Assembly (NCBI GenBank): GCA_018694835.1
Contig: JABHOG010000009.1
Span: forward strand, 1-39,125
Length of the DNA stretch: 39,125 nt
DNA from: Planctomycetota bacterium
Lineage (GTDB): Bacteria; Planctomycetota; UBA8108; UBA1146
Reading direction: 5' to 3'
The notes under the pieces were generated by a model. The model did no database searches and was not told the DNA's origin. It saw only the letters and a program-made list of their open reading frames with translations. Positions 1-39,125 of this stretch are shown piece by piece. The translations under genes were made by a program, and so were the position numbers. Position 1 is the stretch's first letter, and each line of letters starts with the position of its first letter.

Positions 1-2852
1 CCTCCACTGAAGAGGAAGCCGAGCAGGAAGACCGGATCGGAGATATCCCCCGAACCATCATCGTTGGCGTCGAGCGCATCGACACATCCACTGCTTCCGC
101 CACCAAACAGGAAGTTCAACATTCCCACGGCATCGGAGATATCGATCGAGCCGTCGCCATTGGAATCGCTGCGGACAAACTGCCCGACAGGATCATCGAC
201 AAAGATGCCCGCAGCATCGGGACCGCCGAGAGCCGCGATCGCCGCGTCTCCCATCCGCGCATCGACGATGGCGAGGTTGGCGCAGCGCACCAGCGACACA
301 TCGGAATCGGGCCCGTTGTCACTCAGCATCCAGACCGGTAGGCCGCTTCCTTGCGAGTAGAGCCAGTCGGGGGCGACCAGTACATCATCTCCCAGCACCT
401 TGATGCCGTTGACAAACAGCGCCGAGGTGTTGTTCTGGTAGTCGACCCGCTGGGCGATGCGAACCCACTCACCGAGGTTCCAGGATCCTGCGCCAACATA
501 GCCATTCCCTGCGTTGTAGAAGGCCCCATCGCTGCATCGGAGAAACAACTCCGCATCATTGCTATTGGAGGCATTGCCCTGCCACAGCGCCTGCAACTGG
601 GTCTGGCTGCTATCGAGAAAGACATCGAAGATCAGCGTGAAGTGATAGGCATCACAGCAACCTCCCCCACCATTGCCGGGGGCGTTGAAGTAGGTCTCGA
701 GACCTCGCCCCGATCCGAACACGTTGTCGAGCCAGAGGTAGTCCACCGGTTGCTGATCGATGTGGGGTACCTCGCTGCCATCGCTGACCTCGGTTCCCCA
801 CTCCACATCGTGGAACATCCCTCGTGGTGTCATCACCGATGTACCCAGTTGCGCCACCAGCGCCAGGTCATCGGCGGGCAACGCATCGTCGAATCTCCAC
901 TCGGTAGTGAACCGGGTCGGATAATTCAGATCGGTGGTGAAACTCCACGTCGGACCCTCGGTCACCTGGGAGCCAAGATGCGAATCGATGCGCCAGAAGT
1001 AACTGGTCTCCTGGTCGAGGAGACCGGGATCGAAGGTGGTCGTCAGTTGATTGCCCTGGAAGTCGCCGGCACCGAGGGTTGCGGTGCTGCCCAGGTACAC
1101 GTCGTAGGAATCGGCCGGATCGCAGGGGAACCACTGCAACAGTGGAGTACTGGAGACGTGGAGATCGCCATCGGCGGGGATCGGTGCGGATGCGCCGGCA
1201 GTGGAATCTCCGACCTGAAAGGTCGTTTCCACCGACCAGTCGCTCCAACCGAGACTGCGATCGCGATAACGCACCCGCCAGTACACCGAGGTGCAACCAG
1301 GCAGTGCAACATCCAGGCAAGTATGGGTCATGTCCGGATCCACCACGGTGTCGATGCTGATTCCAGGATCGACTGCCGGGGTGCGGTACCAGTTCTGGAA
1401 GCGTCTCCACTGATCGACCACCGGGTTGTTGTAATCTCCCGAGGTGAGAGACACCTGCCACTGACTCTCGATGTGGTCATGGCCATCTGGGTCGAGGTAA
1501 GGACTGGCACTGAGAACCACACCGTCCCCCGGGATCACACCTGAACCGGGACCCGGAGAGAGGGGGATCGGCGTCTCAGGGGAGGTGTTGTAGCGCTGGA
1601 TGTAGATGTCATCGATGATCTCGTTATCGCGGAAGATGTAATCATTGCCGCGACTGATCCTCCTCAAGCGGAATGCTGGATCTGCCCCCGCCTCGACATC
1701 CATCAGCACGAATCCCCACTCCGGAACGCTGAACTCGAACTCCTGGTAATCAGCATTGGGATAGAGGCCCCAGTAGTCGAGCGATCCCATGGCACTGGCC
1801 ACGTTCACCATGGTGTGTGAATGGTCGCGGCTCTGGCCCCGCGAGTATCCATGGGTATGACCGAAGAAGTGAATCGATGGCTTGCCGGTCAAGGTGCTGA
1901 ACTGCTCGACCATGCTGACCATCTGGCTGCTGAAAAGGGTTTCGCCCGGGGTCCAGATCTCCGACTTGTGTGGGTGGTGAAACTGGGCAAAGACGAAATC
2001 GATCCGGTCATCGATGGAAGCATCTTGCAGAACCAGAGCGAGCCAGTCCAGCTGTTCCTGGATGCGATAGCCAGGATTGGTATCGAGGGTGATGACCCTG
2101 ACATTGCGATGATCGAGATAATGCCAGTGCTCCTCGTAACCAGCGGTACCGTTGGTCGGCAATTGCAGGTAATCGAAGTAATACTGCGCATCCGCTTCAT
2201 GATTTCCCAGCGCAGGAATCAGTGGCACATGCCGATAGAGCAGTTTCGCCTGACCAAAGAAGTGATCCTGCCAGTGCGAATGATTGGATCCGGTCGAGAC
2301 CAGATCTCCCGGTACCAGTGAGAAGGAGAGACTTCGATCGAGGGGCAACCCGTACTCCTGTGCGCAGAAGGAAATCACCCCTTCATCGATCACCTCGCGA
2401 TGCTTGATGCCGTTGCTTCCGTACTGGCAATCGGAATAGGCGATGAAACGAAACGGGGTCTCATCGGTGAGTGGCGGTGGAGTGCTGAAAAAGTGGGTCG
2501 CACTGATGATGGTTCCGCTGATCACCCGGTAGTAATAACGGGTATCGGGAGTGAGACCCGACAGTTCCACATGGTGAATGAAGGCTCCGCCACCGCTGGC
2601 GATGCTGGTACCGCTCGACTGCTGGCCAAGGGCACTGGTGAGACCATACTCCACCAGACTCTGGCTACTCACCGCAGTCTCCCAGCCGATCACCATCGAG
2701 GAGGGGGTCGGGGACTGCAGGTACGGCTCCACCAGCAGGTTCCCGACCTGAGATTGTGCCGGCGCCGACAGCGCCAGCAGCAGTAACAGCGGAAGTGCCC
2801 GGGAAGGTTCAAATGAAGTTACAAATGAAAGTGCCTGCGCTGTTCTTCTCAT
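1..2852 (-). CDS. Exported metallophosphoesterase with LamG and dockerin domains (3' end outside window)
   Basis: This frame stays open from an ATG at 2850-2852 to the left edge, giving 950 visible residues; the stop lies outside. Residues 1-32 form a signal peptide (basic start, then a leucine-rich core ending SAPA). Residues about 36-130 are an Fn3-like domain of the purple-acid-phosphatase type. A calcineurin-like phosphoesterase follows, with SDCQYG (about 140), GDLVSTG (about 180), GNHEA (about 216), HHP (about 291) and GHTHG (about 329). The first motif is D-x-Q rather than D-x-H, a variant found in some members. Two Fn3-like segments (about 450-650), a LamG/ConA-like domain (about 658-840) and a dockerin-like repeat pair (from about 896, DSNGDGSIDISD and DANDDGSGDISD) complete it. 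The likely role is a secreted phosphomonoesterase or diesterase; the substrate is unknown. Purine-rich sequence (GGGAAGGGCAAGG) precedes the start. Identity as a metallophosphoesterase is sure; the physiological role is not. Confidence 0.9.
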   Translation of the reverse strand, partial: MRRTAQALSFVTSFEPSRALPLLLLLALSAPAQSQVGNLLVEPYLQSPTPSSMVIGWETAVSSQSLVEYGLTSALGQQSSGTSIASGGGAFIHHVELSGLTPDTRYYYRVISGTIISATHFFSTPPPLTDETPFRFIAYSDCQYGSNGIKHREVIDEGVISFCAQEYGLPLDRSLSFSLVPGDLVSTGSNHSHWQDHFFGQAKLLYRHVPLIPALGNHEADAQYYFDYLQLPTNGTAGYEEHWHYLDHRNVRVITLDTNPGYRIQEQLDWLALVLQDASIDDRIDFVFAQFHHPHKSEIWTPGETLFSSQMVSMVEQFSTLTGKPSIHFFGHTHGYSRGQSRDHSHTMVNVASAMGSLDYWGLYPNADYQEFEFSVPEWGFVLMDVEAGADPAFRLRRISRGNDYIFRDNEIIDDIYIQRYNTSPETPIPLSPGPGSGVIPGDGVVLSASPYLDPDGHDHIESQWQVSLTSGDYNNPVVDQWRRFQNWYRTPAVDPGISIDTVVDPDMTHTCLDVALPGCTSVYWRVRYRDRSLGWSDWSVETTFQVGDSTAGASAPIPADGDLHVSSTPLLQWFPCDPADSYDVYLGSTATLGAGDFQGNQLTTTFDPGLLDQETSYFWRIDSHLGSQVTEGPTWSFTTDLNYPTRFTTEWRFDDALPADDLALVAQLGTSVMTPRGMFHDVEWGTEVSDGSEVPHIDQQPVDYLWLDNVFGSGRGLETYFNAPGNGGGGCCDAYHFTLIFDVFLDSSQTQLQALWQGNASNSNDAELFLRCSDGAFYNAGNGYVGAGSWNLGEWVRIAQRVDYQNNTSALFVNGIKVLGDDVLVAPDWLYSQGSGLPVWMLSDNGPDSDVSLVRCANLAIVDARMGDAAIAALGGPDAAGIFVDDPVGQFVRSDSNGDGSIDISDAVGMLNFLFGGGSSGCVDALDANDDGSGDISDPVFLLGFLFSG

Positions 2853-3031
2853 CCTTGCCCTTCCCGGTGGATCGATGCCAGACCGTTGATCGGCGAGCGC
2901 CTGGCACCGATGAAAGGAACGCCTCTCGAAGTGCTGGAGCGGATCTGTAGGATTCCAATTCTCCCCATCCACCGCGGCAGAGTCAACTGCTCAGATTGCA
3001 GGAGATTCCGGTCTCTTCCCTTCGATCCCGA

Positions 3032-3037
3032 CATAAT
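3032..3037 (+). promoter_or_regulatory. Possible -10 element upstream of the M24 peptidase
   Basis: CATAAT matches five of six bases of the sigma-70 -10 consensus and lies about 70 nt upstream of the peptidase start. No convincing -35 hexamer sits 16-18 bp upstream, so this is only a candidate. Confidence 0.2.
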
Positions 3038-3108
3038 GGACAATCCGGTTCAGAGGTGACGAACTCAATGGTATCGATCCGAACGAACAGAACACGGAGG
3101 CCCCTTCG

Positions 3109-4341
3109 ATGACCACTCTCGAGATCCCTGAAGCGGAATTCGCACGACGCAGAGCCAGTGTTCTCACGGATCTTGCTGGAGCGACTGGACTGGTCTTCGC
3201 CGGTACCGGCGGTGGGCTAGAGGAAGACTTTCGGCCCGATCTCAACTTCCAGTACCTGACTGGAATCATCGATGAGCCGGGAGCGGTCCTGCTGCTGGAT
3301 CCCAGCGCAGTACAGAGTTCTCGCCAGCAGATCCTGTTTCTCACTCCGCATCTGCCAGAAGTGGAACGCTGGGATGGCTGGCGCGGCCCGATCGACGCCT
3401 CCCTGAAACAGAAGTACGGCTTCAAGACCGTCATGCGCACCAGCCACTTCGCCGGCGCATTGTTGCAATCTTGCAAGCGATCGAAGAAAGCCGCGTGCCT
3501 CCACCCCCTCTCCAATCACGTCAGCCCGATCGGCCCCGATCTGGAAGTGTTGCAGAAGTTGCAGCAGCGAATCCCTGGACTGGAGATCGACGACAGCAGT
3601 TTGATCGTTCCACGACTGCGGGCGGTGAAATCGGAACCCGAATTGGCGATGATCCGTCGCTCAGCGGAGATCACCGAGGAGGGGTTCAGTTCCATCCTGT
3701 CGATGCTCAAACCGGGAGTCTCCGAGTTCGATGTCCAGGAGGCCGCAGAACATGGTTATCGGAGTCATGGATCGAGGGGGCCTTTCTACGGCACCATCGT
3801 CGGTGCCGGATTCAACGGCACCATCCTTCATTACCGTGCCAATTCAAAAATCATCGGCGAGGACGACCTGGTCGTCATCGATAGCGGAGCTCGCTACGGC
3901 AGTGGTGCCTGTGGATACGGTTCCGATGTCACCCGCACCTATCCAGCCAGTGGAGTCTTCACCGAACGGCAGAAGGAAATCTACCAGATCGTGCTCGATT
4001 CTCTCGAGACCACCATCGCTGCTGTCAAGGCAGGCGTGCAGTACTCCGAACTGGATGCGATCTCCAGAAAGATCATCACGGATGCTGGATACGGCGACTA
4101 TTACCCCCACGGTGTCGGTCACCCGATCGGCCTCGAGGTCCATGATGTTCAACCAGATCCGACTGCTCCCGAGGGTGCCGTGATCACCATCGAACCGGGG
4201 ATCTACTTGCCCGATGAAAACTTCGGCGTTCGCATCGAGGACGACATCCTGGTCACTGCCGATGGACATGTGAATCTGACCGGCAACATCCCCAAGACCA
4301 TCGATGAGATCGAATCCTCGATGGCGACTTATCAGACCTGA
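3109..4341 (+). CDS. pepP: M24 family Xaa-Pro aminopeptidase (aminopeptidase P type)
   Basis: This 410-residue protein should remove N-terminal residues preceding proline, acting in the cytoplasm with two metal ions (Mn or Co in the family). The N-terminal half (about 1-170) is the creatinase/AMP_N domain, starting with an IPEAEFARRR stretch. The C-terminal half is the pita-bread catalytic domain. The five expected metal ligands are visible: D in VVIDSG (about 257), D in GSDVTRTYP (about 273), H in HGVGHPIGLEVHD (about 335), E in ITIEPGIY (about 361) and E in VRIEDD (about 376). The length fits PepP. There is no signal peptide. ACGGAGG at 3094-3100 precedes the ATG by 8 nt. It is followed after about 20 nt by the HD-domain gene, so the two are probably cotranscribed. 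Aminopeptidase P rather than prolidase is inferred from the AMP_N domain and length. Confidence 0.9.
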   Translation: MTTLEIPEAEFARRRASVLTDLAGATGLVFAGTGGGLEEDFRPDLNFQYLTGIIDEPGAVLLLDPSAVQSSRQQILFLTPHLPEVERWDGWRGPIDASLKQKYGFKTVMRTSHFAGALLQSCKRSKKAACLHPLSNHVSPIGPDLEVLQKLQQRIPGLEIDDSSLIVPRLRAVKSEPELAMIRRSAEITEEGFSSILSMLKPGVSEFDVQEAAEHGYRSHGSRGPFYGTIVGAGFNGTILHYRANSKIIGEDDLVVIDSGARYGSGACGYGSDVTRTYPASGVFTERQKEIYQIVLDSLETTIAAVKAGVQYSELDAISRKIITDAGYGDYYPHGVGHPIGLEVHDVQPDPTAPEGAVITIEPGIYLPDENFGVRIEDDILVTADGHVNLTGNIPKTIDEIESSMATYQT

Positions 4342-4363
4342 TCCGATGGAAGAAGGAATCGCC

Positions 4364-4903
4364 TTGAATCGAACTGAAGCGAGGGAAATCCTCGACTCGA
4401 TGATGGAATCTCCCGCTCTCCGAGCCCACGTGAGATCGGTCGAAATCGTCATGGAAGCCTACGCCGAAAAGTTCGGAGAGGACCCGGATCAGTGGGCCAT
4501 CACCGGCCTGCTCCACGACGCCGATTACGAGAAGTATCCCGATCAACATCCACAGGTCATCACTGGCATCCTCGAAGAGCGAGGTGAGCAAAAGATTGCC
4601 CATGCGATCCATTGCCACTACACCCGGTGGGGCTACACCTGTGAGAACCTGCTCGACAAGGCGCTCCTCGCATCGGATGAACTGACCGGGCTGATCATCG
4701 CTGTCGCTCGTCTTCGCCCCAACAAACTGCAGGATTTGACTCCGAAATCGGTGAAGAAGAAGTTGAAGGACAAGAACTTCGCTGCCGGAGTCGACCGTGA
4801 TGAGGTGCGGATCGGCGTCGAATTGCTCGAAGTGGATCTGGACGATCACATCCGATTCATCATCGATGCGCTTCGGCCGCATGAGAGCGAATTGATCCTT
4901 TGA
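4364..4903 (+). CDS. HD-domain (HDIG-type) putative phosphohydrolase
   Basis: This small cytoplasmic protein (179 residues) belongs to the HD superfamily. The diagnostic metal-binding pair is in GLLHDADYEKYP (H51, D52). An upstream histidine (RAHVRSVE) and a downstream IHCHY histidine cluster fit further HD ligands. HD proteins of this size are metal-dependent phosphohydrolases acting on nucleotides or related phosphomonoesters; the substrate cannot be read from sequence. I chose the TTG at 4364 because GAAGAAGGA lies 6 nt upstream and the protein then starts MNRTEAREIL, like relatives. An in-frame ATG at 4346 lacks a ribosome binding site and would add six residues. It follows the M24 peptidase closely and is followed by a hairpin at 4922-4942, suggesting a two-gene transcript. 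Confidence 0.8.
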   Translation: MNRTEAREILDSMMESPALRAHVRSVEIVMEAYAEKFGEDPDQWAITGLLHDADYEKYPDQHPQVITGILEERGEQKIAHAIHCHYTRWGYTCENLLDKALLASDELTGLIIAVARLRPNKLQDLTPKSVKKKLKDKNFAAGVDRDEVRIGVELLEVDLDDHIRFIIDALRPHESELIL

Positions 4904-4921
4904 TGCGCTTCCAGTCTCTTG

Positions 4922-4942
4922 CCTGGACGCCACAGGTCCAGG
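4922..4942. terminator. Perfect 7-bp hairpin after the HD gene
   Basis: CCTGGAC (4922-4928) and GTCCAGG (4936-4942) form a perfect inverted repeat around a 7-nt loop, 18 nt after the HD gene's stop. It is followed by AAAA rather than a T run on the + strand, so it is not a classical intrinsic terminator. It may still end or stabilise the transcript. Confidence 0.35.
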
Positions 4943-4995
4943 AAAATGGGCGTGCGAGAAAAGGCTGCATCACCACTGGATAGGACTGGCTGCAA

Positions 4996-7833
4996 ATGGT
5001 TCGAATGGGCTCACTGGTTCCGCTGATCTGGATCACGCTGATCGGCACGCTGATCAGCACACTGATGATCCACACAGCTGCCAACACACCAGCCAGCGCA
5101 CTGGTGGCGGTTGCCGATGAACTGGCACCACCTACCGAAGAGACGCCGACACCCGGAGATTCCCGATCGGCTCCCGCACCTCGCTGGTGTGACCTGCCGC
5201 TGGTTCGTCCTTCGATTCCGCAGGTTCAATCGACCACGCTGGCGATTCGCTCCGATCTCGATCGTATCTGGCTCCATCGGCTTCAGTCGATGGGACTGGA
5301 GCCTGCTCCACCCGCTTCCGAGGTGGACCTGATTCGACGACTCCATTACACCCTGACCGGCCTGCCCCCTTCCCCCGAACAGGTCGATAGTTATCTCGCC
5401 GATGACACTCCCGATCGATGGCAGAGGTTGGTCGATCGACTGCTGCAAGATGAACAGTTCGGCGTTCACTGGGCGCGCCACTGGCTGGACCTGGTCCGCT
5501 GGGCAGAAACGGACAGTTATGAACGAGATCGTCTGAAACCAGGGGCGTGGAGATATCGCGACTGGGTCATCGACAGTTTCAATGCTGACATGCCCTACGA
5601 CCAGTTCGTCACCATGCAGTTGGCCGGAGATGAACTGGCCGATGAAACCATCGACCACCACATCGCCACCGGCTTCTTGCACCTGGGGATCCGCGATGAC
5701 GAACCGGCAGATCCAGTGCAGGCGGTTTACGACGATTTCGATGGAATGCTCGATACCACATGTCGAACGATGCTCGGAATCAGTATCGGTTGCGCACGCT
5801 GCCACGATCACAAGGGAGACCCGATCCCGACCCGCGATTACTACCGGCTGTTGACCTTCTTCGAGGGGCTCAAGCCGTACAAGAATGGCGGTGGTAACGG
5901 AATCTCCACCAACAACTTCGTCCGTACCCTTCCGGTCGACCTGGGACGCTCGAATTACCAGGCCACCGTGCAGCAGTGGAAGACCGAGCGAAGTGAGCGG
6001 CTGTCAGAGGTCAACAACCTGTTGACCGAGGTGAAGGAACGCTGGGGCGAAGATGTTCTGCAGCAAGCGCGGTCCTCACTGTGGCGAGGCCAGCTGCTGC
6101 ACCTGCCCTTCTCCGGTGAAGAAAGTGCGTTGAAGGAAGATCGTGACAGTTCCCGCGGACCAGGACGTCATGGGGAAGGATTGGTGCTCGACGAAAATGA
6201 TCGACTTCTCATCGATCGCCCCGTTCAGGACGACTTCTCCATCTCCTTGTGGTTCCGTACCGATCGTCAAGGCGCCGGAGGAAATACTGATCTCCGCTGG
6301 TTCCGCGGCACCGGGCTGGTCGACGGAGAAATCGGCGGAGTCGTCAACGACTTCGGAGTCTCACTGGTGGGAGATCATGTCTGTGTCGGTACCGGCAATC
6401 CTGAAGTTTTCATTCATGGGCCCCAGGGGATGGCCAACGGTCAGTGGCATCACGTGGTCTTTACCCGCCACCGAAAGAGCGGAGAAATCGTTCTCTGGAT
6501 CGACGGCAGCCGAGTCAGTTCGGGAAGCGGCGGAAAACAAGCACTCGACGCTCCCGAGCAACTCAGCATCGGCAGGATGTTGCCGGACCACCAAACACTG
6601 CAAGGATCGCTCGACGAGATCCGCTTCTGGGATCGAGTCCTCGATGCCAGTGAAGTGCTCGATCTTGCCATCGATGGAGGAGCCCTTCCCGCTCACCAGC
6701 AACTGGTGGAGGAGCGTCTCGGAATGGCGGAAGCGCTTCGCCTGAACGCTGCAGTCACGAGGCTCGGTCAACTCTCTCCCCCCACCCGAGAGGAAGTACA
6801 GGTACTCTCCGCTCAGGAGTTGCCGACCCCTGCCATCGGCCATGTTCGGGTTCGCGGCACCGCATCGGTCAAGGGAGAAGCAGTGACTCCCGGATTCCCG
6901 CAGATTCTCGGCGGCCAGGAAGCCACCATCGTCCCCCCTTCGGATGGTCAGAGTTCAGGACGGCGACTGGCGCTGGCCAGTTGGATCACATCCCCTGACA
7001 ATCCGAGGACTTCACGAGTTATCGCCAACCGCATCTGGCAGCATGTCTTCGGCCGGGCGATCGTCGAGTCTCCCAATGACTTCGGCAAACTGGGACTTCT
7101 TCCTCATGACCAGCAATTACTCGACCTGTTCGCCACGGAGATCGAAGCACAACAGTGGAGCATCAAGTCGGCCATCCGACTGCTGGTCTCCTCATCGATG
7201 TTCAGGATGTCGAATCAGTTCGACGAGGAATCGAATCGGGTGGATCCTGAGAACAACCACCTGTGGCGTTTTCGGAGCCGCCGTCTCTCCGCCGAAGAGG
7301 TTCGCGATTCGGTGTTGGCGGTCAACGGCTCACTCAATCGCTCCCTCGGGGGACCAGGTGTCTACCCTCCGATGCCAAGCGAAGTGCTCGCCACCGCATC
7401 TCGCCCCGGCCAGGCGTGGGGCCAATCGAGTCCAGAAGATGCCGCTCGCAGGAGTCTCTTCATCCATGTGAAGCGATCACTCCTGCACCCCTTGTTACTG
7501 GCCTTTGACATGGCAGATACCGATTCACCCTGCCCGGTCAGGTTCAACACCATTCAACCAACCCAGGCGCTGACCCTGCTCAACAGTGATTTCACCGGCA
7601 AGCAAGCTCGCCTACTGGCTGAGAAGATGAGCCGTCAAGAAACGACCTTGTCACGGCAAATCGAACAGGTCCTCTACCTCATCTCCCAGCACCCCCCGGA
7701 TGCGCAACGAGTCGAGAGGAACGTGGCTTTCGTCGAGAGTTTGAAGACCGAACACCAACTCGATGAGAACCAGGCGCTGGAAGTGTTCTGCTTGATGGCA
7801 TTCAACCTGAACGAGTTCATTCATATCGATTGA
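4996..7833 (+). CDS. DUF1549-LamG-DUF1553 exported protein (planctomycete PSCyt2/PSD1 family)
   Basis: This 945-residue exported protein has a hydrophobic N-terminus (about 6-32, VPLIWITLIGTLISTLMI). DUF1549 (PSCyt2) spans about 75-300 and includes the family hallmarks TLTGLPPSPEQVDSYL and CARCHDHKGDPIP. The latter contains a CxxCH motif (about 264-268) that resembles a haem c site. A LamG/ConA-like domain (about 390-555) is inserted next. DUF1553 (PSD1) covers about 650-930, including SRVIANRIWQHVFGR and RRLSAEEVRDS. No separate N-terminal cytochrome c (PSCyt1) domain is seen. In Planctomycetota such genes usually sit next to a DUF1501 gene, as here, where the stop is only 11 nt before the next start. 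The pair is thought to act outside the cytoplasm; no reaction is established. AGGA at 4982-4985 is the nearest ribosome binding site. Confidence 0.9.
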   Translation: MVRMGSLVPLIWITLIGTLISTLMIHTAANTPASALVAVADELAPPTEETPTPGDSRSAPAPRWCDLPLVRPSIPQVQSTTLAIRSDLDRIWLHRLQSMGLEPAPPASEVDLIRRLHYTLTGLPPSPEQVDSYLADDTPDRWQRLVDRLLQDEQFGVHWARHWLDLVRWAETDSYERDRLKPGAWRYRDWVIDSFNADMPYDQFVTMQLAGDELADETIDHHIATGFLHLGIRDDEPADPVQAVYDDFDGMLDTTCRTMLGISIGCARCHDHKGDPIPTRDYYRLLTFFEGLKPYKNGGGNGISTNNFVRTLPVDLGRSNYQATVQQWKTERSERLSEVNNLLTEVKERWGEDVLQQARSSLWRGQLLHLPFSGEESALKEDRDSSRGPGRHGEGLVLDENDRLLIDRPVQDDFSISLWFRTDRQGAGGNTDLRWFRGTGLVDGEIGGVVNDFGVSLVGDHVCVGTGNPEVFIHGPQGMANGQWHHVVFTRHRKSGEIVLWIDGSRVSSGSGGKQALDAPEQLSIGRMLPDHQTLQGSLDEIRFWDRVLDASEVLDLAIDGGALPAHQQLVEERLGMAEALRLNAAVTRLGQLSPPTREEVQVLSAQELPTPAIGHVRVRGTASVKGEAVTPGFPQILGGQEATIVPPSDGQSSGRRLALASWITSPDNPRTSRVIANRIWQHVFGRAIVESPNDFGKLGLLPHDQQLLDLFATEIEAQQWSIKSAIRLLVSSSMFRMSNQFDEESNRVDPENNHLWRFRSRRLSAEEVRDSVLAVNGSLNRSLGGPGVYPPMPSEVLATASRPGQAWGQSSPEDAARRSLFIHVKRSLLHPLLLAFDMADTDSPCPVRFNTIQPTQALTLLNSDFTGKQARLLAEKMSRQETTLSRQIEQVLYLISQHPPDAQRVERNVAFVESLKTEHQLDENQALEVFCLMAFNLNEFIHID

Positions 7834-7844
7834 TGGAGACCAAC

Positions 7845-9317
7845 ATGACCGACCAGCCACAGGGCAAGGGCCAATTTTGCGGCAGAACTCGCAGGGAATT
7901 CCTCTGGGAATCGGGGGCGGGATTCGCATCTCTGGCTCTCGGAGGATTGCTCGGTAACGGCTTCTTCGCTGGCCAGAGCCTCGCCGCGGATGGCTTGACT
8001 CAATTCAAGAGCCCACTGACTCCGCTGCCGGCGATGCTCGCCGCACGAGCAAAATCGGTGATCTTTCTCTTCATGTATGGCGGTCCCAGTCATATGGACA
8101 CCTTTGATTACAAGCCTGCTCTTTACCCGCTCGATGGTAAGACCATCGATGTCACGACCTTTGGTCGAGGGGGGCATCGCAAACAGGGTCGAGTCGTCGG
8201 CCCGAAGTGGAACTTCAAGCAATACGGAGAATGTGGCAAGTATGTCAGTGATCTGTTTCCCAATGTCGGCTCGATGGTCGATGACATCACTTTCCTCCAC
8301 TCGATGACTGCCGATTCTCCATTGCACGGCTCTGCCATGTTGATGATGAACTCGGGAAAGTTGCTGAGCGGATCCCCCTGCCTCGGATCGTGGGTCAACT
8401 ATGGCCTGGGCACCCTCAACGAGAATCTTCCCGGATTCGTGGTGATGCTCGATCAAACCGGCGGACCCATCTCCGGGGCCAAGAACTGGTCGAGTGGCTA
8501 CATGCCCGGCCAGTACCAGGGCACGGTGCTACGGTCGGAAGACCCTCCCATCCTCGATCTCCAGCCACCGCCAGCGCTGGGAGGTGGAATCCAGCGCTCG
8601 GTACTCGATCACCTCCGAGCAGAGAACGCTGAACATGCCATCGAGCGACTGGGGAATCCCGATCTATCGGCGAGGATCGCCAGTTACGAACTCGCCTATC
8701 AGATGCAAAGTTCTGCGCCCGAAGCTGTTGATCTCGCAAAAGAAGATGAGGAAACCCACTCCCTCTATGGCATCGACCAGGCCAAGACCCAGGACTTTGG
8801 CAAGAAGTGTCTGATGGCGAGGCGATTGGTGGAAAGAGGCGTTCGCTTCGTCCAGATCTACTCGGGAGGCAATCACAACGACAACAACTGGGATGCCCAC
8901 GGGGACCTGAAACTCAATCACGATAAACATGCCGGAGCGACCGACCTCCCCATCGCCGGGCTGCTGAAAGACCTCAAGAGAAGAGGGATGCTCGATGAGA
9001 CTCTGGTGATCTGGGGTGGTGAATTTGGAAGACAACCCACGGCAGAGTATTCAGAGGGAACCGGACGCGATCACAACGCGTATGGATTCACGATGTGGAT
9101 GGCTGGCGGCGGAACCAAGGGCGGAACCAGTATCGGCCAGACCGATGAACTCGGATCCGCTGCAGTCGAGAGTCCTTTGCAGGTCAAGAATTTGCACGCC
9201 ACAGCACTACACTTGATGGGGCTCGATCCAAATCGGCTCACCTATTTCCATGCCGGACTCGATCGAAAACTGGTCGGATTCGAAGATGAACAACCGATCT
9301 GGAATGCGATCTCCTGA
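7845..9317 (+). CDS. DUF1501 family protein, Tat-exported
   Basis: This 490-residue protein begins with a twin-arginine signal: RTRREFLWESG followed by a glycine/alanine/leucine core and an AGQSLAADG cleavage region. The remainder is DUF1501, a domain with an alkaline-phosphatase/sulfatase-like fold. Visible family features are FLFMYGGPSHMDTFDYKP near the N-terminus, ARRLVERGVRFVQIYSGG, the DNNWDAHGDL segment, VIWGGEFGRQPT and GRDHNAYGFTMWMAGGG. No enzymatic activity is established. It is the usual partner of DUF1549/DUF1553 proteins and probably acts with its upstream neighbour. I chose ATG 7845 because GGAG at 7835-7838 is 6 nt upstream. An alternative ATG at 7833 overlaps the upstream TGA and would add four residues. 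A weak hairpin follows the stop. Confidence 0.92.
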   Translation: MTDQPQGKGQFCGRTRREFLWESGAGFASLALGGLLGNGFFAGQSLAADGLTQFKSPLTPLPAMLAARAKSVIFLFMYGGPSHMDTFDYKPALYPLDGKTIDVTTFGRGGHRKQGRVVGPKWNFKQYGECGKYVSDLFPNVGSMVDDITFLHSMTADSPLHGSAMLMMNSGKLLSGSPCLGSWVNYGLGTLNENLPGFVVMLDQTGGPISGAKNWSSGYMPGQYQGTVLRSEDPPILDLQPPPALGGGIQRSVLDHLRAENAEHAIERLGNPDLSARIASYELAYQMQSSAPEAVDLAKEDEETHSLYGIDQAKTQDFGKKCLMARRLVERGVRFVQIYSGGNHNDNNWDAHGDLKLNHDKHAGATDLPIAGLLKDLKRRGMLDETLVIWGGEFGRQPTAEYSEGTGRDHNAYGFTMWMAGGGTKGGTSIGQTDELGSAAVESPLQVKNLHATALHLMGLDPNRLTYFHAGLDRKLVGFEDEQPIWNAIS

Positions 9318-9319
9318 GC

Positions 9320-9340
9320 AAAGGGAGTCATCTCCTCTTT
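9320..9340 (+). terminator. Weak hairpin after the DUF1501 gene
   Basis: AAAGGGAG and CTCCTCTTT can pair around a TCAT loop with one wobble and one bulge, starting 3 nt after the stop codon. The 3' arm ends in TTT but no longer T tract follows. It is a candidate terminator only; the rest of 9341-9418 shows nothing I can name. Confidence 0.25.
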
Positions 9341-9430
9341 GATGGTGATACAGATCTGAACAGTCGGCGGGTGCTATTGCAGCACTGTGAACAGCAGTAT
9401 CATGGCTGGTAAGGTCCGAAGGAGGTCATC

Positions 9431-10402
9431 ATGCCAGTTTCAGATTCTCGATCATCTCTCTTGTTGCTGTGCGGTTGCTTGTTGCTGCTGTTCCTTACCC
9501 TCCCCACTTTCTGCCAGGCGCAATTCACTCCAACCCTGTCGACCAGTATCGACAACCTCGATTCAGGACAAGCGAGTGGCTTCATCCAGGATGGGTTCTT
9601 CTTCGAGGGTCAAGAGGGACCCTCTTCGATGCTGATTCAATTCGACCGCGGCTCCTTCGATTTCTCCGGATATGCTCCAGGACAACTGGTGGGAAGCCTG
9701 GTCGTCGAGGTCTTTGTCAGTGTAATTTTCGTCACCATCTCAGGGGACATCATTGCGGATGTTCAAGTGACCTCGGTCGGTCCCGATACGATGCAGGCGA
9801 TCGCAGTCATCACCGACATCACGGGAAATGTTTCGGCAGGCCTATCGCTACTGGGGATTGATCTCAACATCGGCGATACCGCATTCGATGTGCTCTATAC
9901 CGATCTTCCCGGAGACACCGGAGCCACCATGAATGTCACCGACGCAGGATCCCTGCCTCTGAGTGGCAATCTAGATTTTGACATTCCACTGACCTGGACA
10001 ACTGCTCCCATTCTCACTCACTCCCCCTTCGGAGGAGATCTCGTCGTCGAAACGCTACTCACATCTACGACTGGCATCGAGTCCTCCTTCAACGAGGTCT
10101 TCCCGCTCAGTGGAGGCGCTACTCCGGATCAGTTCAATCGAGGCGACGCCAACCAGGATGGTGGTTTTGATATCAGCGACCCGATCTCCATGCTCGGTTT
10201 CTTGTTCAACAACGGCACCGTTCCTTGCGTACTCGCCTGTGATGCCAATGACGATAACGGGGTCGACATCGCGGATGCGGTCTTCTGCCTGAGCGCACTC
10301 TTCGGCAGCGGAGCTCAGCCTCCCGCTCCCCATGGTGCATGTGGGGATGATCCGACTCCTGGATTACTGACCTGTCTCCAGCAAAACAACAACTGCCCCT
10401 GA
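9431..10402 (+). CDS. Exported protein with unnamed ~200-residue domain and C-terminal dockerin-like repeats
   Basis: The 323-residue product starts with a signal peptide (residues 1-33, leucine/cysteine-rich core, cleavage near CQAQF). A beta-rich region of about 200 residues follows that I do not recognise. Its conserved stretches, shared with the next gene, include IQFDRGSFDF, DTMQAIAVITDITGNV, FDVLYTDLPGDTG and VTDAGSLPLSG. The C-terminal 80 residues are a dockerin-like pair of EF-hand calcium loops (RGDANQDGGFDISD and CDANDDNGVDIADA), which are usual on planctomycete exported proteins. AAGGAGG at 9419-9425 is an ideal ribosome binding site 5 nt before the ATG. It is directly followed by a paralogue of the same ancestral length, so this is a tandem duplication. 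Function unknown; a structural or binding role at the cell surface is only inference. Confidence 0.85.
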   Translation: MPVSDSRSSLLLLCGCLLLLFLTLPTFCQAQFTPTLSTSIDNLDSGQASGFIQDGFFFEGQEGPSSMLIQFDRGSFDFSGYAPGQLVGSLVVEVFVSVIFVTISGDIIADVQVTSVGPDTMQAIAVITDITGNVSAGLSLLGIDLNIGDTAFDVLYTDLPGDTGATMNVTDAGSLPLSGNLDFDIPLTWTTAPILTHSPFGGDLVVETLLTSTTGIESSFNEVFPLSGGATPDQFNRGDANQDGGFDISDPISMLGFLFNNGTVPCVLACDANDDNGVDIADAVFCLSALFGSGAQPPAPHGACGDDPTPGLLTCLQQNNNCP

Positions 10403-10420
10403 TTCGTCGGGCACGGGGAG

Positions 10421-11482
10421 GTGAACATCGAACATTCTCCATCGAATACAACGATTCTGGGCCGTCGGGTTCTGCTGGCATTGCTGGCGATAGCCACTCC
10501 CTGTTCAGCGCAGTTCGACCCATCGGTGACCACCTCCTTCGACAACCTGCAGGGCGGTTTCGCGAGTGGGTTCAGTCAAGACGTACTCTTCCCCGAAGGC
10601 AGTGAAGGGCCCACAAGCCTCGTGATTCAATTTGATAGAGGCTCCTTTGATTTCACCGGCTTCGTTCCCAGTCAGCAGGTCGGCGCAGTCGTCTTCGACA
10701 TCCTCATTCAAACTCCTGTGGTCATCGTCGCCGGACAGATCATCGCCGAGGTTCAAATCAGCACGGTCAGTTCCGATACGATGAGTGCGATCGCAATGGT
10801 CACAGAGATCACCGGAAATGTTGCGGCGGGTCTTGCACTGCTGGGGTTCCCCAACCCAACAGGTCAGGTGGCATTCGATGTTCTCTTCACTGACCTGCCT
10901 GATGACACCGGCGGCATCATGAGTGTCACGGATGCGGGTAGCCTGCCCTTGACTGGAATTCTAGATTTCGATGTCCCACTGATCTGGACCACCGAGCCGA
11001 TTTTCAGACACTCGCCGACAGGTGAAGACCTTGGGGTCAATACCATCTTCACATCCACAACGGGTGCTGTTGTCTCATTCGATGAACTGTTCCCAGTTGC
11101 GGATTCTCTGGGACCGGAGTTCCAGCGCGGGGACTGCAACACCGATGGCTCCTTCAACATCGCAGACGCCATTTTTTCACTGGATTCGCTCTTTGGCGGT
11201 GGAGTGGATGGCAGTTGCGGCGACGCATGCGATTCGAACGATGATGGGAGCATCAATATTGCCGATGCAATCTTCACCCTCGCTGCATTGTCACCCTCGC
11301 TGCATTGTTCAGTGGAGGCACGATGCCAGATCCTCCCACCCCTGGCTCATGCGGTTGGGATGAAACCAATAATGACACTCTCTTCTGCGCGGTCTACAAC
11401 GCCTGCTGATCCTGAGACCATCACATCCGCTTCACGGCACATTCCTGTTCCTGATGGAGAATCAGGGGCAGACAGAAAATGA
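10421..11482 (+). CDS. Paralogue of the preceding dockerin protein, C-terminus frameshifted by a 17-bp duplication
   Basis: The product has a signal peptide (core VLLALLAIATPCSAQ), the same unnamed domain as 9431-10402 (for example IQFDRGSFDFTGF, DTMSAIAMVTEITGNV and FTDLPDDTG) and a dockerin-like pair (CNTDGSFNIADA and CDSNDDGSINIADA). By eye more than half of the residues match. A 17-bp tandem duplication at 11274-11307 shifts the frame after IFTLAAL. The current frame reads unrelated sequence to 11482, overlapping the end of the convergent gene. Removing one copy restores LFSGGTMPDPPTPGSCG and a stop at 11407-11409, giving 972 nt, exactly the paralogue's length. The GTG at 10421 directly abuts GGGGAG, an unusually short spacing. 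No better in-frame start precedes the signal peptide. Confidence 0.8.
   Translation: MNIEHSPSNTTILGRRVLLALLAIATPCSAQFDPSVTTSFDNLQGGFASGFSQDVLFPEGSEGPTSLVIQFDRGSFDFTGFVPSQQVGAVVFDILIQTPVVIVAGQIIAEVQISTVSSDTMSAIAMVTEITGNVAAGLALLGFPNPTGQVAFDVLFTDLPDDTGGIMSVTDAGSLPLTGILDFDVPLIWTTEPIFRHSPTGEDLGVNTIFTSTTGAVVSFDELFPVADSLGPEFQRGDCNTDGSFNIADAIFSLDSLFGGGVDGSCGDACDSNDDGSINIADAIFTLAALSPSLHCSVEARCQILPPLAHAVGMKPIMTLSSARSTTPADPETITSASRHIPVPDGESGADRK
11274..11307 (+). repeat. 17-bp direct tandem duplication (frameshifting)
   Basis: The unit tcaccctcgctgcattg occurs at 11274-11290 and again, identically, at 11291-11307, inside the last dockerin loop of the 10421 gene. Seventeen is not a multiple of three, so the frame changes after this point. 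Deleting one copy restores a typical dockerin end. Confidence 0.95.
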
Positions 11483-13716
11483 GTCGCAACCACCGATAGT
11501 CCCCGCCGGGACACCACAGTCCGGATAGGGAAACTCTGGTGGGGTTCCACCCTGAAAGATGAAGCTCAACTCCCCGATCACATCCGATAGATCCAGCAGT
11601 TCGTCACCGTTGAAATCGAAGGCTGCCACGCAATCGACCCGAGCAGTTGCAAACAGATACTGCAGCATCCAGACCGGGTCGGAGATATCCATGCCGCCAT
11701 CCTGATTTGCATCACCTCGGATGAAAGCACTGCCCTGACAAACGTCGAGAACCCCATCCCCGTTGTCATCCGGTCCCTGACACTCGTCTGGAATACCGTC
11801 GAGATTGCAATCCGTAGAGGTACCCGAGGCCAGGTCCACCGAATCGGCAACGCCGTTGCCATTGCAGTCAGGCGGTGGCCCCTTGGAGATGCTGAATACA
11901 TCCTCAAAACTACCATCGCTTCGAACCATCGTCGCTCCGAGGTTGGATCCGGAAAAGTTGAGCGCCAGTGATCCGAGTACCGATCCTGAGTAATACATTG
12001 CCGGGTGATCCAGCGATCCGCTTCCCACCGTGCCGCTCGATCCCATGACGATGTACACGGTACCCTGATTCGGCGACGAGTCCTTCTGGTACCCCCCGTC
12101 TCCGAGCGGGTCTCCGTTACCACCATCAACGATGTGGAGTGCGGGGTTCCAGGTTCCGCTGTTGCCATCGTGTCCGTCGATCAGAAACGATCTTTCGTAA
12201 ACATGGCTATGCCCCGACAGCACCAGGTCACAACCTCCTGCCTCGAGGATGGGTAACGCATTCTCTCTCATATCTCTCATCCGACCGCCACTGTCAGCCA
12301 CTTGGTCCGAATCGTGGGTCCCCTTGGTGTAGGGAGGATGATGAAAGAAGGTCACGATCCAATCCTGAGCAGTGCTCGCGAGGTCGAGTTCAAGCCAGGT
12401 CAACATCGGCGCACTTGTAGAGAGGTCCGATCCTTCCGAGTCGAGACAGATGAAGTGCGCATTACCAAAATCAAAGGAATAGAACGCTTCTGTCCCGGAA
12501 GCGACTCCTCCAGAGACTCCATCGGTCGGATTGGTTACCAGTCCGTAGTAGACCGAAGGCATCGTTTCGTGGTTTCCACGTGTCGAGGCAAACGGTGTCT
12601 GGATCAACATCTGCTGGTAAACATTGAAGAACGCAGCCTGATACTGGGCATCGGTGCCAGAGAGATAGGCGTTATCCCCCAGCAATAACCACAGATCCGT
12701 GTATGTCGAATCCGAATAGGAATAGTAAGCATCTCGCACAAGTGCTTGGCTGCTATTTGCGGTTCCGAAATCTCCAATCGCCCACACACTGAAAGGGGTC
12801 GCAGATCCCGGGATGGGAGAAGTTTCGAAGAAGTGATTTGCGGAATCGCCTGCCAGGTCCTGGTCTGCCGTACCGATGGAATAGTAATAGCGGGTATCTG
12901 GCATCAAGCCAGTCAGCGCAACCTCATGGTCGATGGTAGTGGTCGATGTAGATACGGAACCTGTCAATGAACCTGCTTCGACCCCGAAGCGCACGCTACT
13001 GGTCGTTGCCGTATCGGTTCTCCATCGGACCGTGATCGAATCAGCTGTGACCCTCTGAAGATAAGGACCGCGCAGCACAGATGCTGGAGGCGGCGCACCT
13101 TCATTGATGACGACCGTGAGTTTCGGTCGCTCTGTTGTCTGAGTCGCCTCGCTACTTCGCAACACTGCTCCATTAGTTCCGCCGGTCGGCCGGAAAATCC
13201 AACCGCGGTTGCTGGCCGGGTTGACCGCCCATTGTTCGATACTGTGCAGTACATCGATGGACTGCGGCCCGGTAGCACCGAGTGCGGACCCGACCTCTAA
13301 TCCATAATCTTCAGATTGCACGCCAGCAGCGGCTCCAAAACTGTTGAAAGTAGTCGGAGACGGTGGAGACCAGTCGACCTCGATCTCATTGACCGTCGCC
13401 GCATCACCGGGGTCAATCGAGGTATAGGAGAGAGTTGCGGATGTGATCACGTCTGAAGGCTGAATCTGCCCCTGCAGTGACCCGAAGATCTCATCAAACC
13501 GGATGATCAGGAAGTTCTGTCCCCCGCATCGGAGCCGTCCCACTCGATCACCGAATTGGTGTCGTGATCGGCATTTCCCACCGCACCCTGCAGCCATGTA
13601 TCGGTGGTCTGACTGTGGCTATAAACCCCCTCCTGAAATGTAAGGGTGTCTGCATGCAGGAATGATGTGAACGGCAACAGCAATGATCCGAGGATGAATA
13701 TGGGAGTGGTACGCAT
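11462..13716 (-). CDS. Exported purple-acid-phosphatase-like metallophosphoesterase with dockerin, frameshifted near the N-terminus
   Basis: The gene is split by a one-base frameshift in a run of five G (13521-13525). The 5' part starts at ATG 13716 (MRTTPIFILG...) with a signal peptide and a DTWLQGA...EWDGSDAG stretch. The 3' part continues GQNFLIIRFDEIFG, completing a carbohydrate-binding-like (DNRLRE/CBM96-type) domain. Adding one G gives 751 codons plus stop. An apparent ATG at 13597 is an out-of-frame artefact. Next come a purple acid phosphatase N-domain (PYLQRVTADSITVRW) and a phosphoesterase with GDFG (near 12775), GDNAY (near 12675), GNHE (near 12570), HHPPY (near 12330) and GHSHVYER (near 12210). 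TSP3-like Asp-rich repeats and a dockerin pair (GDANQDGGMDISD and DFNGDELLDLSD) end the protein at VCP. Whether the shift is biological or an assembly error cannot be told here. Confidence 0.85.
13521..13525 (-). other. Homopolymer site of the frameshift (5 G on the - strand)
   Basis: On the - strand the sequence reads TCCGATGCGGGGGACAGAAC. One additional G would join SDAG to GQNF and make a single frame divisible by three from 13716 to 11462. This is the usual signature of a one-base slip in a homopolymer, in the cell or in sequencing. Confidence 0.85.
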
Positions 13717-14188
13717 GGGGTAGGTACACCTTCCCGAGTTCAAATGCAGTTTGGATTTGTCTCGCAATCCAGTGGAACTCCGCTCGGTTCACTGGTCCGC
13801 AGTTCACCGGTCCGCAGGAGTCCACGGATGCGGAAGCCCTCCATCGAGGCCCCGAAACCCCAGCAGTAGATAAAGGAATTCGAGGGCCATCAAGTGAGCA
13901 CCCGCCACGTTGGTAATGGAAAAGAGGTCGAGAGAATCGTCGCGCCGTTGGGTAGTCAACCATGATCTCGCCAGTGCGCCTTTGGCTCGTACTGTTCAGT
14001 ACACTGGGCGACATTTCAATCGGTTGAAAGTAGAGGCTGTTAACCTATGAATCTGATGTACTTCCATCGTCACCAGTTTCGCAGCGGCATCGAAGCCATC
14101 CGTTGGGCACTCGATTCTCTCTTGCCAGAGACCTTCTCCGGTCAGTTCCACTGCTGTTGAGAGAAACTGATGTTCAGAGAACGGGTGC
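13717..14188. other. 472-bp intergenic region without a recognisable gene
   Basis: This stretch separates two - strand dockerin genes. Open frames here are short and look like no protein I know. It contains one 15-bp near-perfect direct repeat (13787-13816). On the - strand, GGAAGG lies about 12 nt before the ATG at 13716 and is the only likely translation signal for the downstream gene. I see no tRNA-like fold and no clear terminator. Confidence 0.6.
13787..13816. repeat. 15-bp direct tandem repeat, two copies
   Basis: GTTCACTGGTCCGCA (13787-13801) is followed at once by GTTCACCGGTCCGCA (13802-13816), differing at one base. It lies about 70 bp upstream of the phosphoesterase start. It may be a duplication scar or a tandem protein-binding site; nothing further supports either. 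Confidence 0.6.
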
Positions 14189-16690
14189 TCAGAAACAGGT
14201 GAGCGAATCCGCAGTCGGATCGGGACCGGGCGTGGGGAACGGCGGTGCAGGAGGTACACCTCCGCTGAAGAGGTAACCGAGTACGCTGATCGCATCGGCG
14301 ATATTGATATTCCCCGAATCGTTGGAGTCGACAGCGTCTGGACAGATCGGAGCGATTCCACTGACAAATAAGTAGTCGAGAGTTGTGATCACATCACCAA
14401 GATTGAGGATCTGATCTTGATTGGCATCTCCTCGGAGGAAGATCGGGGCCGTCGACCCCACATCCACCAAACAAGACGCTGGACCCGACTCGATTCCATC
14501 CCTCAATGCGAGCAAGACATACTGACGATTCCCCGCAACAGCACCGCTGTCGAGGAAGGAAACTCCTTGTCCCGGCTGGATCGTAAGCAGTGCCCCATCG
14601 CGATAGATCTCGATCTCGTCATAATCCAGATCTCCATTGACCCACGAGATCTGAACTCCACCGGGATCATCGACGCAGGTTAAATTGTTCACCGGAGAAG
14701 GAGGCGTAGAGACTGGAGAGTTGTCATAGATGCAGGTGGATGGAGTGCTCTCGAGGCCGCTTCGAATCGCCATGACGCTGTACTCCAACACAACCTGTGG
14801 AGCAAAGAGGTCGGTGTACTGGGTGACGGATCCAGACAGATTGGTGACAAAGACACCGTTCCTGACCACCTGAATCAGATCATAATCGGTGGCACCGAGA
14901 ATCCATGAAAGATTGACCCCGACCGGATCCGCGACACAGGTCAGCCCCGCCACCGGCGGCGGGGCCGTGACCACGGGAGAGTTGTCCACTTGGCACGACG
15001 AGGGGATACTCGTGAGAGCATCGCGAATCGCAACAACGCTGTAGTCGAGTAGAGACTGAGGAGCCTGAGGGTCAGTATAACTGGTCGCTCCGCCGGGGAG
15101 GTCGACCAGCAATGCACCATTGCGTGAGATCTGGATCTGGTCGTAATCCAGATTACCTAGCGTCCAGTTGAACTGGACTGATCCCGAATTGAGGACGCAG
15201 TCCAGAGCCTCAACCGGATCGGGGGGTGTCGATGGTCCTCCACCGAGAAGATCGATGACGAGGTTTTGATCCGAATTGACAAGCACCGCAGCGATGGTGA
15301 CGGGATTCAACCCGCTTCCTGGAAGCGGAGTGGCGGTCACATCATAGGTTCCGGCCACCTGGCGAAGTGCGAAGGCACCCAGCCCATCGGTGTCATTCCC
15401 GTGGACATAGATGGTCGCTCCGGTGGTGCTATCGGTGAGGGTAATTTCTACTTCCCCCACCGGTGTGACCCCTGCGAGGACGGTTCCCGTGATGGCGAAG
15501 CCATCGGGAACCACCACACTTCCCAGATCGACATTGCTCGAAACGTTGACCCCTTCGATCACCAGGGGAGCGGCACCACTCGAGAATTTCGGCCTGAAGG
15601 CGATGTCATAGGTATCGGGTACTACCTGGACGGAGAATGTCCCCGAAGAATTGGCGTTGTCATGGGCAGTAGGAATCTCTACTCCCGTAGCACTGATGTA
15701 AAAGTCCAGATCGGTCTCCGGAACCGACTGCCCCGAAGAGTTGAGCACCTCTCCAAAGACAGAGAAACCATCGGGTAAGGTCAGAACTCCCAGATTGGTG
15801 CCACCCACCGCAATCGAGATCGGCGTCAGGATCGACACCAGGGTAGAGCCCTGAGGAGGATCGATTTCCAGCTGGAAATCACCCGAGGGCGCCAACACAC
15901 TGAAGATTCCTGATCCATTGGTATTGTCTCCCGGGGTGAGGATCTTCTCTCCAGTGATGGGATCTCGGACATCGATGTCTCCCGCAACTACCGGAGAACC
16001 TCCCATATCGAGAACGGTTCCAGTCAACGTGTAACCATTTCGCAACACCACGTCACCCACGTCTACAATGGTAAATAACGCAAGATCGGGCAGCATGACT
16101 GGCACCAGCGCAATCGAACTACTGGCCGGGTCTGCAACGAATCGCACATCCCAGAATGCAGGGAGGACCTTGACCAGGAATTCTCCCGCGGCATCCGTTG
16201 TATCGCCGGAGAACGGAACGGCCTGACCGCTGAGCGGATTGAAGAAATCCAGGTCCACCAGTTCCAGCGGCTGCCCCAACTCGGTCACCACACGGCCGCC
16301 AACCATCCCAGCATCCGCCAGTTGGATGGCTCCGAGATTGGTGCTACCAGAAAGGGTAACTGTCTGGAGAGTTCGATCGAAGAATGGAACCGTTGCGGCC
16401 GCTTGAAATGTGATGTCGAAGAAACCGGAGGGCACGGACTGACAGATCGCCAGTGAGAAACTACCATCGGCCAGTGTGAAATCCTGGCTCAGGGCCATCG
16501 GTTGCCCGGTCGAGAGCTGGGTGATGTCGATATCGACCCCGCCGATTCCCTGCCCGTTGCTATCGACCACCACACCGGAGATCACCCAGGAAGAGGGTGT
16601 ACATTGAGCGGTGAGTTCCCCTGAGGATGGGGCCAAGCAGGCCAGTATCAGGCACACGCCCGATACAACTTTTCCGACATTATTGAACAC
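14189..16690 (-). CDS. Exported repeat protein: carboxypeptidase-regulatory-like repeats, Fn3-like repeats and dockerin
   Basis: The 833-residue product has a signal peptide (MFNNVGKVVSGVCLILACLAP). Five tandem beta-sandwich repeats of about 90 residues follow, of the carboxypeptidase-regulatory/Cna-B-like type. Each has a G-x-V...G...D-ID core, a conserved TG phrase, a D-x-x-G-x-F-x-V phrase and an LG-x-V/L...DGF end. Three Fn3-like repeats of about 78 residues come next, each with LTCV or LDCV, a SW/NW core, LDYDQIQI-like strands and a conserved late cysteine. A dockerin pair (RGDANQDQILNLGD and DSNDSGNINIADA) ends the protein. The GTG at 16688-16690 has GGAGGAG (16699-16705) 8 nt upstream. 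An upstream in-frame ATG at 16762 would add 24 residues before the signal peptide and is rejected. No catalytic motif is visible; a cell-surface structural or adhesive role is inferred. Confidence 0.82.
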   Translation of the reverse strand: MFNNVGKVVSGVCLILACLAPSSGELTAQCTPSSWVISGVVVDSNGQGIGGVDIDITQLSTGQPMALSQDFTLADGSFSLAICQSVPSGFFDITFQAAATVPFFDRTLQTVTLSGSTNLGAIQLADAGMVGGRVVTELGQPLELVDLDFFNPLSGQAVPFSGDTTDAAGEFLVKVLPAFWDVRFVADPASSSIALVPVMLPDLALFTIVDVGDVVLRNGYTLTGTVLDMGGSPVVAGDIDVRDPITGEKILTPGDNTNGSGIFSVLAPSGDFQLEIDPPQGSTLVSILTPISIAVGGTNLGVLTLPDGFSVFGEVLNSSGQSVPETDLDFYISATGVEIPTAHDNANSSGTFSVQVVPDTYDIAFRPKFSSGAAPLVIEGVNVSSNVDLGSVVVPDGFAITGTVLAGVTPVGEVEITLTDSTTGATIYVHGNDTDGLGAFALRQVAGTYDVTATPLPGSGLNPVTIAAVLVNSDQNLVIDLLGGGPSTPPDPVEALDCVLNSGSVQFNWTLGNLDYDQIQISRNGALLVDLPGGATSYTDPQAPQSLLDYSVVAIRDALTSIPSSCQVDNSPVVTAPPPVAGLTCVADPVGVNLSWILGATDYDLIQVVRNGVFVTNLSGSVTQYTDLFAPQVVLEYSVMAIRSGLESTPSTCIYDNSPVSTPPSPVNNLTCVDDPGGVQISWVNGDLDYDEIEIYRDGALLTIQPGQGVSFLDSGAVAGNRQYVLLALRDGIESGPASCLVDVGSTAPIFLRGDANQDQILNLGDVITTLDYLFVSGIAPICPDAVDSNDSGNINIADAISVLGYLFSGGVPPAPPFPTPGPDPTADSLTCF

Positions 16691-16744
16691 GAGAACGGCT
16701 CCTCCACGAATTCCTGACAATTCAACAGATTGCCCGGAAACCCA

Positions 16745-16773
16745 CTGAAACTTCACCCACATTCCTTACTATA
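16745..16773. promoter_or_regulatory. Candidate divergent promoter elements
   Basis: Between divergent genes, the + strand has CTGAAA (16745-16750), a 16-bp spacer and TACTAT (16767-16772), a poor sigma-70-like match that could drive the methyltransferase. On the - strand TATAGT (16768-16773) matches five of six -10 bases and could serve the repeat protein, but has no good -35. Confidence 0.2.
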
Positions 16774-16856
16774 CCTGCACATCAGGACAAGATCCGCTCG
16801 AAATGTCGACCTGGTCGATCCCGTTGACCTTCAATTGCTGATTGGGATGGAATCAT

Positions 16857-17924
16857 TTGATCAAATATCTTGGCTCCAAGAGAGTACTAATTCCCGCCAT
16901 CTCGGCCTTGATCAGGAACATTCCTGACTCCCGTAGCATCATCGATCTGTTCAGCGGAACCTCGAGAGTCGGCTGTGCCTTGAAATCGATCGGTTGGAGA
17001 GTTGTATCGAACGACTGGAATCATTACGCCAGGACACTGGCGATGTCTCATGTGGTGTTCGACTCCGATCGTCTCGCAGAAGCCACGACCATCCTCGATC
17101 ACTTGCGCCAGATCACCCCGGTCGATGGTTGGTTCACTGAAACCTATTGCCGTAAGAGTCGGTACTTCACCCCAGAAAATGGCGCTCGCATCGAGGGGAT
17201 TCGACAAGCGATCGATCAACTCGATCTCGACGATGAACTCAGGTGCGTCGCTCTCACCTCCTTGATGGAAGCAGCGGATCGAGTCGATTCGACGGTCGGT
17301 GTCCAGATGGCCTACCTCAAGAGCTGGGCACCGCGAGCACTTCAACCGCTCCAGTTGCGAGATCCTGAGCCGCTCCCGAGGAGCCCTCACGGCAAGTCGG
17401 AGGCGCACCGGCTCGAGGCGCGTGAGGCTGCTGCCACACTGGAAGCCGATGTGGCTTACCTCGACCCGCCCTACAACCAGCACAAGTATCTGGGCAACTA
17501 TCACATCTGGGAAACCCTGGTGCTGTGGGATCAACCAGAGGTCTACGGCGTGGCATGCAAGCGGATCGAGTGCCAATCGCGCAGGAGTGATTTCAACTCT
17601 CGGCCGGGTATTCGCGCAGCGATGGAACAGATGGTCCAGCAGCTGTCCGCTCGCTACTTGCTGGTTTCCTTCAACAACGAGGGATACATCGATCGAGCGG
17701 AGATGGAGCAGATTCTCTCCAGCCGTGGTCCAGTTCAGACTCTTTCACGGCCGCACCCTCGCTACGTCGGAGCGAAGATCGGCATTCACGACCCTTCCGG
17801 ACGAAAAGTGGGAAAGGTCTCCCATGTCAAAAATATCGAGCACCTGTTCCTGGTCGGCGAGGTCACATTCTCCGATGAACTGTTGCAGGAAGTGGGATTG
17901 ACCAGGGAACACTCCCTTCTCTGA
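16857..17924 (+). CDS. DNA adenine methyltransferase, D12 class (COG3392-like), orphan
   Basis: This 355-residue protein begins IKYLGSKRVLIPAI, the N-terminal signature of D12-class N6-adenine methyltransferases. The AdoMet-binding motif I follows as DLFSGTSRVG (about residue 30). The catalytic motif IV is YLDPPYNQHKYLGNYH (DPPY near residue 203), and a C-terminal LVSFNNEGYI segment also fits the family. It should transfer a methyl group from AdoMet to adenine in a short DNA site; the site cannot be read from sequence. No restriction endonuclease gene is adjacent, so it appears to be an orphan enzyme. I chose TTG 16857 because GGGATGGA lies just upstream and the protein then begins at the conserved IKY block; TTG 16842 would add five residues. 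It converges with the zincin-like gene across 51 nt. Confidence 0.85.
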   Translation: MIKYLGSKRVLIPAISALIRNIPDSRSIIDLFSGTSRVGCALKSIGWRVVSNDWNHYARTLAMSHVVFDSDRLAEATTILDHLRQITPVDGWFTETYCRKSRYFTPENGARIEGIRQAIDQLDLDDELRCVALTSLMEAADRVDSTVGVQMAYLKSWAPRALQPLQLRDPEPLPRSPHGKSEAHRLEAREAAATLEADVAYLDPPYNQHKYLGNYHIWETLVLWDQPEVYGVACKRIECQSRRSDFNSRPGIRAAMEQMVQQLSARYLLVSFNNEGYIDRAEMEQILSSRGPVQTLSRPHPRYVGAKIGIHDPSGRKVGKVSHVKNIEHLFLVGEVTFSDELLQEVGLTREHSLL

Positions 17925-17975
17925 CACTGACCGATGGGAGCGAAGATCGTTGAAGAGACATCGGCGATGATCGAG

Positions 17976-18794
17976 TCACTGAACTCCCAGCAATTTCCGA
18001 ACGCGACTCACCTGGATTCGATCCTTCTCGGGGCAATTCAGTTCCCAACGTTGAAGAGTTTTACTCAGTCTCTCCTCCGGTTCGGGCACCCCATGATTCA
18101 AATATCTCAAGGCGCGCCAAGTTGCTGGATATTTCTCCAGCAAGGGCAGCCACTGCACGGCGACCACGCGAAGAAGATCTCGATCCTGCGGGTTCTGCTG
18201 AAGTTGACTCTGATGCTCCAGCCTCCACTTCTTGAAATGGATGCCCTTCTCCAGAGTACCCTTCTCGACCAGATCGTCGGCATACTGCTGTAGATGGGCA
18301 GCGTAGGAACTCCAGTTGGGATAGGGCGGATGGTCCTTCCAGCGCTTCGCCATCTGTCGCAGTGTGAAGATGCTCGCCGCTTCGCACGCGGCTTCCTCGA
18401 GCCAATGATGCGGATCGGGATCTTCATCGAACCCGCACAGGATATGACCCATCTCGTGCCCGAACTGATAGGCCATCTGGGCCCAGCGCCGACCTTGGGC
18501 AGCCAGCCGAAAGCGGATGGCACCGTCAGGCCCTCTCCGATGTAGAACGATCGGTCCACCGCTGGGCTCCACTCGTATCAGCGGAAGTTGTGGCGATCCT
18601 GCAGCCTGCCACAGCGGTTCAGCGGCGGAAAGCAACACCGCATGCACGTCGGCCAGGGTGGCATTCCCCCACCCTTCCTCGACCAGTTCGATGCGCAGGT
18701 CCGCCGCAACCACCGGTGACGCACTCCCGAGCAGCACCCAGAATAGAATCCCACAGGCGATCGATCGGGCGGCTGGAGTCGTCACAGTGATCAC
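17976..18794 (-). CDS. Exported zincin-like putative metallopeptidase
   Basis: The 272-residue product has a signal peptide (IACGILFWVLLGSASPVVAAD). It carries a zinc-metallopeptidase motif HEMGH (H113, E114, H117) in the helix MAYQFGHEMGHILCGF. The segment WLEEAACEAAS follows about 16 residues after the second histidine, where a gluzincin would supply its third ligand (E133, E134 or E138). I cannot assign a named family. Its GTG start overlaps the stop of the upstream peptide transporter by four bases (GTGA), so translation is probably coupled. This suggests, as inference, an extracytoplasmic peptidase working with peptide uptake. The residues around HEMGH favour a genuine peptidase, but a non-catalytic relative is possible. 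The opposite strand has an open frame at 17934-18293 that I regard as a shadow. Confidence 0.75.
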   Translation of the reverse strand: MITVTTPAARSIACGILFWVLLGSASPVVAADLRIELVEEGWGNATLADVHAVLLSAAEPLWQAAGSPQLPLIRVEPSGGPIVLHRRGPDGAIRFRLAAQGRRWAQMAYQFGHEMGHILCGFDEDPDPHHWLEEAACEAASIFTLRQMAKRWKDHPPYPNWSSYAAHLQQYADDLVEKGTLEKGIHFKKWRLEHQSQLQQNPQDRDLLRVVAVQWLPLLEKYPATWRALRYLNHGVPEPEERLSKTLQRWELNCPEKDRIQVSRVRKLLGVQ

Positions 18795-20890
18795 TCCGGC
18801 ATCTGTTTCATCTGTTTCTCCGGGGTTTGTTTCCCCGGTGGCGCATCTTCACCCTGGATGTAGTCCTTCGGCTTGTAGAAGTAGGCCACCCCCATGAAGA
18901 CGAACGCCGTGGCCAGCATCAATTGGGTGAAGAACCAGAAGTAGGGCGCACCCTGGAGAGTGGTCGCTCCCCCGACGTGAGCCAGCGCATCCCCCTTGAA
19001 GGGCTGGACAGCAATATTGGCGGCCACGATCGAGGTGCGAACGGGCAGAAAGTCCTCGACCGAAAGCGTGCCTGCTCCCTCGGAGCCACTCGCCTTCTCC
19101 AGTTCGATCTGGGCCTTACGCCGCTCGATCCAGGAGTACCTCGGGGTGGCATCTGCATCTGTGACACTCTGGCGCATGACCGCTTCCTCCTGAGCTGCCA
19201 CCGACAGGCTGGCGACCTCGACCCCGATCCAGGCATCGAAGGGGGTGTGCTGGAGACCATCAGGACCATCGCTGGAGATGACGAAGTTCTGGCGATTGAT
19301 CAACTGGTAGCGCAGTGGATTTTCCCAGGGGTCCTTCAAGGCGCCAACGATTCCCCCACCATCCGAAGTCAGTGGTAAACGATCATTCTGTTGCCAGTAC
19401 TGATCGATGAGACCCAGCCCCTGCTCCAGAATCGCCGTCTCTGCCAGCACCAGGCCACTCTTGCTGCCACTGTTGTTGAACTGCACCCGGATGTCATCGG
19501 CAGGGTCTTCGACCGAGAATCCCGGAAGAAGCAAGATGAAGCCCTCTCCCTCTCCCTGGGAGTAGGTCATGTGGGCTTTTTTGGCGAGTTTTATTCGCTC
19601 GGGTTCTGTCTTCAAATCCTTGACCTCAGCCGCCACTTCGACGGCTACTGCGATCGTATCGGGCACGACGATGTTGTGATTGACCGCCGCCGTGAAGTAG
19701 TTACCAAGAGAAACGCTCATCAGGAAGAGCGCCATGATCACCGACTTCATCCTCTTCGGCGCCTGGGTATAAGCAAACTCCAGTCCTGTGATGGAGACCA
19801 TCACCTCGGCCGCTGTGAGGATCGAGTAGGCGAGAATTTGCCAGCCGATGGAGGGGGTTTCTCCGGCATCGATGAGCCCCTGGGCGATCGCCACCATGGC
19901 AAAGCCTCCGACCATCACGAATAACCCGAGAGAGATCTTTCTCACCGGTGTCAGTTTCCACACCCGGTCGATGGCGGGGTAGACCAGAAACTGAAAGGTC
20001 GGGATCAAGATCAGGATCATCACCGGATTGACCGCCTGGACCTGCGATGCCAGCCACGTCACCCCGAGCCAGTTGCGATCCATATCCTGTGCCTGGAGCA
20101 CCCAGGAGGATCCGGTCTGATCGAACAGTGCCCAGAACACGGCGATGAAGATGAAGATGACACTGACCTTGAGCATCGACTGGATGCCGACTGCGCTGAA
20201 GGTCTCACTGAACCAGGCTTTTCCCCCCGGAGGGATGTGGACGAAGACATTTCGGCCCATCCAGAAAGCGAAGGTGGCGATCGCCATCAAGATTCCTGGA
20301 ATCCCGAAGGCCAGGTGTGGGCCGTACCACTCCAGCAGCCAGGGGGTCAGCAAGGTCGACAGGAAGGCACCGGTATTGATGGAGAAGTAGAACCAACCAA
20401 ATGCTTTGGTCAGGAGGTAGGAATTCTTGATTCCAAATTGATCTCCGACGTGGGCAGAAACACAGGGCTTGATTCCGCCGGAGCCAAGGGAGATCAGCAG
20501 CAGCCCGATCCAAAGGGTCTGGAAAGGGTCAAGAGAAGCATGAATGCCCATCAGAGCGAGCACGCCATGCCCTGCACAATAGACCATGCTCAGAGCCATG
20601 ATGGTCAGGTACTTGCCGAGGAAGATGTCTGCGATCAGCGCCCCGAAGATGGGGGTGAAGTAGACCGCAGTGGTAAACAAGTGGTAATTCTCGACCGCTG
20701 TGGCTCTCGCCATCGGATCGCCGCCGCTGGCCCCTGGCATCAAGAAAAGGAACTGGGTCATGAAGACGACCAGGATCCCCTTCATGCCGTAAAAACTGAA
20801 TCGTTCAGCCGCTTCATTGCCGATGATGTATGGGATCCCCTTGGGAATCTCAGTGGTCAGGGGGGGCGTGGAGAGATGACTCGACGACAT
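18791..20890 (-). CDS. POT/PTR2 family proton-dependent peptide transporter with large periplasmic insert
   Basis: The 699-residue inner-membrane protein has the POT family signatures. These are the N-terminal GNEAAERFSFYGMKGIL (the ExxER region), GGIKPCVSAHVGDQFG, FYFSINTGAFLSTLLTP, and EFAYTQAPKRMKSVIMALFL in the late helices. It should import di- or tripeptides with protons. Typical bacterial members have about 450-520 residues; this one has an extra soluble region at about 410-650, between the penultimate and last helices, where family topology predicts the periplasm. Part of that insert (LKDPWENPLRYQL...FVISSDGPDG) resembles the C-terminal domain of type II secretion pseudopilin G. The last helix is FWFFTQLMLATAFVFMGVAYF. 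The start is ATG 20890. The stop overlaps the GTG of the zincin-like gene, forming an operon. Confidence 0.92.
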   Translation of the reverse strand: MSSSHLSTPPLTTEIPKGIPYIIGNEAAERFSFYGMKGILVVFMTQFLFLMPGASGGDPMARATAVENYHLFTTAVYFTPIFGALIADIFLGKYLTIMALSMVYCAGHGVLALMGIHASLDPFQTLWIGLLLISLGSGGIKPCVSAHVGDQFGIKNSYLLTKAFGWFYFSINTGAFLSTLLTPWLLEWYGPHLAFGIPGILMAIATFAFWMGRNVFVHIPPGGKAWFSETFSAVGIQSMLKVSVIFIFIAVFWALFDQTGSSWVLQAQDMDRNWLGVTWLASQVQAVNPVMILILIPTFQFLVYPAIDRVWKLTPVRKISLGLFVMVGGFAMVAIAQGLIDAGETPSIGWQILAYSILTAAEVMVSITGLEFAYTQAPKRMKSVIMALFLMSVSLGNYFTAAVNHNIVVPDTIAVAVEVAAEVKDLKTEPERIKLAKKAHMTYSQGEGEGFILLLPGFSVEDPADDIRVQFNNSGSKSGLVLAETAILEQGLGLIDQYWQQNDRLPLTSDGGGIVGALKDPWENPLRYQLINRQNFVISSDGPDGLQHTPFDAWIGVEVASLSVAAQEEAVMRQSVTDADATPRYSWIERRKAQIELEKASGSEGAGTLSVEDFLPVRTSIVAANIAVQPFKGDALAHVGGATTLQGAPYFWFFTQLMLATAFVFMGVAYFYKPKDYIQGEDAPPGKQTPEKQMKQMPE

Positions 20891-20975
20891 GTATCAACAC
20901 CTCACAGATTCAGCAGAATATCTGGAGGAAACCAATGCGGCTTCCCCGACCTCCGGAAGGCGAGGCCATCCGACT

Positions 20976-21001
20976 CGGGAGTGTGACAAAGGAGACTCCC
21001 G
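20976..21001. terminator. Perfect 7-bp inverted repeat between the POT and kinase genes
   Basis: CGGGAGT (20976-20982) and ACTCCCG (20995-21001) pair perfectly around a 12-nt loop, about 40 nt beyond the stop of the - strand histidine kinase gene. There is no T tract on either side. It could end the kinase transcript or be an operator upstream of the transporter. Confidence 0.3.
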
Positions 21002-21041
21002 TTCGCAACCGGGCGAGCAGGGACAGAAAGCCGATTCAGAC

Positions 21042-22589
21042 TCAGTCGACAGTGAGCAGGTCCGTGACCCGTTGGATGAAGTCGGGAATTCTGAAGGGTT
21101 TCTGGAGGAAGTTCACCGATGGGGCAACCTCCTGAAGCACCGATTGATCATAGCCACTGACCGCCAGCACTTTGGTATCGGCAGCATGGTCCGAGAGGTA
21201 GCGCAGCAACAACTTGCCCCCATCCAAAGGCATGGCCACATCGGTCACGACCAGATCGTATGGGGACTCAGATTTCTTGATCATCTCTATCGCCTCCGCT
21301 CCTGAACTGGAGGTGTCCACCACGAACTTCTCACCTCGAAGAGCTCCAGCGGTCAATTCGAGGATCAGCGGCTCATCATCGACCAGTAGAACCCTGTAGG
21401 ATTCTTGCTCCGGAATCGAATCTTCGGCCTCGGTTTCCAAGGTCAGTTTCAAGGTCGTCAGCGGAAAGAAAAGTTCAAATCGAGTTCCGATTCCAACGGT
21501 ACTCTGCACGCCAATTGAACCCTTCGACTGCTTCATGATCCCATGAGCGATCGCCAGCCCGAATCCCTTTCCCCGCTCGGGATCCTTGGTGGTGAAAAAC
21601 GGTTCGAAAATCTGCTCTAGTATCGATTCTTCGATTCCGCACCCATCGTCTTCCACCGCCAGAACGACGTAATCTCCTGGAGGAAGATCTTGACCATGGC
21701 CCTCATCATTGGTGAGTGTGCGAGAGTTGAGTTCGATCCACAAATCCCCCTGCGGCTCCATCGCCTCTCGAGCATTGAGCACCAGATTGGTCACGACCAT
21801 CGCCAGTTGAGTGGGGTCGACCTTGACCACGAGACCTGGAATATCAAAGCCACGCGGGTGGAGTTTGATCTCCTTACTGGCCACCATCTCTTCCAGCACC
21901 GAGAAAAAGTCCTGCATTTTGGCGGCAACGTCCATGACTGTGTAGCGCATCACTTGCTGACTGCTGACTGTCATCAATTGCTTGGTCAACTCTGCCGCTT
22001 GATTTGCCGCTTTCTGGATCCGATTCGCCTCGAGTTTTGCAGTTGGCAGGTCCCCAGTCCGATCTCTCAGAATGCGATCAGAACCGCCCAAGATGACCGT
22101 TAGAAGATTATTGAACTCATGCGCAATCCAACCAGAGACTCGACCGATGGCATCCATATTTTGCGACTTGCGAAGGACCTGCTCGAGTCTCCGGGTTTCG
22201 GACACATCGCTCAGGAATCCTTGATATTGCCCGTCGGGCCGCTTTTCTGCCTGCATCATCAGGCAACAATGCCCAGACATCACCTTGCGGAACCGGACTT
22301 CAATGGAGGTCTTGATTTCCTCGACCGGGTCGACCAGATTTCGATCTTCCGGATGACAGAAATCGACCAGTCTCTTCCCGATCACATCATCCAACTCATT
22401 GCCGAGCAGATGTTTCCATGCCTGATTTGCGTATAAAATGCATCCAGCATCGTCATAGAGAACAACGATGTTTGGCACCGCCTCGAAAAGTTGGCGATAG
22501 CGACTTTCTGAAGCCTTCAATTGCTCGAAGATACTTTTTTCGACCTGGATATGAAGCTCCAGTTCTTTCTCCGGATCCGAATCGGTCAC
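21042..22589 (-). CDS. PAS-containing hybrid histidine kinase with C-terminal receiver domain
   Basis: This 515-residue protein has no membrane segment, so it should be a soluble sensor. A short coiled-coil-like N-terminus leads into a PAS domain (about 25-140, [17 protein letters not shown]). The HisKA H-box is in [14 protein letters not shown] (H near 158). The HATPase_c boxes are [10 protein letters not shown] (N), VEDDGCGI (G1), FEPFFTTK (F) and [15 protein letters not shown] (G2). The C-terminal receiver domain has LLVDDEP and the phosphoacceptor in VVTDVAMP (near 448). Autophosphorylation on H and transfer to the receiver D is expected; no output domain is present. The GTG at 22587-22589 overlaps the upstream gene's stop as GTGA and has GGGAG 7 nt upstream. 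The longer ATG start at 22631 would overlap that gene by 46 nt and is disfavoured. Confidence 0.9.
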
Positions 22590-23068
22590 GCTGATACTCC
22601 CACGGGTTCCAGAAACTGCTGAGAGTTCCACACATCTTCGTAAGGCGGAAAAACGTATTCACAACCATGCTTGTGCTCGAAGGCATTCAACTCGCAGGTC
22701 GCATCATTGAAACTCGGCAACTTGTCACCAATACCTTTGACTGATCTCCCCGCGGAATCCACGAGACTAGAAGCCTCCACCCCGACAATGCCATCGCATT
22801 TCACATTCTCTTCATCCCGTCGATTCGAGAGATTTCTGCTGGGAAATGCCTGGCACCATCGCTTGCCCGGAACCACAGGAAGGGGATCTCCAAACTTCGC
22901 AAATGGCTCGATGGATTCATCCGAGCGATCGCTGATAGGTAAGAAATCTATCCGCTGCTGCTCGAATCGATCCGCAGCCTCGATGGCACCGTGGAGAAGC
23001 CCGACCGGTTGCTGATCATCGTTGTGGAATCCGATCCGCAAGAGCACCTTTATTGGCGAATCTGACAC
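22586..23068 (-). CDS. Hypothetical protein coupled to the hybrid histidine kinase
   Basis: The 160-residue soluble product matches no family I recognise. It begins MSDSPIKVLLRIGFHNDD and has several cysteines (CQAF, VKCDGIVG, TCELN, HGCEY), and no signal peptide or membrane helix. The GTG start at 23066-23068 has a perfect AGGAGG (23075-23080) 6 nt upstream. Its stop overlaps the kinase's GTG by four bases, so the two should be made together. A sensory or ligand-binding partner for the kinase is a reasonable guess, but only from position. The ribosome binding site and overlap make it likely to be real. The 186 bases between it and lutC (23069-23254) hold nothing recognisable. Confidence 0.65.
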   Translation of the reverse strand: MSDSPIKVLLRIGFHNDDQQPVGLLHGAIEAADRFEQQRIDFLPISDRSDESIEPFAKFGDPLPVVPGKRWCQAFPSRNLSNRRDEENVKCDGIVGVEASSLVDSAGRSVKGIGDKLPSFNDATCELNAFEHKHGCEYVFPPYEDVWNSQQFLEPVGVSA

Positions 23069-23254
23069 TCCAGGCCTCCTGCTAATTCTGCCATCATCGC
23101 CTGAGTCAGTTCAACTCCCCGGACGGTTAGAGCTGGAACATACCACCCCAGGACGTCCTGATATTCTGGTTCAATCCAAGGGTTAACGCCAATCAGTCCC
23201 AAACGGATCCTGGCGACCCGACTTTGGCCCACGAACGCTACTCGGAGTAGCGCT

Positions 23255-23920
23255 CTAACCATGGTACAGGACGATCTGGACCCTTCCTGGCCCATGAACC
23301 CCGGTGATCAGCACCCCTTCAATATCGGCGGTTTTCGAAGGCCCCGTGACCAGGGTCATGCAGGAAGGGAGATCCTCCGGCGAGATGCTGAGGTCCAGAA
23401 GATCTTCAACAATTCGAGAATCGGCAAGCAATACCAGGTGGTTGGGCGGGACCAGCGATGTCAACCGCGACTCCTGATCAGAGCCGGTGACCACCACCGA
23501 CCCGGTGCTGGCCACGGCTGCCTTCGCCATGGTGATCCCGCATTCTATCTCCTGATACAAAACATCCAGTTCGACACCCTCTCTTGCCACCCGGATCGAA
23601 GATTCATTCATCTTCTCGACGAGTTCCTGTTCGATGATGGGATCATTGGAAATCTGGACCGATGTAATCGCGGCTTCGGTGAGGAAGTTCACAGCCACCT
23701 TGGCCACTTCCGCTCGCGGACAGATCAAGACATCCATCCCCACTGCGCGAGCTCGATCGACAAACAGAGCTCGCAGATTTTCTCTTTCATCCCCTGAGCC
23801 TGGCAATGAAGGTCGAACCATGTCGTGATCGACCACCAGCGGATCCACCGATTGTCCAGGGGATCGGCCCAGAGCCGCTCGAATTCGATCTAGAAAAATA
23901 TTCTTGGCAGTGCCTTTCAT
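23255..23920 (-). CDS. lutC: LutC, LUD-domain subunit of L-lactate utilization
   Basis: This 221-residue protein is a LUD-domain (YkgG/DUF162) protein, the third subunit of the LutABC complex that oxidises L-lactate to pyruvate in the cytoplasm. It starts MKGTAKNIFLDRIRAALG, typical of LutC. The late conserved region includes GITMAKAAVASTGSVVV, followed by a LVPPNHLVLL block and GPSKTADIEGVLITGVHGPG, a LUD signature. The ATG at 23918-23920 overlaps the stop of lutB by four bases and is preceded by GAGGAGGGG. A much longer frame upstream (to 24235) overlaps lutB and is not used. It is the last gene of the lutA-lutB-lutC order on the - strand, the same order as in Bacillus. Confidence 0.92.
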   Translation of the reverse strand: MKGTAKNIFLDRIRAALGRSPGQSVDPLVVDHDMVRPSLPGSGDERENLRALFVDRARAVGMDVLICPRAEVAKVAVNFLTEAAITSVQISNDPIIEQELVEKMNESSIRVAREGVELDVLYQEIECGITMAKAAVASTGSVVVTGSDQESRLTSLVPPNHLVLLADSRIVEDLLDLSISPEDLPSCMTLVTGPSKTADIEGVLITGVHGPGRVQIVLYHG

Positions 23921-25389
23921 CGAATCGCCCCTCCTCGATCTCGCCATCGTTTTCGAAAACTGCGACTTGCAGGAAGGATCAGGTCCCGATCTCTGGTCCA
24001 CCCAGACAAGGGACCTGGCGCAGCTCTGAGGCGATCCGATCCGCCGGAAAAACAACGCAACAAGTACCGATGGATCGATGCGGCGAATCGATAGTAGCGA
24101 TCGGAAGAGAATGCGATTCGCATTCCCCACAGTGCCATCCTCTCTCCGGTGGTTCCGCGGCGCTTGCGAGTTTTCCGACGCAGTGCCACGAGCATCCGCG
24201 GCAGATCGATGTTGACGGGGCACGCCTCGTAACATGCACCGCAGAGGCTAGATGCCTCCGGTAGAGTGGGATTTCGGTCGAGACCTTGCAGCAATGGAGT
24301 GATCACCGCTCCGATCGGACCGCTGTAGACCGACCCGTAGGCGTGTCCGGTGGCCTTGCGATAGACCGGACAAGCATTCAGGCATGCTCCACAGCGGATG
24401 CACCCCAGAGACTCCCGGAATTGCGGGTCTGCCAGGATTCGAGTCCTCCCGGCATCGACCAGAACCACATGCATCTCCTCCGGTCCATCGAGATCGTCCT
24501 GACGACGGGGGCCGGTCAAGACCTGGGTGTAACAGGTCAACGGCTGTCCGGTCGCCGATCGTGCCAGCAAGTGCAGTAAAAACCAAAGATCCTTGAATGC
24601 GGGAACCAGTTTCTCGATGCCCACTACCGCGATGTGCGTAGGGGGTGCGGAGGTACAGAATCGTCCATTGCCCTCGTTGGTGCACAGCACCAGCGAGCCA
24701 CTCTCCGCCACCAGAAAGTTGCCGCCAGAGATCCCCAGATCTGCTCGGCGATACTTCTCCCTCAGATGTTCACGAGCGATGCGAGTCAGTTGCTCCGGCT
24801 CTTCGGTGTACTCGGCACCGAGTTCTCTGACAAAGGCACGGGCCACCGATTTACGATCCTTGTGGATCATCGGCATCACGATGTGACTGGGAGCATCATC
24901 GTCGATCTGGATGATGAACTCACCGAGATCGGTTTCCACCGTCTCAATTCCAGCGGCCTCCAACTGGGGAAGAAGATGAGTCTCCTCGGTCACCATGCTC
25001 TTCGACTTCACACATAATTTGACATTCTTCTCGCGTGCAATTTCCACCACGATTCGATTCGCCTCTTGATGATCGCTGGCGAGATGGACTCGTGTCCCGG
25101 CCGCTTCTGCCCGTTCAATCCAGGTTTCGATGTAGTGATCCAGATGATCGATGGTATGACGCTTGATCTCTCCTGCGATCGATCGGATTTGATCGACATC
25201 GTCGCCAAATGCTTCCTTGAGAACATCCCTGCGAGCCTGATCCTTGAGGGTTGTGGCTTCTCTCACGGCAGATTGAAGAGACTCATCCTCGAGGAACTGC
25301 TGGGCTCGCGGACGGATGTCATGGACCCCTCGTGGAAACAGGATCGGCTCACCATCGACACTGGTGGGAGGGGCTGCGGGTTTCTTCAA
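23917..25389 (-). CDS. lutB: LutB, iron-sulfur LUD-domain subunit of L-lactate utilization
   Basis: The 490-residue protein has an N-terminal LUD domain (about 60-290, with KSKSMVTEETHL and GISGGNFLVAESGSLV). It then carries two ferredoxin-type 4Fe-4S motifs, CIRCGACLNACPVY (near 328) and CGACYEACPVNIDLP (near 385), and a C-terminal DUF3390-like tail. It should pass electrons within LutABC during lactate oxidation. I placed the start at TTG 25387-25389, which overlaps the lutA stop as TTGA and has AGGA upstream; the product then begins MKKPAAPPTS. An extended frame to 25506 would read back through lutA and is rejected. Length and domain order are typical of LutB/YkgF. The operon is tightly packed, with both junctions overlapping by 4 nt. 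Confidence 0.93.
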   Translation of the reverse strand: MKKPAAPPTSVDGEPILFPRGVHDIRPRAQQFLEDESLQSAVREATTLKDQARRDVLKEAFGDDVDQIRSIAGEIKRHTIDHLDHYIETWIERAEAAGTRVHLASDHQEANRIVVEIAREKNVKLCVKSKSMVTEETHLLPQLEAAGIETVETDLGEFIIQIDDDAPSHIVMPMIHKDRKSVARAFVRELGAEYTEEPEQLTRIAREHLREKYRRADLGISGGNFLVAESGSLVLCTNEGNGRFCTSAPPTHIAVVGIEKLVPAFKDLWFLLHLLARSATGQPLTCYTQVLTGPRRQDDLDGPEEMHVVLVDAGRTRILADPQFRESLGCIRCGACLNACPVYRKATGHAYGSVYSGPIGAVITPLLQGLDRNPTLPEASSLCGACYEACPVNIDLPRMLVALRRKTRKRRGTTGERMALWGMRIAFSSDRYYRFAASIHRYLLRCFSGGSDRLRAAPGPLSGWTRDRDLILPASRSFRKRWRDRGGAIR

Positions 25390-26150
25390 CGGGTTTCCTG
25401 CTCCCTCGACTGAAGTCCCAGTGCCTGACAGAACCACTCCGCCACGTGCTGGATCTCGACCGGAGTTCCTCGACGCGAGAGCCGACCCTCGATGTTCATG
25501 GTGCAACCGGTGTCATTGCACAGCAAAACCGGTGCACGACTCTCCTCCAGCGCAGCACAGCGATCCTCTGCCAAGGCTCCCGAGATCGCTCCGAACTTGC
25601 TGGCGAAGGTGCCGCCAAATCCGCAACACTGCTCCTCCTGGCGCAATCGCTTCACTTCCAGCCCCGGAATCGACTCGAGAAACCGACCGGATGCATCGAA
25701 CCGGTTCAACTCCCGTAAGTGGCATGAAGGGTGCCAAGCGACCACCGAAGCGGCATTTCCCGGATCACCGACGATCTCATCGGGAGCCAGCCCCAGTTCC
25801 TCTTCGATGAACTGAACCAGTTCTCGGGTGCGACGCACCAACGACTGCACATTGGCCGGGACCACGCTCTCCGACCCGAACAATTCCAACGCATGACGAG
25901 TGATCATCGCGGCGCACGATCCAGAGGGCGTCACGATCCACTCATCCCCCTCGAAGATCTGGGCCATCCGCAAGACCATGGCCCTTGCGGCTTCTTCGTC
26001 GCCGGAATTGCGATGCGCCTGGCCACAACAAGTTTGCCCTTCGGGAAAGATCACCTCACAGCCCAGATGCTCCAGCAACAAGGCGGTCGCCTCCGCCGCT
26101 TTAGGGGCAAACTGGTCCGCAAGGCAGGGAATAAACAGCAAGATGCGCAA
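25386..26150 (-). CDS. lutA: LutA, CCG-domain subunit of L-lactate utilization
   Basis: The 254-residue protein has two cysteine-rich CCG domains, as in LutA/YkgE and heterodisulfide reductase B-like proteins. The first carries CLADQFAP and GQTCCGQAHRNSGD, the second HPSCHLRE, EEQCCGFGGTF and NDTGCTMNIEG. These cysteines likely bind an iron-sulfur cluster that takes part in lactate oxidation with LutB and LutC. The best start is TTG at 26148-26150, with GGAGGAGG (26158-26165) 7 nt upstream; the product then begins MRILLFIPCLADQ, as in relatives. A longer frame from ATG 26255 would add 35 residues without family resemblance. It is the first gene of the operon and is divergent from the sugar operon at 26369. 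Confidence 0.93.
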   Translation of the reverse strand: MRILLFIPCLADQFAPKAAEATALLLEHLGCEVIFPEGQTCCGQAHRNSGDEEAARAMVLRMAQIFEGDEWIVTPSGSCAAMITRHALELFGSESVVPANVQSLVRRTRELVQFIEEELGLAPDEIVGDPGNAASVVAWHPSCHLRELNRFDASGRFLESIPGLEVKRLRQEEQCCGFGGTFASKFGAISGALAEDRCAALEESRAPVLLCNDTGCTMNIEGRLSRRGTPVEIQHVAEWFCQALGLQSREQETR

Positions 26151-26274
26151 GCTCTGGCCTCCTCCATCCGCCTCCCCCGATAAAATCGGCCTGGAGGCAC
26201 TCTTCGACACTCTTCGCCACACCGAGAAGATCACCTCGCAGCGGCTCCCGGGCAAGTCACTGCATCTCTGATCC

Positions 26275-26280
26275 TTGACA
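26275..26280 (+). promoter_or_regulatory. Perfect -35 hexamer in the lut/sugar-operon divergent region
   Basis: TTGACA, identical to the sigma-70 -35 consensus, lies 88 nt before the GTG at 26369. No good -10 sits at 16-18 bp; CATACC at 26304-26309 is 23 bp away. The 218-bp region 26151-26368 must hold promoters for both operons, but I cannot place them securely. Confidence 0.25.
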
Positions 26281-26368
26281 CCCAGCGCTCACCAGAGGAC
26301 TCTCATACCATCGCGGAGGACCACCTCCGACGAGAAATTCTGACCGCTCATTCCCGAGGAGGTAAACC

Positions 26369-27421
26369 GTGGCGTCCATTCAGGGCCCAGCGCTGTTTCT
26401 GGCGCAATACATGGCCGATGAGGCCCCCTTCGACAACCTCGACACCATCGTCGACTGGTGCAAGGATCTCGAATACACCGGCGTGCAGATTCCGACCTGG
26501 GACCCCCGTTGTATCGATCTCGCCCAGGCCGCCGAATCTCAAGGTTATTGCGACGACTGGAAAGGTCGTCTCGAACAAAAAGAGATGGCCGTCACCGAAC
26601 TGTCGACTCACCTTCAAGGACAGCTGGTGGCTGTCCATCCCGCTTATGACTCGATGTTCGATGGATTCGCTGCAGACGCAGTGAAGGGAAATCCTGCCGC
26701 TCGAACCGAATGGGCCATCGAACAGGTCAAGCAATGCCTGAAGGCGAGCCAGCGGTTGGGGCTGACATCGATGGTCACCTTCAGCGGTGCGCTCGCATGG
26801 CCTTACATCTACCCGTGGCCACAGCGCCCCGCAGGACTGGTCGAAGAAGCGTTCTCGGAACTGGCCAGAAGGTGGAAACCGATCCTCGATTATGCTGACG
26901 AGTGTGGTGTCGATTGCTCCTACGAGATCCACCCCGGAGAGGACCTCCATGACGGGGCCTCCTTCGAACGCTTCGTCGAGGCTGTCGGTGATCATCCACG
27001 TGCCTGCATCAACTACGATCCGAGTCATTTCGAATTGATGGCCCTCGACTATGTCGACTTCATCGATATCTACCACGACCGGATCAAGAGTTTCCATGTC
27101 AAGGATGCAGAACTGGTGCGCTCGGGAAGGACCGGAGTCTACGGTGGCTACCTCGACTGGAAGGACCGCTCTGGCCGCTTCCGCACCCCCGGTGAAGGCG
27201 CCATCGATTTTTCTGCGATCTTCACGGCCCTGACTCGCCACGGTTTCGACGGCTGGGCAGTGGTCGAATGGGAATGCCCCTACGAACACTCCTCGGTGGG
27301 AGCGGCCAAGGGCGCAGAGTTCGTCAATGCTCACATCATCCAGGTGACGGAGAGTTCCTTCGACGATTTTGCCGGCGGTAGCGATCCGGCAGAGAATCGC
27401 AAGATCCTGGGACTGGACTGA
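26369..27421 (+). CDS. Sugar phosphate isomerase/epimerase family TIM-barrel protein
   Basis: The 350-residue cytoplasmic protein belongs to the xylose-isomerase-like TIM barrel (AP endonuclease 2) family. Candidate metal and substrate residues are in CSYEIHPGEDLHDG (E, H), INYDPSHFELM (D, H), SFHVKDAEL (H, K, D) and AVVEWECPYEH (E). Such enzymes isomerise or epimerise sugars or inositols, or act as dehydratases; the exact substrate is not readable. The GTG start has GAGGAGG (26356-26362) 6 nt upstream. It is followed after 10 nt by a Gfo/Idh/MocA oxidoreductase and then xylose isomerase, so a sugar or polyol pathway is likely. Pairing with a Gfo/Idh/MocA enzyme is common in inositol-like or oxidised sugar catabolism. 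Confidence 0.85.
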   Translation: MASIQGPALFLAQYMADEAPFDNLDTIVDWCKDLEYTGVQIPTWDPRCIDLAQAAESQGYCDDWKGRLEQKEMAVTELSTHLQGQLVAVHPAYDSMFDGFAADAVKGNPAARTEWAIEQVKQCLKASQRLGLTSMVTFSGALAWPYIYPWPQRPAGLVEEAFSELARRWKPILDYADECGVDCSYEIHPGEDLHDGASFERFVEAVGDHPRACINYDPSHFELMALDYVDFIDIYHDRIKSFHVKDAELVRSGRTGVYGGYLDWKDRSGRFRTPGEGAIDFSAIFTALTRHGFDGWAVVEWECPYEHSSVGAAKGAEFVNAHIIQVTESSFDDFAGGSDPAENRKILGLD

Positions 27422-27431
27422 GGAGGATCGA

Positions 27432-28571
27432 ATGAGTCAACGAGTTCGGATCGGAATGATCGGCGGTGGCCAGGGAGCATTCATCGGTGGAGTGCACCGT
27501 ATCGCACTTCGGATGGATGATGCCTTTGAACTGGTCGCGGGCTGCTTCGGAAGAGATCCCAACAACACCAAAGCCACCGGTGCAGAACTGGGGCTCGATC
27601 CCGATCGCTGCTACCCCACCTGGGAACGGATGATCGAGGCGGAATCACAACTTCCCCCCGAACAACGCATCGAGGCGGTCAGCATCGTCACCCCCAATCA
27701 TGTCCACCACGGCCCGGCAAAGGCCGCGCTGGAAGCGGGATTCCATGTCATCTGCGACAAGCCTCTCTGCATCTCGCAGGAGCAAGCGGACGATCTGGCC
27801 GCTACCGTCGAGAAGACCGGCAGGGTCTTCGCCCTGACACACAACTACTGCGCCTCTCCGATGGTGCGTGAAGCGCGGGAGAGGATCGCCCGAGGAGACC
27901 TGGGAACGATTCGAAAGGTCTACGTCGAGTACCTGCAAGGCTGGCTCTCTGAAAAGCTCGAGGACTCCGGTCAGAAGCAAGCGGACTGGCGAACCGATCC
28001 TGCCCGCTCAGGACCGGTCGGAGCTCTCGGTGACATCGGCACCCATGCGCACCAGTTGCTCGAGTTCGTTTCTGGAGATCGAGTGACCTCCATCTACGCG
28101 ATACTACAGACTTTCGTCGAGGACCGAGCCCTCGACGACGACGACATGATCCTGCTCAAGATGGCCAGTGGAGCCACCGGAACCCTGTGCTGCAGCCAGG
28201 TATGCTTCGGCAAGGAAAACGGTCTGAAGTTGCGCATCTTCGGAACCGAGGGAGCCATCGAGTGGGACCAGGAACAGCCCAATGATCTGAAGGTGATCGG
28301 TAGCGATGGAGCGGCGACGACGATTCGCACGGCGACCGGAGCGGCCGGCGAAGCGTCCACCTCTCTCACCCGGACACCCGCCGGACACCCGGAGGGTTAC
28401 CTGGAAGCATTCGCCAACATCTACATTGCTTTCGCCCGAGCGATTCGCCAGCAAGAGCAGCCGCTGGCCAACCCGTTCCCGACCGTCGATGACGGAGTCC
28501 GTGGAATCCGTTTTGTCGGTGCGGCGCTCCTCTCCAGTGCAGAAAATCGCTGGGTCGACATCCCCGAATAG
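27432..28571 (+). CDS. Gfo/Idh/MocA family NAD(P)-dependent oxidoreductase
   Basis: The 379-residue product begins with a Rossmann nucleotide-binding motif (VRIGMIGGGQGAFIGGVHR). The family lysine is in HVICDKPLC (the usual EKP is here DKP). The C-terminal domain carries the GALGDIGTHAHQLLEFVSG signature, where D and H are the expected catalytic pair. These enzymes oxidise or reduce sugars, inositols or amino sugars with NAD(P). It has no Tat or Sec signal, so it is cytoplasmic, unlike many planctomycete relatives. ATG 27432 follows AGGAGGA; an upstream in-frame start overlaps the previous gene and is not preferred. It sits between a TIM-barrel isomerase and xylose isomerase with gaps of about 10 nt on each side, so all three should be cotranscribed. 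Confidence 0.9.
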   Translation: MSQRVRIGMIGGGQGAFIGGVHRIALRMDDAFELVAGCFGRDPNNTKATGAELGLDPDRCYPTWERMIEAESQLPPEQRIEAVSIVTPNHVHHGPAKAALEAGFHVICDKPLCISQEQADDLAATVEKTGRVFALTHNYCASPMVREARERIARGDLGTIRKVYVEYLQGWLSEKLEDSGQKQADWRTDPARSGPVGALGDIGTHAHQLLEFVSGDRVTSIYAILQTFVEDRALDDDDMILLKMASGATGTLCCSQVCFGKENGLKLRIFGTEGAIEWDQEQPNDLKVIGSDGAATTIRTATGAAGEASTSLTRTPAGHPEGYLEAFANIYIAFARAIRQQEQPLANPFPTVDDGVRGIRFVGAALLSSAENRWVDIPE

Positions 28572-28582
28572 GAGACATCCAG

Positions 28583-29758
28583 ATGACCGACTCGTACGCA
28601 CCCAAGCCTGAAGACCGATTCACCTTTGGCTTGTGGACGGTGGGAAATCCCGGAAAGGACCCATTCGGTCCGGCGGTTCGCCCGACTCAGGACCCCTGTG
28701 ATCTGGTCCGGATGCTCGGCGAGATCGGTGCCTGGGGAGTCAACCTCCACGACAACGATCTGATCCCCTTCGGTGCCAGCGCATCGGAGCGAGACACCAT
28801 CGTCGGCAACTTCAAGGCCGCCTGCGAAGAGAGCGGCATCGTCGTACCGATGGCCACCACCAACCTGTTCAGTCATCCGATCTTCAAGGACGGCGCCTTC
28901 ACCGCCAACGATCCGAAGGTTCGGGCCTTTGCACTGCGCAAGACGATGGACGCCATCGATCTGGGAGTCGAACTGGGTGCCCAGAACTTCGTCTTCTGGG
29001 GCGGCCGCGAAGGCACAGAAGTGGACGCATGCAGAGACCCACGCACTGCGATCAAACGCATTCGTGATGGCATGAACTTTCTCTGTGAATACGTCAAAGA
29101 CCAGGGATACAGTCTTCGTTTCGCACTCGAGGCAAAGCCAAATGAACCACGCGGCGACATCTACTTCCCCACCACCGGTCATATGCTTCACTTCATCGAG
29201 ACCCTCGAGCACTCCGAGATGGTTGGAGTCAATCCAGAAGTGGCCCATGAAACGATGGCGGGACTCTCCTTCGTCCACGCCGTCGGTCAGGCGATGGAAG
29301 TGGACAAACTGTTCCACATCGATCTCAACAGCCAGAAGATCGGCCGCTACGACCAGGACTTCCGCTTCGGCTCGGAGGATCCCAAGCAAGCACTGCTGCT
29401 CATCCGGCTGCTGGAAGGAACCGCTGGTGGAGAGCGCTGGGAGGGCTCGCGGCACTTCGATGCCCATGCCTACCGCACCGAGGACGTCGACGGTGTGTGG
29501 GAGTTCGCCCGCGGCTGCATGCGTACCTACAACATCCTGAAGGAACGAGCTCATGCCTTCGACAGCGATCCGGAGGTCCGGGAGTTGATCGCAGACATCC
29601 GCGACCCGGAGATCGATCCGTTGCTGAAGGACTACTCCCCCGAGAAGGCGGCTTCCCTGCGGCAACTCTCCCTCGACCCCGATGCCATCGGAGCGGTCGG
29701 GATGCAGTGGGAGCGACTCGATCAGCTGCTGATCGAGTACCTGATCGGCGCAAAGTAA
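28583..29758 (+). CDS. xylA: Xylose isomerase, class I
   Basis: The 391-residue enzyme converts D-xylose to D-xylulose (and usually glucose to fructose) in the cytoplasm using two divalent metals. It closely resembles the class I enzymes of actinobacteria. Family stretches are EDRFTFGLWTVGN at the start, VNLHDNDLIPFG (catalytic H56 with D59), MATTNLFSHPIFKDGAFT, FWGGREGTE (W), ALEAKPNEPRGD (metal E and catalytic K), GVNPEVAHETMAG (metal E and H), KLFHIDLNSQ and YDQDFRFGS (metal D residues), and GSRHFDAHAYRTED. Length and motifs are intact. AGGAGA about 9 nt before the ATG is the ribosome binding site. No xylulokinase or xylose transporter gene is present nearby. A Ser/Thr kinase gene starts 6 nt after its stop. 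Confidence 0.96.
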   Translation: MTDSYAPKPEDRFTFGLWTVGNPGKDPFGPAVRPTQDPCDLVRMLGEIGAWGVNLHDNDLIPFGASASERDTIVGNFKAACEESGIVVPMATTNLFSHPIFKDGAFTANDPKVRAFALRKTMDAIDLGVELGAQNFVFWGGREGTEVDACRDPRTAIKRIRDGMNFLCEYVKDQGYSLRFALEAKPNEPRGDIYFPTTGHMLHFIETLEHSEMVGVNPEVAHETMAGLSFVHAVGQAMEVDKLFHIDLNSQKIGRYDQDFRFGSEDPKQALLLIRLLEGTAGGERWEGSRHFDAHAYRTEDVDGVWEFARGCMRTYNILKERAHAFDSDPEVRELIADIRDPEIDPLLKDYSPEKAASLRQLSLDPDAIGAVGMQWERLDQLLIEYLIGAK

Positions 29759-29764
29759 CCACGG

Positions 29765-32212
29765 ATGGCTGATCCAGAGCAATCCGACCTGAATCCCCCT
29801 TCCCTCGAGATCCCCGGCTACCAGTTCATCTCCCTCGTCGGCGAAGGCGGGTTTGGCGAGGTCTATCACTGCCGGGAAAAGGAGGGTCTGAAGCGAGATG
29901 TGGCGATCAAGGTAATCCGCCTCGGTATGGGAACCCGTGAAATTCTCGCTCGCTTCGATGCAGAGATGCACGCTCTCGCCCGGATGAATCACGATCATGT
30001 CGCTCATGTCATCGGAAGTGGTTCACTGGAGAATGGTCGCCCATTCTTCGTCATGGAATTCATTCCCGGTGCGACATTGCTGAAATGGGTCGACCAGAAC
30101 TCTCCTCCACTCGCCCAGCGGCTGGAGGTGTACCAGCAGATCTGCGCTGCAGTGCAGCATGCTCACTCGAGGGGAATACTGCACCGGGATCTGAAACCGG
30201 GAAACATCATCGTCACCGATCAGGATGGGAAGCCCCACGCCAAGGTGATCGATTTCGGCCTCGCCAAGGCGCTCTCCGATCCTCTCACCGACAAGACATT
30301 GATGACCGGTGACCAATACGTACTCGGTACCTGGGATTACATCAGCCCCGAGCAAGCGTGGAGTCACGGTGCAGATGTGGATATTCGAAGCGATGTCTAT
30401 TCCCTCGGTGGCATCCTCTACCGGTTGGTTTCCGGTGAGCCGCCCTTCGACAAGTTGAAAGAGCATCACGAGACGGAGATCCTGCGAATTCTCCGGGATG
30501 ATTCCCCCATCCGTCCCAGCAGCAGGGTGCAGAAACTGAACGCCGATGTCGATCACAATGCACTGCGCAACGAACTGGACTGGATCGTCCTGAAGGCACT
30601 CGAGTCCGATCCCCAGCGCAGATATGCAACGGTCCAGGCGCTCTCCGATGACATCGACCGACACCTGGTCGGCACCGAACCGATCGTGGCACGCCCCCCT
30701 TCGCGGCTCTACCTGCTCAACAAATGGTGTCGCAGGCATCCATTCTTCACCGTGCTGGCGGTCATCTCTGTCATCTTCTTGTCGGCGATGGGGACCCTCG
30801 GCTGGATCGCCTACGAGCAGAAGACGATCGCCAACGACCGCCTCTTTGAAGTGCTGTCCCTCTCGATGGATCAAGACATCGATCAGTTGATCGTGGAAGC
30901 GGCGGAGCTGTGGCCTCCCCAGCGGGACCAGACCCTCGCTTACCAGGCGTGGCTCGATCGGGCGGATCAGTTGATCACGGGTTCCACCCGGACCGATTCG
31001 AATGGTGAGATCCGATCGACACCGAGCCTGGTGCAGCAGAAGAAAGCTCTCGATCAAATTCGATCTCGCGCCGTCTCGCCAGCTTCGGATTCACCGATCT
31101 TCCACGACTCCGAAGATGGCTGGTGGTACAGGGAGCTGTCGAAACTGGTCGAACGGATCGAACAGTTCCACCACCCTGAAAACGGGATCGCTGGAGATGG
31201 CATTCATCCGATCCACGGCTGGGGAGTCCGTCGACGTCTTCACCATGTCCAGCAGTTACAGACCGACCACGACCGCTGGCAAGCATCGTGGCAACTGGCC
31301 CTGAAGGAGATCTCGGCGTCGCGTCGCTACTCGAAGGACCTCAGCATCACTGCACAGGCGGACCTGCTCCCCATCGGAGCAGACCCCGATTCAGGACTGT
31401 GGGAGTTTTCTCACCTACCCACCGGATTGACCGCCACCAGAGATCAGTCAGGAAAGTTGATCATCACTCCCGAAGTGGGAGTCGTCCTGGTGCTGGTTCC
31501 TGGTGCCACCTCCTGGATCGGATCACAGGCGCAATCGAAGGAGTTTCCTCACTTCGATCCGGCCACCGAGAGTTGGGAAGGCCCTCCCATCCAGGTGACC
31601 GAAGCGGCCTATTTCCTGTCCAAGTATGAAATGACCCAGGCTCAGTGGCAGAGGCTCACTGGATCCAACCCCAGTGGCTACGGTCCCTCCAGGCTCGAAA
31701 CACAGGTGAATGGAATCAACTACAACTGGAGCGGTCTTCACCCCGTCGAGCAGATCTCCTGGATTGATTGCCAGAAATGGCTGCCCCGATTGAACCTGCA
31801 ATTACCCACCGAGGTTCAGTGGGAACTCGCTTGCCGCGGAGGAACCGACACCCCTTTCCCTGTCGGGTCGAAGGAGGATCTCCCTGCTGGGCGTTATCAC
31901 ATCGCATATCCCGCTTCTACAGCCATCGACTCGAGCCGCAAGTACCCATTCCACACACCTGTCGGAATTCGCCCGGCCAATCCTTTTGGATTTCACGACA
32001 TGATCGGAAACGTCAGGGAGTGGTGTCGAGATCGACTCATCGAGGCACCTCTCGGCACCTCACCATCTGAAGACACATTGCTGCGTTCATTCCGAGGAGG
32101 GTGCTTCGTCTCCCAGGCGGAAGATTCCCGGATCTCGAATCGTCCTTCTGGTGACCTGACCTACCTGCACCGTGTCCTCGGCGTCCGACCTGCCAGAAGG
32201 CTCTCCGACTGA
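29765..32212 (+). CDS. Membrane Ser/Thr protein kinase with C-terminal FGE-sulfatase domain
   Basis: The 815-residue protein has a complete eukaryotic-type kinase domain (about 15-300): glycine loop GEGGFGEVY (about 26-34), VAIK lysine (near 49), catalytic HRDLKPGN (near 140), DFGLAK (near 163) and GTWDYISPEQAW. One membrane helix follows (about 326-348, FFTVLAVISVIFLSAMGTLGWIAY). Beyond a linker, residues about 575-812 form a formylglycine-generating-enzyme-like (SUMF1) domain, with the family phrases VPGATSWIGS, KYEMTQAQWQRL, LPTEVQWELACRGG, NPFGFHDMIGNVREWC and FRGGCF. Kinase inside and FGE-like domain outside is the expected topology; the latter may sense rather than catalyse. The start ATG is 6 nt after xylA with little ribosome binding site, so translation probably depends on xylA. 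The kinase half closely resembles that of the next gene. Confidence 0.92.
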   Translation: MADPEQSDLNPPSLEIPGYQFISLVGEGGFGEVYHCREKEGLKRDVAIKVIRLGMGTREILARFDAEMHALARMNHDHVAHVIGSGSLENGRPFFVMEFIPGATLLKWVDQNSPPLAQRLEVYQQICAAVQHAHSRGILHRDLKPGNIIVTDQDGKPHAKVIDFGLAKALSDPLTDKTLMTGDQYVLGTWDYISPEQAWSHGADVDIRSDVYSLGGILYRLVSGEPPFDKLKEHHETEILRILRDDSPIRPSSRVQKLNADVDHNALRNELDWIVLKALESDPQRRYATVQALSDDIDRHLVGTEPIVARPPSRLYLLNKWCRRHPFFTVLAVISVIFLSAMGTLGWIAYEQKTIANDRLFEVLSLSMDQDIDQLIVEAAELWPPQRDQTLAYQAWLDRADQLITGSTRTDSNGEIRSTPSLVQQKKALDQIRSRAVSPASDSPIFHDSEDGWWYRELSKLVERIEQFHHPENGIAGDGIHPIHGWGVRRRLHHVQQLQTDHDRWQASWQLALKEISASRRYSKDLSITAQADLLPIGADPDSGLWEFSHLPTGLTATRDQSGKLIITPEVGVVLVLVPGATSWIGSQAQSKEFPHFDPATESWEGPPIQVTEAAYFLSKYEMTQAQWQRLTGSNPSGYGPSRLETQVNGINYNWSGLHPVEQISWIDCQKWLPRLNLQLPTEVQWELACRGGTDTPFPVGSKEDLPAGRYHIAYPASTAIDSSRKYPFHTPVGIRPANPFGFHDMIGNVREWCRDRLIEAPLGTSPSEDTLLRSFRGGCFVSQAEDSRISNRPSGDLTYLHRVLGVRPARRLSD

Positions 32213-32258
32213 CGACTTCAATACTTGCCGAGACAGAGCCATTGTGAAGTCTGGCCGG

Positions 32259-32266
32259 TATATTAT
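32259..32266 (+). promoter_or_regulatory. Candidate -10 region before the TPR kinase
   Basis: TATATTAT is an AT-rich island in GC-rich DNA, 52 nt before the TTG start; TATATT matches five of six -10 bases. No good -35 stands at proper distance (TTGTGA at 32242-32247 is only 11 bp away). It may give the second kinase its own promoter. Confidence 0.25.
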
Positions 32267-32317
32267 CATTTCTCCCGCAGTTCGATTTGAATCAAACTTC
32301 ATGGGAGATTCCATCCA

Positions 32318-35221
32318 TTGAACAAGGCCATTGATCCCGATCCAGCCGAAGTTTTCCCCGAGTTTTCCGGGTTCGAGGTCGTTTCACTGCTGGGTGAGGG
32401 TGGATTTGGCGAGGTCTACCGCTGCAAGGAGTTGACAGGCCTCGGTCGCGAGGTCGCCATCAAGGTGATTCGCCTCGGCATGGGAACCCGTGAAATCCTC
32501 GCCCGATTCGATGCAGAGATGCACGCCCTCGCCAAGATGAATCATGAACATGTCGCCCGGGTCATCGGCAGTGGTTCCACCGAGCAGGGACGCCCCTACT
32601 TCATCATGGATTTCATCGATGGGCCCACCCTCGCCAACTGGGTCGACCAGCATTCACCCTCGCTTGCGGTGCGCCTGGAGATGATGCAGCAGATCTGTTC
32701 TGGAGTTCAGCACGCGCACAGCAAGGGAATCATCCACCGGGACCTGAAACCGGGAAACATCATCATCCGCGAGTACGAAGGAAAGCCGCAGGCCAAGGTG
32801 ATCGACTTCGGACTCGCCAAGGCGCTCTCCGATCCGCTCACCGACAAGACGCTGATGACCGGCGATCGCTATGTGCTCGGCACCTGGGATTACATCAGCC
32901 CGGAACAGGCGTGGAGTCATGGATCCGATGTCGATACGCGAAGCGATGTCTACTCCCTCGGCGGCATCCTGTATCGATTACTGACTGGACTGGCTCCCCA
33001 TGAAGGACTTCGAGACCATCACGAGACTGAAATCCTGCGGATCCTCAAAGAAGAGACTCCAGAGCGTCCGAGCCGAAGACTTCGTGAGTCGTCAGGCCGC
33101 TACAACTCCGAGGCTTCTCCCGCTCTGCGAACCGAACTGGACTGGATCATCCTGAAAGCACTGGAGGTGGAACCGGATCGACGCTATTCGACGGTCCAGG
33201 CACTATCCGAGGATATTGATCGTCACCTGCTCGGCACCGAACCGGTCATCGCTCGCCCCCCCAGCATCGCCTACAAGTGGAACAAGTACATCCGCAGGTA
33301 CCGCAAATCACTGGCAGCCACGGCGATCGTCATCATCGCTCTGAGTGGTGGAATCAGCTGGGCCCTGATCGAGCGAAATCAAGCCCAGGCACGAAGCCAG
33401 GAACTGGAACAGCTGACACGGTTCCAATCGGAGCAACTCGGATCGCTCGATGCTCACGCCATGGGGGTCACCCTCAGGGAAGGACTCGCTTCGAAACTGG
33501 CGGGACTTGCCCAGAGAAATGGGCTCGATGCCGAAGAGACCGCACAACTGCTCGAGGGATATGAAACTCTCGTTTCGGGCGCAGACTTCACCGGACTCGC
33601 CCTCGAATCCCTCGACACGCACATCTTCAAGGAAACCGAGGAGGCGATCGACGAGGAGTACACAGACCAGCCGCTACTGAGGGCTCGCCTGCTCCACACC
33701 CTCGGCAGGGTGATGTTCAGCACCGGTCTCCTCGAACGAGGCATCGGTCCTTCCACCGAAGCACTGAGCATTCGAAGCAACTTGCTCGAAGAGGGAGACG
33801 ATCAGCTCCTGAAGTCGAAGCGATTGCTGGGACAGGTCTACACCAGGTTGGGCAAGATCCCCGATGCGCTGACTCTACTGACGGAGGCATACGAGACCAG
33901 CCACAGGATCCACGGCCCTGACCACGAACAAACCATCGAATCGATGAGTAGCCTTGGAGATTTCGAGGCGAGACGCGGAAACTTGCCCCGCGCCGAGGAG
34001 TTACTGACCAGCGCTTTCGAGAGTTTGCTGCGGAGCCGGGATGAGGAAGATTATGACACCTATCTGGCGAGGGGGCGTCTCGCCTGGCTGCTGGCGATGC
34101 GAGGTGATTTCGAGGATGCAGAGGAACTGATACGTCAATCGATCGACGGCCTCCGCTCCGTCGTCGGGAATGACCACATGGATACGCAGTCTGCCCTGAC
34201 CGTTCTCGGAAACCTGCTCGGCATGCAGGGCAGGTACGACGAGATCACCCCCTTGTTCGAGGAGGTGCTCGAGACCAGACGACGCATCCTCGGAAATGAA
34301 CACCCACAGACACTGATGGCGATCAACAGCATGGGGCATCTCCTGCACCGCCAGGGAACTCTCGATCAAGCGGTGGTGCTCTACAAGGAGAGCCTCGATG
34401 GTTGCCGGCGCAACCTCCCCAACGCCCATCCCGATACGATGCTCGCTGCCAACAACATCGGTGTCCTGCTGCTGGACCTGGGAGAGCTGGAAAAAGCAGA
34501 GCCTTACCTGCTCGAAGCCCGTGAAGGCAGGGAGAAGATTCTGGGTCTCGACCATGTCGACACCCAGACCTCGAGGAATGATATCGGCATGTTGCGGTTG
34601 GAGCAGGGGGATCTCGCCACCGCAGAAGATCTGCTCCTTTCCAGCCACCGCTGGTTGCTGAACCATCACGGGCCAGGACACCTGGTGCCCTTCGAATCTC
34701 TCGACCGATTGAGGATCCTCTACGAGGAAGCCAACGAGCCCGATAAGTTTGTCCAGTTGTGGCACGAGATTCATGACCCCATCACTGACACTCCCGCGGC
34801 ATCATCCCCTGCAGCTCTGGCTTCATTGGCGAGATTTGGGGCCCTGCTTCTGAAGCAGGAGAAGTTCAGCGAAGCACGGGGGATCCTGGCACCCGCTGAG
34901 GAATCAGCGGCCAAGATCTTGCTCACCGAAGATCCTCTCCGATTCGCAGAGTTCCTCTGCTCCCTCTGCCTCGCTCTGCTCGGCGATGAGTTCGATGGTG
35001 CATACGACAAGATCGAATCGAGGCTGAACGAGGCCTACCAGCTGGTTCTGGAGGCGGCAGATCGGTCCGATCCGGTGAGTCTCTCGTGCCAGCGAGCATT
35101 GATCTTGCTCTACTCGAAGTGGCACGATGCCTCCCCCGATGGAGCACTCGAAAAGAAACTCGCCCAGTGGCAAGACACTCTTCGCGATTCGATGGAGGCC
35201 GCCGAACCCACTACCGACTGA
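32318..35221 (+). CDS. Membrane Ser/Thr protein kinase with C-terminal tetratricopeptide repeats
   Basis: The 967-residue protein has a full kinase domain (GEGGFGEVYRC, VAIKVIRLGMGTREI, HRDLKPGN near 141, DFGLAK near 166, GTWDYISPEQAW) and a single membrane helix (about 330-352, LAATAIVIIALSGGISWALI). The C-terminal half is a series of TPRs of about 42 residues (about 470-780), such as LLTEAYETSHRIHGPDHEQT, LFEEVLETRRRILGNEHPQT and YLLEAREGREKILGLDHVDT, of the kinesin-light-chain-like type common in planctomycete kinases. The TPR part probably lies outside the membrane and binds protein partners. The TTG start at 32318 has GGGAGA 9 nt upstream. Its kinase half is by eye about three-quarters identical to that of the preceding gene, showing tandem duplication with different C-termini. 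Targets are unknown. Confidence 0.92.
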   Translation: MNKAIDPDPAEVFPEFSGFEVVSLLGEGGFGEVYRCKELTGLGREVAIKVIRLGMGTREILARFDAEMHALAKMNHEHVARVIGSGSTEQGRPYFIMDFIDGPTLANWVDQHSPSLAVRLEMMQQICSGVQHAHSKGIIHRDLKPGNIIIREYEGKPQAKVIDFGLAKALSDPLTDKTLMTGDRYVLGTWDYISPEQAWSHGSDVDTRSDVYSLGGILYRLLTGLAPHEGLRDHHETEILRILKEETPERPSRRLRESSGRYNSEASPALRTELDWIILKALEVEPDRRYSTVQALSEDIDRHLLGTEPVIARPPSIAYKWNKYIRRYRKSLAATAIVIIALSGGISWALIERNQAQARSQELEQLTRFQSEQLGSLDAHAMGVTLREGLASKLAGLAQRNGLDAEETAQLLEGYETLVSGADFTGLALESLDTHIFKETEEAIDEEYTDQPLLRARLLHTLGRVMFSTGLLERGIGPSTEALSIRSNLLEEGDDQLLKSKRLLGQVYTRLGKIPDALTLLTEAYETSHRIHGPDHEQTIESMSSLGDFEARRGNLPRAEELLTSAFESLLRSRDEEDYDTYLARGRLAWLLAMRGDFEDAEELIRQSIDGLRSVVGNDHMDTQSALTVLGNLLGMQGRYDEITPLFEEVLETRRRILGNEHPQTLMAINSMGHLLHRQGTLDQAVVLYKESLDGCRRNLPNAHPDTMLAANNIGVLLLDLGELEKAEPYLLEAREGREKILGLDHVDTQTSRNDIGMLRLEQGDLATAEDLLLSSHRWLLNHHGPGHLVPFESLDRLRILYEEANEPDKFVQLWHEIHDPITDTPAASSPAALASLARFGALLLKQEKFSEARGILAPAEESAAKILLTEDPLRFAEFLCSLCLALLGDEFDGAYDKIESRLNEAYQLVLEAADRSDPVSLSCQRALILLYSKWHDASPDGALEKKLAQWQDTLRDSMEAAEPTTD

Positions 35222-35294
35222 CTCGAGGCGATCGCCGACACCACCAGATGGTCAGGTACCCGGGAATATAGTTTCCTGAAGAAACGAGGCATCG

Positions 35295-37883
35295 ATGCAC
35301 ATCGTTACGAGACTATTTCTGCCGTTACTCCCTCTACTTCTGATCTTTCCTTCCGGTTGTCAGGTCACCGATCCGCCCATGGTCGGTCCCGGAAACGACG
35401 GTCATTGGGTCCCCACCCGGCAACTGATCCGACCGGCGGGACAAACGGTGCAGTTCTCCGGTAGACCGGTCGATCTCGTGGTCCATCCGACCGGCGATTT
35501 CATCTACATCAAGGATCACCGTGGGATCGTCGTCCTCGATCGAGCGATGAAGGCCCCACTGCAAGAACTCCGATTTCCCAGCGGTGGCGGATCGATGCAT
35601 GGCATCGCCATCGACGGCAACGGCACACGCCTGTGGGCGACCAATGCACAGTCGAACCTGCACGAGGCTGCCATTGCAGAAAACGGAACCATCTCATGGA
35701 CAAGGTCCATCCCCCTACCCGGACCCGCTGGCAAGGGGGACTCTCACTCCACCGGTATCGCCATCACCAGGGACGAGAAGACCGCATTCGTCTGCCAGTC
35801 GAGGAACAATTCTCTTGCCGTGATCGACCTCGCTACGGGGAAGCGAACTGCTGAAATCGCCGTCGGTGTCGCTCCTTACGATGTGATCCTCTCCCCCGAT
35901 GAAAAAACCGCCTATGTCTCCAACTGGGGTGGACGCAGGGCCCAGGAGGGAGACCTCACCGCCGATTCCTCCGGAACCGAGGTCATCGTCGATGAAAGAG
36001 GCGTCGCCGCCAGCGGCTCGGTGTCGATCATCTCCCTGACAGAGACAAGACGAGAAGTGCTGGTCAACATCGAGACTGGACTCCACCCATCCGACATGGT
36101 TCTCACCGCCGATGGCTCGACTCTCTACGTGGCCTGCGTCAACTCCGACCGCGTCGACATCATCGATACCGCTACTGCAAAGGTCACCGGGAGCATCTCG
36201 ACCCGTCCCCTCGACGACCTGCCCTTCGGTAGCCTGCCCAATGCACTCGCACTCGATGAAACCAACCAGCGTCTCTACGTTGCAAACGGCGGAAACAATG
36301 CGGTCGCCACCGTCGACCTCTCCAGCAACAACGAGATCATCGGCTTCATTCCCTCCGGCTGGTTCCCGGGAGCTCTGGCCATCTCCGAAGGTCTTCTCTA
36401 CAGCGCCAGCGTCAAGGGGGTGGGAAGCCGAGCCGGGGATCCTGAGCCGAAGGGATGGAGCGTTTACTGGTACCGCGGCACCGTGAACCGGGTCGAGACT
36501 CCAGGGCAAGATGAGTTGAAGAAGATGACCCGACAGGTGTTCTCCGACAACCGCACCCAGCACGCGCTTCGTTCCAACACGATGCGCGGAAGCGGTGGCA
36601 CTCCCCGTCCCGTGCCACGCAAGATCGGCGAACCATCAGTCTTTGATCATGTGGTCTACATCATCAAGGAGAACCGTACCTACGATCAGGTTTTTGGAGA
36701 TGTCGAACGCGGCAACGGAGACCCTTCCCTTTGTATCTTCGGCGAAGAGATCACTCCCAACCACCACGCACTCGCCGACGAGTTCGTGCTGCTCGACAAT
36801 TACTACTGCAACGGCGTCAACTCCTCCGATGGTCACTCCTGGACCACCGAGGGGATCGTCACCGACCATCTGGAGAAAAGTTTCGGAGGATTTACCCGTA
36901 GTTACACCTTTGGCGACGATCCACTGACCTTCTCATCGGAGGGATTCATCTGGGATCGAGTGCTGATGGCGGGGCTCTCCTTTCGCAACTATGGCGAGTT
37001 CGACTACGCCGAGCCGATCCCCTCTGGCTTGAGTTTCCAGGCCATCTACGACGACTTCATCAGCGGCGAGAAGAAGATCCAGTTCTCGCAGAAGATCGGC
37101 GTCGCACGGATGAAGCAGTACAGTTGCCGCGCGTATCCGGGATGGAACATGCGCATTCCGGATGTACTGCGCGCGGATGTGTTCCTGGAGGAGTTGAAAG
37201 GCTTCTCCAAGAATGGCGGCTTCCCCAACTTCAGTGTCGTCTACCTGCCGCAGGACCACACCACCGGGACGACTGCCGGCGCCCCCACTCCCCGTGCCCA
37301 CATGGCCGACAACGATCTGGCCATCGGTCGCATCGTCGAGGGCATCAGCAACAGCCCCTTCTGGGAGAAAACCTGCATCTTCATCATCGAGGACGACCCG
37401 CAGAATGGGTTCGATCATGTCGATGGCCACCGCTCGCTGTGCCTGGTGATCAGTCCCTACTCACGACGGAGAGGCGAGGTGATCCACGACTTCTACAATC
37501 AGACCTCGGTGCTCCACACGATGACGAGGATCCTCGGCGTTCCTCCGTTGACCCAGCTATCGGCGATGATGCCGGTGATGGACAACTGCTTCACCACGCG
37601 CCCCGACTTCTCCCCCTACCGCGCTAAGCCCGCCACCATCGCACTCGATGAGGCGAATCCAGCCAAGAGTGCCCTCGGTGAGAAACAGTTACAGTGGGCC
37701 CTCGCCAGCGAGGCACAACCGTTCGAGAAGTTCGACATGGCGGACGAAGACACCCTCAACCGCATCCTGTGGCACGCCCAGATGGGGGTCGAAGCACCCT
37801 ATCCCGATGCTTTCGCCGGTGCCCACGGCAGAGGGCTGACGCAACTGGAACTGATCCTGACCGGCGACGATGATGACGATTGA
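35295..37883 (+). CDS. Lipoprotein with YncE-like beta-propeller and phosphoesterase (PF04185-type) domain
   Basis: The 862-residue product has a lipoprotein signal (LFLPLLPLLLIFPSGC, cysteine at 22), so it should be anchored in a membrane facing the periplasm or outside. Residues about 50-390 are a YncE/NHL-like beta-propeller with repeated blades (GIAIDGNGTRLWATN, GIAITRDEKTAFVCQ, DVILSPDEKTAYVSN, DMVLTADGSTLYVAC). Residues about 450-780 form an alkaline-phosphatase-superfamily phosphoesterase like phospholipase C: HVVYIIKENRTYDQVFGD with the nucleophile threonine, DNYYCNGVNSSDGHSW, and a late FIIEDDPQNGFDHVDGHRS metal-binding block. This bifunctional arrangement is a known family; the substrate is unclear. 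GAAACGAGGCAT just before the ATG is repeated before the next gene. The next gene starts 17 nt after this stop. Confidence 0.9.
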   Translation: MHIVTRLFLPLLPLLLIFPSGCQVTDPPMVGPGNDGHWVPTRQLIRPAGQTVQFSGRPVDLVVHPTGDFIYIKDHRGIVVLDRAMKAPLQELRFPSGGGSMHGIAIDGNGTRLWATNAQSNLHEAAIAENGTISWTRSIPLPGPAGKGDSHSTGIAITRDEKTAFVCQSRNNSLAVIDLATGKRTAEIAVGVAPYDVILSPDEKTAYVSNWGGRRAQEGDLTADSSGTEVIVDERGVAASGSVSIISLTETRREVLVNIETGLHPSDMVLTADGSTLYVACVNSDRVDIIDTATAKVTGSISTRPLDDLPFGSLPNALALDETNQRLYVANGGNNAVATVDLSSNNEIIGFIPSGWFPGALAISEGLLYSASVKGVGSRAGDPEPKGWSVYWYRGTVNRVETPGQDELKKMTRQVFSDNRTQHALRSNTMRGSGGTPRPVPRKIGEPSVFDHVVYIIKENRTYDQVFGDVERGNGDPSLCIFGEEITPNHHALADEFVLLDNYYCNGVNSSDGHSWTTEGIVTDHLEKSFGGFTRSYTFGDDPLTFSSEGFIWDRVLMAGLSFRNYGEFDYAEPIPSGLSFQAIYDDFISGEKKIQFSQKIGVARMKQYSCRAYPGWNMRIPDVLRADVFLEELKGFSKNGGFPNFSVVYLPQDHTTGTTAGAPTPRAHMADNDLAIGRIVEGISNSPFWEKTCIFIIEDDPQNGFDHVDGHRSLCLVISPYSRRRGEVIHDFYNQTSVLHTMTRILGVPPLTQLSAMMPVMDNCFTTRPDFSPYRAKPATIALDEANPAKSALGEKQLQWALASEAQPFEKFDMADEDTLNRILWHAQMGVEAPYPDAFAGAHGRGLTQLELILTGDDDDD

Positions 37884-37900
37884 TGGAAACGAGGCATTGG

Positions 37901-39097
37901 ATGCTGCAAATCTGTAGTGTGTTGCTGATCCTGGCCGTGACCGGTGCGGGACCAGTCGCCAGCGATGACGATCCCGCACCACGATTGCGCCAAGGGTCTC
38001 ATCAGAGCGAAGAGGCGGGGCGAAAGCAGCTGGAAGAGTACGCGTCGACCTTCGACAGTGCCCCGCAGTGGCAAAAGCGTGCCGCCAACATCCGCCAGCA
38101 GATCCTCCGTGGTGCCGGGCTCGATCCGATGCCGGCACGCCCACCGATCGTTCCCATCATCCACGACCGCCGCATCTACGACGGCTACAGCGTCGAGTCG
38201 ATCGCCATCGAGACGGTGCCCGGCTTCTACCTGACCGGCTCCATCTATCGCCCGACAGAAGGCGATGGCCCCTTCCCCGGAATCCTGTCACCGCACGGTC
38301 ACAGCCGCGGCGAAGCGGGCGGCAGAAAACGAGATCAGAACCAGATTCGCAGTGCGGTTCTCGCTCGGATGGGTGCAGTGGTGATCGGTTACGACATGGT
38401 CGGCTTCGGCGATTCACTGCTGGCAGGCTGGAAACATGAGCACCCCAAGTTGCTGCCGCTGCAGACCTTCAACAGCATCCGCATCCTCGACTACCTGGTT
38501 TCTCGTGAGGATGTCGACGCCGAGCGCATCGGTATCACCGGGTCATCGGGGGGTGGCACCCAGAGTTTCTTGCTGACCGCCATCGATGATCGGATCACCG
38601 TTTCGGTGCCGGTAGTGATGGTGTCTGCGCACTTCTTTGGCGGATGTGATTGCGAGAGCGGCCATCCGATCCATGTCAGTGCCCATCACGACACCAACAA
38701 CGCCGAGATCGCGGCACTGGCGGCACCGAGGCCGATGATGCTGATCTCCTGCGGTGGCGACTGGACCCAGAACACCGATCAGGTCGAGTTTCCCTACGCC
38801 CAACGGGTCTATCGACTGCTCGGCGCCGAGCAGAATGTCGAGAACCTGCATCTGTCTGCGGAGCAGCACGACTACGGTGCATCGAAGAGGCAGGGAGCGT
38901 ACCGTTTTCTGGCCCAGCATCTGAAGCTGGACATGAAGGGTCACAAAAATACCGATGGATCGTTCGACGAGAGTTTTGTCACTCAGGAGACATGGCAAAG
39001 GATGAGAGTTTTCGACGAGAAGCGGCCGTGGCCCTCTGACGCACTCGCCCCCAACTCGGAAGTGCTGTTTCCAGCCGCCAAAAGACAGCGTTCCTGA
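37901..39097 (+). CDS. Exported alpha/beta hydrolase, acetylxylan-esterase-like
   Basis: The 398-residue product has a signal peptide (MLQICSVLLILAVTGAGPVAS). The fold is an alpha/beta hydrolase of the acetylxylan esterase/dienelactone hydrolase type. An oxyanion-side GILSPHGHSRGEAGG precedes the nucleophile elbow GITGSSGGGTQSF, where serine sits in G-x-S-G-G. AAPRPMMLISCGGDWT likely holds the acidic residue and SAEQHDYGASKRQGAY the catalytic histidine. It probably deacetylates or hydrolyses polysaccharide esters outside the cytoplasm. I chose ATG 37901 because the 12-base leader found before the preceding gene (37886-37897 here) ends just upstream. ATG 37883 overlaps the upstream TGA and would add six residues. 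The stop lies in the first unit of a tandem repeat at the right edge. Confidence 0.85.
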   Translation: MLQICSVLLILAVTGAGPVASDDDPAPRLRQGSHQSEEAGRKQLEEYASTFDSAPQWQKRAANIRQQILRGAGLDPMPARPPIVPIIHDRRIYDGYSVESIAIETVPGFYLTGSIYRPTEGDGPFPGILSPHGHSRGEAGGRKRDQNQIRSAVLARMGAVVIGYDMVGFGDSLLAGWKHEHPKLLPLQTFNSIRILDYLVSREDVDAERIGITGSSGGGTQSFLLTAIDDRITVSVPVVMVSAHFFGGCDCESGHPIHVSAHHDTNNAEIAALAAPRPMMLISCGGDWTQNTDQVEFPYAQRVYRLLGAEQNVENLHLSAEQHDYGASKRQGAYRFLAQHLKLDMKGHKNTDGSFDESFVTQETWQRMRVFDEKRPWPSDALAPNSEVLFPAAKRQRS

Positions 39098-39125
39098 CTC
39101 AGCGTTCCTGACTCAGCGTTCCTGA
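39086..39125 (+). repeat. 14-bp tandem repeat at the right edge (nearly three units)
   Basis: The unit cagcgttcctgact occurs at 39086-39099 and 39100-39113, and 12 bases of a third copy run to 39125, where the window ends. The first copy contains the stop codon of the hydrolase. The number of further copies cannot be seen. Confidence 0.9.

Follow-up and report, generated by a model that had tools for sequence, protein, structure and literature searches.

A planctomycete POT-family peptide transporter with a predicted periplasmic insert resembling the pseudopilin GspG

The window, meaning the whole stretch of 39,125 nucleotides analyzed here from a Planctomycetota bacterium (contig JABHOG010000009.1), encodes a peptide transporter of the POT family which, on combined sequence and model evidence, almost certainly carries a folded insert in the periplasm. 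The C-terminal part of this insert is very probably homologous to GspG, as judged from profile comparisons and its predicted fold. The best explanation of the findings as a whole is a POT with a single GspG-type insertion that would act as a docking module, a reading to which a probability of about 0.45 is assigned. The features of the transporter are as follows.

18791..20890, minus strand: gene for a POT (PTR2) proton-coupled oligopeptide transporter (open reading frame, Pfam, PDB relatives, model)
19670..19756, minus strand: membrane helix 11, residues 379-407 (AlphaFold2 model)
18950..19669, minus strand: predicted periplasmic insert between helices 11 and 12, residues 408-647, 240 residues (model and loop survey)
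19448..19657, minus strand: N-terminal subdomain of the insert, helix-helix-strands, residues 412-481 (model topology and half-versus-half profiles)
19214..19438, minus strand: GspG pseudopilin-like subdomain, residues 485-559, with a long helix, a short helix and three strands
19307..19333, minus strand: DPWENPLRY motif, residues 520-528 (alignment)
19235..19267, minus strand: GPDGLQHTPFD, a putative Ca2+-loop motif, residues 542-552 (alignment)
18950..19201, minus strand: helix and linker at the C-terminal end of the insert, residues 564-647; YxWxExR and VGG..TLxGA are conserved
18878..18949, minus strand: membrane helix 12, residues 648-671 (AlphaFold2 model)

The transporter gene is an intact open reading frame for 699 amino acids. 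Its product was matched by Pfam PTR2 in two stretches (6.5e-80; 269 bits against a cut-off of 27), and stretches of TIGR00926 and TIGR00924 also matched. The nearest solved structures by sequence were PepTSo and 6ei3, followed by PepT2 and PepT1. An AlphaFold2 model of the whole protein, built on a shallow alignment of 22 homologues, had a pLDDT of 79.6, a pTM of 0.79 and 12 membrane helices. The modelled core superposed best on PepTSo, and the top fold matches in the PDB were PepTSo, 6ei3 and PepT2. Coupling in POT proteins depends on the ExxER motif on helix 1, a Lys on helix 4 and a Glu on helix 10. The coupling residues E26, E29 and R30 (the ExxER of helix 1), K141, E362 and E371 were identical across the insert-bearing sequences, being kept in every row that covers them (21 or 22 of 22). 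The cytoplasmic HA/HB region of PepTSo is missing from the window protein (query 224-232 against chain 210-291), and eukaryotic POT proteins are likewise not known to have it. By sequence, the protein would be an intact H+/di- and tripeptide symporter of the POT family. PepTSo, 6ei3, DtpA and PepTSt share its family and its coupling motifs, with about 35% identity to PepTSo and 6ei3 in structural alignment. However, these four have no large periplasmic domain, whereas the window POT has its insert of 240 residues.

The insert was placed at residues 408-647 because helix 11 ends at residue 407 and helix 12 begins at residue 648 in the model. A first-pass annotation, made from the letters of the DNA, had described a POT of 699 residues with about 240 extra residues between its last two helices, located at 18935-19675. 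The open reading frame, Pfam and the AlphaFold2 model all agree with this description, and the model-based boundaries (18950-19669) match to within a few codons. Both the N- and the C-terminus of POT proteins are cytoplasmic, as established for MFS transporters; loop 11-12 should therefore be periplasmic. The annotation had expected the same location, and the topology of the model, with 12 helices and the insert between helices 11 and 12, is in keeping with it. Extra membrane helices, which the annotation had named as evidence against its proposal, were also considered. A Kyte-Doolittle scan along the insert for a hydrophobic segment found none, the maximum 19-residue mean of 1.12 lying below the hydropathy of a membrane helix, and the 12 helices of the model include none in the insert.

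The insert was also modelled alone, on a shallow alignment of 13 sequences. The mean pLDDT was 75.5, and blocks of ten residues reached about 90 in the GspG-like part. The model opens with helix-helix-strands, continues as helix-short helix-three strands and ends in a helical tail. The best Foldseek match in the PDB was Vibrio cholerae EpsG (4lw9; probability 0.99, rmsd 3.2 over 84 columns, E 0.095), and the pilins 4noa, 5jw8 and 5g2f appeared lower in the list. The first-pass annotation had suggested such a prediction and fold search, and the outcome was a folded domain with EpsG first rather than an unstructured linker or a structure with no match to GspG. The sole Pfam family seen in the inserts was T2SSG, which stayed under its cut-off (5 of 13 members, best 0.023); its single-sequence score was 13.5 against a cut-off of 21 bits, and scores were again below the cut-off in the distant inserts. 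A profile of the insert had a single match among PDB sequences, 3g20 (E 1.3), which is labelled 'Type II secretion protein' and which we take to be a GspG. The fold assignment therefore rests on several agreeing lines, since T2SSG is below its cut-off and the Foldseek E of 0.095 is non-significant alone. For example, the profile of the C-terminal half scored 49.2 (probability 95.7) against a reference profile of 30 planctomycete GspG-type sequences, and the maximum in 100 column shuffles was 18.9. A profile of diverse inserts, run over 392 genomes, recovered the 22 insert-bearing POTs. Its other matches were made mainly through positions of the C-terminal half, and they include genes with prepilin signals that T2SSG matches as well.

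The likeness to GspG extends to motifs and has clear limits. The C-terminal subdomain has the same helix, short helix and three strands as GspG (EpsG 4lw9, 3g20 and the GspG of the same genome at L118), and both share DPWGNP..Y and the GxDG...T.D loop. By contrast, the hydrophobic N-terminal helix and the GF(T/S)LxE prepilin-peptidase site of GspG are missing from the insert and present in the genome's GspG. The genome's GspG gene is found in a type II secretion (T2SS) operon, whereas the POT gene sits between a histidine kinase gene and an HExxH gene, and the insert, unlike GspG, is flanked on both sides by membrane helices of a transporter. The annotation had pointed to the motif LKDPWENPLRYQL ... 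FVISSDGPDG as resembling the end of GspG. This motif is present in the insert and conserved among relatives; GxDx4TxxD and the DPWG-like motif are each kept in 21 of the 22 inserts, and the profile score lies above the shuffles. The likeness applies to about 75-84 residues in the C-terminal part, and the claim does not extend to the rest of the insert.

The 22 inserts share the pattern LP...G..L...DPWGxPLxY..(L/I)..xFxIxSxGxD....TxxD, whose conserved positions presumably correspond to the Ca2+ ligands and core of GspG. In the numbering of the A4 alignment, L98, P99, Y121, S133, G135, D137 and D145 are invariant or nearly so. GxDx4TxxD occurs in 21 of the 22 inserts, as does the DPWG-like motif, and the G, D, T and D of the putative Ca2+ loop are invariant among 13 close relatives. 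The insert would probably bind Ca2+ through the GxDx4TxxD loop.

The remaining parts of the insert are less readily assigned to GspG. A direct homology of the N-terminal half to GspG was rejected at the sensitivity used, as 4 of 100 shuffles scored as high. When the profiles of the two halves were compared with each other, the score was 26.3 against 15.8 for the best of 100 shuffles, and several relatives have a GxDGxxxTxDD motif of their own in the N-terminal half. These two observations point to an old tandem duplication within the insert, and they are suggestive of the first 70 or so residues being a decayed, diverged second GspG-like copy. The last 85 or so residues are linker and helix.

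The survey of insert position among planctomycete POTs that the first-pass annotation had proposed was carried out on 73 unique related POTs from sampled genomes and MAG assemblies, and 22 of them have the insert in loop 11-12. This loop measured 195-242 residues in those 22 and 11-25 residues in all others covering it. Thirteen of the long loops (209-242 residues) belong to POTs of the window's family and nine (195-224 residues) to three other planctomycete families; the group with a short loop includes POTs of Nitrospirota, Verrucomicrobiota and Pseudomonadota. One contig scan was made for the insert outside Planctomycetota, and the Nitrospirota, Verrucomicrobiota and Pseudomonadota relatives were without it. 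A tblastn search of the insert against plasmids gave no match. In the open-access literature no POT with such a domain was found, nor was any periplasmic domain of a planctomycete POT.

A quick tree of 71 relatives, made from the core with the insert columns omitted and with SH-aLRT support only, required two changes for the loop 11-12 insert against 18 expected under shuffled labels. The most likely history behind these two changes is a single gain and a single loss across four planctomycete families. The distribution in the survey together with the tree argues for an old, single and maintained acquisition, independent of PepT1 and PepT2, and the GspG-like insert thus looks like a domain gained once and kept in the planctomycete POT lineage. 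A gain independent of PepT1 and PepT2 had been proposed in the annotation, and the different loop, the different fold and the one origin among planctomycete POTs speak for it.

Inserts were also seen in other loops. Loop 9-10, the mammalian site, usually has 7-12 residues (7 in the window POT) and has 52-218 residues in seven POTs, with five changes on the tree. By sequence, such inserts appear to have been gained repeatedly among planctomycete POTs. One of the seven, a POT in genome G064 of the same class (L121 1367-3352, minus strand), has 218 residues in loop 9-10. This insert scores as a tandem bacterial Ig (Big_9 3.2e-15, two stretches), in the mammalian loop and of the mammalian fold class, and it comes from a single genome; a second Ig-bearing POT of this kind was not found in the two genomes searched. 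The planctomycete POTs of L119, L120, L131, L124, L122 and L134 have unrelated loop 9-10 inserts of 52-200 residues, with helical-looking repeats in L119, L120 and L131 and an unassigned stretch of 200 residues in L124. Near loop 7-8, the more distant planctomycete POTs of L123 and L126-L129 are longer by about 100 residues, a figure less carefully measured. Loops 7-8, 9-10 and 11-12, the three insertion sites, are all periplasmic and in the C-terminal bundle.

The closest known parallel is found in mammals. PepT1 and PepT2 (SLC15A1/A2) likewise bear a large folded domain on a related and intact core, in one of the extracytoplasmic loops of the C-terminal bundle. The loops are different, 11-12 in the window POT against 9-10 in PepT1 and PepT2, as are the folds, GspG-like alpha/beta against two Ig-like lobes (PMC4597091). 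The window insert resembles the PepT1/PepT2 domain in spirit but is unrelated to it. The 2015 paper on that domain described it as large, extracellular, of then unknown function and restricted to mammalian, not bacterial, POT homologues (PMC4597091). A bacterial POT domain of another fold in another loop would open the role of the PepT extracellular domain to comparative tests, and a POT such as L121, whose mammalian loop holds bacterial Ig domains in tandem, would make the same question approachable in bacterial proteins.

The reading preferred here is that one ancestor in the planctomycete lineage inserted the globular domain of a GspG-type protein into loop 11-12 of a POT, and that the first subdomain probably arose by duplication and then decayed. 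The insert would serve as an accessory module for docking, away from the translocation path, like the extracellular domain of PepT1 and PepT2. It would anchor a partner from the envelope at the transporter's mouth, where peptides from periplasmic proteolysis could then be imported on the spot. This docking logic has already been proposed elsewhere: trypsin binds to the PepT1/2 domain, whose deletion causes no appreciable loss of transport (PMC4597091). In planctomycetes, proteins and dextran are taken up into an enlarged periplasm (PMC5394234), a setting where docking at a transporter would pay. By analogy with these systems a docking role for the insert is a real possibility, at somewhat less than an even chance.

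Other explanations were weighed against docking. The weak single-sequence family scores would fit a linker, unstructured or unrelated, with DPW...GPDG in it by coincidence, but this chance resemblance is largely refuted and extremely improbable, as the fold search, the shuffle-controlled profile-profile score, the family scans and the genome-wide profile matches all agree and the core of the insert model has a pLDDT of about 90. It is also very unlikely that the domain mimics GspG in order to contact the pseudopilus, GspL/GspF or the secretin and bring the POT to a T2SS secretion site. The insert does resemble GspG, and the L118 operon of the same genome has GspE-, GspF-, GspG- and GspH-like genes with further prepilins (E, F and H by eye). 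However, the helix and peptidase site absent from the insert are those used for pseudopilin assembly and platform contact, and GspG-like domains are also found in unrelated proteins (L117, L050-L054). Their presence in unrelated proteins suggests that the fold is a general module here.

Two further explanations accept the domain and differ on what it does. It could lie over the mouth as a Ca2+-sensing or mechanical gate that alters the movement of helices 11 and 12 or the access of peptides, regulating transport directly. The Ca2+-loop motif ranks with the most strongly conserved stretches of the insert (21 of 22), and the two helices that the insert joins belong to the moving C-terminal bundle. 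Nevertheless such a gate seems unlikely, as the GxDx4TxxD loop serves folding and stability in true GspG and the core coupling residues of the POT show no compensating change. The extracellular domains of PepT1/2 are also dispensable for transport (PMC4597091). The probability is similarly low that the domain landed once in a permissive loop, folds by itself and is tolerated as a passenger with no specific role. Several extracytoplasmic loops of the POT C-terminal bundle have accepted unrelated inserts, and one loss is inferred on the tree; on the other hand, the insert is kept in four planctomycete families. Its invariant and near-invariant residues persist even though identity to the window's insert falls to only about 23-39% in the most distant ones, which counts against a passenger, since a passenger should decay.

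Under the docking reading, the likeliest partner in the window's family would be the product of the next gene, whose start overlaps the POT stop codon.

17976..18794, minus strand: exported HExxH protein, putative zincin peptidase, with HEMGH at residues 113-117 and downstream E/C/E

The GTG start of this gene overlaps the stop codon of the POT gene (GTGA). H113, E114, H117, E134 and E138 of its product are invariant in 12 homologues, and its N-terminus, read by eye, resembles a signal peptide. A search for its peptidase family gave no Pfam match above the cut-off and no PDB match; from its sequence it is a putative metallopeptidase of no named family. In each of the 12 complete loci from the window's family, the gene lies directly 3' of the POT gene, with overlapping or abutting start and stop codons. 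The gene upstream of the POT encodes a PAS histidine kinase that also has a receiver domain, and within the family the genes around the POT keep their order as a block. Because the whole block is conserved, the linkage of the POT and HExxH genes is weaker evidence than it appears. The first-pass annotation had proposed substrate capture or peptidase docking for the insert, and this linkage is circumstantial evidence for the docking. The HExxH gene was not found at the checked insert-bearing POT loci of other families; as it was seen only in the window's family, the idea of a single peptidase partner shared by every insert-bearing POT was rejected. That the HExxH protein is the docking partner of the insert is doubtful. 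A broader proposal is likewise doubtful: planctomycete POTs would have repeatedly evolved mammalian-style extracytoplasmic domains, and the GspG-like one would dock a co-translated metallopeptidase as a digest-and-import unit that parallels the recruitment of trypsin by PepT1 and PepT2.

In three loci of family f29 with an insert-bearing POT, a different gene lies downstream (L167 6548-7447, L171 6650-7519 and L175 5282-6193). Its product is exported and membrane-anchored, contains FRGQPV.L.GHILQ... and is distinct from the HExxH protein.

The globular domain of GspG also emerges as a mobile module used outside pili. The non-pilin planctomycete proteins with a GspG-like domain (L050-L054, L117) have it as a terminal fusion, whereas it is an internal insertion in the window POT. 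The L117 gene (1115-3793 in reverse-strand coordinates, contig C45 of the window's own genome) encodes an exported protein of 893 amino acids that looks PHP/CehA-like by eye and bears a GspG-like (T2SSG) domain at its C-terminus; throughout the window's family there are frames of comparable size that carry the domain. L050-L054 and L057 are small DUF4190-like proteins with two transmembrane segments and one GspG-like domain, or two in L050. Elsewhere in the window, 14189-16762 (minus strand) encodes an exported repeat protein of 857 amino acids with dockerin-like repeats at its end, and a large exported protein resembling it occupies the equivalent place in the other loci of the window's family.
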